DNA from: Ilumatobacteraceae bacterium
GTDB lineage: Bacteria > Actinomycetota > Acidimicrobiia > Acidimicrobiales > Ilumatobacteraceae
Assembly (NCBI GenBank): GCA_024644465.1
Contig: JAHEKY010000011.1
Coordinates: 5,105-48,071 of the forward strand
DNA length: 42,967 bases
Direction of reading: 5' to 3'
Positions 1 through 42,967 of this stretch are shown here, one piece after another. Made by a program: the position numbers and the translations under genes. Below the pieces are notes generated by a model. That model had not been told where the DNA came from, did no database searches, and was given only the letters and a program-made list of their open reading frames with translations. The number at the start of each line of letters is the position of its first letter. Positions within the stretch are counted from its first letter, which is position 1.

Positions 1-1
1 T

Positions 2-1054
2 CCGGCGAGCAGTGCGCCGTCTGCGGTCACGCAGGTGCTCCTCGCCGAGCCGCGCGGGTTCTGTGCGGGCGTCGAGATGGCGATCAAGGCCCTCGCATGG
101 ATGGTGCGAACGTTCCCTGCGCCGGTCTACTGCTACCACGAGATCGTGCACAACAAGCTCGTCGTCGACCGCTTCAAGCGGCAAGGCGTGATCTTCATCG
201 ACGACATCGACGATGCCGAGCCCGGCAGCCCGATCATGCTGTCAGCGCACGGCTCGCCGCCGGCGGTGCTCGAAGCTGCGCGGGCCCGCGGGTCGTACGT
301 CGTCGACTCGGTGTGCCCACTCGTCACCAAGGTGCACCACGAGGTCAAGGTGCGCGCCGGGAAGGGTTTCCGGATCGTCTACGTCGGTCACGACGGTCAT
401 GAGGAAGCGGTCGGCACGATGGCGGTGGCCCCCGAGGCGATCGACCGTGTCGAGTCGGTCGAGGAGGTCGCCGCACTCGATGCGACCGAGCAACCCGTGG
501 CGCTGCTCGCCCAGACCACGCTGTCCCATCGCGACTGGGAAGATGTCGCCGTCGCAGTACAGGACCGCTTCCCGGACGTGTGGACACCGGGCCGCAGCGA
601 CCTCTGCTTCGCGACGACGAACCGGCAGGCTGCGCTGATGGAACTCGCCCACCGCTGTGATGCGATCGTCGTGATCGGCTCGGAGAACTCGTCGAACACG
701 AGGGCACTCGAGAAGCTCGCGCGCGAGGAGGGGTGCGAACGTGTCTTCCGGGTCAACGAGGCGAGCGAACTCCCGGACGACCTCGCCGGCGTGGTCGGCG
801 TCACCGCCGGGGCGTCGGCACCGGAGGAACTCGTCGAGCAGGTCGTCGACGCGCTCGCCCCGGCGAACGGTGTCGAGCTGGTCAACATCACCGACGAGGA
901 CGAGTACTTCCCGCCGCCGCGCAACATCCGGGACCTGCAGTCGTCGGTCGAGACGGCGTCGACCGTGCTGCTCGGTGGCCGTTTGCTGGACCGACCGGTG
1001 ATGGACGACCGCAACCTCGGAGCGAGCGACGTGCTCGCGGGCCTCTCGAACTGA
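2..1054 (+). CDS. ispH: 4-hydroxy-3-methylbut-2-enyl diphosphate reductase (IspH/LytB), 5'-truncated by window
   Basis: IspH is the last enzyme of the MEP isoprenoid pathway. It reductively dehydroxylates HMBPP to IPP and DMAPP with a [4Fe-4S] cluster in the cytoplasm. Counting from the GTG at 35, the three cluster cysteines are C10 (in RGFCAGV), C94 (DSVCPLVTKVH) and C191 (DLCFATTNRQ). The substrate residues H39, H122, E124 and the SSN at 219-221 are all present at the spacing of the E. coli protein. The GTG at 35 encodes the Val that precedes LLAEPRGFC in family members and the frame stays open to base 2, so the true start most likely lies left of the window. The wording GVEMAIKALAWM resembles the IspH subfamily I recall from alphaproteobacteria rather than the GVDRAI type, so transfer is possible. 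The stop is 18 bp from that of the convergent acyl-CoA dehydrogenase gene. Confidence 0.95.
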   Translation, partial: PASSAPSAVTQVLLAEPRGFCAGVEMAIKALAWMVRTFPAPVYCYHEIVHNKLVVDRFKRQGVIFIDDIDDAEPGSPIMLSAHGSPPAVLEAARARGSYVVDSVCPLVTKVHHEVKVRAGKGFRIVYVGHDGHEEAVGTMAVAPEAIDRVESVEEVAALDATEQPVALLAQTTLSHRDWEDVAVAVQDRFPDVWTPGRSDLCFATTNRQAALMELAHRCDAIVVIGSENSSNTRALEKLAREEGCERVFRVNEASELPDDLAGVVGVTAGASAPEELVEQVVDALAPANGVELVNITDEDEYFPPPRNIRDLQSSVETASTVLLGGRLLDRPVMDDRNLGASDVLAGLSN

Positions 1055-1072
1055 CTGTCTGATTCCCGGCGA

Positions 1073-2281
1073 TCAGTTGCGCGGCACCTCCGCCCACGGC
1101 ACGTCGCGGTCGACGCGCACGTCGCCCGGCAACCCGAGTACCCGCTCGCCGAGGATGTTCGCCATCACCTCGGTCGTGCCGCCCTCGATCGTGTTCGCTC
1201 GACTGCGCAGGAACGCCTTCTGCGCCGTGTCCGAATCCATCGCCGTCTCGGGCCGGACCATCTCGTAGCTGCCGTACAGCATTCCTTCGGCACCGAGCAG
1301 GTTGTTCACCTGGTTGTGGATGTCGATGTTGAGGATCGCACCGGCCATCTTGCCGATCGAACCCTCCGGCCCGGGATCGCCCATCTTCCGATTCTGATTC
1401 GCCCGGATGTTGGTCAGTCGCAGCACTTCGGCGCGGCACCACAGCTTCATCAGCTCGTCGCGCGCCGGAACGTCCTTTCGCTCGTCGGGCATCTCGCCCC
1501 ACACCTTCGTCAGCGCGGCGATCGTGCCCGAACCACGGGCGGGCATCCCGCCACCGATCGACTGCCGTTCGTTCATCAGCGTCGTGAGCGACACCCGCCA
1601 GCCCTCGCCGGGCTTGCCGAGCATCTCGCGCTCGTGGATCCGCGTGTCGGTGAAGAACACCTCGTTGAACTCCGCCTCGCCCGTCATCTGGCGCAGCGGC
1701 CTGATCTCGACGGTCGGGTCGTGCATGTCGACGACGAACGCCGTGAGCCCCGCGTGCTTGACCGCCTGGGGGTCGGTGCGCACGACGAGCAGGCCGAAGC
1801 GTGACAGGTGGGCCAGGGTCGTCCACACCTTCTGGCCGTTGCAGACCCACTCGTCGCCGTCGCGCACGCCGGTCGACGACAGCCCGGCGAAGTCGGATCC
1901 GGAGCCGGGCTCCGAGAACAGCTGGCACCAGATCTCCTCGCCGGTGAACAGCGGGCGGAGATAGCGCGACTTCTGCTCGTCGCTCCCCCATGCGACGACG
2001 GTCGGGCCGCACATCCCGTGCCCGATCGGGTTGCGGTACATCGGGTTCGGTCCGCCGGCGGCGAAGATCCGCTCGTTGACCACCTTCTGCAGCTTGGGGT
2101 TGAGGCCGAGCCCGCCGTGGCCTTCGGGAAAGTGGACCCACGCGAGCCCGCGGTCGAACTGTTCACCGAGGAACGTCGTCGAACTCGTCGCGGCAGGCGG
2201 GAACCGATCGAGCAGATCGTCGACGAGGTCGGCGACGCGGGCGTCGTCCCCGGTGAGCGCAGTGGTCTCGATGGCGGTCAT
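1073..2281 (-). CDS. acyl-CoA dehydrogenase (FadE-type)
   Basis: A 402-residue FAD enzyme that would oxidise an acyl-CoA thioester at the alpha-beta bond, in fatty-acid or sterol side-chain beta-oxidation. The mid-domain signature WCQLFSEPGSGSDFAGL and the following WVCNGQKVWTT block are clear. The C-terminal helical domain carries IEGGTTEVMANILGERVLG, which includes the position of the usual catalytic Glu and the FAD-contacting GGT. Length is normal for the family. A TACGTT box 6 nt before the ATG suggests its own leaderless promoter, although the gene follows the SirB1-like gene on the same strand by 55 bp. The acyl-CoA synthetase gene 0.8 kb away suggests related acyl-CoA metabolism. The exact substrate cannot be read from the sequence. 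Confidence 0.92.
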   Translation of the reverse strand: MTAIETTALTGDDARVADLVDDLLDRFPPAATSSTTFLGEQFDRGLAWVHFPEGHGGLGLNPKLQKVVNERIFAAGGPNPMYRNPIGHGMCGPTVVAWGSDEQKSRYLRPLFTGEEIWCQLFSEPGSGSDFAGLSSTGVRDGDEWVCNGQKVWTTLAHLSRFGLLVVRTDPQAVKHAGLTAFVVDMHDPTVEIRPLRQMTGEAEFNEVFFTDTRIHEREMLGKPGEGWRVSLTTLMNERQSIGGGMPARGSGTIAALTKVWGEMPDERKDVPARDELMKLWCRAEVLRLTNIRANQNRKMGDPGPEGSIGKMAGAILNIDIHNQVNNLLGAEGMLYGSYEMVRPETAMDSDTAQKAFLRSRANTIEGGTTEVMANILGERVLGLPGDVRVDRDVPWAEVPRN

Positions 2282-2287
2282 GTCCGC

Positions 2288-2293
2288 AACGTA
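2288..2293 (-). promoter_or_regulatory. -10 box, leaderless promoter of acyl-CoA dehydrogenase
   Basis: TACGTT lies 6 nt upstream of the ATG at 2281, so transcription would begin at or next to the start codon. I see no clear -35. Confidence 0.5.
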
Positions 2294-2336
2294 CCGATTC
2301 GCCCCGATCAGGGGCGAACGCGACGCCGTCGGGACC

Positions 2337-3011
2337 TCAGTTGAACATGGCGCTCGCGCTCGCGATCTCGTCCGCTTCGGCGATGGCGAGTTCGGGCACC
2401 GTGGCGCGCAGTTGCATCACCATCGCATACCGCACCTCGTCGGAACGCCGGGCGAACACTCCCTTGAGGTTGTTGAGCATGCGGATCACGATCGAGCGGT
2501 TCGACGCGGGTTCGAGGTACGAATCGCGCCAGTGCGCCTGACCCCGGGTGATCTCGTCGAACAACTCGCGCGCACCGGCGCGATCGAGCCGACGACCGCA
2601 GTGGAAGGGGTCGTAGAACGTCTCGTCGTCGGCCTCGTCGCGCACGAGGAAATGGGCGGGCATGCTCACGCCGACGAGCTTCACGCCGAGCCGTCGCGCG
2701 ACTTCGATCATCAGGATCGAGAGGCTGATCGGGATCCCGGTTCGCGTTGCGATCACGCGGTCGATGCACGAGTTGCGCCAGTCGTAGTACGCGGTCTTGT
2801 TCCCGGTGAACCCGAGGTCGTCGAAGAGGTAGCGGCTGATCCCCTCCGCTGTCGGCGTCGGGCACTCGCCGGCGATCAGGTCGAGCGCGGCGAGCCACTC
2901 GATCTCGTCGAGGCCGCCCTGCAGCGCCGCCGCCATCGCCAGTGACGCCTCGTCCAGGGGTACGGCGTCGGCATCGCCGGCCATCAGTTCGGCGAATCGC
3001 CCCTGACCCAT
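2337..3011 (-). CDS. SirB1-family protein (transglutaminase-like fold)
   Basis: A 224-residue protein with the SirB1 / Transglut_core2 pattern: a helical N-terminal part, then a cysteine (NSCIDRVI, near residue 85), then RTGIPISLSILMIEVARRLGVKLVGVSMPAHFLVRDE and FYDPFHCGRRL. The Cys, the His of MPAHF and the Asp of YDPF match the family's transglutaminase-like triad by position. The family is widespread but its biochemical role is poorly defined, so no substrate is proposed. There is no signal peptide or membrane segment. The gene is divergent from the acyl-CoA synthetase gene with 35 bp between start codons, and has TACCGT 6 nt before its ATG. Confidence 0.85.
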   Translation of the reverse strand: MGQGRFAELMAGDADAVPLDEASLAMAAALQGGLDEIEWLAALDLIAGECPTPTAEGISRYLFDDLGFTGNKTAYYDWRNSCIDRVIATRTGIPISLSILMIEVARRLGVKLVGVSMPAHFLVRDEADDETFYDPFHCGRRLDRAGARELFDEITRGQAHWRDSYLEPASNRSIVIRMLNNLKGVFARRSDEVRYAMVMQLRATVPELAIAEADEIASASAMFN

Positions 3012-3017
3012 GAGATG

Positions 3018-3023
3018 ACGGTA
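3018..3023 (-). promoter_or_regulatory. -10 box, leaderless promoter of SirB1-like gene
   Basis: TACCGT ends 6 nt before the ATG at 3011. It is only 9 bp from the oppositely oriented box of the acyl-CoA synthetase gene, so the two promoters overlap. Confidence 0.5.
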
Positions 3024-3032
3024 TCGGTCGGC

Positions 3033-3038
3033 TACGTT
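3033..3038 (+). promoter_or_regulatory. -10 box, leaderless promoter of acyl-CoA synthetase
   Basis: TACGTT lies 8 nt before the ATG at 3047. The surrounding CTACGTTCGC is nearly identical to CTATGTTCGC in front of the amidohydrolase at 10278. Confidence 0.55.
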
Positions 3039-3046
3039 CGCTCAAC

Positions 3047-4600
3047 ATGATTCCTGGCGCCCACCTCGCGACACACGGTGACAAGCCCGCGTTGATCATG
3101 GCGGGCTCGGGTTTCACGCAGACGTTCGCCGAACTCGACGCCGCCGCGAACCGCCTCAGCCGGTTGCTGCGTTCGGCGGGTCTGCAGCCGGGCGACCACG
3201 TCGCGATCTGCATGGAGAACCACGACCGGTACCTCGAGATCGTCTGGGGTTGCCACTATGCCGGGCTGATCTACACGTGCGCGTCGTCACGCCTGCAGCG
3301 CGCCGAGTTGGAGTACATCGTCAACGACTGCGGCGCCCGCGCGTACATCACGTCGAAGTACAAGTCCGACCAGGCCGCGCAGATCATCGGTGCAACGCCC
3401 GCCGTCGAACTGCGGTTGATGCTCGACGGCACGATCGACGGCTACGAGAGCTACGAGTCCGCGGTCGGCGCGCAGTCGGCTGCGCCGCTCGACGAAGCGC
3501 GAGTCGCCGGGTTGGACATGCTCTACTCATCGGGCACGACCGGGATGCCGAAGGGCATCGCCCGCGAGTTCCCGAACGAACCGCTCGAAACGTGGAACAA
3601 CGGCGTGACCGCGCTCTCTCAGCTCCTGTTCGCGGTCGACGACACGAAGCGCTACCTCTCCCCCGCGCCCTTCTACCACGCGGCACCGCTGCGCTTCTGC
3701 ATGTCGATGCATGCGCTCGGGGCGACGATCGTGGCGATGGAGAACTTCGACGCCGAGCGCTACATCCAACTCGTCGAGGAACATCGGATCACCCACAGCC
3801 AGGTCGTGCCGACGATGTTCGTGCGGATGCTGAAGCTCGCCGACTCGGTGCGGGCGAAGTACGACGTGTCGTCGCTGGAGTACGTGATCCACGCCGCCGC
3901 GCCGTGCCCGGTGCCGACGAAGCAGGCGATGATCGAGTGGTTCGGCCCGGTGATTCACGAGTACTACGCGGGCAGCGAGGGCAACGGCTTCGTGTACTGC
4001 AACAGCGAGATGTGGCTCGCCCATCCGGGCACGGTCGGGACGCCGATCAACTGCGTGCTGCACATCTGCGGCGACGACGGCGAAGAGGTGCCACAGGGGC
4101 AGTCGGGCACGGTCTTCTTCGAGGGCGGCGCCGAGTTCGAGTACCACAACGATCCGGAGAAGACGAAGAGCTCGCGCCACCCGAAGGGGTGGAGCACGCT
4201 CGGCGACGTCGGCTACCTGGACGAGGACGGGTTCCTCTTCCTCACCGACCGCAAGGCGTACATGATCATCTCCGGCGGCGTGAACATCTATCCGCAGGAG
4301 GCCGAGAACGTGCTGGTCACCCACGACAAGGTGATCGACGTCGCCGTGTTCGGCGTGCCGAACGACGAGTTCGGCGAGGAGGTCAAGGCGGTCGTCCAGC
4401 CGCGGACAATGCCCGCCGACGAGCAGGAGGCGGCTGCGCTCGCCGGCGAGTTGATCCTGTTCTGCCGCAACCAGCTCGCCGACGTGAAATGCCCCCGCTC
4501 GATCGACTTCCGCCCGGAGCTCCCCCGCCACCCGACCGGCAAGCTCTACAAGCGCCTCCTCAAGGACGAGTACTGGGCCGCCGCCGGCCGCTCGATCTGA
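3047..4600 (+). CDS. AMP-dependent acyl-CoA synthetase / ligase (FadD-like)
   Basis: A 517-residue adenylate-forming enzyme that would activate a carboxylate to acyl-AMP and then acyl-CoA. Core motifs are the P-loop YSSGTTGMPKG (residues 160-170), YYAGSEGNG (A5), GWSTLGDVGYLDEDG with LTDRKAYMIISGGVNIYPQEAE (A7-A8 hinge), and the C-terminal PTGKLYKR with the adenylation Lys at 499. Length and order are normal for FadD-type ligases. The start is the first ATG after the divergent gene and has a -10 box 8 nt upstream. A perfect palindrome begins 2 nt after the stop. The nearby acyl-CoA dehydrogenase suggests fatty-acid or steroid acid breakdown, but the chain specificity cannot be inferred. Confidence 0.93.
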   Translation: MIPGAHLATHGDKPALIMAGSGFTQTFAELDAAANRLSRLLRSAGLQPGDHVAICMENHDRYLEIVWGCHYAGLIYTCASSRLQRAELEYIVNDCGARAYITSKYKSDQAAQIIGATPAVELRLMLDGTIDGYESYESAVGAQSAAPLDEARVAGLDMLYSSGTTGMPKGIAREFPNEPLETWNNGVTALSQLLFAVDDTKRYLSPAPFYHAAPLRFCMSMHALGATIVAMENFDAERYIQLVEEHRITHSQVVPTMFVRMLKLADSVRAKYDVSSLEYVIHAAAPCPVPTKQAMIEWFGPVIHEYYAGSEGNGFVYCNSEMWLAHPGTVGTPINCVLHICGDDGEEVPQGQSGTVFFEGGAEFEYHNDPEKTKSSRHPKGWSTLGDVGYLDEDGFLFLTDRKAYMIISGGVNIYPQEAENVLVTHDKVIDVAVFGVPNDEFGEEVKAVVQPRTMPADEQEAAALAGELILFCRNQLADVKCPRSIDFRPELPRHPTGKLYKRLLKDEYWAAAGRSI

Positions 4601-4602
4601 GA

Positions 4603-4627
4603 CAAAGTTGTGTCAGACACAACTTTG
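4603..4627 (+). terminator. perfect 12-bp palindrome directly after the acyl-CoA synthetase stop
   Basis: The arm caaagttgtgtc (4603-4614), a single centre base, then its exact reverse complement (4616-4627). It starts 2 nt after the stop codon. There is no T-run behind it, so it is a non-canonical terminator or mRNA 3'-end hairpin. It shares the core agttgtgtcWgacac with the palindrome at 22635-22662. Confidence 0.6.
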
Positions 4628-4637
4628 ACGCTGATGG

Positions 4638-4643
4638 CAGACT
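4638..4643 (+). promoter_or_regulatory. weak -10 box before glycerophosphodiesterase
   Basis: CAGACT lies 6 nt before the TTG start. It is inside GGCAGACTGA, a ten-base string that also precedes the FAD oxidoreductase start at 15520, where the spacing is 7 nt. Confidence 0.35.
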
Positions 4644-4649
4644 GAGCGC

Positions 4650-5399
4650 TTGCCCTCGCACCCCTACCTCGACTCGCCGGGCCCGATCGCGTTCGCCCAT
4701 CGGGGCGGGAACCGGGCGGCGCCGGAGAACACGATGGAGGCGTTCGAGCACGCCGTGTCGCTCGGGTACCGGTACCTCGAGACCGACGTGCACCTCACCG
4801 CGGACGGTGTACTGGCGGCGTTTCACGACGCCGATCTGACCCGGACCTGTGGCATCGAGCGGAACATCGCCGAGATGCGCGCCGCCGAGGTCGCGGAGGC
4901 GCGCATCGACGGGACACACGAGATCCCGCTGATGGAAGACCTCTTCCGGCGGTTTCCCGATGCCCGGTTCAACATCGATGCCAAGTCCGAGGCGTCGGTC
5001 GAACCGCTCGCCGCACTCGTGCGCGAACTCGACGTCGTCGACCGCATCTGCCTCGCATCGTTCAGCTGGCGGTCGCTCGCTCGCCTCCGCAAGCTGCTCG
5101 GGCCGCGCCTGCTGACGAACCTGAGCCCCCAGGAAGTGGTCAGCCTGCGGCTGCTCGGCCGGCTCCCCCACCGTTCTCCCCGCGCCGCGCAGGTCCCGAT
5201 CCGCTCCGGCCGATTGACGATCATCAACGACCGGTTCCTCGCTTCGGCGCAGCGGGCGGACATCCCGGTTCACGTCTGGACGATCAACGACCGCCCGGAG
5301 ATGGAGCGGCTGCTCGACCTCGGCGTCGACGGCTTGATGACCGACGACACCGAACTGCTGCGTGACGTCTACGCCGAACGAGGGCTCTGGACGGGCTGA
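4650..5399 (+). CDS. glycerophosphodiester phosphodiesterase (GDPD family)
   Basis: A 249-residue GDPD TIM-barrel enzyme that hydrolyses glycerophosphodiesters to sn-glycerol-3-phosphate and an alcohol. The hallmarks are AFAHRGGNRAAPENTMEAF (HRG near residue 17, catalytic His), the metal-binding Glu/Asp of LETDVHLTADG, the second catalytic His in AAFHDADLTRT, and the C-terminal VHVWTINDRPEMERLLDLGVDGLMTDD. There is no signal peptide, so it is probably cytoplasmic and acts in phospholipid turnover. The start is TTG: an in-frame TGA lies at 4632, and the next ATG falls after the essential HRGG. The last 31 bases overlap the 3' end of the convergent membrane-protein gene. Confidence 0.92.
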   Translation: MPSHPYLDSPGPIAFAHRGGNRAAPENTMEAFEHAVSLGYRYLETDVHLTADGVLAAFHDADLTRTCGIERNIAEMRAAEVAEARIDGTHEIPLMEDLFRRFPDARFNIDAKSEASVEPLAALVRELDVVDRICLASFSWRSLARLRKLLGPRLLTNLSPQEVVSLRLLGRLPHRSPRAAQVPIRSGRLTIINDRFLASAQRADIPVHVWTINDRPEMERLLDLGVDGLMTDDTELLRDVYAERGLWTG

Positions 5400-5863
5400 A
5401 CCCGTCGCCGCAGGGCCGACGCGAGCATCCAGAGGCCGGACGCCAGCATGCAGACGGCGCCGACCGCGCCGAGCACCACGCCCCACTCGGTTCGGATCAG
5501 CCCTGCGTCGGGGGCGAACGAGACGCCGGCTGCGACGCCCCCGACGTACATCCCGGAGCCCACGGCGAGACATCCGCTGAGCACGCATCGGCGCGCCCAC
5601 GCCGCCACCGCTGCGCCGACGACGAGCAAGGGCACGAGTGGCCACAGCCGCGCCGCCCACCCGAACAAGCCGTCCTCGGCGAACCCGAGCCGCTCGGCGA
5701 GGTCGAGGAGGTCGAAGCTCGACCGGGTCGTCGCGCCGGACCGCAGCCACGGGGCGAACACGCCGCTCAGCACGACGCCGGCTGCCGCCGTCATCACGAT
5801 GCTGCGCATCTGGTCCGCGGTGGGGGCCCGACCGGGCACAGCGCGCATTCCCGATCGTCGCAC
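5369..5863 (-). CDS. small membrane protein, four predicted TM helices
   Basis: A hypothetical protein of up to 164 residues. Hydrophobic stretches are at about 19-40 (IVMTAAAGVVLSGVFAPWL), 66-87 (FGWAARLWPLVPLLVVGAAVAAW), 91-115 and 125-150, with a basic C-terminus. Such small four-helix proteins with an APWLRSG-like loop after helix 1 are common in actinobacteria and have no assigned function. The GTG at 5863 gives the longest form; ATG codons at 5848 and 5809 are alternatives, and 5809 sits directly before helix 1. The gene overlaps the glycerophosphodiesterase tail-to-tail by 31 bp. I do not recognise a specific family. Confidence 0.7.
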   Translation of the reverse strand: MRRSGMRAVPGRAPTADQMRSIVMTAAAGVVLSGVFAPWLRSGATTRSSFDLLDLAERLGFAEDGLFGWAARLWPLVPLLVVGAAVAAWARRCVLSGCLAVGSGMYVGGVAAGVSFAPDAGLIRTEWGVVLGAVGAVCMLASGLWMLASALRRRVQPVQSPRSA

Positions 5864-5884
5864 ACGCGCGACGCGCTCATCCGT

Positions 5885-5933
5885 GTTCTGCTGGCGTTGT
5901 GATGCGGAAGCCGCAACGATCGGTCCACAGAAC
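5885..5933. repeat. REP-like palindromic element, copy 1 (degenerate)
   Basis: A 49-bp element matching the copies at 7269-7317 and 7350-7398. It keeps the core gttgtgatgcgga..ccgcaacgat and the right arm ggtccacagaac. Its left outer arm has decayed (gttctgctggcg), so the outer stem is imperfect. The inner hairpin is tgcgg-aag-ccgca. It lies 22 bp downstream of the M24 gene's stop codon. Confidence 0.75.
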
Positions 5934-5955
5934 GGGGAGTGGTGGTGTGTCGGGC

Positions 5956-7221
5956 CTACCCGTCGAGCAACGCCTGCTCGAACGGGAACCGGCTGAGCAG
6001 CTCGGTGCCGGTCTCGGTGACGAGCACCTGCTGTTCGAGCTTGACGCCCTCCTTGCCGTCAGCAGCGCCGATGAAGCTCTCGACGCACAGCGTCATCCCG
6101 GGCTCGATCACGCCGTCGTACCCGGCAGCATCGAAGTCGGCGCGGTGGTAGAGGTACGGGTACTCCCCCGACATCCCGCAGCCGTGCGCGGACAGGTAAT
6201 AGCGGTGCGCGTGGAACCGCTCGGGGATGTCCCACGCCCGTTGGGCGTACTCTCGGAAGCCGAGACCGGGCTCGATGACGGCGACGTTGTGCGCGACCTG
6301 TTCGTGCGCCAACCGATACAGCTCCCGCTGCGCAGCCGACGGCTCGTCGGGGCCGACGTGGAACGTGCGCGAGAAGTCGGCGTAGTACCCGTGGCAGCCG
6401 ACGACGTCGGTGTCGAGCGCGACGAGTTCGTTCGGTTGGATCGTGCGCGCCGCCGTCTCCTGGAACCACGGGTTCGTCCGCGGGCCGGAGTTCAGCAGCC
6501 GCGTCTCGCAGTAGTCGCCATTGCCCGCGATCACGGCGCGATGGAGCACGGACCACAGTTCGTTCTCGGTGATGCCCGGCCGGATCGCGTCCCGCAGCTC
6601 GCCGACCGCGTGCTCGACCATTCGCAGCGACGCCCGGATGCACGCGATCTCGCCGTCCGACTTGATCGCCCGGGCCATCTCGACCGGTTCCTGCGCGTCG
6701 ACGACCCGGAGACCGGTCGCCGCGAGGGCGATCGCTGCGCCGGCGTTGAATCGCTCGACACCGACCACGGGATTCGGCTCCGCGACGAGCGCCCGGATCG
6801 TCGCCGCGGTGTGCGCGGCCCACTCGCGCTCACGTGCCTCGATGTCGCCCCCGGCAGCGACGAAGCTCGCGGTGACCGCGAGCCGGACCTCGTCGACCGT
6901 GTCGAGCCCGTCGGCGAGGTGCTCACAACCCGTGAACTCGTGGAGGATCGATCGGTCGGCAGTCAGTACGAGGTACCTCGACGGAGCGTTGCGGGACGTG
7001 AACACCTGCATGTTGCGGGCACCCGTTGCGTACCTGATGTTCACGGCGTCACTCAGCACGACCGCGGCGATGCCCCGCGCCGCCATCTCGCCGCGGACGC
7101 GCTGCAAGCGGTACCGACGGACGGCCGCGAGATCGATGCCGTCACTCTCGGGGGCCGCATCGAGCAGCCCCGTCCACGAGCGGTCGCCATGCCAGTCGAG
7201 CGTCGTCACGGACCACATCAT
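5956..7221 (-). CDS. M24-family metalloenzyme, DddP-like (DMSP lyase clade or aminopeptidase P-like)
   Basis: A 421-residue pita-bread metalloenzyme. Sequence strings typical of DddP, as I recall that family, are NIRYATGARNMQ (61-72) and ETRLLNSGPRTNPWFQE (239-255). Metal-ligand candidates are D270, D272, D282, H346, E381 and E396. Their spacing (2, 10, 64, 35, 15) equals that of the ligands reported for DddP (D295, D297, D307, H371, E406, E421). DddP converts dimethylsulfoniopropionate to DMS and acrylate. The position equivalent to the reported catalytic Asp377 is Gly352 here, in AHGCGMSGEYP, so lyase activity is doubtful. A peptidase or other C-X bond hydrolase is the alternative. It is cytoplasmic with no signal peptide. 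ATG codons at 7221 and 7218 are both possible. It stands alone on its strand between palindromic repeats, and no TANNNT box lies next to the start. Confidence 0.85.
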   Translation of the reverse strand: MMWSVTTLDWHGDRSWTGLLDAAPESDGIDLAAVRRYRLQRVRGEMAARGIAAVVLSDAVNIRYATGARNMQVFTSRNAPSRYLVLTADRSILHEFTGCEHLADGLDTVDEVRLAVTASFVAAGGDIEAREREWAAHTAATIRALVAEPNPVVGVERFNAGAAIALAATGLRVVDAQEPVEMARAIKSDGEIACIRASLRMVEHAVGELRDAIRPGITENELWSVLHRAVIAGNGDYCETRLLNSGPRTNPWFQETAARTIQPNELVALDTDVVGCHGYYADFSRTFHVGPDEPSAAQRELYRLAHEQVAHNVAVIEPGLGFREYAQRAWDIPERFHAHRYYLSAHGCGMSGEYPYLYHRADFDAAGYDGVIEPGMTLCVESFIGAADGKEGVKLEQQVLVTETGTELLSRFPFEQALLDG

Positions 7222-7254
7222 GACCCAGCCCGTTCACCCGCGCGACCCGCACAT

Positions 7255-7409
7255 CCGGCGCCCCCGCCGTTCTGTGGACGTTGTGATGCGGATTCCGCAA
7301 CGATCCGTCCACAGAACCGAGGGGCGGTACCACGACCGGCGCCCCCGCCGTTCTGTGGACGTTGTGATGCGGATTCCGCAACGATCCGACCACGGACCCG
7401 AGGGGGCGG
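7255..7409. repeat. tandem pair of REP-like palindromic elements, period 81 bp (copies 2 and 3)
   Basis: Two direct repeats begin ccggcgcccccgccgttctg at 7255 and 7336. Each carries a 49-bp palindrome (7269-7317 and 7350-7398). In copy 2 the outer 12-bp arms gttctgtggacg and cgtccacagaac are perfectly complementary, and the inner hairpin is tgcgga-t-tccgca. Copy 3 keeps the inner hairpin but has three mismatches in the outer stem. The pair fills most of the 227-bp gap between the divergent M24 and gamma-glutamyltransferase-family genes. Confidence 0.85.
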
Positions 7410-7435
7410 GCGGGGCCCGGCGCCCTGCAACGTCC

Positions 7436-7441
7436 TATGGT
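7436..7441 (+). promoter_or_regulatory. -10 box that favours the 7449 start of the GGT-family gene
   Basis: TATGGT lies 7 nt before the ATG at 7449. The competing ATG at 7437 is inside this box, which argues for 7449. Confidence 0.5.
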
Positions 7442-7448
7442 CGCGCCG

Positions 7449-9050
7449 ATGAGCGCCGCCAACCCTCCACGCAGTTCGGTCCGGGCCCCGTGCCACCTCG
7501 TGGCGACGGCGGACCACCTGGCGACCACGGCCGGCAACGAGATGTTCGCCCGGGGCGGCAACGCGGTCGACGCCGCGATCGCGTCAAACGCCGCGATCGC
7601 CGTGACCGGCCCGCACCTCTGCGGGATGGGTGGCGACCTGTTCGCCCTCGTCCACGTGGAGGGGTCCGACGGCGGTGAGGTTCACGCGCTGAACGCGGCC
7701 GGCCGCGCCGGGTCGGGCGCCGACGCCGAGGCGATGCGCGCCGAAGGTCTGACGGAGATGCCGTTCCGGCTCGACATCCGCTCGGTGACCGTTCCCGGTT
7801 GCGTCGACGGATGGCTGGCACTGCACGAGCGCTTCGGTTCGCTCTCGCTGGACGTGGTGCTGGCACCCGCGCACCGTCTTGCCGCCGACGGCTTCCCATG
7901 CAGCCCCCTCCTCGCCGGCCTGGCGGACCGGCTCGACGCCGTCAGCCGCGCCAACCTCGCCGAACTGACCGAGCAGGCAACAACCACCGGCGCGCTGGTC
8001 CGCCGGCCCGGCACCGCCCAGGCCCTCGACGGCATCGCGCACAGCGGTCGCGACAGCTTCTACGGCGGTGAGTTCGGGGCGGGGCTGATCGAGTTGGGCG
8101 GCGGGTTGTTCAACGCGGGCGACCTCGCGACCTCGCAGGCGAATTGGGAATCGCCGCTGAGCGCCGACGCGTTCGGTGTGACGCTCCACACGATCGGGCC
8201 GAGCACGCAGGGCTACCTCGTGCTCGGTGCGAGCCGCCTCGCGGCGCAACTGCCGCTGCCGGTCGATCCCGGCGACGAGCGCTGGGCGCACCTGCTGATC
8301 GAGGCCGCGATCGCGGCGGGCCACGACCGACCGAAGGTGCTGCATGAACACGCCGACGGCGATGCGCTGATCGAGATGATCGACGGCCGGCTGGACCAGA
8401 TCGACACCGAACGGGCGAGCGAGCGGTGGGCGCCCGACCGTGACGGCGACACCACCTATCTCTGTACGGCAGGGCGCGGCGGTGACGGCCGGATGATGGG
8501 TGTGTCGCTGATCCAGTCGAACGCGTCGGGGCTCGGCAGCCACCTCGTCGAGCCGCGCACCGGGATCAACCTCCACAACCGCGGGATGGGCTTCAGTCTC
8601 GAGGCCGGTCACCCCGCGGAGTTCGGGCCCGGTCGCCGCCCCCCGCACACCCTCGCGCCCGCGGTCGCCACTCGCGGCGGCGACCTCGTCGGCGTGTTCG
8701 GCACCATGGGCGGCGACGCCCAGCCGCAGATCCTGCTGCAACTGGCGGCGCGGCTCTTCCATCACGGCCAGTCCCCCGCGGCGGCCGTCAATGCCGGACG
8801 TTGGGCGCTGAAGGGCCCGGAGACCGGCTTCGACACCTGGCAGGCACCGGACGGTCCGCACGTCGCGATCGAGGGTCACGCCCCCGACGGGTGGGTCGAA
8901 GCGCTCGCGGCTCGCGGCCACCGCACCGCACGCGATGCCGCGTGGAGTTCCGGCTTCGGCCACGCCCACGCGATCGTCGTCGAGGACAACGGAACACTGG
9001 CGGGTGCGGCCGACCCGCGCACGGTGGTCGGCAGCTGCGCGGGTGCGTGA
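7449..9050 (+). CDS. gamma-glutamyltransferase-family Ntn-hydrolase (non-secreted, YwrD/HpxW-like)
   Basis: A 533-residue Ntn-hydrolase proenzyme. The large-subunit signature is LATTAGNEMFARGGNAVDAAIASNAAIAV with CGMGGDLFALVH. The autoprocessing and nucleophile Thr is the first Thr of DTTYLC, about residue 335, and small-subunit motifs include PPHTLAPAVATRGG and FGTMGGDAQPQ. Classical secreted GGTs cleave glutathione, but this protein starts directly at the mature fold with no signal peptide. That places it with cytoplasmic relatives such as YwrD, or HpxW, an oxamate amidohydrolase of purine catabolism. The substrate is therefore open. An ATG at 7437 would add four residues. The stop is 11 bp from that of the convergent monooxygenase gene. 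Confidence 0.9.
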   Translation: MSAANPPRSSVRAPCHLVATADHLATTAGNEMFARGGNAVDAAIASNAAIAVTGPHLCGMGGDLFALVHVEGSDGGEVHALNAAGRAGSGADAEAMRAEGLTEMPFRLDIRSVTVPGCVDGWLALHERFGSLSLDVVLAPAHRLAADGFPCSPLLAGLADRLDAVSRANLAELTEQATTTGALVRRPGTAQALDGIAHSGRDSFYGGEFGAGLIELGGGLFNAGDLATSQANWESPLSADAFGVTLHTIGPSTQGYLVLGASRLAAQLPLPVDPGDERWAHLLIEAAIAAGHDRPKVLHEHADGDALIEMIDGRLDQIDTERASERWAPDRDGDTTYLCTAGRGGDGRMMGVSLIQSNASGLGSHLVEPRTGINLHNRGMGFSLEAGHPAEFGPGRRPPHTLAPAVATRGGDLVGVFGTMGGDAQPQILLQLAARLFHHGQSPAAAVNAGRWALKGPETGFDTWQAPDGPHVAIEGHAPDGWVEALAARGHRTARDAAWSSGFGHAHAIVVEDNGTLAGAADPRTVVGSCAGA

Positions 9051-9061
9051 GGGGCCGGCGA

Positions 9062-10258
9062 CTAGCGCAGGAGCGGCACGACTTCTTCGATGAACCGCGC
9101 CATCTGCTCGTCGGCCTTCTTGTACGGGTCGCCGAGGAGATGCGGGAAGATCGTCAGGTTCTCGAACCCGAGCAGGTCCTTGAGGAACTGCACCTCGGCC
9201 GCGACGTCCGCCGGAGTGCCGAGCAGGATCGTCTTGTTCTCGATCGACTCGTCGAGCGTCGGGATCAAGCCGGGTGGCGACGGCTTGCCGTCGGGGCCCA
9301 TGTACCCGCGGCTCCAGCCGTACGGTCCGAGGAACTTCCAGAACTCGTCGTGGCCGGGCAGTGCCGTGGCGCGCGCCTCCTCCATCGTGTCCTCGATCCG
9401 CACGGACACGACGAGCATCCGCTTCTCGTGCGGCGCCAACTCGTGGCCGTCGTGGTGGGCGGCGTACGTCTCGCCGTACTTCTCCCAGAATCGCTTGATG
9501 AACGAGTAGTGCTGGTTCCAGAACACCGCGCCGTGCCCGACGACCGGCACGTAGTCGAGCGTCGGCGGTGACGTGACCGCCTGCCAGATCTCGTACGGGT
9601 ACAACGGCCGAGGCACGAGCGTGAGGTGCTGCACGGTCGACCCGCGGTCGGGGATGCCGGGCAGCGGGACCTGGAAGTGCGTGCCGCTGAACGAGAACGT
9701 CTCGTTGTCGAGCGCCCGCCGCACGATCTCCATCGACTCCTCGAAGATCTCGCGGTTGAAGACGTCGGCCGCGGCTTGATCGGGGTTGTCCTGCGAGCCG
9801 ATCGACACGCCCTTGTCGTTGAGGTGCAGCACCTCGCGCGGCACCGTGCCGCGTCCGACGCCGAGGATCGCGCGTCCACCGGACAGGTTGTGCAGCGTCG
9901 AGAAGTCCTCCGCGAGCCGCATCGGGTTCCACTGCGGCACGACGTTGAACATCGCACCGAGGCGCAGCGTTGTCGTCTGCGCGGCGATCCACGTCGAGAT
10001 CATCATCCCGTTCGGGATCACTTCGTAGCCCTCGTACTGGAAGTGGTGCTCGGTCGTCCAGAACGAGTCGTACCCGAGCCGCTCGGCCTCCCGCGCCGAG
10101 TTGACATACTCGAGTGTCGCCTTCCAGCACTCCTCGTTCGAGTACCGGCGGTCCATCGGGTTGGGCAGGCCCGCACCGGCGTCGTCCATCTCGACGCCGC
10201 CGAAGAAGAATGCGCCCAGGTTCAGCGGTGACGTTGCACGATCGTTGCTGTCGGCCAT
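9062..10258 (-). CDS. LLM-class (luciferase-like) flavin-dependent monooxygenase
   Basis: A 398-residue TIM-barrel oxidoreductase of the bacterial luciferase superfamily, using reduced FMN (or F420 in some relatives). Typical features are LGYDSFWTTEHHF near the N-terminus, IAAQTTTLRLGAMFNVVPQWNPMRLAEDFSTLHNLSGGRAILGVGRG, and a C-terminal GTPADVAAEVQFLKDLLGFENLTIFPHLLG. The start at 10258 (MADSND) is chosen over an in-frame upstream ATG at 10279 because the latter would overlap the divergent amidohydrolase start at 10278. No clean TANNNT box precedes this gene. Divergence from the N-heterocycle amidohydrolase with 19 bp between starts hints at a shared role, but the substrate cannot be read from the sequence. 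Confidence 0.9.
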   Translation of the reverse strand: MADSNDRATSPLNLGAFFFGGVEMDDAGAGLPNPMDRRYSNEECWKATLEYVNSAREAERLGYDSFWTTEHHFQYEGYEVIPNGMMISTWIAAQTTTLRLGAMFNVVPQWNPMRLAEDFSTLHNLSGGRAILGVGRGTVPREVLHLNDKGVSIGSQDNPDQAAADVFNREIFEESMEIVRRALDNETFSFSGTHFQVPLPGIPDRGSTVQHLTLVPRPLYPYEIWQAVTSPPTLDYVPVVGHGAVFWNQHYSFIKRFWEKYGETYAAHHDGHELAPHEKRMLVVSVRIEDTMEEARATALPGHDEFWKFLGPYGWSRGYMGPDGKPSPPGLIPTLDESIENKTILLGTPADVAAEVQFLKDLLGFENLTIFPHLLGDPYKKADEQMARFIEEVVPLLR

Positions 10259-10264
10259 GGCGTC

Positions 10265-10270
10265 TATGTT
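10265..10270 (+). promoter_or_regulatory. -10 box, leaderless promoter of amidohydrolase/ABC operon
   Basis: TATGTT lies 7 nt before the ATG at 10278 in the context CTATGTTCGC. It would drive the four-gene operon through 14529. Confidence 0.5.
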
Positions 10271-10277
10271 CGCGCAC

Positions 10278-11483
10278 ATGACGTCCGTGCTCCTGCAGGG
10301 AGCGCTCACCTACGACCCGGCCACCGACGAGGCGCCGCGCCGTCGCGACGTCCGGATCGTCGACGGGGTGATCCGCGAGGTCGGCCCGCTACCGACGGGC
10401 GACAGCGACGACGTCACCGATCTCGACGGTTACGTGCTGCTACCCGCGGCGGTCGAGCCGCATGCCCACCTCGACAAGGCGTTCCTCGCCGAGCGGATCG
10501 AGAACCCGACCGGCGACCTGATGGGAGCGATCCTGGCGATGCGGGAGAACCGCCATCTGCTGTCGGTCGTCGAGACCGTCGAGCGGGCCGAGCGGGCCGC
10601 GCGGCTGATGGCGGCGAACGGCTACCGGGCGGTCCGGACGCACGCCGACACGACGATCGAGCACGGGCTGCACAGCATCGAAGCGCTCGTCGAGGTGAAG
10701 CGGCGCGTGGCGGATGTCATCGATGTCGAGATCGTCGCGCTGTGCGGCTGGCCCGTGCTGGGGCCTGCGAACGCTCCGCAGCGCCAGTTGCTCGTCGACG
10801 CGCTGCAGGCCGGTGCCGACCTCGTCGGCGGGTGCCCGCACCTCGAGGACGGCGATTCGCGCGGCGCCACCGAGTTCCTGCTACAGACCGCGACCGATCA
10901 CGGCGTCGGTGTCGACCTGCACACCGACGAGACGCTCGACCCCGGCGCGTGCGGACTCGCCGAACTCGCCGAGCTTGTTGCGTCCGGCTTCGAGCACCCG
11001 GTGACCGCCAGCCACTGCGTCAGTCTCGGGATGCAGCCCGAGGCGGTCCAGCGGGCGACGGCCGAGGCGGTTGCCGCGGCGGGCATCGGTGTCGTCGCAC
11101 TGCCGCACACGAACCTGTTCCTCCAGGGTCGCGGCCGGGTGCCGATGCCGCGCGGGCTCACCGCGGTCGACGCACTTCGACGCGCCGGAGTCGCGGTCGC
11201 TGCCGGCGCAGACAACCTCCAGGACCCGTTCAACCCGGTGGGCCGGGCGTGCCCGTTCGAGACCGCCGGGTTGATGATCATCGCCGCCCACCTGTTGCCG
11301 GCCGAAGCGTGGGCATCGGTCAGCTCGGTCGCCGGGGCGGTCGTCGGCGCCGCGCCCCGCTCGATCGCCGCCGGCTCACCGGCGGACCTGCTCGCGGTGC
11401 GGGCGGCTACGCTCCGGGAGGCAATCGCGTTCGGCCCGGTCGATCGCATCGTGTGGCGCGACGGCACGCGCGTCGCCGAATGA
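10278..11483 (+). CDS. cytosine deaminase-like amidohydrolase (CodA/AtzC type)
   Basis: A 401-residue amidohydrolase of the cytosine deaminase family, which removes amino groups from N-heterocycles using one divalent metal. Catalytic residues are H62 and H64 (EPHAHLDKAF), H215 and E218 (DLHTDETLD), H246 (TASHC) and D312 (GADNLQDPF). These lie within one residue of E. coli CodA numbering (H61, H63, H214, E217, H246, D313). The next residue is Asn313, where CodA has Asp314 contacting the ring, so the substrate is probably not plain cytosine. Creatinine-, isoguanine- or triazine-like rings are possible. The start follows a TATGTT box. The gene is 7 bp upstream of an ABC ATPase gene, so the substrate is probably imported by that transporter. 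Confidence 0.9.
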   Translation: MTSVLLQGALTYDPATDEAPRRRDVRIVDGVIREVGPLPTGDSDDVTDLDGYVLLPAAVEPHAHLDKAFLAERIENPTGDLMGAILAMRENRHLLSVVETVERAERAARLMAANGYRAVRTHADTTIEHGLHSIEALVEVKRRVADVIDVEIVALCGWPVLGPANAPQRQLLVDALQAGADLVGGCPHLEDGDSRGATEFLLQTATDHGVGVDLHTDETLDPGACGLAELAELVASGFEHPVTASHCVSLGMQPEAVQRATAEAVAAAGIGVVALPHTNLFLQGRGRVPMPRGLTAVDALRRAGVAVAAGADNLQDPFNPVGRACPFETAGLMIIAAHLLPAEAWASVSSVAGAVVGAAPRSIAAGSPADLLAVRAATLREAIAFGPVDRIVWRDGTRVAE

Positions 11484-11490
11484 CAGCCAC

Positions 11491-12306
11491 ATGACACCAG
11501 CCAGCGACATGTCAGGAGACCAGCCGTTGCCCGTAGACGCCAGCGCCGCACCCGACACCGGCGCAGCACCGGTCGGCCACGCGCTCGAGTTCTCGAACCT
11601 GTCGATGGTCTTCCCCGACGGGACGCACGCCCTCGACGACATCTCGCTCAGCGTCGACCGCGGCGAGTTCGTCACGCTCGTCGGCCCGTCCGGCTGCGGC
11701 AAGTCGACGCTGCTGCGCATCGCGTCCGGTCTCGAACACCACACCGCCGGCGAGTGCCGCGTCGACCGCGACTCGATCGGCTACGTCTTCCAGGACGCAA
11801 CGCTGTTCCCGTGGCGCACCGTCCGCCGCAACGTCGAGCTGATCGCCGAACTGCACGGCGTCGACGCCAAGTCGATGGCCCCGAAGGTCGACGAGTCGCT
11901 CGAACTCGTCGGGTTGAAGGAACACGAGACGAAGTATCCCAAGCAGTTGTCGGGCGGGATGAAGATGCGGGCCTCGCTCGCCCGGTCGCTCGTGCTCCAG
12001 CCGGACGTGTTCCTGTTCGACGAACCGTTCGGGGCCCTCGACGAGATCAGCCGCGAGCGGCTGAACGACGAGCTCCTCGCATTGTTCAAGGCGAAGGACT
12101 TCGCCGGGCTGTTCATCACGCACTCGATCGCCGAGGCGGTGTTCCTGTCGACACGGGTGCTCGTCATGTCGGCGCGCCCCGGCCGCATCATCGCCGACTA
12201 CGACGTGCCGTTCGCGTACCCGCGTGAGCACGACATCCGCTACGACGCGGCGTTCGCCGAGCTGAGCGGCAAGATCTCCCACGACCTCCGGGGTGCGCAC
12301 GAATGA
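11491..12306 (+). CDS. ABC transporter ATP-binding protein (NitT/TauT/SsuB-like)
   Basis: A 271-residue ATPase with a 30-residue non-conserved N-terminal extension. It has Walker A GPSGCGKST (66-74), Q-loop VFQDATLFPW, signature LSGGMKMRASLARS, Walker B VFLFDEPFGALDE and H-loop THSIAEA. The Q-loop wording and the SIAEAVFLSTRVLVMS tail are typical of nitrate/sulfonate/taurine/HMP-type importers. It sits at the inner face of the membrane with the next gene's permease. Its TGA overlaps the permease ATG (ATGA), so the two are translationally coupled. An ATG at 11509 is an alternative start. Confidence 0.93.
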   Translation: MTPASDMSGDQPLPVDASAAPDTGAAPVGHALEFSNLSMVFPDGTHALDDISLSVDRGEFVTLVGPSGCGKSTLLRIASGLEHHTAGECRVDRDSIGYVFQDATLFPWRTVRRNVELIAELHGVDAKSMAPKVDESLELVGLKEHETKYPKQLSGGMKMRASLARSLVLQPDVFLFDEPFGALDEISRERLNDELLALFKAKDFAGLFITHSIAEAVFLSTRVLVMSARPGRIIADYDVPFAYPREHDIRYDAAFAELSGKISHDLRGAHE

Positions 12307-13211
12307 GCGTGTTCGACGAGTCCGGTGCCGTTGCCCACGTCAGTCCCGGTCGCTCGACCGATGTCGCCGTCGTGCCCCCGGTTGGGCCCCCCGGCGAGGG
12401 GATGCGCCGATTCGTCGGCCCCGGTGTCGTCTTCGCGCTGTTCGTCGGCTTCTGGTACTTCACGCACCACGTGCTGATGTCCGACGCCCGCAAGTTCCTC
12501 GTGCCCCCGCCGCACCACGTGCTCAACGATGCGTTCTTCACCTGGGACATCCCCCGCGGCACCGGCGGATCGCGCACCGGCGGCGGGCTCAGCCGCAATC
12601 TCGAAGGCCTGTGGTCGTCCACCCAGGTCGCCGCGCTGGGGCTGCTGATCGCGATTCTGATCGGTTTGGCCCTGGCGACCGCGATGAGCCAGGCGAAGTG
12701 GGTCGAGAACGCGTTCTACCCGTTCCTCGTCGCGCTGCAGGCGATGCCGATCCTCGCGTTCGTGCCGCTGATCGGGGCGCTGTTCGGCTTCGACTTCTGG
12801 TCGCGGGTGCTCGTGTGCATCATGATCGCGCTGTTCCCGATCGTGGCGAACACGCTGTTCGGGCTGATCTCGGTCGAACGGGGCTATCACGAGCTGATGA
12901 ACCTGCACGGCGCGTCACGGTGGACGAAGCTGCGCAAGCTCCAGTACCCCGCCGCGATGCCGTCGATCTTCACCGGGCTGCAGATCTCCGCGGGGCTGTC
13001 GGTCGTCGGCGCGGTCGTCGGCGACTTCTTCTTTCGCCAGGGAGAACCGGGCATCGGCCGCCTGATCAACACGTATCAGAACTCGAACGAGACCGAGCAG
13101 ATGTACGGCGCCGTGATCATGTCGGCACTGCTCGGTATTGCGGTCTTCCTGGGGTTCGGCATCCTCGGCCGGCGTGTCGTCAGCCACTGGCACGAGACCC
13201 GCAACGCCTGA
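12303..13211 (+). CDS. ABC transporter permease (BPD_transp_1, SsuC/ThiX-like)
   Basis: A 302-residue membrane protein with a hydrophilic N-terminus of about 35 residues and six probable TM helices. The cytoplasmic EAA loop reads ELMNLHGASRWTKLRKLQYPAAMPSIFTGL, the ATPase docking site. SVVGAVVGDFFFRQGEPGIGRLI near the C-terminus is typical of the NitT/TauT permease family. It would form a homodimer with the preceding ATPase. The substrate-binding lipoprotein follows after 115 bp. Confidence 0.92.
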   Translation: MSVFDESGAVAHVSPGRSTDVAVVPPVGPPGEGMRRFVGPGVVFALFVGFWYFTHHVLMSDARKFLVPPPHHVLNDAFFTWDIPRGTGGSRTGGGLSRNLEGLWSSTQVAALGLLIAILIGLALATAMSQAKWVENAFYPFLVALQAMPILAFVPLIGALFGFDFWSRVLVCIMIALFPIVANTLFGLISVERGYHELMNLHGASRWTKLRKLQYPAAMPSIFTGLQISAGLSVVGAVVGDFFFRQGEPGIGRLINTYQNSNETEQMYGAVIMSALLGIAVFLGFGILGRRVVSHWHETRNA

Positions 13212-13257
13212 AACACGATGTTCACGTACGCGTCGCGGCGAACCGACGGGATTCCTC

Positions 13258-13263
13258 TAGTGT
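13258..13263 (+). promoter_or_regulatory. candidate internal promoter -10 (TAGTGT) before the NMT1 lipoprotein
   Basis: TAGTGT is 63 nt before the ATG, giving a leader of about 55 nt that contains the purine-rich gggggag ribosome site. The same tctagtgt string precedes the other transporter lipoprotein at 23838-23845. No convincing -35 is visible. Confidence 0.35.
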
Positions 13264-13326
13264 TTCGCGCGCCGGCGTGAACGCACCGGCCAATCACCAA
13301 CGACTCCAGGGGGAGACACCACTCTC

Positions 13327-14529
13327 ATGCGACGCACTCGCTTGACACACCTGGCCGCGCTCGGCGCCGCCACCGCACTCACGCTGGCCGCATGCGGCAG
13401 CGACGACGAGACCCCGGCCGCCACCGACGCTCCGGCGGCGACCGACGCTCCGGCGGCGACCGACGCTCCGGCGGCAACCGATCCGGCCGGTGGCGCCGTC
13501 GACCTCTCAGGCGTCTGCCCCGAGACGATCGTGATCCAGACCGACTGGTTCCCGGAGGCGGAGCACGGAGCGCTGTATCAAATGATCGGCGACGGCGCCT
13601 CGATCGACTCCGACAAGAAGACGGTCACCGGTCCGCTCGTGACGAGCGACGGCCCGACCGGCGTGAACCTCGAGGTCCGCACGGGTGGCCCGGCGATCGG
13701 CTTCCAGCAGGTCGTGCCCACGATGGCCGCCGACACGAACATCACGTTCGGCTACGTGCTCACCGACGAGGCGATCGAGAACTACCCGGACAATCCGACG
13801 ACCGCGTTCGTCGCACCGTTGGAGATCAACCCGCAGATCATCATGTGGGACCCGGCCACGTACCCGGACGTCGCGACGATCGCGGATCTGAAGACCGCCG
13901 ACGACGGCAACGGCGTGACGATCCGCTACTTCGAGAGCGGCGCCTACATGCAGTTCCTGCTCAGTGACGGCCAGGTCGACGACAGCCAACTCGACGGCAG
14001 CTACGACGGTGGCCCGGCGGTCTTCATCGCCGAGGGCGGCAAGATCGCCCAGCAGGGCTTCGCGTCCGCAGAGCCGTACAACTACGAGAACGTGTTCGAG
14101 GACTGGGCCAAGCCGGTCGCGTTCGAGCTGATCCACGACGCGGGATGGCAGACCTACGCCGCACCGCTCGCCGTGCTCGACTCGAAGAAGGCCGAGCTGA
14201 CCGACTGCATGCGGGCGTTCACGCCGATCGTGCAGCAGGCGGTCGTCGACTACGTGGCGAACCCCGGCCCTGCGAACGAACTGATCGTCGAGGCGGTCAA
14301 TGCGTACAACGACTTCTGGGTGTACGACACAGCGCTCGGCCAGTGGTCGGTCGACCAACAGGTGTCGCTCGGCCTCGTCGGCAACGGCCCCGACGACATC
14401 GTCGGCAACTTCGACGAGGATCGCCTCGCCGGCTTCATCGAGGTCGCCGCACCGGTTTTCGGTGTCGACGGCCTGACGCCGGCCGATCTGATGACGAACG
14501 AGTTCATCGATCCCAGCATCGGTTTGTGA
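13327..14529 (+). CDS. NMT1-type ABC transporter substrate-binding lipoprotein
   Basis: A 400-residue exported lipoprotein: basic MRRTR, hydrophobic core, then lipobox LTLAACGS with the lipidated Cys near residue 22. Next comes a PAATDA linker repeated four times, then a periplasmic-binding fold starting CPETIVIQTDWFPEAEHGALYQMIG. The DWFPEAEHG wording resembles the NMT1/ThiY-RibY group that binds pyrimidine-like or flavin-like rings, and fits an operon headed by a CodA-like deaminase. Four cysteines beyond the lipobox are not expected, and I count only two (VCPET, DCMRA), which might pair. A strong ribosome site (gggggag) lies 10-12 nt before the ATG. The gene ends the operon and faces the convergent creatininase-family gene across a hairpin array. 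Confidence 0.9.
   Translation: MRRTRLTHLAALGAATALTLAACGSDDETPAATDAPAATDAPAATDAPAATDPAGGAVDLSGVCPETIVIQTDWFPEAEHGALYQMIGDGASIDSDKKTVTGPLVTSDGPTGVNLEVRTGGPAIGFQQVVPTMAADTNITFGYVLTDEAIENYPDNPTTAFVAPLEINPQIIMWDPATYPDVATIADLKTADDGNGVTIRYFESGAYMQFLLSDGQVDDSQLDGSYDGGPAVFIAEGGKIAQQGFASAEPYNYENVFEDWAKPVAFELIHDAGWQTYAAPLAVLDSKKAELTDCMRAFTPIVQQAVVDYVANPGPANELIVEAVNAYNDFWVYDTALGQWSVDQQVSLGLVGNGPDDIVGNFDEDRLAGFIEVAAPVFGVDGLTPADLMTNEFIDPSIGL
13414..13482 (+). repeat. 18-bp coding minisatellite (PAATDA linker)
   Basis: Four in-frame units begin at 13414, 13432, 13450 and 13468. Units 2 and 3 (ccggcggcgaccgacgct) are identical. The repeat encodes a flexible linker between the lipid anchor and the binding domain, and slippage would change its length by six residues. 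Confidence 0.85.
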
Positions 14530-14543
14530 TCCGTCGCCGGGCT

Positions 14544-14667
14544 GCGACGGGCTTCAGACCTGCGGTCTGGCCCGTCGCCGTCCGGCCCCGGGGCGGCTTC
14601 GCCGCCTCAGCGCCTCCGGCGCTGTCCCAAAGTCCTCGGGCTGACGCCCGAGCGGTCGCCTACGGCG
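14544..14667. terminator. array of five adjacent short hairpins between convergent genes
   Basis: The hairpins are: 14544-14578 (gcgacgggc/gcccgtcgc, inner agacc/ggtct); 14592-14606 (ggcggc-ttc-gccgcc); 14608-14624 (cagcgcc-tcc-ggcgctg); 14635-14652 (ctcgggc/gcccgag, 4-nt loop); 14657-14667 (cgcc-tac-ggcg). The array fills most of the 160-bp gap between two converging stop codons and probably acts as a bidirectional terminator. It may instead be a mobile palindromic repeat. Confidence 0.65.
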
Positions 14668-14689
14668 CCCGAAGGGAGCACGCAACCCG

Positions 14690-15472
14690 TCACTGCATCG
14701 GGAGTTCGAAGGCGGCGATCTCGCGGAGCGCGGCGCAGAACGCTTCGACGGCGCCGTCGAACAACTCCCTGCCGCGCTCTGCCGTGGCGGTCGTCGGATC
14801 GCCGATGTGGCCGCCGGGCCCGAAATCGTTCGACAACCAGCCGAACGCGACGCTGCCTCCGAATCGCACGTGTTCGTTCGACGCGAGCGACGCCGGGACG
14901 TTGCGCGTCGCGCTCGCCATGTCGACGAGTTCAGGTGCGAGATGCAGCAGCAGCGACGTCTCGTCCGTGCCGGCGTGAATGCCCATCCCGAGTTCGTCGG
15001 CGGTCGACTCGCCACCTTGGTCCGGTGGCACGCTCGGGTGGGCCAGGAACGTCATCAGGCCGTGGGCGAGCCGCAGCTCGCGGTTGGCGGCGCCAACGAG
15101 CGCCGAGTTGCCGCCATGACCGTTCATGAACACGAGCTTGCGCGACCGGGTCCGTGCGACGCACCGGCCGATGTCGTCGAGCACGGCGAGCAGAGTCGTC
15201 GCCGACAGCCAGATCGTTCCCGCCGACCAGGCGTGCTCGTTGGACTTGGTATACGCGAGCGACGGCAACAGCCAGACGTCGAGTTCCTCGCCGACGCGAT
15301 CGACCGCGCCCTGCGCCACGCGTTCGGCGATCAACAGATCGGTGTTGAACGGCAGGTGCGGCCCATGCTGCTCGATCGCGCCGAGCGGTTGGACGAAGAT
15401 GCTGCTGTCGGTGATCAGGCGGTCGATGTCGGGGGCGCGGAGTTCGGCGAGAAGTCGGGAGTCGGATGCCAC
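14690..15472 (-). CDS. creatininase-family amidohydrolase (MftE/ArfB-like fold)
   Basis: A 260-residue member of the creatininase superfamily, whose enzymes hydrolyse cyclic amides, formamides or peptide tails with a dinuclear metal site. It has E34, H36 and D45 in GAIEQHGPHLPFNTD, the same numbering as creatininase. H119 is in NGHGGN and E171 in IHAGTDETSLLL. Genuine creatininase has NGHYEN (Glu122), so creatinine is not assured here. MftE-, ArfB- or general amidase-like roles are equally possible. The start is GTG with TAACGT 6 nt upstream. The gene is convergent with the N-heterocycle transporter operon, so a downstream hydrolytic step in the same pathway is plausible but unproven. Confidence 0.87.
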   Translation of the reverse strand: MASDSRLLAELRAPDIDRLITDSSIFVQPLGAIEQHGPHLPFNTDLLIAERVAQGAVDRVGEELDVWLLPSLAYTKSNEHAWSAGTIWLSATTLLAVLDDIGRCVARTRSRKLVFMNGHGGNSALVGAANRELRLAHGLMTFLAHPSVPPDQGGESTADELGMGIHAGTDETSLLLHLAPELVDMASATRNVPASLASNEHVRFGGSVAFGWLSNDFGPGGHIGDPTTATAERGRELFDGAVEAFCAALREIAAFELPMQ

Positions 15473-15478
15473 GGCGCA

Positions 15479-15484
15479 ACGTTA
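15479..15484 (-). promoter_or_regulatory. -10 box, leaderless promoter of creatininase-family gene
   Basis: TAACGT lies 6 nt before the GTG at 15472 and supports this start. Confidence 0.5.
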
Positions 15485-15506
15485 CGTCGTCGCTGCGATC
15501 GTGGGG

Positions 15507-15512
15507 CAGACT
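15507..15512 (+). promoter_or_regulatory. weak -10 box before FAD oxidoreductase
   Basis: CAGACT lies 7 nt before the ATG at 15520, within GGCAGACTGA, the same string as before the glycerophosphodiesterase. Confidence 0.35.
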
Positions 15513-15519
15513 GACCCCG

Positions 15520-17067
15520 ATGGCGAGCGCGCATGGCGACGACTACGACGCGATCGTGGTGGGCGCCGGTCACAACGGGCTCGTCACCGCGGCCTATCTC
15601 GCACGCGCCGGGATGCGCACGTTCCTGCTCGAGGCGCGCTCGATCGTCGGGGGCACCGCAGCGAGTGAGCCGTTCGCCGGCGCGACGGTCAACATCTGCA
15701 ACTGCGACCACCTGACGTTCCGGACGACACCGGTGTCCGAAGAGCTCGCGCTCGCCGACCACGGCCTCGTCTATCTCGACGTCGACCCGGCGCAGCACAA
15801 CATGGCGTGGGACGGGACAGCGCGGACCGCGGCATGGACGATTCATCACGACGTGGACGCGACGCTCGGGTCGCTTCGGCGGCACGTTCCCACGGCCGTC
15901 GACGGGTACCGCCGCTACATCCGGGCGGCCCGGCCCGCGGTCGAGATGGTCCTGGCCGCGGCGGCCGAGCCCCCGACGCTGCGTGGTCTGACGCGACTGG
16001 CCCTGCAACGGCGTTTCGCCGGCTCGCCGACGCTGCTGCGGTGGTCGCGCCGGAGCGCGGCCGACGTGCTCCGTTCGTTCTTCACGGACGAGGAGGTGAT
16101 GGGCCCGGCTGCCGTGACCGGACCGATGGTCTGGGGGATGTCGCCGGAGGCGCCGGGAACCGGGCTCGGCGCGCTGACCCACGCGATCCGTCACGTCGGC
16201 ACGGTCGGACGGCCGGCCGGCGGGAGCGGGCGGTTGCCCGACGCGCTGCTCGCTGCATTCGTCGCGGCCGGCGGGATGCTGGCGACCGACAGCGAAGTCG
16301 ACAGTGTGCTCTGCGAAGGCGGCGCGACGCGCGGGGTGCGCCTCGCCGACGGCACCGAGCACCTCGCGCCCGTCGTCGTGTCGGCGTGCAACCCGCACGA
16401 CACGTTCCTCCGTTGGTTGCGCGACCCGCCGGCCGCGGCCGGCGACATGATCCGGCGGTGGCGGGCGATACCCCACGCGGCGGGATACGAGTCGAAGATC
16501 GACGCGGTGCTCGCAACAGCACCGCGACTGCGCGGCGACGATCGCCCGCTCGGGCCGACGACCGTGATCGCTCCCCCGCTCGCCGACATCGATCGTGGCG
16601 CGGCGCTGATGCGTCGCGGCGAGATCCTCGACCGCCCGGGGATGCTCGTCAACGTCCCCAGCCTGCTCGACCCGGCGATGGCACCGGCCGGGCGGCACGT
16701 ATTCAGCCTCGAAGCGTTGTTCACGCCGTACGCGTTCCGTGGTGGATGGGCCGATCGCACGGAGCCGCAACGGTGGCTCGAGGCGTTCGCCACACTGTGC
16801 GAACCGGGTTTCCTCGACTCGATCGTCGAGTGGCGGGCGATGACCCCCGACGTGTACGAGCGCGAGTTCCACCTGCCGGAGGGCCACGCGACGAGCTTCG
16901 CCGGCGGGCCGCTCGCCGCGTTCCGGAACCCGAACCCGGAGCTGACCGCCTACGAGACCGCCGTCCAGGGCCTCTACATCACCGGCGCCGCGACGTTCCC
17001 GGGCGCGGGCGTGTGGGGAGCCAGCGGCCGCAACTGCGCGACCGTCGTCCTCGCCCGCCACGGTTGA
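15520..17067 (+). CDS. phytoene desaturase-like FAD-dependent oxidoreductase
   Basis: A 515-residue flavoprotein with an N-terminal Rossmann motif DAIVVGAGHNGLVTAAYLARAGMRTFLLEARSIVGGTA (GxGxxG, then Glu at the ADP ribose). It also has the C-terminal GLYITGAATFPGAGVWGASGRNCA block typical of CrtI-like / Pyr_redox NAD(P)-FAD proteins (the PYROXD2-like group). It probably oxidises or isomerises a hydrophobic substrate. No carotenoid genes are nearby, so the substrate is unknown. The start at 15520 is chosen for its Rossmann spacing and the CAGACT box; an upstream in-frame ATG at 15466 would run into the divergent gene. A near-perfect palindrome starts 2 nt after the stop. Confidence 0.88.
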   Translation: MASAHGDDYDAIVVGAGHNGLVTAAYLARAGMRTFLLEARSIVGGTAASEPFAGATVNICNCDHLTFRTTPVSEELALADHGLVYLDVDPAQHNMAWDGTARTAAWTIHHDVDATLGSLRRHVPTAVDGYRRYIRAARPAVEMVLAAAAEPPTLRGLTRLALQRRFAGSPTLLRWSRRSAADVLRSFFTDEEVMGPAAVTGPMVWGMSPEAPGTGLGALTHAIRHVGTVGRPAGGSGRLPDALLAAFVAAGGMLATDSEVDSVLCEGGATRGVRLADGTEHLAPVVVSACNPHDTFLRWLRDPPAAAGDMIRRWRAIPHAAGYESKIDAVLATAPRLRGDDRPLGPTTVIAPPLADIDRGAALMRRGEILDRPGMLVNVPSLLDPAMAPAGRHVFSLEALFTPYAFRGGWADRTEPQRWLEAFATLCEPGFLDSIVEWRAMTPDVYEREFHLPEGHATSFAGGPLAAFRNPNPELTAYETAVQGLYITGAATFPGAGVWGASGRNCATVVLARHG

Positions 17068-17069
17068 GC

Positions 17070-17100
17070 GTTAGATCTGGTGCCTGGCACCAGATGTAAC
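17070..17100 (+). terminator. 15-bp near-perfect palindrome after the FAD oxidoreductase stop
   Basis: Left arm gttagatctggtgcc (17070-17084), centre base 17085, right arm ggcaccagatgtaac (17086-17100), with one mismatch. It begins 2 nt after the stop, like the palindrome at 4603. No T-run follows. Confidence 0.6.
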
Positions 17101-17138
17101 GGAGGTAACGCCGACCGGTGGAATATGGGGAACGGGTG

Positions 17139-17144
17139 TACGGT
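17139..17144 (+). promoter_or_regulatory. -10 box before the site-2 protease gene
   Basis: TACGGT lies 10 nt before the ATG at 17155. The mRNA would be leaderless or have only a few leader bases. Confidence 0.4.
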
Positions 17145-17154
17145 TGAACCAACC

Positions 17155-18222
17155 ATGACCACCGGATCACTCAATCTGGGCCGGTACCTCGGAATTCCCG
17201 TCCGGGCCCACTGGAGCATGGCGCTGATCGCCCTGCTGTTCGGCAGCAGCTTCGCCGTCGACCTCGGCGTGATCCCCGGGCTCGTCGTGACGTTCGCCAT
17301 CTTCGTCTCGATCCTGCTGCACGAGTTCGGCCACGCACTGGTCGCTCGTCACTACGGCGTCAACACCGAGTCGATCGAACTCTGGGCGCTCGGCGGTGTC
17401 GCCCGTCTCGACCGCGAGTCGCCCTCGCCGAGGGCCGACGGCCTGATCGCCGCGGCCGGGCCCCTCACCAGCCTCGTGCTCGGTCTCACAACCTTCGGAT
17501 TGGCGCTCGCATTCAACTCGAACGCGCTCGCCTGGATTGGTGTCCTCAACCTCTTCCTCGCCGCGTTCAACATGCTGCCCGGCGCACCGCTCGACGGCGG
17601 GCGCGTCCTACGCGCGTTCCGATGGGCGCGCACGGGCAACAGGTACCGGGCGATGCGCGACGCCGGGAACGCCGGGCGCGTGCTCGGTTGGTCGATGGCC
17701 GGTCTCGGTCTCGTGCTGATGTTCAACGGGATGCCCGGCATCTTCGTGCTCGTCACTGGCGTGTTCATCGCGATGAACGCCCGCGCCGAGATCATGGCGT
17801 CCTACATGGGCGAGCAGCTCGACGGTGTCAAGGTCCGCGACCTCACCTGGTTCGGCATCGCCCAAGCCGGCACCGACATGGACGCCGACTCGATGATCTA
17901 CCAGCGGCAGCGGCTCGGCGATGCCGGCGCGGTCGCGGTGCTCGGCGATGACGGCGAGCTCGACGGACTCGTGCTCGAGGATCAGCTGTGGGCGATCCCG
18001 ACCGAACGGCGGGCGATGGTCATGCTGACGCAGTTGATGACCCCGTTCTCGACGCTCGCCAAGGCGTCGCCCGACGAGGATCTCGCTTCGGTGCTGCCGC
18101 GGCTCAACCCCTTGCGGCCCGTCGTCACGGTGTGGAGCGGCGGAGAGTTGCTCGGCATCGTCCCGCCGAAGCGCCTCAAGGACCGCCTCACCGCGGCCCA
18201 CCACCAGGCTTTTCCCCGCTGA
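17155..18222 (+). CDS. M50 site-2 protease, Rip3-like, with C-terminal CBS-like region
   Basis: A 355-residue polytopic zinc protease. It has the active-site HEFGH (HExxH, about residue 60) in helix 2 and the second zinc motif NMLPGAPLDGGRVLRAFRW (LDG) about 85 residues later. The GGVARLDRESPSPRAD segment between them is typical of Rip3/SpoIVFB-type intramembrane proteases. After four to five TM helices, a cytoplasmic half of about 130 residues (VKVRDLTW..., LMTPFSTLAKASPDEDLASVLPRL..., LLGIVPPKRLKDRL) looks like a CBS pair. It likely cleaves a membrane-bound regulator such as an anti-sigma factor, but no partner is in the window. The start at 17155 rather than 17080 is supported by the RYLGIPVRAHWS N-terminus and a -10 box. 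Confidence 0.9.
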   Translation: MTTGSLNLGRYLGIPVRAHWSMALIALLFGSSFAVDLGVIPGLVVTFAIFVSILLHEFGHALVARHYGVNTESIELWALGGVARLDRESPSPRADGLIAAAGPLTSLVLGLTTFGLALAFNSNALAWIGVLNLFLAAFNMLPGAPLDGGRVLRAFRWARTGNRYRAMRDAGNAGRVLGWSMAGLGLVLMFNGMPGIFVLVTGVFIAMNARAEIMASYMGEQLDGVKVRDLTWFGIAQAGTDMDADSMIYQRQRLGDAGAVAVLGDDGELDGLVLEDQLWAIPTERRAMVMLTQLMTPFSTLAKASPDEDLASVLPRLNPLRPVVTVWSGGELLGIVPPKRLKDRLTAAHHQAFPR

Positions 18223-18245
18223 GCGCGGGAGTCAGACGAGCCCCC

Positions 18246-18743
18246 TCAGGCGTCCTTGACCGCCCATGCCCGTTTGGCGACCGGTTCCTTGTCGCTCCAC
18301 GGGAAGTTGATCCACTGGTCGGTGCGCTTCCACACGTAATCGCACTTCACGACGCTGTGTGGCTTTTCGTAGATCACCGCCGTGCGGACCTCACCGACCT
18401 TGCCCTCGCAGAAGTCCTCGACCGACTTCAGCGTGTGGCCGGTGTCGGCGACGTCGTCGACGATCAGGATCTTGCCGTGTGACAGATCGACGAAGTCGGG
18501 TGCCGGCGGGAGGATCCGGGGTACTTCGAGGCGCTCGTCGACGCCGGTGTAGAACTCGACGTTCATCGTGTAGACGTTCTTGATCGACAGGGCGTAGCCC
18601 ATCGCGCCGCCCGGCAGCAGCCCGCCGCGGGCGATCGCGAGGATCATGTCCGGCTCGTACCCGTCGTCGGCGACCATCTGCGCCAAGTCTCTGGTGGCCT
18701 CACCCACCATGTCCCACGTCATGATCTCGCGCACCTCAGCCAT
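18246..18743 (-). CDS. purine-type phosphoribosyltransferase
   Basis: A 165-residue type I PRTase with the PRPP-binding motif ILIVDDVADTGHTLK (about residues 79-93) and an N-terminal MILAIARGGLLPGGAMGYAL loop. It most resembles Gpt/HGPRT-like enzymes that convert hypoxanthine, xanthine or guanine plus PRPP to the nucleotide. The C-terminal YVWKRTDQWINFPWSDKEP fits hypoxanthine/xanthine PRTases. The xanthine-dehydrogenase-type operon immediately upstream supports a purine role. The start at 18743 is chosen because the domain begins just after it, TAGGTT lies 8 nt upstream, and the longer frame from 18845 would read through the hairpin repeats. Confidence 0.88.
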   Translation of the reverse strand: MAEVREIMTWDMVGEATRDLAQMVADDGYEPDMILAIARGGLLPGGAMGYALSIKNVYTMNVEFYTGVDERLEVPRILPPAPDFVDLSHGKILIVDDVADTGHTLKSVEDFCEGKVGEVRTAVIYEKPHSVVKCDYVWKRTDQWINFPWSDKEPVAKRAWAVKDA

Positions 18744-18751
18744 GACGTCGG

Positions 18752-18757
18752 AACCTA
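18752..18757 (-). promoter_or_regulatory. -10 box, leaderless promoter of phosphoribosyltransferase
   Basis: TAGGTT lies 8 nt before the ATG at 18743. It suggests transcription separate from the upstream molybdenum hydroxylase operon. Confidence 0.5.
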
Positions 18758-18784
18758 CACCGGCAATCGCACTCCCCCCGCCAT

Positions 18785-18895
18785 CTTCCGGTGAGAGGTG
18801 AGAGGACCTGTCGCACCGAACTCTCACCGGAACGAATCGCCTCAACCCTCCGGTGAGATCTGGGCGGACCCCCGCCTCTCACCTCTCACCGGAAG
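18785..18895. repeat. duplicated hairpin with outer 21-bp perfect inverted repeat
   Basis: The core TCCGGTGAGA occurs at 18787 and 18849 on the plus strand and inverted at 18822 and 18884. This makes two hairpins in tandem with a 62-bp period and identical 25-nt loops. The outermost arms (18785-18805 and 18875-18895) are exact reverse complements over 21 bp. It occupies the gap between the molybdenum hydroxylase and phosphoribosyltransferase genes. Confidence 0.85.
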
Positions 18896-18899
18896 GGTT

Positions 18900-18924
18900 G
18901 GGGTGGGGTGGGGTGGGGTGGGGT
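18900..18924 (+). repeat. (GGGGT)5 tract, G-quadruplex candidate
   Basis: Five exact GGGGT units, preceded by GGGTT. The final T at 18924 is the last base of the minus-strand stop codon of the molybdenum hydroxylase gene, so that mRNA would carry ACCCC repeats immediately after its stop. G-runs of four with 1-nt loops are expected to fold as a quadruplex on the plus strand. Confidence 0.85.
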
Positions 18925-21236
18925 CAGAGGCAGATGTCGCCGGGGCGGACCGGCACTCGGTCGAGCGGGCGGTCGATGCCGGCCTGCTGCAGCGCGTCGC
19001 GGATGGCGGCGACGACCGCGGGGGTCGACGAGATGCACGGCGGCTCGCCCACGCCCTTCGCGCCGAGCGGGGCGTACGGGTCAGGCTGTTCGATCAGCGT
19101 CGCGACGACCGGCGGCATGTCGAGGAACGTCGGCAGCAGGTAGTCGGTGAAGTTGCCGTTGCGGATCACGCCGTCGATCTGAATGATCTCCTCCATCACC
19201 GCGAGGCCGAGGCCCTGGGCGATGCCCCCTTCGATCTGGCCGATCACCGACAGCGGGTTCAACGCCCTCCCGACGTCCTGCGCCGTCGCGATCTGGACGA
19301 CCTTGACGAGGCCCAGTTCGGGATCGACGTCGACGACGGCGCGGTGGGCGACGAACGCGAACGCAGTGTGCGGGCTGCCCTGGCCGTTCTCGTCGAGCTC
19401 GGTTGTCGGTGCGTGGTGGTACTCGGCGGTCTCGTCGAAGGTGGCTCCGGCGCACGCCTCGGCGACGTCGCCGCGCCACCCGCTGACACTGTCGACGATG
19501 TCGGTGCCGTCGATCGTCAGGGCGGCCGGATCGAAGCCGTTCTCCTCGGCGACGTGGTCGAAGATCTTCGACCGGACAGCGAGACACGCTGCGTTGACCG
19601 CGCCACCGCTCATCCAGGTCTGCCTCGACGCCGAAGTGGAGCCGGACGAACCGATCTGGGTGTCGATCCGGTCGAGGCGCACGTCGTCGACGCCGAGCAC
19701 CGTGCGGGCGATCTGCGGGGCGAGTGTGACGAACCCCTGGCCGACCTCGGCCGTCGCGAACTTGAGCGTCACGACGCCGTCCGTGAAGCGGCAGCGGGCA
19801 GTCGAATAGTCGTCGAACGCCTCGGAGTACATCAGGTTCTTGATCGACACGCCCCAGCCGATGCCCCGCACGATGTCGCCGGCGTCGGCGGTCCGCCCGG
19901 CACCACCCGGCAGCTTCATCACGTCGGCGGACCCGTCGGGCATCGGTGCGCCGCCGACGGGCTCGTCCGGCAGCGGCAGCGCCGCCGTCTCGCGGATGCA
20001 TTCCTCGACCGGCGCAACGTTGAGCACCGGTTGCCCGGTGATCAACGTGTCGCCGGTACGCATCGCGTTCAGGACCCGGATGTCGACCGGATCGATGCCA
20101 CATGCGGCGGCGAGCTTGTCCATCTGCGACTCGTAGGCGAAGCACGCCTGCACGGCACCGAAGCCGCGCATCGCCCCGCACGGCAGGTGGTTGGTCCGCA
20201 CCGCCCAGCCGTCGACGACCGCGTTCGGGCAGCGGTACGGGCCCTGGGCGAGCGTGATCGCGTTGACGAGCACGGCCGACGACGTCGACGCGTACGCCCC
20301 GCCGTCGAGCACCGTCTTCGACTCGATCTTGACGATCTCGCCATCGCTCGTGGCGTGATGGCGCATCCAGATCGTCGCCGGATGACGGTGAACGTGGCCG
20401 ATGAAGCTCTCCGCCCGGTTGTACGCCATCCGTACCGGCCGACCCAGCCGCAACGCGAGCAGGCAGGTGTGCACCTGGAGGCTGATGTCCTCGCGGGCGC
20501 CGAAGGCCCCCCCGACACCGCCGAGCACGAGGCGGACGGCGTCCTCCGGCAGCCCGAGGCAGGCGGCGATCTGCGTGCGGTCCTCGTGGAGCCACTGTGT
20601 CGCGATGTGCAACTCGACGCCCTTCGCTCCCGGGTCGGGGATCGCCAGCGCCGCTTCGAGGCCGAGGAACGCCTGGTCCTGCATGCCGATCTCGTACGTC
20701 CCCTCGACGACGACGGCACCGGTGACGTCGGGGTCACCGTGGATGATCCGTTGGTGACGGATCACGTTGCCGTCCGGATGGATCGGTGGGTGGTCGCCGG
20801 CGATCGCCGCCTCCGCGTCGAGCAGTGGGTCGAGCACCTCGTACTCGACGGCGAGCGCCGCCAGCGCACGCCGGCAGGTCTCGGGGTGGTCGGCGGCGAC
20901 GGCGGCGACCGGTTCGCCGACGTACCGGACGACGTCGCTCGCGAACACGGGCTGGTCCTGGCTGATCAGGCCGTAGTTCATCTGCCCGGGTACGTCGTCG
21001 GCCGTGATCACCGCATGGACGCCGTCGATCTGCCAGGCCCCGGCAGGGTCGATCGCGACGATCCGAGCGTGCGGGTGCGGCGATCGCAGCGTCGCGCCCC
21101 ACAGGCAGCCGTCGGCGGAGATGTCCGACGAGAACTCGAACGTGCCCTGCACCTTCTCGATGCCGTCCGGCCGGGGCGGCGACGTGCCGAGCGCGCCGTG
21201 CCGGGCGATGTCGGCCGGTCGCTCGATGATGCTCAT
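18924..21236 (-). CDS. xanthine dehydrogenase-family molybdopterin-binding subunit (PucD/XdhA-like)
   Basis: A 770-residue molybdenum hydroxylase large subunit. The N-terminal Ald_Xan_dh_C half has GATLRSPHPHARI. Molybdopterin-domain motifs include DQAFLGLEAALAIP (Glu near 198), GGVGGAFGARED, LPCGAMRGFGAVQACFAYES, AEVGQGF, and the catalytic GAKGVGEPP with Glu731. The VAYRCSFR loop of CO dehydrogenases is absent, so this is a purine- or heterocycle-type hydroxylase. It assembles with the two small-subunit genes upstream. Its ATG overlaps the preceding stop (ATGA), which indicates translational coupling. The GGGGT tract begins at its stop. No XdhC maturation gene is in the window. Confidence 0.92.
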   Translation of the reverse strand: MSIIERPADIARHGALGTSPPRPDGIEKVQGTFEFSSDISADGCLWGATLRSPHPHARIVAIDPAGAWQIDGVHAVITADDVPGQMNYGLISQDQPVFASDVVRYVGEPVAAVAADHPETCRRALAALAVEYEVLDPLLDAEAAIAGDHPPIHPDGNVIRHQRIIHGDPDVTGAVVVEGTYEIGMQDQAFLGLEAALAIPDPGAKGVELHIATQWLHEDRTQIAACLGLPEDAVRLVLGGVGGAFGAREDISLQVHTCLLALRLGRPVRMAYNRAESFIGHVHRHPATIWMRHHATSDGEIVKIESKTVLDGGAYASTSSAVLVNAITLAQGPYRCPNAVVDGWAVRTNHLPCGAMRGFGAVQACFAYESQMDKLAAACGIDPVDIRVLNAMRTGDTLITGQPVLNVAPVEECIRETAALPLPDEPVGGAPMPDGSADVMKLPGGAGRTADAGDIVRGIGWGVSIKNLMYSEAFDDYSTARCRFTDGVVTLKFATAEVGQGFVTLAPQIARTVLGVDDVRLDRIDTQIGSSGSTSASRQTWMSGGAVNAACLAVRSKIFDHVAEENGFDPAALTIDGTDIVDSVSGWRGDVAEACAGATFDETAEYHHAPTTELDENGQGSPHTAFAFVAHRAVVDVDPELGLVKVVQIATAQDVGRALNPLSVIGQIEGGIAQGLGLAVMEEIIQIDGVIRNGNFTDYLLPTFLDMPPVVATLIEQPDPYAPLGAKGVGEPPCISSTPAVVAAIRDALQQAGIDRPLDRVPVRPGDICL

Positions 21237-21721
21237 GACGACAGCTCCACGCGGGCGACGGCCACCCGCTGCACTGCGTCGATGATCCGTCCGTAGCCGG
21301 TGCAGCGACAGACGTTGCCGGCCAGTTCCTCACGGATCTCGGTGTCGGACGGCACCGGTGTCCGGTCGAGGAGGTCGTGCACTGCCATGATCAGCCCGGG
21401 CGTGCAGAACCCGCACTGCACGGCGCCGGCATCGACGAACGCTTGTTGGACGTCGCTCGGTGCGTCCGGCGGCGCGATGCCCTCGACGGTCACGATCTGC
21501 TGCCCGACCGCGCTCGCCGCCATCACGAGGCAGCTGCACACGAGGTCGCCGTCGACGACGACGCTGCACGAGCCACACTCCCCCTGCTCGCACGCGCCCT
21601 TCGCGCCGACGAGACCGAGCCGGTCGCGCAGCACGTCGAGCAGGCTCTCGCCGAGCCAGGAATCGGTGACGTCGCGCCGCTCACCGTTGACGTGCAACGA
21701 GAAGATCTCCATCTCGCTCAT
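21233..21721 (-). CDS. xanthine dehydrogenase-type [2Fe-2S] subunit
   Basis: A 162-residue iron-sulfur subunit. The plant-ferredoxin cluster is GACEQGECGSCSVVVDG with the fourth Cys in LVCSCLV, and the C-terminal helical-domain cluster is CGFCTPG with NVCRCTGYGRI. These carry electrons from the Mo centre to FAD. The length is normal. The start at 21721 is set by the ATGA overlap with the upstream FAD subunit, and the longer frame to 21901 has no domain content. The gene overlaps the molybdopterin subunit by ATGA at its end. Confidence 0.94.
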   Translation of the reverse strand: MSEMEIFSLHVNGERRDVTDSWLGESLLDVLRDRLGLVGAKGACEQGECGSCSVVVDGDLVCSCLVMAASAVGQQIVTVEGIAPPDAPSDVQQAFVDAGAVQCGFCTPGLIMAVHDLLDRTPVPSDTEIREELAGNVCRCTGYGRIIDAVQRVAVARVELSS

Positions 21722-22590
21722 CTCGTCGCGCCCGCAGGGTCGACCGTGAGCGCCCGCTGCGCGAGCCGGCGGGCGAGGACGCCGACGGCATGACGCCGGT
21801 ACTCCGCCGACGACCGGTGGTCGGTGATCGGACGGCTCGCGGCCGACACCAGCGTGGCGAAGCGGGCGAGATCCGGGGCGGCGACGGCCATCGACGCCCA
21901 ATCGATGCGTTCGGAGAGGTCAGCCTCGGCCTCCGGGCAACGCAGGATCGTCGGACCGACCGAACCGAGCGCGACCCGCACGGTGCGGGCCGCCCGATCC
22001 AGGACGACGCACGCGCTGGCGATCGCGATCACCATCGCGTTGCGGACGCCGACCTTCGCGTAACCCTGCCACCCGTCGACGACCGGCAGCGTCACCTCGG
22101 TGATCAGCTCTCCCGGTTCGATCGCGGTCCGCTTGACGCCGACCATGAAGTCGAGCACCGGCAGCGATCGTGTGCCGCGCACTGATGCGAGCGTGACGGT
22201 CGCGTCGAGCGCGGCGAGCACCGGGAGGCCGTCGCCGGCCGGTGAGCAGGTGCCGAGGTTGCCGCCGAGCGTGCCGGCATTGCGGATCTGCGGCGAACCG
22301 ACCGTGCGCGATGCCTCGGCGAGCGCCGGGATCAGCGCCGCGACCGACGGATCCATCAACTCGGTGTAGGTGACACACGCACCGATCGTGACGGTGCCCG
22401 AGGCGGGGTCGTGTCGCCACGACCGCAGGTCGGGGATCCGGTTGACGGCCAGCACCGGGCCGGCCGGCCGGCGGTGGCCGTCGTTGATCTCGACCATGGC
22501 ATCGGTGCCGCCGGCGAGCAGGGTGGCCTCGCCGTGTTCGGCGAGCATGGATGTCGCCGCCTCGATCGTGGTCGGGATCAGTACGGGCAT
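21718..22590 (-). CDS. xanthine dehydrogenase-type FAD-binding subunit (CoxM/PucC-like)
   Basis: A 290-residue FAD subunit of the three-part molybdenum hydroxylase. FAD-pyrophosphate motifs are TLLAGGTDAMVEI (about 28-40) and IRNAGTLGGNLGTCSPAGDGLPVLAALDA (about 101-129), followed by the CO_deh_flav_C domain. It is the first gene of the operon FAD - FeS - Mo, with ATGA overlaps at both junctions. TACAGT lies 7 nt before its ATG. The subunit order and sizes match the B. subtilis Puc type rather than fused eukaryotic XDH. Confidence 0.92.
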   Translation of the reverse strand: MPVLIPTTIEAATSMLAEHGEATLLAGGTDAMVEINDGHRRPAGPVLAVNRIPDLRSWRHDPASGTVTIGACVTYTELMDPSVAALIPALAEASRTVGSPQIRNAGTLGGNLGTCSPAGDGLPVLAALDATVTLASVRGTRSLPVLDFMVGVKRTAIEPGELITEVTLPVVDGWQGYAKVGVRNAMVIAIASACVVLDRAARTVRVALGSVGPTILRCPEAEADLSERIDWASMAVAAPDLARFATLVSAASRPITDHRSSAEYRRHAVGVLARRLAQRALTVDPAGATR

Positions 22591-22597
22591 GGTGCTG

Positions 22598-22603
22598 ACT
22601 GTA
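22598..22603 (-). promoter_or_regulatory. -10 box, leaderless promoter of molybdenum hydroxylase operon
   Basis: TACAGT lies 7 nt before the ATG at 22590. Confidence 0.5.
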
Positions 22604-22634
22604 CAAACCGTTCACCGGCGCGTCGATCAACGCG

Positions 22635-22662
22635 GACAAGTTGTGTCTGACACGACGTTGTC
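22635..22662 (-). terminator. palindrome overlapping the PPK2 stop codon
   Basis: gacaagttgtgtc (22635-22647), centre base 22648, gacacgacgttgtc (22649-22662). It pairs with one bulge and one wobble or mismatch. The core agttgtgtcWgacac is shared with the palindrome at 4603-4627. On the minus strand it begins inside the PPK2 TGA. Confidence 0.55.
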
Positions 22663-23497
22663 ATTCGACGACGATGTCGTCGAGGCCCTCCTCGGGCTCG
22701 GGATAGCGCGGGTCGATCTCGTCGAGGTGGTGGCGCAGGATCTTGGCGATGCACACGTTGCGGACCCACTTGCGGTTGGCCGGCACGACGTACCACGGCG
22801 CGTCGTCGGTCGACGTCTTCTCGATCGCGTCCGTGTACGCCTCCATGAAATCGGGCCACAGCGCTCGGTCGTCGAGGTCTCCCGCTCGGAACTTCCAGCG
22901 CTTGTCGGGCCGGTGCAGCCGCTCCTCGAACCGCTCCTTCTGCTCCTCCAACGAGATCTGCAGGAACACCTTCACGACCGAAGTGCCCTCGTCGGTCAGC
23001 AGCTGTTCGAAGTTGCGGATGTGGTCGTACCGGCGCCGCCACACCTTGGCCGGCACGAGGTCCTTCACGCGGACGACGAGCACGTCTTCGTAGTGCGATC
23101 GGTTGAACACGCCGATCCGCCCGTCGGCCGGGGCGTGGTGGTGGATCCGCCAGAGGTAGTCGTGGGCTCGTTCCTCCTCGGTCGGGACGCCGAACGGGTT
23201 GACGTCGACGCCGGCGGGGTTGAGCCCGCTGAACACGCTGCGGATCGTGCTGTCCTTGCCGGCGGCGTCCATCGCCTGGAGGACGAACAGCAGCGAGTTC
23301 GACCCGTCTGCGAACAACCGCTTCTGGAGGTCGACGAGCGCGTCCATCTCCGCGGCGAACACCTCGGCGGCACCTTCCTTGTCCCAGCCGAACGTCTCGC
23401 CGGGATCGCGCCGGTCGAGATCGGCGGGGCCGTCGACGCGCAGCGCCCTGAGCAACTCCTTCGTCGACGGGTTGTCCGGGCTGGTACGTGGTCCCAT
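22661..23497 (-). CDS. ppk2: polyphosphate:nucleotide phosphotransferase, PPK2 family
   Basis: A 278-residue cytoplasmic PPK2 that transfers phosphate between polyphosphate and nucleotides. Walker A is FVLQAMDAAGKDSTIRSVFSGLNPAG, Walker B lies in GVFNRSHYEDVLVVRV, and the lid is ISLEEQKERFEERL. The C-terminal APWYVVPANRKWVRNVCIAKIL is diagnostic of the PPK2 nucleotide phosphotransferase group. Whether AMP or NDP is preferred cannot be decided by eye. The ATG at 23497 is chosen because the frame upstream enters the neighbouring gene. It lies 5 bp after the stop of the DUF5522 gene, so the two are probably co-transcribed. Confidence 0.94.
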   Translation of the reverse strand: MGPRTSPDNPSTKELLRALRVDGPADLDRRDPGETFGWDKEGAAEVFAAEMDALVDLQKRLFADGSNSLLFVLQAMDAAGKDSTIRSVFSGLNPAGVDVNPFGVPTEEERAHDYLWRIHHHAPADGRIGVFNRSHYEDVLVVRVKDLVPAKVWRRRYDHIRNFEQLLTDEGTSVVKVFLQISLEEQKERFEERLHRPDKRWKFRAGDLDDRALWPDFMEAYTDAIEKTSTDDAPWYVVPANRKWVRNVCIAKILRHHLDEIDPRYPEPEEGLDDIVVE

Positions 23498-23502
23498 CGG
23501 CG

Positions 23503-23769
23503 TCACTCTTGCAGAAACGGGCAGTGCCGGCAGCTGGAGTCGCAGCACTCACCCCGCTGCGCGAGGAACGTCGCGGTGAACACGCTCAACCCCGTCACCG
23601 GGTCGAGGTAAGTCGGCAGGTGCCGCTCGATCGCGGCTCGGTGGCGGGCGAGGATCGCGTCGCGCTGCGGGTGCGACGAGTTCAAACGGCCGGCCGCCGG
23701 CTCGCCACGCCAGCCCGGTCGCAGTTCCGCGCCGCCGTGTGCCACATCGGAATTGTCGCGCAGCGGCAA
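23503..23769 (-). CDS. DUF5522-like small cysteine-rich protein
   Basis: An 88-residue protein ending GLSVFTATFLAQRGECCDSSCRHCPFLQE. This matches the DUF5522 pattern (vFT..yL..RG.CC...CRHCP), whose four cysteines (CC-x3-C-x2-C) look able to bind a metal or Fe-S cluster. Its function is unknown. The frame starts with TTG at 23769 without a visible ribosome site. An in-frame GTG at 23745, preceded 6 nt upstream by GACAAT, is a good alternative. It forms a two-gene unit with PPK2. The 130 bp to the divergent ABC lipoprotein gene hold that gene's promoter and leader. Confidence 0.78.
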   Translation of the reverse strand: MPLRDNSDVAHGGAELRPGWRGEPAAGRLNSSHPQRDAILARHRAAIERHLPTYLDPVTGLSVFTATFLAQRGECCDSSCRHCPFLQE

Positions 23770-23839
23770 CGAGGTGACGGTTCGGTTGCGATGGTCAGCA
23801 ATTATCCGCCCGCGTTGAAGATGGCGCCATCGACTCGTC

Positions 23840-23845
23840 TAGTGT
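23840..23845 (+). promoter_or_regulatory. -10 box of the peptide-type ABC importer operon
   Basis: TAGTGT preceded 19 nt upstream by TTGAAG (23815-23820), a possible -35. The leader is about 50 nt and contains gggggaa before the ATG. The same tctagtgt string is found before the NMT1 lipoprotein gene. Confidence 0.45.
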
Positions 23846-23899
23846 CCGCATGCGTGACGACAGTCACGACCATCGACCACGACCATTGGGGGAATCCGA

Positions 23900-25705
23900 A
23901 TGACGACACGATCGTCTCGTAGTGCAACGAAGCTCGCCATGGGTGCGCTCGTCTCCTTCGCGCTCGTTGCTGCGGCGTGTGGCGGCAGTGACGACAACGG
24001 CGCGTCGCCTGGCACGGATGCCCCGAGCGTGACCGAGGGCGACGCCCCACCGGACACCGAAGGCGACGCCCCACCCCCGACCGAAGGTGATGCTCCGGAG
24101 AGCACGGTCGACCCAGGGGTCGTGATCGACGAAGACGATGTCGTCGAGGACGACACCGGTCCGAAGCCGGGTGGCACGCTCCGTTACGGCCTCGAGGCCG
24201 ACGTCAACGGAATCAACCCGACGAGCTCCTCACTGTCGTCGCCCGGTTTGATGATGTCGAACGCTGTGTTCGACACGCTTGCGGTGTGGACACCCGAGGG
24301 CAAGGCCGTGCCGTTCCTCGCCGAGTCGATCACGCCGAACGACGACTTCACGGTGTGGGATGTCAAGCTGCGCCCGGACATCACGTTCCACGACGGCACG
24401 CCACTCAACTCCGAGGCGATCGCCGTGAACTTCGAGGCGCAGCGGGCCGACCCGCTCGTCGGCCTCGCCGTCAAGCCGTTCTACCCCGAGGAGGGCGCGA
24501 CCGAGATCGTCGACGACCTGACGATCCGGTTCAACCTGCTGGAGCCGAACGCCGTGTTCCCCGGGGCGCTCGCCAGCCAGCTCGGCTACGTCGCCTCGCC
24601 GACGTGGATCGCGGCGGCACTCGAGGACCCGAACCTCAACCAGGCGCCGGTCGGCACCGGGCCGTTCATGTTCGACAGCCGCTCCCAGGACTCGACGACA
24701 CGGTTCGTCCGCAACGAGTCGTGGTGGAACGGCGACGTCTGGCTCGACGCGATCGAGTTCGTGCCGGTGACCGACCCGGACACCCGCACCGACCTGCTGC
24801 TCCGCGGCGAGTTGCAGGCGATCCAGACGACCAACCCGGCGTCGGTCGGCGACTTGATGGACGAGGACTCGATCCAGAACATCATCGATGAGACAGGAGA
24901 GGAGTCGTTCGCGATGATCAACTCCTCGGTCCCGCCGTTCGACGACATCCGCGCTCGTCAGGCGATCACGTTGGCGACGCCGCTCGACAACTATCGCAAT
25001 CTGATCAACCTCGGCATCGCCCGCGGGGCCGATCAGGGCTTCATCCCCGAGTCGGCGTACTACAACCCGGACGTCGTCCAGGAGGGCGATGATCCCGAGG
25101 GTGCGCAGGCGCTCGTCGCCGAGTACTGCGCCGAGAAGGGCGCGGAGATCAACACCGTGCTCGGGGAGACCGCGACCACCTGCACCGACGGCAAGATCAA
25201 CATCGAGTTGCAGTACTCCGGGCCCGCCGTCGTGCAGACCCGGATCGCGGACATCCTGTCCGAGGGGTGGCAGGACAGCTTCAACGTCACGATCGACGAA
25301 CTGCCGCAGGACGAGCACATCCTCCAGACGGCGCTCGGTCAGTACAACATCAACACGTGGCGCCAGTTCGGTGCCGTTGATCCGGCGCTCGACAACGTCT
25401 GGCTGATGTGCCGCACGGTGGGATTCATCTCGCTGAACTGGCCGAAGTTCTGCGACGAGTCACGTGACGCGATTCTGCTCGAAGCTCAGGCCATCACCGA
25501 CCAGGCCCAACGCGAGGCGCTGTACAAGGAACTCGTCCAGAAGATCAACGACGACTACCTCTACATCTTCTTCAGTCACACGATCTGGGACAACGCGTTC
25601 GCCGAGAACGTCCGCGGCATGTGCGAGCACACCACCCCGGAAGGTGTGCCGATGCAGTGTGCGATCGGCGGCCGGACGTGGTTCCACGCGGTGTGGCTGG
25701 CGTAG
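23900..25705 (+). CDS. peptide/oligopeptide-type ABC transporter substrate-binding lipoprotein (SBP_bac_5)
   Basis: A 601-residue exported lipoprotein. Its signal peptide ends with LVAAACGGS (lipidated Cys near 27), followed by an acidic linker with three TEGDAPP-like units, and then a family-5 binding domain starting GGTLRYGLEADVNGINPT. Family features are TFHDGTPLNSEAIAVNFE, APVGTGPFMF and the C-terminal YKELVQKINDDYLYIFFSH. Such proteins capture oligopeptides, but also nickel chelates, glutathione or sugars, so the ligand is open. It heads a five-gene operon with two permeases and two ATPases, the complete importer set. A gggggaa ribosome site precedes the ATG. Confidence 0.93.
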   Translation: MTTRSSRSATKLAMGALVSFALVAAACGGSDDNGASPGTDAPSVTEGDAPPDTEGDAPPPTEGDAPESTVDPGVVIDEDDVVEDDTGPKPGGTLRYGLEADVNGINPTSSSLSSPGLMMSNAVFDTLAVWTPEGKAVPFLAESITPNDDFTVWDVKLRPDITFHDGTPLNSEAIAVNFEAQRADPLVGLAVKPFYPEEGATEIVDDLTIRFNLLEPNAVFPGALASQLGYVASPTWIAAALEDPNLNQAPVGTGPFMFDSRSQDSTTRFVRNESWWNGDVWLDAIEFVPVTDPDTRTDLLLRGELQAIQTTNPASVGDLMDEDSIQNIIDETGEESFAMINSSVPPFDDIRARQAITLATPLDNYRNLINLGIARGADQGFIPESAYYNPDVVQEGDDPEGAQALVAEYCAEKGAEINTVLGETATTCTDGKINIELQYSGPAVVQTRIADILSEGWQDSFNVTIDELPQDEHILQTALGQYNINTWRQFGAVDPALDNVWLMCRTVGFISLNWPKFCDESRDAILLEAQAITDQAQREALYKELVQKINDDYLYIFFSHTIWDNAFAENVRGMCEHTTPEGVPMQCAIGGRTWFHAVWLA

Positions 25706-25739
25706 TCGTCGCAGTACCGAGGGCTGAGGCTCCACTTCG

Positions 25740-26699
25740 ATGAGGTACTGGCTGCAACGGCTGGGAGCAGCGCTCGCGCTGCTCCTGGCCGTCAGCATGC
25801 TCACGTTCGGCGCGATGAATCTGCTGGGCGACCCGCTGTTCAACATCCTCGGGCCGGCCGCCAGCGACACCTCCACCGAGGAGGGGCGCCAGATCATCGC
25901 GGACGCCAAAGCCGAGTACAACCTCGACGAGCCGCTCCCCGTGCGGTACGTCAAGTGGGGATCGGCATTCGTCACCGGTGACTTCGGCGTGCAGTTCAGC
26001 GTCGACGGTCAGCCGCCGGTGGCGGATCTCATCAAGGAGCGATTGCCGCGCACGCTGATGCTGCTGATCATGGCGCAGCTGATCGCGGTGACGTTGGCGA
26101 TCCCGTGGGCGCTGTGGTCGGCGTCGCGAGCGGACAGTGTCGTCGACAAGATGTCCACCGCCACCACGTTCTTGTTCATCGCGCTGCCGAACTTCGCGCT
26201 CGCGGTGCTGATCAAATACGTCCTGTCGATCAAGTTCGAGATCTTCCCGCTGATCTTCAACGCGGCGGACCCGTTCTGGACGCGCGTCTGGCAGATGGTG
26301 ATGCCCGCGCTCACGCTCGGGTTGCCGGCCGCTGCGGTGTACCAGCGTCTGCTGCGCACCGACCTGATCACCACGCTGCAGGAGGACTTCATCCTCACCG
26401 CGCGTGCCAAGGGGGTGTCGCGCCGCAACGTGCTGTTCAAGCACGCGCTGCGACCGTCGCTGTTCTCGTTCATCACGATCTTCGGCATCACCACCGGTGC
26501 GCTGATCGGCGGCGCCCTCGTCGTCGAGCAGGTGTTCATCATCCCCGGCCTCGGCAGCGCGATCGTCGAGGCGATCCTGCGTGAGGACTTCCCGGTCGTA
26601 CTCGCGATCGTGATGCTCGTGACCGCCGCGTTCGTTGTGATCAACGTGATCGTCGACCTGGTCTATTCACTGATCGATCCGAGAGTGAGGGCGTCATGA
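25740..26699 (+). CDS. ABC transporter permease, DppB/OppB-like
   Basis: A 319-residue permease with the DppB layout: an N-terminal TM (LGAALALLLAVSMLTFGAMNLLGDP), a periplasmic loop of about 60 residues, then five TM helices. The EAA loop is EDFILTARAKGVSRRNVLFKHALRPSLFSFIT. FIIPGLGSAIVEAILREDFPVVLAIV near the end is typical of the family. The gene begins 34 bp after the lipoprotein gene, and its TGA overlaps the next ATG. Confidence 0.94.
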   Translation: MRYWLQRLGAALALLLAVSMLTFGAMNLLGDPLFNILGPAASDTSTEEGRQIIADAKAEYNLDEPLPVRYVKWGSAFVTGDFGVQFSVDGQPPVADLIKERLPRTLMLLIMAQLIAVTLAIPWALWSASRADSVVDKMSTATTFLFIALPNFALAVLIKYVLSIKFEIFPLIFNAADPFWTRVWQMVMPALTLGLPAAAVYQRLLRTDLITTLQEDFILTARAKGVSRRNVLFKHALRPSLFSFITIFGITTGALIGGALVVEQVFIIPGLGSAIVEAILREDFPVVLAIVMLVTAAFVVINVIVDLVYSLIDPRVRAS

Positions 26700-27628
26700 G
26701 CGATGGTGTGGGGGTCGGACCCGTTGGCGTCGAGATGGCTGCGGGAATGGAGGCATCCGCCGGGGGCGCCGTCGTCGGCCTGTCGCAGGACGAGACGACG
26801 AAGCGCACACTCGGGATCGGTTTCTGGATCTCGATCACGTGGATCACGGTCATCGTCCTCGCCGCCGCGCTCGCGCCATGGCTCCCGCTCAAGGACCCCG
26901 ATTCGAACTTCATCGCCGCCGGCGAGCGCCCGCCCTACTCTCCGAACGGCACGCATTGGTTCGGTACCGACCAGGACGCCCGCGACCTGTTCAGCCGCAC
27001 GATCTGGGGCGCCCGGATCTCGTTGACCGTCGGGTTCGTGGCGATCGCGTGCGGCATGGTCTTCGGCGGGCTGCTCGGCATGATCGCGGGCTATTTCCGC
27101 GGCTGGTGGGACCGGGTCATTTCGTTCGTCTTCGTCGTGTTCCTCTCCTTCCCGGCGCTCGTGCTCGCCATTCTGATCACTGCGCTTCTGGAACGCAGCC
27201 TGCGGACGATTTCGATCACGCTCGGCATCCTGTCGATCGCCCCGGTCGGCCGGGTTGCTCGGGCGACGACGATCTCGTTCGCCGACCGGGAGTTCGTGCT
27301 CGCCGCGCGGACGCTCGGCGCGAGCCACCGCCGGATCATGATCAAGGAACTGTTGCCCAACGTGCTGATCCCGATGGGGGCACTGGCGCTGCTCGGCATG
27401 GCGGTCGCCGTCGTCGCCGAGGGCGGGCTCGCGTTCCTCGGATTGTCGGTCGAGAAGGGTTCCACCTGGGGCAAGATGATCCTCACCGGCGCCGGATCTC
27501 GCGACCTCCAGAAGGCGCCGTGGATCGCGTTTGCGCCGATCATCGTGCTCTTCCTGACCGTGCTCTCGCTGAACTTCGCGGGTGACCGGTTGCGGAGCTA
27601 CTTCGACGTCAGGGAGACGGCGCTGTGA
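26696..27628 (+). CDS. ABC transporter permease, DppC/OppC-like
   Basis: A 310-residue partner permease. The N-terminal 40 residues are variable, followed by TM1 and the DppC-typical loop PYSPNGTHWFGTDQDARDLFSRTIWGARISLTVGF. The EAA loop is REFVLAARTLGASHRRIMIKELLPNVLIPMG. It ends ILFLTVLSLNFAGDRLRSYFDVRE, close to the family signature. ATGA overlap with the upstream gene and GTGA overlap with the downstream gene show tight coupling. Confidence 0.94.
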   Translation: MSDGVGVGPVGVEMAAGMEASAGGAVVGLSQDETTKRTLGIGFWISITWITVIVLAAALAPWLPLKDPDSNFIAAGERPPYSPNGTHWFGTDQDARDLFSRTIWGARISLTVGFVAIACGMVFGGLLGMIAGYFRGWWDRVISFVFVVFLSFPALVLAILITALLERSLRTISITLGILSIAPVGRVARATTISFADREFVLAARTLGASHRRIMIKELLPNVLIPMGALALLGMAVAVVAEGGLAFLGLSVEKGSTWGKMILTGAGSRDLQKAPWIAFAPIIVLFLTVLSLNFAGDRLRSYFDVRETAL

Positions 27629-28701
27629 CCACCGATCAGTCGATGCGCGTCGAGGCGGGTGCGGTCCTGCTGGAACTCGACGACCTGAAGACCCACTTCA
27701 AGACCGAGCGGGGTCTCGTACGTGCCGTCGACGGTGTGACCTTGAAGCTGCGGCGCGGCGAGTCACTCGGTGTCGTCGGCGAGTCCGGCTCGGGCAAGAC
27801 GGTGCTGAGCAGGTCGATCATGGGCCTGCTGCCGAGCACGGCGGTGCGTCACGGCTCGGTGAGGTTCGCCGGCCAGGAGATCCAGGGCATGTCGTCCAAG
27901 CAGATGCGCCACCTGTGGGGCGCCGAGATGTCGATGGTCTTCCAGAACCCGCTCAACTCGCTCAACCCGCTGATGAAGATCGGCAAACAGATCGTCGAAC
28001 CGCTGAAGCTGCACCTCGGCATGGACAAGGACAACGCCCGCGCGACGGCGGTGCAGCTGCTGCGCGACGTCCGGATCCCCGAGGCGGAGCGGCGCCTCAA
28101 CCAGTACCCGCACGAGCTGTCGGGTGGCATGCGCCAGCGGGTCATGATCGCGATCGCCCTCGCGTGCGGGCCGACGCTGCTCTTCGCCGACGAGCCGACG
28201 ACGGCGCTGGACGTGACCGTGCAGGCCCAGATCCTCGACCTGATCAACGAGCAGCGCCGCGACCGCGACATGTCGGTGATCCTCGTCACGCACGATCTCG
28301 GCGTCGTCGCCGGACACACCGACCAGATCGCGGTGATGTACGGCGGCAAGCTCGTCGAGTACGCGCCGACCAAGATCCTGTTCGCCGACATGAAGATGCC
28401 GTACACGAAGTCACTGATGCGCAGCATCCCGAAGATGGCCGACCCGAGCCACAGCCGGCTGGCGACGATTCCGGGGCGGCCCCCGGACCTCGTCAACCCG
28501 CCGAAGGGCTGCAACTTCGCGCCGCGCTGTGCCTACGCGCAGGACCGCTGCCATGTCGAGGAACCACCGCTCACCGAGGCGAAGGACGCCGGGCACGTGT
28601 TCGCCTGCTGGTATCCGGTCGGTTCGCCCGAGTTCGAGCGCAAGGACGCCGAACTCCAGGAACAGGGCATCATGCCGGCGGACTCGGCGGCGGTGTCCTG
28701 A
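27625..28701 (+). CDS. ABC transporter ATP-binding protein, DppD/OppD-like
   Basis: A 358-residue ATPase starting with GTG in a GTGA overlap. It has Walker A GESGSGKT, Q-loop MVFQNPLNSLNPLMKIG, signature LSGGMRQRVMIAIALACGP, Walker B LLFADEPTTALDVTVQAQILDL and an H-loop in VTHDLG. The C-terminal oligopeptide_HPY region (PPKGCNFAPRCAYAQDRCHVEEP) carries three cysteines that in DppD/OppD relatives can bind an Fe-S cluster. It forms the ATPase pair with the next gene. Confidence 0.94.
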   Translation: MTTDQSMRVEAGAVLLELDDLKTHFKTERGLVRAVDGVTLKLRRGESLGVVGESGSGKTVLSRSIMGLLPSTAVRHGSVRFAGQEIQGMSSKQMRHLWGAEMSMVFQNPLNSLNPLMKIGKQIVEPLKLHLGMDKDNARATAVQLLRDVRIPEAERRLNQYPHELSGGMRQRVMIAIALACGPTLLFADEPTTALDVTVQAQILDLINEQRRDRDMSVILVTHDLGVVAGHTDQIAVMYGGKLVEYAPTKILFADMKMPYTKSLMRSIPKMADPSHSRLATIPGRPPDLVNPPKGCNFAPRCAYAQDRCHVEEPPLTEAKDAGHVFACWYPVGSPEFERKDAELQEQGIMPADSAAVS

Positions 28702-29711
28702 TGGCCGGCACCGGCAAGGCCCACCTGCGCGACGGCGACCGCGTGCTCAGCATCGAGGATCTCGTCGTCGAGTTCAAGGTCGGCCACGGCAACACGGTCA
28801 AGGCGGTGTCGGGGATCAGCTTCGACGTCCTGCGCGGGGAGACGCTCGGCATCGTCGGCGAATCCGGCTGCGGCAAGAGCACGACCGGCCGCGCGATCAT
28901 GCAGATCCCGAAGCCGACGTCGGGGTCGATCGTGTTCGAGGGACGCGACCTCACGACGCTCAGCCACAAGGACGTGCGCGAGGCCCGCACGAAGGTGCAG
29001 ATGATCTTCCAGGATCCGGTCTCGTCGCTGAACCCGCGGCGTTCGGTGCGCGACAGCGTGCTCGAACCGCTCGTGATCTGGAAGCGCGGCACCGCGGAGG
29101 AACAGTCGGCGTTGGTGGACGAGATCCTCGAATCGGTCGGCATCGACCCGAAGCGCGCCGCGGAGAGCCGACCGCATCAGTTCTCGGGCGGTCAATGCCA
29201 GCGCATCTCGGTGGCGCGTGCCCTTGCGCTCGACCCCACGTTGATCATCTGCGACGAGCCGGTGTCGGCGCTCGACGTCAGCGTGCAGGCGCAGGTCCTC
29301 AACCTGCTCGAGGATCTCAAGGAGAAGTACGGCCTGACGCTCGTGTTCATCGCCCACGACCTCGCGGTCGTGAAGAACATCAGCGACCGTGTCGCGGTGA
29401 TGTACCTCGGCAAGCTGTGCGAAGTCGCGTCCAGTGACGACCTCTACGCCCGCCCCGCGCATCCGTACACGAACGTGCTGCTCGACTCGATTCCCGAACC
29501 CGACCCGAACGCGGACCACACCGTCGGCCGGATCATCGGTGAGCCACCGTCGCCGGTCGCTCCCCCGGCGGGCTGTCGGTTCCACCCGCGCTGCCCGAAC
29601 GCGGACGATCTCTGCGCCCGGGAGGAGCCGCAGTTGCGCTCGATGGGAGCCGGCCACTTCGTCGCCTGCCATCACCCGGTCGAGACACCGGTCGCGCTGT
29701 CGGCGGACTGA
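28701..29711 (+). CDS. ABC transporter ATP-binding protein, DppF/OppF-like
   Basis: A 336-residue ATPase with Walker A GESGCGKST, Q-loop MIFQDPVSSLNPRRSV, signature FSGGQCQRISVARALALDP, Walker B IICDEPVSALDVSVQAQVLNL and an H-loop in AHDLAVVKNISDRVAVMYLGK. It ends with the HPY-type PPAGCRFHPRCPNADDLC. The ATG at 28701 shares one base with the previous stop (TGATG). The same frame stays open upstream across the whole preceding gene, but that stretch has arginine-rich shadow composition. A GC-rich hairpin starts in its stop codon. Confidence 0.94.
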   Translation: MAGTGKAHLRDGDRVLSIEDLVVEFKVGHGNTVKAVSGISFDVLRGETLGIVGESGCGKSTTGRAIMQIPKPTSGSIVFEGRDLTTLSHKDVREARTKVQMIFQDPVSSLNPRRSVRDSVLEPLVIWKRGTAEEQSALVDEILESVGIDPKRAAESRPHQFSGGQCQRISVARALALDPTLIICDEPVSALDVSVQAQVLNLLEDLKEKYGLTLVFIAHDLAVVKNISDRVAVMYLGKLCEVASSDDLYARPAHPYTNVLLDSIPEPDPNADHTVGRIIGEPPSPVAPPAGCRFHPRCPNADDLCAREEPQLRSMGAGHFVACHHPVETPVALSAD

Positions 29712-29738
29712 CCGCGGCGCCCCCGGGCCACCGCGGTC
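29710..29738 (+). terminator. hairpin beginning in the stop codon of the last ABC importer gene
   Basis: gaccgcgg (29710-29717) pairs perfectly with ccgcggtc (29731-29738) across a 13-nt loop. No T-run follows. Confidence 0.45.
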
Positions 29739-29755
29739 GACGCCCGCCGGACTGC

Positions 29756-29761
29756 TACGTT
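29756..29761 (+). promoter_or_regulatory. -10 box, leaderless promoter of AlkA-like gene
   Basis: TACGTT lies 7 nt before the ATG at 29769, in the context gctacgtt as before the acyl-CoA synthetase. Confidence 0.5.
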
Positions 29762-29768
29762 CCAGACG

Positions 29769-30731
29769 ATGCCCACGTTGAGCCACCACCTCGTGCGCGA
29801 ACGGTTGATCGACATCGGGTCGACGTTGTCCTGGTACCGCCACGGCCGGCACGACCCGACGACGTGGCTGACCGTCGTCGGCAGCGGCACGCGGTCGAGC
29901 GGTGATTTCGTCCGCGCGACGCGCACCCCGGACGGGCCGGGCACGCTGCACCTGCAGTGGCGAGACCGCACGACGACCGAGATCGACGGTGTGCCGGGTG
30001 TCGAGGTGCGGTCGTACGGGCCGGGCGCCGCGTGGCTCGCGCGTCAGGCCCCGCTGATGATCGGTGTGGCCGACCCCGGCGACCCCGCACTCGAGGACGC
30101 CCGCCACCCTGTCGTCGCTGCCGCCGCCCGGGCGGGTCGCTCGCTGCGCTTCGGCGCGAGCGGCGATCTCTACCATGAACTGCTGCCGACGATCATCGAG
30201 CAGCGGATCACCGCCGGAGAGGCGTACCGCCAGTGGTACCGCCTGTGCATCGAGCTGTCCGAGCCCGCGCCGGGGCCGTTCGCGAGGCTGCTCCTGCCGC
30301 CGGACCCGACCCGGCTCGCGCGTCAGCCCGGCTGGTGGTTCCACCCGCTCGGCATCGAGCGCAAACGCGCCGAGCCGCTGGCGCTCGTCGCCCGGCACGC
30401 CGGCAAGTACTGGGACTGGGCGCAGCTCCCGCCGAGCGAGGCCGCTGCCAAGCTGCAACTGCTGAACGGCGTCGGCCAGTGGACGATCGGCTCGGTGCTC
30501 GGGCCGGCGCTCGGCGACCCGGACGCGGTCGCCGTCGGCGACTACCACCTCAAGAACATCGTCGGCAACACCCTGGCGGGTGAGGCACGCGCGACCGACG
30601 AGCGGATGCTCGAGCTGCTCCAGCCGTACGCCGGCCAGCGCGGGCGCGTCGTGCGGATGCTGTGCCACAACGGAGCGTCGACACCGAAGTTCGGACCCCG
30701 CAAACGCGTGCTCCCGATGCACTCCTGGTGA
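29769..30731 (+). CDS. HhH-GPD DNA glycosylase, AlkA / 3-methyladenine type
   Basis: A 320-residue protein with the HhH-GPD layout of base-excision glycosylases that remove alkylated purines. LLPTIIEQRITAGEAYRQWYRL (about 139-160) matches the AlkA helix that begins the glycosylase domain. The helix-hairpin-helix is LLNGVGQWTIGSVLG, followed by the catalytic Asp in AVAVGDYHLKNIVGN. The first 120 residues match a beta-rich AlkA N-terminal domain by position. It starts leaderlessly after the ABC importer operon. It is probably independent of the transporter and of the glycan genes that follow. Confidence 0.85.
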   Translation: MPTLSHHLVRERLIDIGSTLSWYRHGRHDPTTWLTVVGSGTRSSGDFVRATRTPDGPGTLHLQWRDRTTTEIDGVPGVEVRSYGPGAAWLARQAPLMIGVADPGDPALEDARHPVVAAAARAGRSLRFGASGDLYHELLPTIIEQRITAGEAYRQWYRLCIELSEPAPGPFARLLLPPDPTRLARQPGWWFHPLGIERKRAEPLALVARHAGKYWDWAQLPPSEAAAKLQLLNGVGQWTIGSVLGPALGDPDAVAVGDYHLKNIVGNTLAGEARATDERMLELLQPYAGQRGRVVRMLCHNGASTPKFGPRKRVLPMHSW

Positions 30732-30746
30732 ACCGGATCAGCCCGG

Positions 30747-32048
30747 ATGCGTGATGCCGAGCTGAACGAGGCGACGCTCGCTCGCCGCACGTTCCTGGAC
30801 GAGTTCGCGGCGCCCCGCGCGACGCCGATCCGGGACGACCTGCGCGATCCCGGATTCCAGCGGGCGGTCCTCGTCGGGCTGCTCGCCTACGTCGTCGCCC
30901 GCATCTGCGTCTTCGCCGGCGCCGCCGTCCGCGCCGCGCAGACCGTCGTCGACACGCGCGCCGACCTCGCAGAGGGCATTCCCGGTACCGAACCGGAACC
31001 GAGCCCGCTGTCGGTGATCACCAACGTGCTCACGTCGTGGGACGGGATGTGGTACCTCGAACTGGTCCGCAAGGGCTACCCCGAGTCGATTCCACCGGAC
31101 ATCACGTACTTCGAACTCGAAGCGCGGGCCGCGTTCTTCCCGGTGTATCCGTGGCTCGTCCGGCTCGTCGATGTCGTCCTGCCGGGCGGTGACACGTTCG
31201 CCGCCCTGTTCACGAACGCGGTGCTCGGCGCGCTGTCGGTCGTCGTCGTCGGCCTCCTCGCAAGGCGGCTCTTCAACGTCGCCGTCGCCGCCCGCACGAT
31301 GACGATCTACGCGATCTTCCCGGGCAGTTTCGTGTTGTCGTTCGCCTACGCCGAGGCGACGTTCATCGTCGTCGCTGCGCTGTGCCTGCTCTTCCTCGTC
31401 GAGGAACGATGGCTGCTCGCCGGCCTCTCCGCCGCCATCGCGACCGGGACGAGGCCGAACGGCGTCGCGCTCGTGGCTGCCTGCGCCGTGGCGAGCGTCC
31501 TCGCGATTCGTCGTCGCCGCGACTGGTCCTCACTGATCGCGGTGGCGCTGTCGCCGATCGGGTTCGTCGGCTTCCAGTTGTTCGTCGATGCGCAGACCGG
31601 CGAGCGCGGGGCCTGGTTCCGCGTCCAGCGGGAGGCGTGGTCGGAAGGCACGAGCTTCGGCCGGACCGCGGTCACCAACACGTTCGGCTTCCTCACGAGC
31701 CCGCTCGCCTCGACTGCCGACGCGCTGACGGCGGTCAGTCTCCTCGCCCTCGCGGCGATGCTGTACTGCCTGTGGAAGCGCCACCTCCCGCTCCCGCTCG
31801 TCGCGTTCTGCGCGGTGGTCATCGCGTTGATGCTGATCCCCGAAACGGTGACCGCCCGCCCGCGGTTCATCTTCACGGCGTTCCCGCTGTTCATCTCCGT
31901 CGCTGCCTGGTGGCCCGACCCGACCCCGGACCCGGACCACCACCGCGCCAGCTGGGACCGCTCCGGGTGGGACCTGACGCTCGTGCTCAGTGGCGCCGGC
32001 CTCGCGGCGCTGACCGGGTTGTACGCCGTGTTCGGTGCCATTCCGTGA
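30747..32048 (+). CDS. PIG-V-like GT-C mannosyltransferase
   Basis: A 433-residue integral membrane glycosyltransferase with about ten TM helices. The first extracytoplasmic loop carries LTSWDGMWYLELVRKGYP, with Trp-Asp in the position of the GT-C catalytic acidic residue. AFFPVYPWLVRLVD and SFAYAEATFIVVAALCLLFL follow, as in the PIG-V / GPI mannosyltransferase II family. Bacterial members use polyprenyl-phosphate sugars on the outer face of the membrane. The gene starts 15 bp after the glycosylase gene and overlaps the AftD-like gene by GTGA, so the two are probably made together. The sugar is not certain. Confidence 0.82.
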   Translation: MRDAELNEATLARRTFLDEFAAPRATPIRDDLRDPGFQRAVLVGLLAYVVARICVFAGAAVRAAQTVVDTRADLAEGIPGTEPEPSPLSVITNVLTSWDGMWYLELVRKGYPESIPPDITYFELEARAAFFPVYPWLVRLVDVVLPGGDTFAALFTNAVLGALSVVVVGLLARRLFNVAVAARTMTIYAIFPGSFVLSFAYAEATFIVVAALCLLFLVEERWLLAGLSAAIATGTRPNGVALVAACAVASVLAIRRRRDWSSLIAVALSPIGFVGFQLFVDAQTGERGAWFRVQREAWSEGTSFGRTAVTNTFGFLTSPLASTADALTAVSLLALAAMLYCLWKRHLPLPLVAFCAVVIALMLIPETVTARPRFIFTAFPLFISVAAWWPDPTPDPDHHRASWDRSGWDLTLVLSGAGLAALTGLYAVFGAIP

Positions 32049-35000
32049 TCGACCGCTGGTCGACGCGCCTGAGTGTGGCCCTGCTGGCCGTGCTGGCGTA
32101 CGTCCCGGCGTTGGCCAGCTCGCCGGGGCGGATGCCGGCCGACACGAAGCTCTACCTCTATCTCGAGCCGGGTGACCTGATCGGACGCGCTGCGTCGACG
32201 TTCGAGCGCGAGCAGTTCGCCGGATGGGTGCCCCACCAGCAGATCACCTACCTCTGGCCGAGCGGGCCGTGGTTCTGGTTCTTCGAGTCGATCGCGGTGC
32301 CCGACTGGATCGCCCACCGGCTGTGGATCGGAACGATCATGTTCGCCGCGGGCACGGGCGTGTGGTGGCTGGCCCGCCAGCTCCGCCTCGTTCCGGTCGC
32401 CGCGCTCGCCGCCGGCGTGGTGTACCAGACGTCGCCATACCTGCTCGCGTACGTGTCGCGGACGTCGCTGCTGTTGCTGCCGTGGGCAGGCCTCGGCTGG
32501 ATCGTCGCGTTGACGGTGCGCGCGACGCGACGACCGCCGGACATCGGGTGGCGGCGCCGCTGGTTCGAGCCGGCCGCGATCGCGTTGATCGTGGCGACGA
32601 TCGGTTCGACGAATGCGACCGCGCTCGTCCTGATCGCTCCCGCGCCGGCGCTGTGGCTCGTGCGTGTCGCGATCGGGCGCCACCGCACCTGGTCCGAGGT
32701 GGCGGCATTCGCCGCGCGGACGGCGCTGTTGAGCACCGCCGCGTCGCTCTGGTGGGCTGCGATGCTCGTCGTCCAGGCCCGTCACGGCGCACCCGTTCTG
32801 GCGTACTCCGAGACGCTCGCGGACGTCAGCCGCAGCTCGACCGGCTCGGAGGTGGTCCGCGGTCTGGGCTACTGGCTGTTCTACGTCCGCGACGCGTTCG
32901 GGCCGACCACATCGGCCTCCTGGCCGTATCTCACGAGCGGACGCGCGATCGCGATCAGCTACGCGGTCACCCTCGTCGGCCTCATCGGGATCGCGTTCGG
33001 TCAATGGGGCGAACGGGCCTTCGCAGCATGGCTGGCCGTCATCGGTGTCGTCCTCGCGGTCGGCGTCCACCCGATCACGTCATCGTCACCGCTGATGTCC
33101 GCGGTGCTGCGCGACGACGAGTCGGGGCTCGCGCTCGCCCTGCGCAGCAGCACCCGCGCCGCCCCCCTGTTCGTTCTCGGGATCGCGCTCGGGACCGGCG
33201 CACTCGTCGCGTCGCTGCGCATGGTGCGCCCACACCTGCCCGCCGTCGGCGGGGTCGCTGTCTCGGTACTGGCGATCGCCAACCTGCCGGCGCTCTGGCA
33301 GACCGACCTCGTCGACCCGGCGATCGACCGCGACGCGTCGCCGCCGGTCGCGTGGTCCGCAGCGGCGGCCGCGCTCGACGAGCGGGGGGACGGATTCCGC
33401 GTCGTCCAGCTGCCGGGTGCCGAGTTCGGGGCATTCGACTGGGGGTACACCGTCGACCAGCCGCTCGTCGCGCTGACCGACCGCCCGGTCGTGACCCGCG
33501 ACCTGCTGCCGCTCGGTTCGGCAGCCGCGATGGACCTCCTGTATGCCCTCGACGACCGCGTGCAGGAGGGCACGCTCGAGCCCGCGTCGGTCGCGCCGGT
33601 CAGCCGCCTGTTCGGTGCCGACGTGATCTGGCTGGCGAACGACCTCGACGCGCTGCGATTTCGCACGCCCGCACCGAGCACCGTCGACGCGTTGCTGACG
33701 AGCGGCGACGTCGACGGGCTCGGTGACGCCGAGCGGTTCGGCGACGCCGCCCTGCCGACCCGCACGAGCCCGGTCGACGCCGCATCGCTCCACGTCACCC
33801 AGCCCGGCGCTCCGTCCCGCGTCGCACTCGTCCCGATCGAGGACCCCGAACCGGTGGTCAGGGCGAAGACCGAGACGGTGATCCTGTCCGGATCGGGTGA
33901 CGGCATCGTCGATGCGGCTGCCGCGGGCCTGCTCACGGGCCACGAGCTGATCCGGTACAGCGCTTCGTTCGACGCCGAGGTGGTCGCCGTCGAAGCCGGC
34001 GGCGCGGCCGGGCTGATCGTCACCGACTCGAACCGTGACCGCGCCCACCACTGGCGCAGTTCGCAGGACGTCGTCGGGCACACCGAACCGGGCGGGCCGT
34101 CGTCCGATCTGCTCGTGCCGACCGCGGCCGACCAGCGCCTCGCGGTGTTCGACGACGAGCGGGCCGATCAGCAGACGGTCGCCGTGCAGCGCGGGCCGGT
34201 CTCGGCCGTCGCGTCGAGCTATGGCGAGCCGTTCGCCTACCGCCCCGAAGACCGCGCGGTGATGGCGATCGACGGCGACCCGACGACTGCGTGGCGCGTC
34301 GGCGACCACGGCGATCCCGTCGGCGCCTCGATCCGGCTCGTCGCCGATGCATCCAGCGACTCGCTCGTCGTACACCAGGTGCCGCCACCGCCCGGCGGTC
34401 GCAGGATCGCGACGATCTCGGTGGCCGTCGGCGAACAGCCCGCTCGAGCGATCTCGCTCGACGAGGCCTCGTTCGACGGCCGGGGTCAGCAGATCGCGGT
34501 CGATGCCCCGGCCGGCACGGCGATCGAGATCGTGATCGAGGCGATCACGGTCGGCGACCCGGCCCGTCGGGTCGCACGGTCGGGCGTCGGCTTCAGTGAG
34601 CTCGACCTCGGCCTCGGGCCGACCGTCGAGCTGATCCGCCCGCCGCTCGACCTGCTCACCGCGCTCGACGGTGCGGGCGCCGACCTGTCGGTCGTGCTGA
34701 CGCGGCTGCGCACCGCACCCACCGACCCGTGGCGTGCGGACCCCGAGCCCGCGCTGCAGCGCATCCTGCCGCTCGCGATGCCGATCGAGGCCGAGCTGAC
34801 TGCGACGTTGCGCCTCGATGCTCGCGCTGCGGACGCGCTGATCGCCGACGCCACCGGGATCGCCTCCCCAGCGGACGGCACCGCCGTGGCCGATCGCCGT
34901 CTGGTCGGCAGTGTCGCCCACCGGGGCAGCGCCGCCGTCGACGGCGACGACTCGACGGCGTGGGTCACACCGTTCGACGATGTCGTCGGTGCGACGCTCG

Positions 35001-36340
35001 ACGTTCCGATCTCCGGCCCGGTCCGCGAGCTGGTGATCGTCCAACCGTCGGGCGCGTACTCCCCGATCACCGAACTGGTGGTCGGCGACGTCGTCGTGCC
35101 GGTGCCGGCACCCGATCTCGACGGACGCAGCACGGCTCCGCTGCCGGCAGCGGTGAACGGGGACACCGTCACCATCACGATCTCGGCGATCGAGGAACGG
35201 ACGGCGATCGAGCGCCGGTACGGCGACCGGATCATCCTGCCGGCTGCGATCGCCGAGCTGACTGCGACCGACGGGATCGACACGCAACCGGTCGACCGCC
35301 GCGCTGTCGTCGCGGGCGACTGCACCGGCGACCTGCTGTCGATCGACGGCGCCCCCGTTCCGCTGCGATTCTCGACGACGGTCGGTGCGTTGCTCGACGG
35401 CGAGGCCGTCGAAGCACACGCATGCGACGGCCGGCTGGCGCTCGGCGCCGGCGAGCACGAGATCCGCTCCACAGGACGCGACGTCACGGGTTTCACCGTC
35501 GACCGCATCGTGCTCCGAACCGGTCGCGACGGGCGACGCGCGCTCCCAGGGCCGGCGACGGTCGACGTGCTCCGCGACGACGACCAGCACCGCACCGCGT
35601 CGGTGTCGTGCCCGGCCGGGTGCTGGTTCGTGCTCGGCGAGGGCTACAACCCGGCGTGGGAGGCCGACTCCGACGGCTCGCTCGGTCGGCCCCAGATGGT
35701 CGACGGCGGGTTCAACGGATGGTGGATCGAGCCGACGACCGAACCCCGGATCGTCGACGTGCGTTGGTCGGCCCAGCGGCCAGTCACGGCGGGGCTGGCG
35801 ATCTCGCTGCTGGCCCTCATCGCCTGCCTGATACTGCTCGCCGCCCACTGGTTGCCCCGGTTCGCGGGCGAGCGGCCGGCCGGAAGACGCCCGCAACACG
35901 AGCCACTCGTCGCGGCTGCGGCCGGCCCCGACGACCACACCCCGGCGGTCGCTGCCGGGCTCGTGCTCGCCAGCACGTCGCTCGTCGTGATCGGACCCTG
36001 GTGGGCGCTCGCTGCGCTCGGCGCGGGCGCGGTCCACCTGCTCGCCGGTGCGCTCGCAGCACGGCTCCGACGGCCCTGGCTGCGGCACGTCGGTCGGTTC
36101 GACGTCCTCGGTGTCGCCATGGTCGCGGTGGTCGCCGTCGCGGTGATCCTGATCGAGCGCCGTGAGCATCCGTTCCCGGACGCGGGCTGGACGCTGCTCG
36201 TCGACCACCTCAACGGCCTGGCGATCTTCGCGATGCTGCTCGTCGGGGTCGGCCGATCCGGTGGGCCGCTGCGGCGGCTCAGCGACCGGGTTTCAGCTCG
36301 TAGAGGAACTGGTAGCCGAACAGCTGCGGACGCAGCCTGA
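32045..36340 (+). CDS. AftD-like arabinofuranosyltransferase (DUF3367 GT-C), complete
   Basis: A 1431-residue giant membrane glycosyltransferase. The N-terminal GT-C domain (about 1-400) has ten or more TM helices. It carries the family's first-loop motif SPGRMPADTKLYLYLEPGD (27-45) and PHQQITYLWPSGPWFW, comparable to DTKxDLxxxP...YGYLWPMGP in mycobacterial AftD, which adds alpha-1,3-arabinofuranose to the arabinan of the wall. The soluble half contains two discoidin/F5-8-like carbohydrate-binding signatures: AIDGDPTTAWRV (about 739) and AVDGDDSTAWVT (about 964). C-terminal TM helices lie near 1245, 1314, 1351 and 1383. The GTG start in a GTGA overlap is chosen because the upstream frame reads as a shadow of PIG-V. 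A paralogue lies at 40689. The 3' end overlaps the opposite gene by 62 bp. Confidence 0.85.
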   Translation: MIDRWSTRLSVALLAVLAYVPALASSPGRMPADTKLYLYLEPGDLIGRAASTFEREQFAGWVPHQQITYLWPSGPWFWFFESIAVPDWIAHRLWIGTIMFAAGTGVWWLARQLRLVPVAALAAGVVYQTSPYLLAYVSRTSLLLLPWAGLGWIVALTVRATRRPPDIGWRRRWFEPAAIALIVATIGSTNATALVLIAPAPALWLVRVAIGRHRTWSEVAAFAARTALLSTAASLWWAAMLVVQARHGAPVLAYSETLADVSRSSTGSEVVRGLGYWLFYVRDAFGPTTSASWPYLTSGRAIAISYAVTLVGLIGIAFGQWGERAFAAWLAVIGVVLAVGVHPITSSSPLMSAVLRDDESGLALALRSSTRAAPLFVLGIALGTGALVASLRMVRPHLPAVGGVAVSVLAIANLPALWQTDLVDPAIDRDASPPVAWSAAAAALDERGDGFRVVQLPGAEFGAFDWGYTVDQPLVALTDRPVVTRDLLPLGSAAAMDLLYALDDRVQEGTLEPASVAPVSRLFGADVIWLANDLDALRFRTPAPSTVDALLTSGDVDGLGDAERFGDAALPTRTSPVDAASLHVTQPGAPSRVALVPIEDPEPVVRAKTETVILSGSGDGIVDAAAAGLLTGHELIRYSASFDAEVVAVEAGGAAGLIVTDSNRDRAHHWRSSQDVVGHTEPGGPSSDLLVPTAADQRLAVFDDERADQQTVAVQRGPVSAVASSYGEPFAYRPEDRAVMAIDGDPTTAWRVGDHGDPVGASIRLVADASSDSLVVHQVPPPPGGRRIATISVAVGEQPARAISLDEASFDGRGQQIAVDAPAGTAIEIVIEAITVGDPARRVARSGVGFSELDLGLGPTVELIRPPLDLLTALDGAGADLSVVLTRLRTAPTDPWRADPEPALQRILPLAMPIEAELTATLRLDARAADALIADATGIASPADGTAVADRRLVGSVAHRGSAAVDGDDSTAWVTPFDDVVGATLDVPISGPVRELVIVQPSGAYSPITELVVGDVVVPVPAPDLDGRSTAPLPAAVNGDTVTITISAIEERTAIERRYGDRIILPAAIAELTATDGIDTQPVDRRAVVAGDCTGDLLSIDGAPVPLRFSTTVGALLDGEAVEAHACDGRLALGAGEHEIRSTGRDVTGFTVDRIVLRTGRDGRRALPGPATVDVLRDDDQHRTASVSCPAGCWFVLGEGYNPAWEADSDGSLGRPQMVDGGFNGWWIEPTTEPRIVDVRWSAQRPVTAGLAISLLALIACLILLAAHWLPRFAGERPAGRRPQHEPLVAAAAGPDDHTPAVAAGLVLASTSLVVIGPWWALAALGAGAVHLLAGALAARLRRPWLRHVGRFDVLGVAMVAVVAVAVILIERREHPFPDAGWTLLVDHLNGLAIFAMLLVGVGRSGGPLRRLSDRVSARRGTGSRTAADAA

Positions 36341-37730
36341 CCAGCGCGCGGTCGATCGTGCCGACGGCGCCGAGACGACCGGCCGCTTCGTCGTCACGCG
36401 AGCCGCGGTTCGCGACATCGAGCGGCAATCCGGTCGCGTCGCGACGGACGACCGACAGCCCTGCGGTGCCCACCAGACGCTCGAAGCTCCGGCGAGTGAA
36501 GAAACGGACGTGCGTCTCGTCGAGGATGCCGCGTCGGTCGTAGTCGAACAGGCCGAGCAACACCCGCACTCGCGGATACCAGTGCCCGAAGTTCGGCACG
36601 CTCGCCAGCACGGACCCTCCGGCGGCGAGACGTGAAGCCGTGGCGGACAGCATCTCGGCCGGGTTGCGCAGGTGTTCGATCACGTCGGCGCAGACGATCA
36701 CGTCGAACCCGTCACCGGCCTCGTCCGGGATGCCGTGCTCGAGATCGGCCTCGATGAAGCGGTCGACCCGGGCCTCGACACCGGGGTGGCGGCTGACGTC
36801 GACGGCGGTGACATGGTGGCCGAGCGCGCGCATCCGCTGCGCGAGCGCCCCGTCGGTGCAGCCGAGGTCGAGCACGCGTGCGGGCGGGCGGTCGGCCAGC
36901 CAGGCGAGCAACCGGCCGTGGGACGAACCGGGATCGTGCTTCATCTCGTACGGCTCGGAGGAGAACGCCAGTTCACCGGTGCCGAACCCCATCTTGTGGA
37001 GCCGGTAGCGCCCGACGAGGCGCGACACGTCCCACGCATACGCGATGCCGTCGACGTGGCAGATCTCGTCGCCGTAGTACGTCGGAATCGGGATCTCGGT
37101 GATGCGCGCTCCGCTCTCGATCAACTGCACGATGATCTCGGTGTCGAAGTCGAAGCCGTCGGAGTTCGTCTGGAACGGGATCTGCTGCAACGCAGCGACC
37201 GAGTAGGCGCGATACCCGGAGTGCCACTCCGACATCGAAGTGCCTGCCATCATGTTCTGCCAGGTCGTCAGGATCCTGTTGCCGTAGTACTTGTAGCGCG
37301 GCATCCCGCCCTGCAACGCGGTGCCCCGCTCCATCATCCGGGACCCGAACACCGCGTCGGCCTCGCCGGCGACGATCGGTGCGACCATCTCGGGCAGCAT
37401 CTCGGGCGCGTACTGGCCGTCCGCGTGCAGCAGCACGACGATGTCGAGGCCCTCGTCGATCGCCCACCGATAGCCCGCCTTCTGGTTGCCGCCGTAGCCG
37501 AGGTTGATCGGACGGCGCACGATCTGCGTCGGCAGTGCCCCGCCGAGTTCCTTGTACGCCAGCCCGACCCCATAGGTGTCGTCCTGGCTCGCGTCGTCGC
37601 AGACCAGCACCTCGGTGATCCGCCCGACGAAGTCGGCGGGGATCCGGTCCAGCGTGGCCGCGAGGTGCTTCTCGGCGTTGTACGCGACCACGAGGATGCC
37701 GATGCGCGGGGCATCGGGGGCCGGAGACAT
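36279..37730 (-). CDS. GT2 glycosyltransferase fused to SAM methyltransferase
   Basis: A 483-residue two-domain protein. Residues 1-235 are a family-2 glycosyltransferase of the dolichol-phosphate-mannose/glucose synthase type, with GILVVAYNAEKHL, VLVCDDASQDDT and LLHADGQYAPEML (metal-binding acidic motif). A class I methyltransferase follows, with motif I RVLDLGCTDGALAQRM near 282 and DVIVCADVIEHLRNP. It probably makes a polyprenyl-linked sugar and methylates a glycan or lipid intermediate. TAGCCT lies 7 nt before the ATG. The C-terminal 62 bp lie antisense to the end of the AftD-like gene. It is the third gene of a run on the minus strand, 33 bp after the GT-C-like gene. Confidence 0.88.
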   Translation of the reverse strand: MSPAPDAPRIGILVVAYNAEKHLAATLDRIPADFVGRITEVLVCDDASQDDTYGVGLAYKELGGALPTQIVRRPINLGYGGNQKAGYRWAIDEGLDIVVLLHADGQYAPEMLPEMVAPIVAGEADAVFGSRMMERGTALQGGMPRYKYYGNRILTTWQNMMAGTSMSEWHSGYRAYSVAALQQIPFQTNSDGFDFDTEIIVQLIESGARITEIPIPTYYGDEICHVDGIAYAWDVSRLVGRYRLHKMGFGTGELAFSSEPYEMKHDPGSSHGRLLAWLADRPPARVLDLGCTDGALAQRMRALGHHVTAVDVSRHPGVEARVDRFIEADLEHGIPDEAGDGFDVIVCADVIEHLRNPAEMLSATASRLAAGGSVLASVPNFGHWYPRVRVLLGLFDYDRRGILDETHVRFFTRRSFERLVGTAGLSVVRRDATGLPLDVANRGSRDDEAAGRLGAVGTIDRALVRLRPQLFGYQFLYELKPGR

Positions 37731-37737
37731 CCCGGTG

Positions 37738-37743
37738 AGGCTA
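37738..37743 (-). promoter_or_regulatory. -10 box before the GT2-methyltransferase gene
   Basis: TAGCCT lies 7 nt before the ATG at 37730, a possible internal leaderless promoter of the minus-strand glycan run. Confidence 0.4.
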
Positions 37744-37763
37744 TCGACCGACTACCGGGCCGC

Positions 37764-39932
37764 TCACCGCACGCTGGCGAGCAGGTCATGACACAGCGAC
37801 ATGTCGATCGGCTGCGGTGTGACGACGGCGCGCGCGGCGACGTCGGTGTCGGCGCGCTTCAGGTCGAAGCCGGGCCCGAACGTCGTTCCACCGCCGTAGC
37901 CGGCAAAGAGCGCGAGGCGTCCGTCGACGCGCAGCTCGAACACGCCGATGCGCGGGTCGGCGACGATGTCGAGGTCGAGTGGGGTGTCGGCGCGGAACGG
38001 CACATCCGGCCCGACCTTGATCTCCGCGGCGGTGGCCACGGCGAACGACATCATGCCTCGATCCCGGTCGACCTGGGCGATCACCTGGGCGTCGAGCGTC
38101 CGCCCGTCTCCGAACACGGTCGCGACGGGGACCGCCTCGATCTCGCCGTCGTCGATCGTGGTGCCGTCGAACTCGATCGTCGCGTGGAATCCGCCCGCTC
38201 CCTCTGCGCGCAGTACGCCCTTCCACGGCGTCGCCGTGAGGTCGAACGACTCGCGACCGTCGCTCCAGTACACGGCCGCGCAGTCCCCGACGATGAAGAT
38301 GTCGCCGAGATCGGCCTCCGCCGGCAGCTGTTCGCCCTGTGTGACGTGGTCGAGACGGCCGTCGCCGAGCCAACGGTCGAACGACAGTTGCGTGTCGACG
38401 TAGCCGGCGATCTGCTGGGGCGACGCCGGCGGCGAGTACGCCCGCTGGTACGTGTACGCGAGTGCCGCATTCGCGTACACGCCGAACACTCCGAAGACGC
38501 ATGCGCCGGCGACGACCGCCCCGACGCGGCCGCGGGTGCCGGAGCGCAGCCAGCCGGTGACGACCGGCGCGCCGACGAGGGCCGGGATGATCACCAGCGG
38601 GAAGAAGTCGCTCTGGTACCGGTTGGCGAGGTACCCGATGCTCAGTACCGGCAGCGCGCCGAGCGCCGCACCGACGAGCACGGGTCGCAGCGAGATCAAC
38701 TCCTCGCTGCGACGCACGACGGCGACGACGCCGATCGCGGCGAGGAGCACGAGCAACGGCATCGTGGCGGGCAATCCGGCCGTGAGGTCGACGAGGTCGT
38801 AGACCGGGTCGCCGATGCGCACCGAACTCGGCCTGATGTGCACGAGCGGGAAGACACCGTCGAGGCGCACGGTGTCGGGCCGGGTGTAGCTGACGACGTT
38901 CGTCGGGATGAACTTCCAGCCGAAGAGCGATCCCCCGTTGGCGTCGAGCATCGCCCGGCGCTGCGCACTGAGCAGCGTGAAACCCTGACGGTCGAACGGG
39001 ACCGAGAACAGCGTGCGGAACTTCAGCCAGTTGACCACGGCATACGACGCCACGGGGACGACCACGGCGGTGGCGAGCAGGCTGATCGACGGGCGTTCGA
39101 TCCGGCTCATCCGCAGCCGGCCGAGCAGATCGCGGCGCGGGAGCGAACCCCGGTGACGGTCGAGCAACGACCAGCCGAGCACCGCGCCGAGCGCGGCGAC
39201 CACTCCCCCGCCGATCGACGGTCGCGTCAGCATGGCGACCGTCGCGAACACCGACGCCCACACGAGGAACCGGCGACCGTGGCCCTCGAGCCACAGCAGC
39301 AGCGCAGCGAAGCCCGCCATCGTCCACGCCACCCCCCACATGATCGCTTCGTGGTACACCCACGTCCGTGACGCGGTGAACAGCAGGCTGCTGCCCCCGA
39401 TGATCACGAACATCAGACCCGCTGCGCCGGCCGCCTCGAGTGGCGTCACCGGATCCCCACCGAGGATGCGCGTCCGCAGTCGCCAACCGAGGCCGATCGA
39501 CACGACGAGCGTCACGACGAGCGCCGCGAGCATCGACAGCGTGCTCAACCGGCCGTCGAACTGTTCGGACACGGCCGCGACCGGCAACCGGAGCAGTGCG
39601 GGCACGGGCCCGAAGTACATGTAGGCGTTGTCACCGCGACTGAACGACTCGATGCCGAGTACCAGGGGGTCCATCGCGAGGGTGCCGTCGAGGATCGAGT
39701 GGGCCTGCTCGTCGTAGAAGTCCGCGGTCTGGTCCCACCGCAGCAGGTCCCACGTCCCGGCCGTCAGCATCCACGTCTGGACGACGAGCCCGCCGACACC
39801 GCCGGCGGCTGCGGCGGCCGACCATCGGCGGCGGTCGTCCCGATCACCTGCTGCGGGAGGGCGGCGGACGACCCCGCGGAGTCGTGCAACGAGCCGCGCC
39901 GTGGCCGGCGACCGGGTCGTCTCCGCGATCAC
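37764..39932 (-). CDS. large GT-C-like membrane glycosyltransferase with C-terminal beta domain
   Basis: A 722-residue polytopic membrane protein. After a basic cytoplasmic N-terminus come TM1 and a loop with FYDEQAHSILDGTLAMDP. This resembles the acidic first loop of GT39/GT-C enzymes (Asp-Glu at the catalytic position). About ten further TM helices follow, up to residue 460. The final 250 residues are soluble and beta-rich (for example FHATIEFDGTTIDDGEIEAVPVA, IGVFELRVDGRLALFAGYGGGT), like a LamG or carbohydrate-binding domain on the outer face. The start is GTG in a GTGA overlap with the upstream GT2 gene; the much longer frame to 42188 is a shadow of the AftD-like gene. The acceptor is unknown, but polyprenyl-phosphate sugars made by the neighbours are the likely donors. 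Confidence 0.8.
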   Translation of the reverse strand: MIAETTRSPATARLVARLRGVVRRPPAAGDRDDRRRWSAAAAAGGVGGLVVQTWMLTAGTWDLLRWDQTADFYDEQAHSILDGTLAMDPLVLGIESFSRGDNAYMYFGPVPALLRLPVAAVSEQFDGRLSTLSMLAALVVTLVVSIGLGWRLRTRILGGDPVTPLEAAGAAGLMFVIIGGSSLLFTASRTWVYHEAIMWGVAWTMAGFAALLLWLEGHGRRFLVWASVFATVAMLTRPSIGGGVVAALGAVLGWSLLDRHRGSLPRRDLLGRLRMSRIERPSISLLATAVVVPVASYAVVNWLKFRTLFSVPFDRQGFTLLSAQRRAMLDANGGSLFGWKFIPTNVVSYTRPDTVRLDGVFPLVHIRPSSVRIGDPVYDLVDLTAGLPATMPLLVLLAAIGVVAVVRRSEELISLRPVLVGAALGALPVLSIGYLANRYQSDFFPLVIIPALVGAPVVTGWLRSGTRGRVGAVVAGACVFGVFGVYANAALAYTYQRAYSPPASPQQIAGYVDTQLSFDRWLGDGRLDHVTQGEQLPAEADLGDIFIVGDCAAVYWSDGRESFDLTATPWKGVLRAEGAGGFHATIEFDGTTIDDGEIEAVPVATVFGDGRTLDAQVIAQVDRDRGMMSFAVATAAEIKVGPDVPFRADTPLDLDIVADPRIGVFELRVDGRLALFAGYGGGTTFGPGFDLKRADTDVAARAVVTPQPIDMSLCHDLLASVR

Positions 39933-40651
39933 GCGAGGCGGCGGAGACGGTGGCCGATCGCGGAGTACTTGAGGATGCACCAGACGGCGCGGACGCCGTC
40001 GCGCCACCCGATCTTCTTGCCCTCGTCGTAGGTCCTGCCCGAGTACGAGATGCCGACTTCGAACACGACGACCCCCATCCGCGCGACCTTCGCGGTGATC
40101 TCCGGTTCGAACCCGAAGCGGTCTTCCTCGATCGTGACCGCCTGGATGACCTCGCGCCGGAACGCCTTGTAGCACGTCTCCATGTCGGTGAGGTTGAGGT
40201 CGGTGAACATGTTCGACATCAGCGTCAACAGTCGGTTGCCGACGCTGTGCCAGAAGTAGAGCACGCGATGGGGCGCGCTGGACACGAAGCGCGAGCCGTA
40301 CACGACGTCGGCGCGCCCGGACAGCAGCGGCCCGAGCATCGTCGGGTACTCCTCCGGGTCGTACTCGAGATCGGCATCCTGCACGATGACGTACGGTGCG
40401 GTCGCCGCTGCGAAGCCGGTGCGCAACGCGGCGCCCTTGCCCTGGTTGCGTTCGTGCAGGATCACGGTGACGCACGGGTCGGTGATCGCGGCGAGACGGT
40501 CGCGCGTCCCGTCGGTCGAGCCGTCGTCGACGATCACCACCTGTGCGGTGAGCGGCGACCCGAGCACCCGCTCGACGAGTTCGAGCACGGTGTCGCGCTC
40601 GTTGTAGCAGGGAACCACCACGCTGAGACATCTCGTCGTGGTCGCAGTCAT
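39929..40651 (-). CDS. GT2 family polyprenyl-phosphate sugar synthase (DPM1-like)
   Basis: A 240-residue soluble family-2 glycosyltransferase. It has LSVVVPCYNERDTVLELVERV, VVIVDDGSTDGTRDRL, NQGKGAALRTGFAAA, and the metal-binding VIQDADLEYDPEEYP. The acceptor-side MFTDLNLTDMETCYKAFRREV and FGFEPEITAKVARMG complete the DPM1 pattern. It would transfer a sugar from NDP-sugar to polyprenyl phosphate at the cytoplasmic face, supplying the neighbouring GT-C enzymes. The start at 40651 has TATCGT 9 nt upstream; the longer frame to 40912 runs into the divergent AftD-like gene. It overlaps the next gene by GTGA. Confidence 0.9.
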   Translation of the reverse strand: MTATTTRCLSVVVPCYNERDTVLELVERVLGSPLTAQVVIVDDGSTDGTRDRLAAITDPCVTVILHERNQGKGAALRTGFAAATAPYVIVQDADLEYDPEEYPTMLGPLLSGRADVVYGSRFVSSAPHRVLYFWHSVGNRLLTLMSNMFTDLNLTDMETCYKAFRREVIQAVTIEEDRFGFEPEITAKVARMGVVVFEVGISYSGRTYDEGKKIGWRDGVRAVWCILKYSAIGHRLRRLA

Positions 40652-40660
40652 CGTGGGGAG

Positions 40661-40666
40661 ACGATA
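40661..40666 (-). promoter_or_regulatory. -10 box of the minus-strand glycan operon
   Basis: TATCGT lies 9 nt before the ATG at 40651. It is only 8 bp from the opposing box at 40675, so the divergent promoters overlap. Confidence 0.45.
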
Positions 40667-40674
40667 CCGGCCTG

Positions 40675-40680
40675 TACGTT
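40675..40680 (+). promoter_or_regulatory. -10 box, leaderless promoter of the second AftD-like gene
   Basis: TACGTT lies 8 nt before the ATG at 40689. Confidence 0.5.
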
Positions 40681-40688
40681 CTGTCACG

Positions 40689-42967
40689 ATGATCCGGGAA
40701 CGCGCCGTCCGCCTCCTCGGCGCGGTGCCGGATCGCACCGTGGCGGTGGTGCTCGCCGTGTTCTCGTACGTCCCGATGCTGGCGACATCGCCGGGCAGGG
40801 TCAGTGCCGACACGAAGACGTACCTCACCGTCGACCCCGGCGAAGTGCTCGCCGGCGCGGCCTCGATGTGGGACCCGTCGGTCGGCGCCGGCACCGTCCC
40901 GCACCAGAACATCGGCTACCTGTTCCCGCTCGGGCCGTACTACTGGGTGATGGAGCGGATCGGCATCCCCGATTGGGTCACGCAGCGGCTGCTCTGGGCG
41001 ACGATGGTGTTCGCCGCGGCGTACGGCACCTACCGGCTGCTCCGCTGGCTCGGCTGGACGGCGGCCGCATCGATGGTCGCGGCGTGCGCCTACGGATTCA
41101 GCCCCTATCTGCTCAGCTATCTGGCGCGGCTGTCGGTGATCCTCGGGCCGTGGGCGGCGCTGCCGTGGATGTTGCTGTTCGTCGCGCGTGCCGCCCGGAC
41201 GAGATCCTGGCGCCCGGCCGCCCTGTTCGCGACGACCGTCGCACTCGTCGGCAGCGTCAATGCGACCGCGCTCGTCCTCGTCGGGATCGCACCGATCGTC
41301 TGGCTCGTCGCCGACGCCGCGAGCGGCCGGGTCACCGCCCGCGCCGCCGTCCGCGCCGCGGCGCAGATCGGCGTGCTGTGCGCCGGGGTGTCGGCGTGGT
41401 GGATCGTGGGCCTGACCGTCCAGGGTGCGTACGGGTTGCCGATTCTGCGGTACACCGAGACCTACGAGGCGGTCGCCTCGGCGAGCACGCCGCCCGAGAT
41501 CCTCCGCGGCCTCGGCTACTGGTTCTTCTACGGGGGCGATCGGCTCGACCCGTGGGTCGGCCCGTCGCAGGCCTACGTCGACAACCCGGCACTGGTCGCG
41601 CTCGGGTTCCTGCTCGCCGGGCTGTCCCTCGCGGGGCTGCTCACCCGTTTCGCGGGGCGCGCAACCGCCGCGACGTTGCTGCTCGTCGGCCTCGTCGTCA
41701 GCGTCGGCGCGGCTCCGCTCGGCGGCACGACGACGTACGGACGGGTCTTCGAGTGGCTGGCCACCGAGACGACCGTCGGCGCGGCGCTGCGCTCGACACC
41801 GCGGGCAGCCCCGCTTGTCGTGTTCGGGCTGGCCCTCGGGCTCGGGGCACTCACCGATGCCGGCCGGCGCGTCGTGCGACACCGGCGCCGCTCGACCGAT
41901 CGGACCGATCTCGCCGTACCGGCCTTCGCCGTGCTGCTCGTGGTGGCGCAGTTGTACCCGTGGTTCGCCGGCACAGCGCTCTCGCCGGCGATCCTGCGGG
42001 ACGAGACGCTTCCCGGCTACGAGACCGAGCTCGCCACATGGCTCGACGACACCGGTGATGGACGTGTCTATGCACTGCCGGGCGCCGACTTCGCCAACTA
42101 CCGCTGGGGCGGCACGGTCGACCCCGTCCTGCCCGGCCTCGTCGAGCGTTCGGTCCTGTACCGCGAGCTCGTGCCGCAGGGCGGGCATGGCACCGCCGAC
42201 CTGCTCAACGCATTCGAACGGCGGCTCGCCGAAGGCTGGTTCGAACCCGAGTCACTGCCGACGATCGCCACGCTGTTCGGCGTCGAGACGGTCGTCGTCC
42301 GCAACGACCTCGAACACGAGCGGTATCGGCTGGCTCGCCCGGCGCTCGTGTACGAAGACGTCACGTCCGTGCTCGGCCCGCCGGACCATGCCGGTCCGCC
42401 GATCGCCGACGAGACGGCGATCCCGCTCGTCGACGGCGTGACGCTCGCCCGTTGGACCGCGCCCGACACGTTCCCGGCGGTCGCCGCGTTCGAGGTCGGC
42501 CCGGCGCCGCTCGTCGACGCCCGCGCTGCGTCGTCGCCGATGATCCTCGCCGGCAGCGGTGACGGTGTCGTCGACCTGGCGGGTGCCGGCCTGCTCGATC
42601 CGCTGCGACCGGTCGTGTACGCGGCGACCGTCGACGACCTGCTCGTCGACGGTTCCGACGTGGCGACGGTCCTGGGAGCCGACCCGTGGTGGGTGGTCAG
42701 CGACACGAACCGCAAGCAGGCGCGGCGCTGGTCGACGATCGGGTCGAATCTCGGGGCGCTCGAAGCGGACGGCGATCCGCAGCTCGACGACGACCCGGGC
42801 AACAACGCGCTCGAGGTCTTCGACGACGCGCTCGACGAGCAGACGGTCGCCGTCCACCGCGGCGACATCGAAGCCGTCCGGGCCAGTTCCTACGGCAACC
42901 AGTTCGCCTACACACCGGAAGACGCCCCGTGGCTCGCGGTCGACGGCGACCCGGCGACCGCCTGGCG
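40689..42967 (+). CDS. second AftD-like (DUF3367) glycosyltransferase, 3'-truncated by window
   Basis: The reading frame stays open from the ATG at 40689 to the right edge, about 759 codons. It has the same architecture as the gene at 32045: SPGRVSADTKTYLTVDPGEVL in the first loop, PHQNIGYLFPLGPYYW, and IPDWVTQRLLWATMVFAAAYG. A multi-TM GT-C region runs to about residue 430. A soluble part then ends at the window border in WLAVDGDPATAW, the first discoidin-like signature. Its first-loop wording is closer to the mycobacterial AftD pattern (DTKxxLTVDP) than that of the first copy. It is divergent from the GT2 gene with 37 bp between starts. The missing C-terminal half should hold further carbohydrate-binding and TM segments. 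Confidence 0.85.
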   Translation, partial: MIRERAVRLLGAVPDRTVAVVLAVFSYVPMLATSPGRVSADTKTYLTVDPGEVLAGAASMWDPSVGAGTVPHQNIGYLFPLGPYYWVMERIGIPDWVTQRLLWATMVFAAAYGTYRLLRWLGWTAAASMVAACAYGFSPYLLSYLARLSVILGPWAALPWMLLFVARAARTRSWRPAALFATTVALVGSVNATALVLVGIAPIVWLVADAASGRVTARAAVRAAAQIGVLCAGVSAWWIVGLTVQGAYGLPILRYTETYEAVASASTPPEILRGLGYWFFYGGDRLDPWVGPSQAYVDNPALVALGFLLAGLSLAGLLTRFAGRATAATLLLVGLVVSVGAAPLGGTTTYGRVFEWLATETTVGAALRSTPRAAPLVVFGLALGLGALTDAGRRVVRHRRRSTDRTDLAVPAFAVLLVVAQLYPWFAGTALSPAILRDETLPGYETELATWLDDTGDGRVYALPGADFANYRWGGTVDPVLPGLVERSVLYRELVPQGGHGTADLLNAFERRLAEGWFEPESLPTIATLFGVETVVVRNDLEHERYRLARPALVYEDVTSVLGPPDHAGPPIADETAIPLVDGVTLARWTAPDTFPAVAAFEVGPAPLVDARAASSPMILAGSGDGVVDLAGAGLLDPLRPVVYAATVDDLLVDGSDVATVLGADPWWVVSDTNRKQARRWSTIGSNLGALEADGDPQLDDDPGNNALEVFDDALDEQTVAVHRGDIEAVRASSYGNQFAYTPEDAPWLAVDGDPATAW

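Follow-up and report, generated by a model that had tools for sequence, protein, structure and literature searches.

DddP ranks among the commonest DMSP lyase genes of the sea, and metagenome surveys count it as a matter of routine. In this enzyme the sulfur of DMSP is bound by a tryptophan and a tyrosine, and the alpha proton is taken by an aspartate (PMC5395565). The roles of the tryptophan and the tyrosine are those given in that paper, and the number Trp95 used below comes from our alignment to PDB structures. Among the other described M24 enzymes, Xaa-Pro dipeptidase and aminopeptidase P (M24B) share the fold and the dinuclear-metal ligand set of the protein reported here, and the ectoine hydrolase DoeA and creatinase share its pita-bread fold; the latter two act on small zwitterions, in osmolyte or methylamine catabolism. 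Our literature search returned no description of a DddP-like enzyme with Gly at position 377, nor of a betaine operon that includes an M24 gene.

The window, i.e. the whole stretch of 42,967 nucleotides that was analysed, carries on its minus strand an ORF of 421 codons (7221 to 5956), encoding a 421-residue M24 protein with the Pfam domains Peptidase_M24 and Creatinase_N. Most orthologs have an N-terminus of the form M..LDWH, which led us to consider that the GTG at 7209-7207, and not the ATG at 7221, may be the true start. The features are listed below in window coordinates; codons of active-site residues were assigned by alignment.

5956-7221, minus strand: M24 gene (P0002), 421 aa, DddP sister family, Phe95/Gly377 type (from ORF, alignment, tree and fold)
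7207-7209, minus strand: possible alternative GTG start at codon 5, fitting the M..LDWH start of orthologs (from the sequence and ortholog N-termini)
7000-7002, minus strand: Phe74 codon, DddP Trp95 site (sulfonium-binding), Phe in 82/82 clade members
6511-6513, minus strand: Tyr237 codon, DddP Trp262 site, Tyr in 82/82 clade members
6406-6414, minus strand: D270, T271 and D272 codons, DxD metal ligands (DddP D295, D297)
6376-6378, minus strand: D282 codon, metal ligand (DddP D307)
6199-6201, minus strand: Tyr341 codon, DddP Y366, invariant
6184-6186, minus strand: H346 codon, metal ligand (DddP H371)
6166-6168, minus strand: Gly352 codon, DddP catalytic Asp377 site, Gly in 82/82 clade members
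6163-6165, minus strand: Glu353 codon, DddP E378, site of the M24 peptidase catalytic His, invariant
6079-6081, minus strand: E381 codon, metal ligand (DddP E406)
6034-6036, minus strand: E396 codon, metal ligand (DddP E421)
5885-5934, 7269-7317 and 7350-7398: copies of a palindromic repeat

In a phmmer search, the DddP structure 4b28 was the top match (E = 2.5e-68), with 4rzy, 4s00 and 4s01 at ~1e-65, and prolidases came next, far behind (E = 2.3e-16). As judged from these sequence matches, the resemblance to DddP is a matter of homology and not of chance. Identity to DddP is 33%; the strings ETRLLNSGPRTNPWFQE and NIRYAT..NMQ, which the preliminary description had matched to DddP, are indeed common to both proteins in the alignment, as is the RTNPWFQE motif. 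With the NCBIfam DddP model NF043017 the score was 300.6 bits (E = 1.7e-89), which is half of the 600-bit cut-off and hence below it. Other M24 models scored far under their own cut-offs: 50 bits for the PepQ and aminopeptidase models (cut-offs 630 and 393, prolidase models requiring ~390-630), and 57 and 44 bits for the DoeA models NF038259 and TIGR02993 (cut-offs 575 and 613). In the AlphaFold model (pLDDT 94, pTM 0.91), the predicted fold is the M24B pita-bread fold, of DddP type: among solved structures the four DddP entries lie closest (TM 0.89, rmsd 1.7-1.8 A), and DoeA, prolidases and creatinase follow at TM ~0.7 (0.70-0.73 for DoeA and creatinase). With phmmer and fold putting DddP nearest, and the tree (see below) placing the protein in the DddP superfamily, the initial reading as a DddP-like M24 enzyme is borne out.

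The active site was compared to RlDddP (PDB 4rzy/4s00/4s01) and RdDddP (4b28). Residues D270, D272, D282, H346, E381 and E396 align with DddP D295, D297, D307, H371, E406 and E421, and Gly352 falls on the catalytic Asp377. The alignment thus confirms the six metal ligands, their spacing (2/10/64/35/15) and the glycine, all first noticed from the sequence alone. Two further differences had escaped that first inspection, Phe74 at DddP Trp95 and Tyr237 at DddP Trp262, while Tyr341 (= Y366) and Glu353 (= E378) are retained. The pattern was followed in 82 clade members, namely the best 80 loci of a genome scan, one relative of the same order (65% identity) and the window protein. All 82 keep the six ligands, including the DddP-type D297, with the Tyr366 and Glu378 equivalents, and all 82 carry Phe, Tyr and Gly in place of Trp95, Trp262 and Asp377, respectively. 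Asp88, His98, Phe142 and Glu261 of DddP are moreover fixed or nearly fixed as Gly, Arg, Val and Asp in the Gly clade (D88G, H98R, F142V, E261D). Given the roles of the tryptophan, tyrosine and aspartate (PMC5395565), this means that two of the three DddP residues are replaced in the clade, and not one. Of the sulfonium-binding aromatics, the Tyr366 equivalent is kept and Trp95 is not (Phe74).

The best 80 loci of the scan are 65-89% identical at full length, and the 81 relatives together span 64-89%. Their hosts belong to Acidimicrobiia, Alpha-, Beta- and Gammaproteobacteria, with one Sediminispirochaeta MAG; several are soil or plant-associated bacteria. Most members found are proteobacterial, and four roseobacter genomes hold both a true DddP (over the NCBIfam cut-off) and a Gly-clade protein. 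The suggestion of an actinobacterial branch does not survive this spread, which is pan-bacterial. We conclude that the Gly form is a widespread and well delimited sister family of DddP. A plasmid search for close annotated copies yielded only relatives below 60% identity. Oceanimonas doudoroffii DddP2 was considered as a characterised member of the clade and rejected, a judgement made from the genomes of its family: the clade is represented there by Zobellella maritima alone, and the remaining genomes that hold a DddP-like gene encode Trp95/Asp377 proteins, in one case Val377.

A tree was built from 113 DddP-superfamily and outgroup M24 proteins, and repeated with two outgroup rows. The window protein was placed in a clade of its own (99% support) within the DddP superfamily, adjoining other Gly377 clades, and not among prolidases far from DddP; canonical DddP formed a separate set. 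Forcing the Gly clade together with canonical DddP was rejected (AU p = 0.00015, lnL 152 worse), and a constraint uniting all Asp377 proteins was not (p = 0.48). Among the superfamily rows Asp377 is always paired with Trp262, and Gly377 never is; the two residues can be a single gain. When the tree is rooted on other M24 proteins, the Gly377 lineages are basal, with moderate support at the relevant forks (SH-aLRT 85-94) and long outgroup branches. Asp377 is therefore likelier to have been gained in the DddP line than lost here, and under this moderately supported root Gly is probably the older state. The idea that Gly had replaced Asp probably has the change the wrong way round.

The M24 gene of the window is solitary, with a small hypothetical gene on one side and a divergent GGT-like gene on the other; neither there nor in the other Acidimicrobiia inspected was a betaine neighbour found. 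The genes around it (GGT-like, LLM oxidoreductase, cytosine-deaminase-like amidohydrolase, NitT-type ABC genes, creatininase-like) were discarded as clues to function, their order being common only to the nearest relative, L001, among the relatives inspected.

A divergently oriented LysR gene is the immediate neighbour in 34-35 of the 80 loci. A BCCT carrier lies directly downstream on the same strand in Zobellella, Halomonas, two Amphritea and Marinomonas. In Caballeronia/Paraburkholderia (Burkholderiales), Halomonas/Billgrantia and Sediminispirochaeta a gene within 500 bp encodes an OpuAC betaine-binding protein, accompanied by choline dehydrogenase in five Burkholderiales, and complete OpuAC-permease-ATPase sets adjoin the gene in Maritimibacter and Loktanella. 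Genes of MttB-family methyltransferases are also among the same-strand neighbours within 500 bp, and three Rhizobiaceae-like loci have the order MttB - M24 - DAO/FAO_M/GCV_T (dimethylglycine/sarcosine-dehydrogenase type). Altogether, a betaine transporter, an MttB-type or a dimethylglycine-dehydrogenase-like gene lies within 500 bp on the same strand in 22 of the 80 loci, compared to only 3 loci with these families elsewhere in ~0.9 Mb of flanks, a count made with representatives selected for being adjacent somewhere; some 58 relatives have only LysR or nothing telling alongside. Since the scores of the transporter proteins against glycine-betaine families stay under the equivalog cut-offs, these proteins indicate a class of compounds and not its name.

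More distant Gly377 relatives, in S. meliloti pSymA, Caballeronia and Billgrantia, share with the window family the glycine, the metal site and the linkage to betaine ABC genes. They differ by their identity (~44-54%), a Tyr at 95, a Phe or Tyr at 262 and separate subclades, and, where annotated, are called Xaa-Pro peptidase family. The S. meliloti pSymA locus has MttB and DAO/GCV_T genes as well. The whole pSymA cluster (L169, 1515-14738) comprises DAO/GCV_T, MttB, a GlxA-type regulator, the Gly377 M24 gene, an isochorismatase-like gene and betaine ABC genes, together with mandelate-racemase-like and Ldh-like genes, and is a probable onium-compound pathway.

We propose, with a probability of about 0.45, that the protein is a dinuclear-metal hydrolase acting on a betaine-like zwitterion that the cell imports, that it feeds choline/glycine-betaine catabolism, and that it is not a DMSP lyase. 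A betaine-like substrate is preferred over DMS production because two of the three key residues are changed, and because relatives have betaine (or DMSP-like) uptake genes as neighbours. By analogy with DddP, the enzyme would be a homodimer. It would handle inside the cell a small imported zwitterion of betaine type, with a positive onium group; neighbour genes and the kept aromatic residues make an onium zwitterion the most likely substrate. The two metals would hold its carboxylate and activate water, and Phe74, Tyr237 and Tyr341 would form an aromatic cage around the cation, with a geometry deduced from the alignment and not from model coordinates. Glu353 could then act as acid/base while the metal-bound water hydrolyses the substrate. 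Hydrolysis is more likely than beta-elimination, since the proton-abstracting Asp of DddP is absent. The product would enter choline, glycine betaine or dimethylglycine catabolism, and the acidimicrobial copy, whose own neighbours are not betaine genes, would share the function of the family. For this family, no onium compound with an ester, amide or ring to be hydrolysed is known as a substrate. The preliminary description had offered two broad possibilities, a DMSP lyase with another base, or an activity on a different zwitterion or peptide. In the second of these, the zwitterion part is favoured by the gene neighbourhoods, and the peptidase part is weakened by Glu353, which stands where peptidases have their catalytic His.

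A DMSP (or DMSOP) lyase using another general base, e.g. Tyr341 for Asp377, is the less likely half of that proposal, and we consider it unlikely. A tyrosine is the base in the zinc-cupin DMSP lyases DddQ and DddY, DMSP is importable by BCCT carriers, and the window protein has the fold and the metal site of DddP with an invariant Tyr366 equivalent that could serve as the base. A passage of PMC4108388 likewise cites a tyrosine as base in another DMSP lyase family. In addition, in two Rhodobacterales relatives, Loktanella and Maritimibacter, the gene adjoins one for an ABC binding protein that shares 56% and 36% identity, respectively, with RnDmpX, a DMSP-specific binding protein (PMC10030565), and keeps most pocket residues. 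We do not take these residues as proof that DMSP is the substrate, since they are conserved in other ProX-type proteins as well, so that the likeness to DmpX does not decide between DMSP and betaine. Against a DMSP lyase, Trp95, Trp262 and Asp377 are all replaced, invariantly, whereas every characterised DddP in PMC4108388 keeps the catalytic pair, even that of Fusarium (32% to RdDddP). The profile score stops at half of the DddP cut-off, roseobacters hold a true DddP as well, neighbours are mostly glycine-betaine/choline genes, several hosts live in soil, and no acrylate-utilisation genes were recognised beside the M24 gene.

An M24B dipeptidase or prolidase-type peptidase, as annotation pipelines name it (Xaa-Pro peptidase family protein, an annotation carried by plasmid relatives), ranks next and is doubtful as well. 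The M24 and Creatinase_N domains, the five M24 metal ligands and the pita-bread fold are those of a peptidase. However, the invariant Glu353 occupies the place of the peptidase catalytic His, which lies seven positions after the metal His, the extra ligand D272 is Gly in two prolidase-like outgroup rows, and the prolidase models remain at 50 bits. The gene neighbourhoods differ too, the linkage being to onium transport and not to peptide transport.

Still lower we place an elimination lyase acting on a nitrogen analogue of DMSP or a beta-substituted betaine, releasing e.g. trimethylamine from beta-alanine betaine or carnitine-like compounds. The DddP-like fold and the adjoining MttB-family genes would suit it, but without the proton-abstracting Asp an elimination at C-alpha is less plausible, trimethylamine oxidation genes were not recognised in the neighbourhoods inspected, and the neighbouring DAO/GCV_T protein suggests substrates of the dimethylglycine/sarcosine type. 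Finally, a ring or guanidino-zwitterion hydrolase like DoeA or creatinase is improbable: the fold is in common and sarcosine-type products would suit the sarcosine/dimethylglycine dehydrogenase-like partner, but identity is ~20% with different active sites, the DoeA models stay far under their cut-offs, no ectoine downstream genes were seen in the neighbourhoods inspected, and creatinase uses no metals and lacks the metal ligands.

Coming back to the hydrolysis of an imported betaine-like compound, we suggest, more tentatively, that this unrecognised and widespread family degrades a yet-unnamed betaine-type compound, and that DddP emerged from a betaine-linked superfamily when a site already suited to metal and cation acquired Trp262 and Asp377. 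If this is true, the "missing" Asp is the ancestral state, and the substrate marks a step that has been missed in the cycling of onium compounds, both in soils and in the sea. Should another betaine be the substrate, the enzyme would account for a missing step in how soil and marine bacteria turn over choline and glycine betaine, and provide a concrete model of how a DMSP lyase evolves from a betaine enzyme. There is also a consequence for surveys, one of which used an E-value cut-off of 1e-70 for DddP (PMC5395565). As the sister family matches the DddP profile at ~1e-89, and RlDddP at ~1e-74 (in a small database), an E-value cut-off alone might count it as DddP; residues 95, 262 and 377 separate the two.

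No BCCT gene is present in the host genome (assembly 83% complete), which has a single OpuAC gene, two genes for MttB and two further genes of the DddP superfamily. The first of these, on contig C21 (L190:10152-11534, plus strand; = G000:C21, also L082), keeps Trp95, Trp262, Tyr366 and Asp377. Its product is 44% identical to RlDddP and scores 445 bits against the 600-bit cut-off, and its companions are MttB, a DAO/GCV_T protein and a GbcA-like Rieske oxygenase. DMS-producing Actinobacteria without any known ddd gene are on record (PMC6309047), which makes this gene a candidate. The second, on contig C67 (L186:6224-7408, plus strand; = G000:C67, also L083), has Asp377 and Trp262 but Phe95, and altered NIRYAT and NMQ motifs.

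Two more observations concern the window itself. The M24 gene is flanked on both sides by a palindromic interspersed repeat of ~48 bp, GTTCTGTGGACG...CGTCCACAGAAC; its 22-base core is present in 12 copies in the host genome (at most two mismatches), and the reversed control in none. Further along, a creatininase-family protein is encoded at 14690-15472, nearest to mycofactocin MftE but below the cut-off (138 vs 172 bits), and a molybdenum hydroxylase gene set occupies 18924-22590, the large subunit of which passes the cut-off for xanthine dehydrogenase subunit D (pucD), with 799 vs 784 bits.
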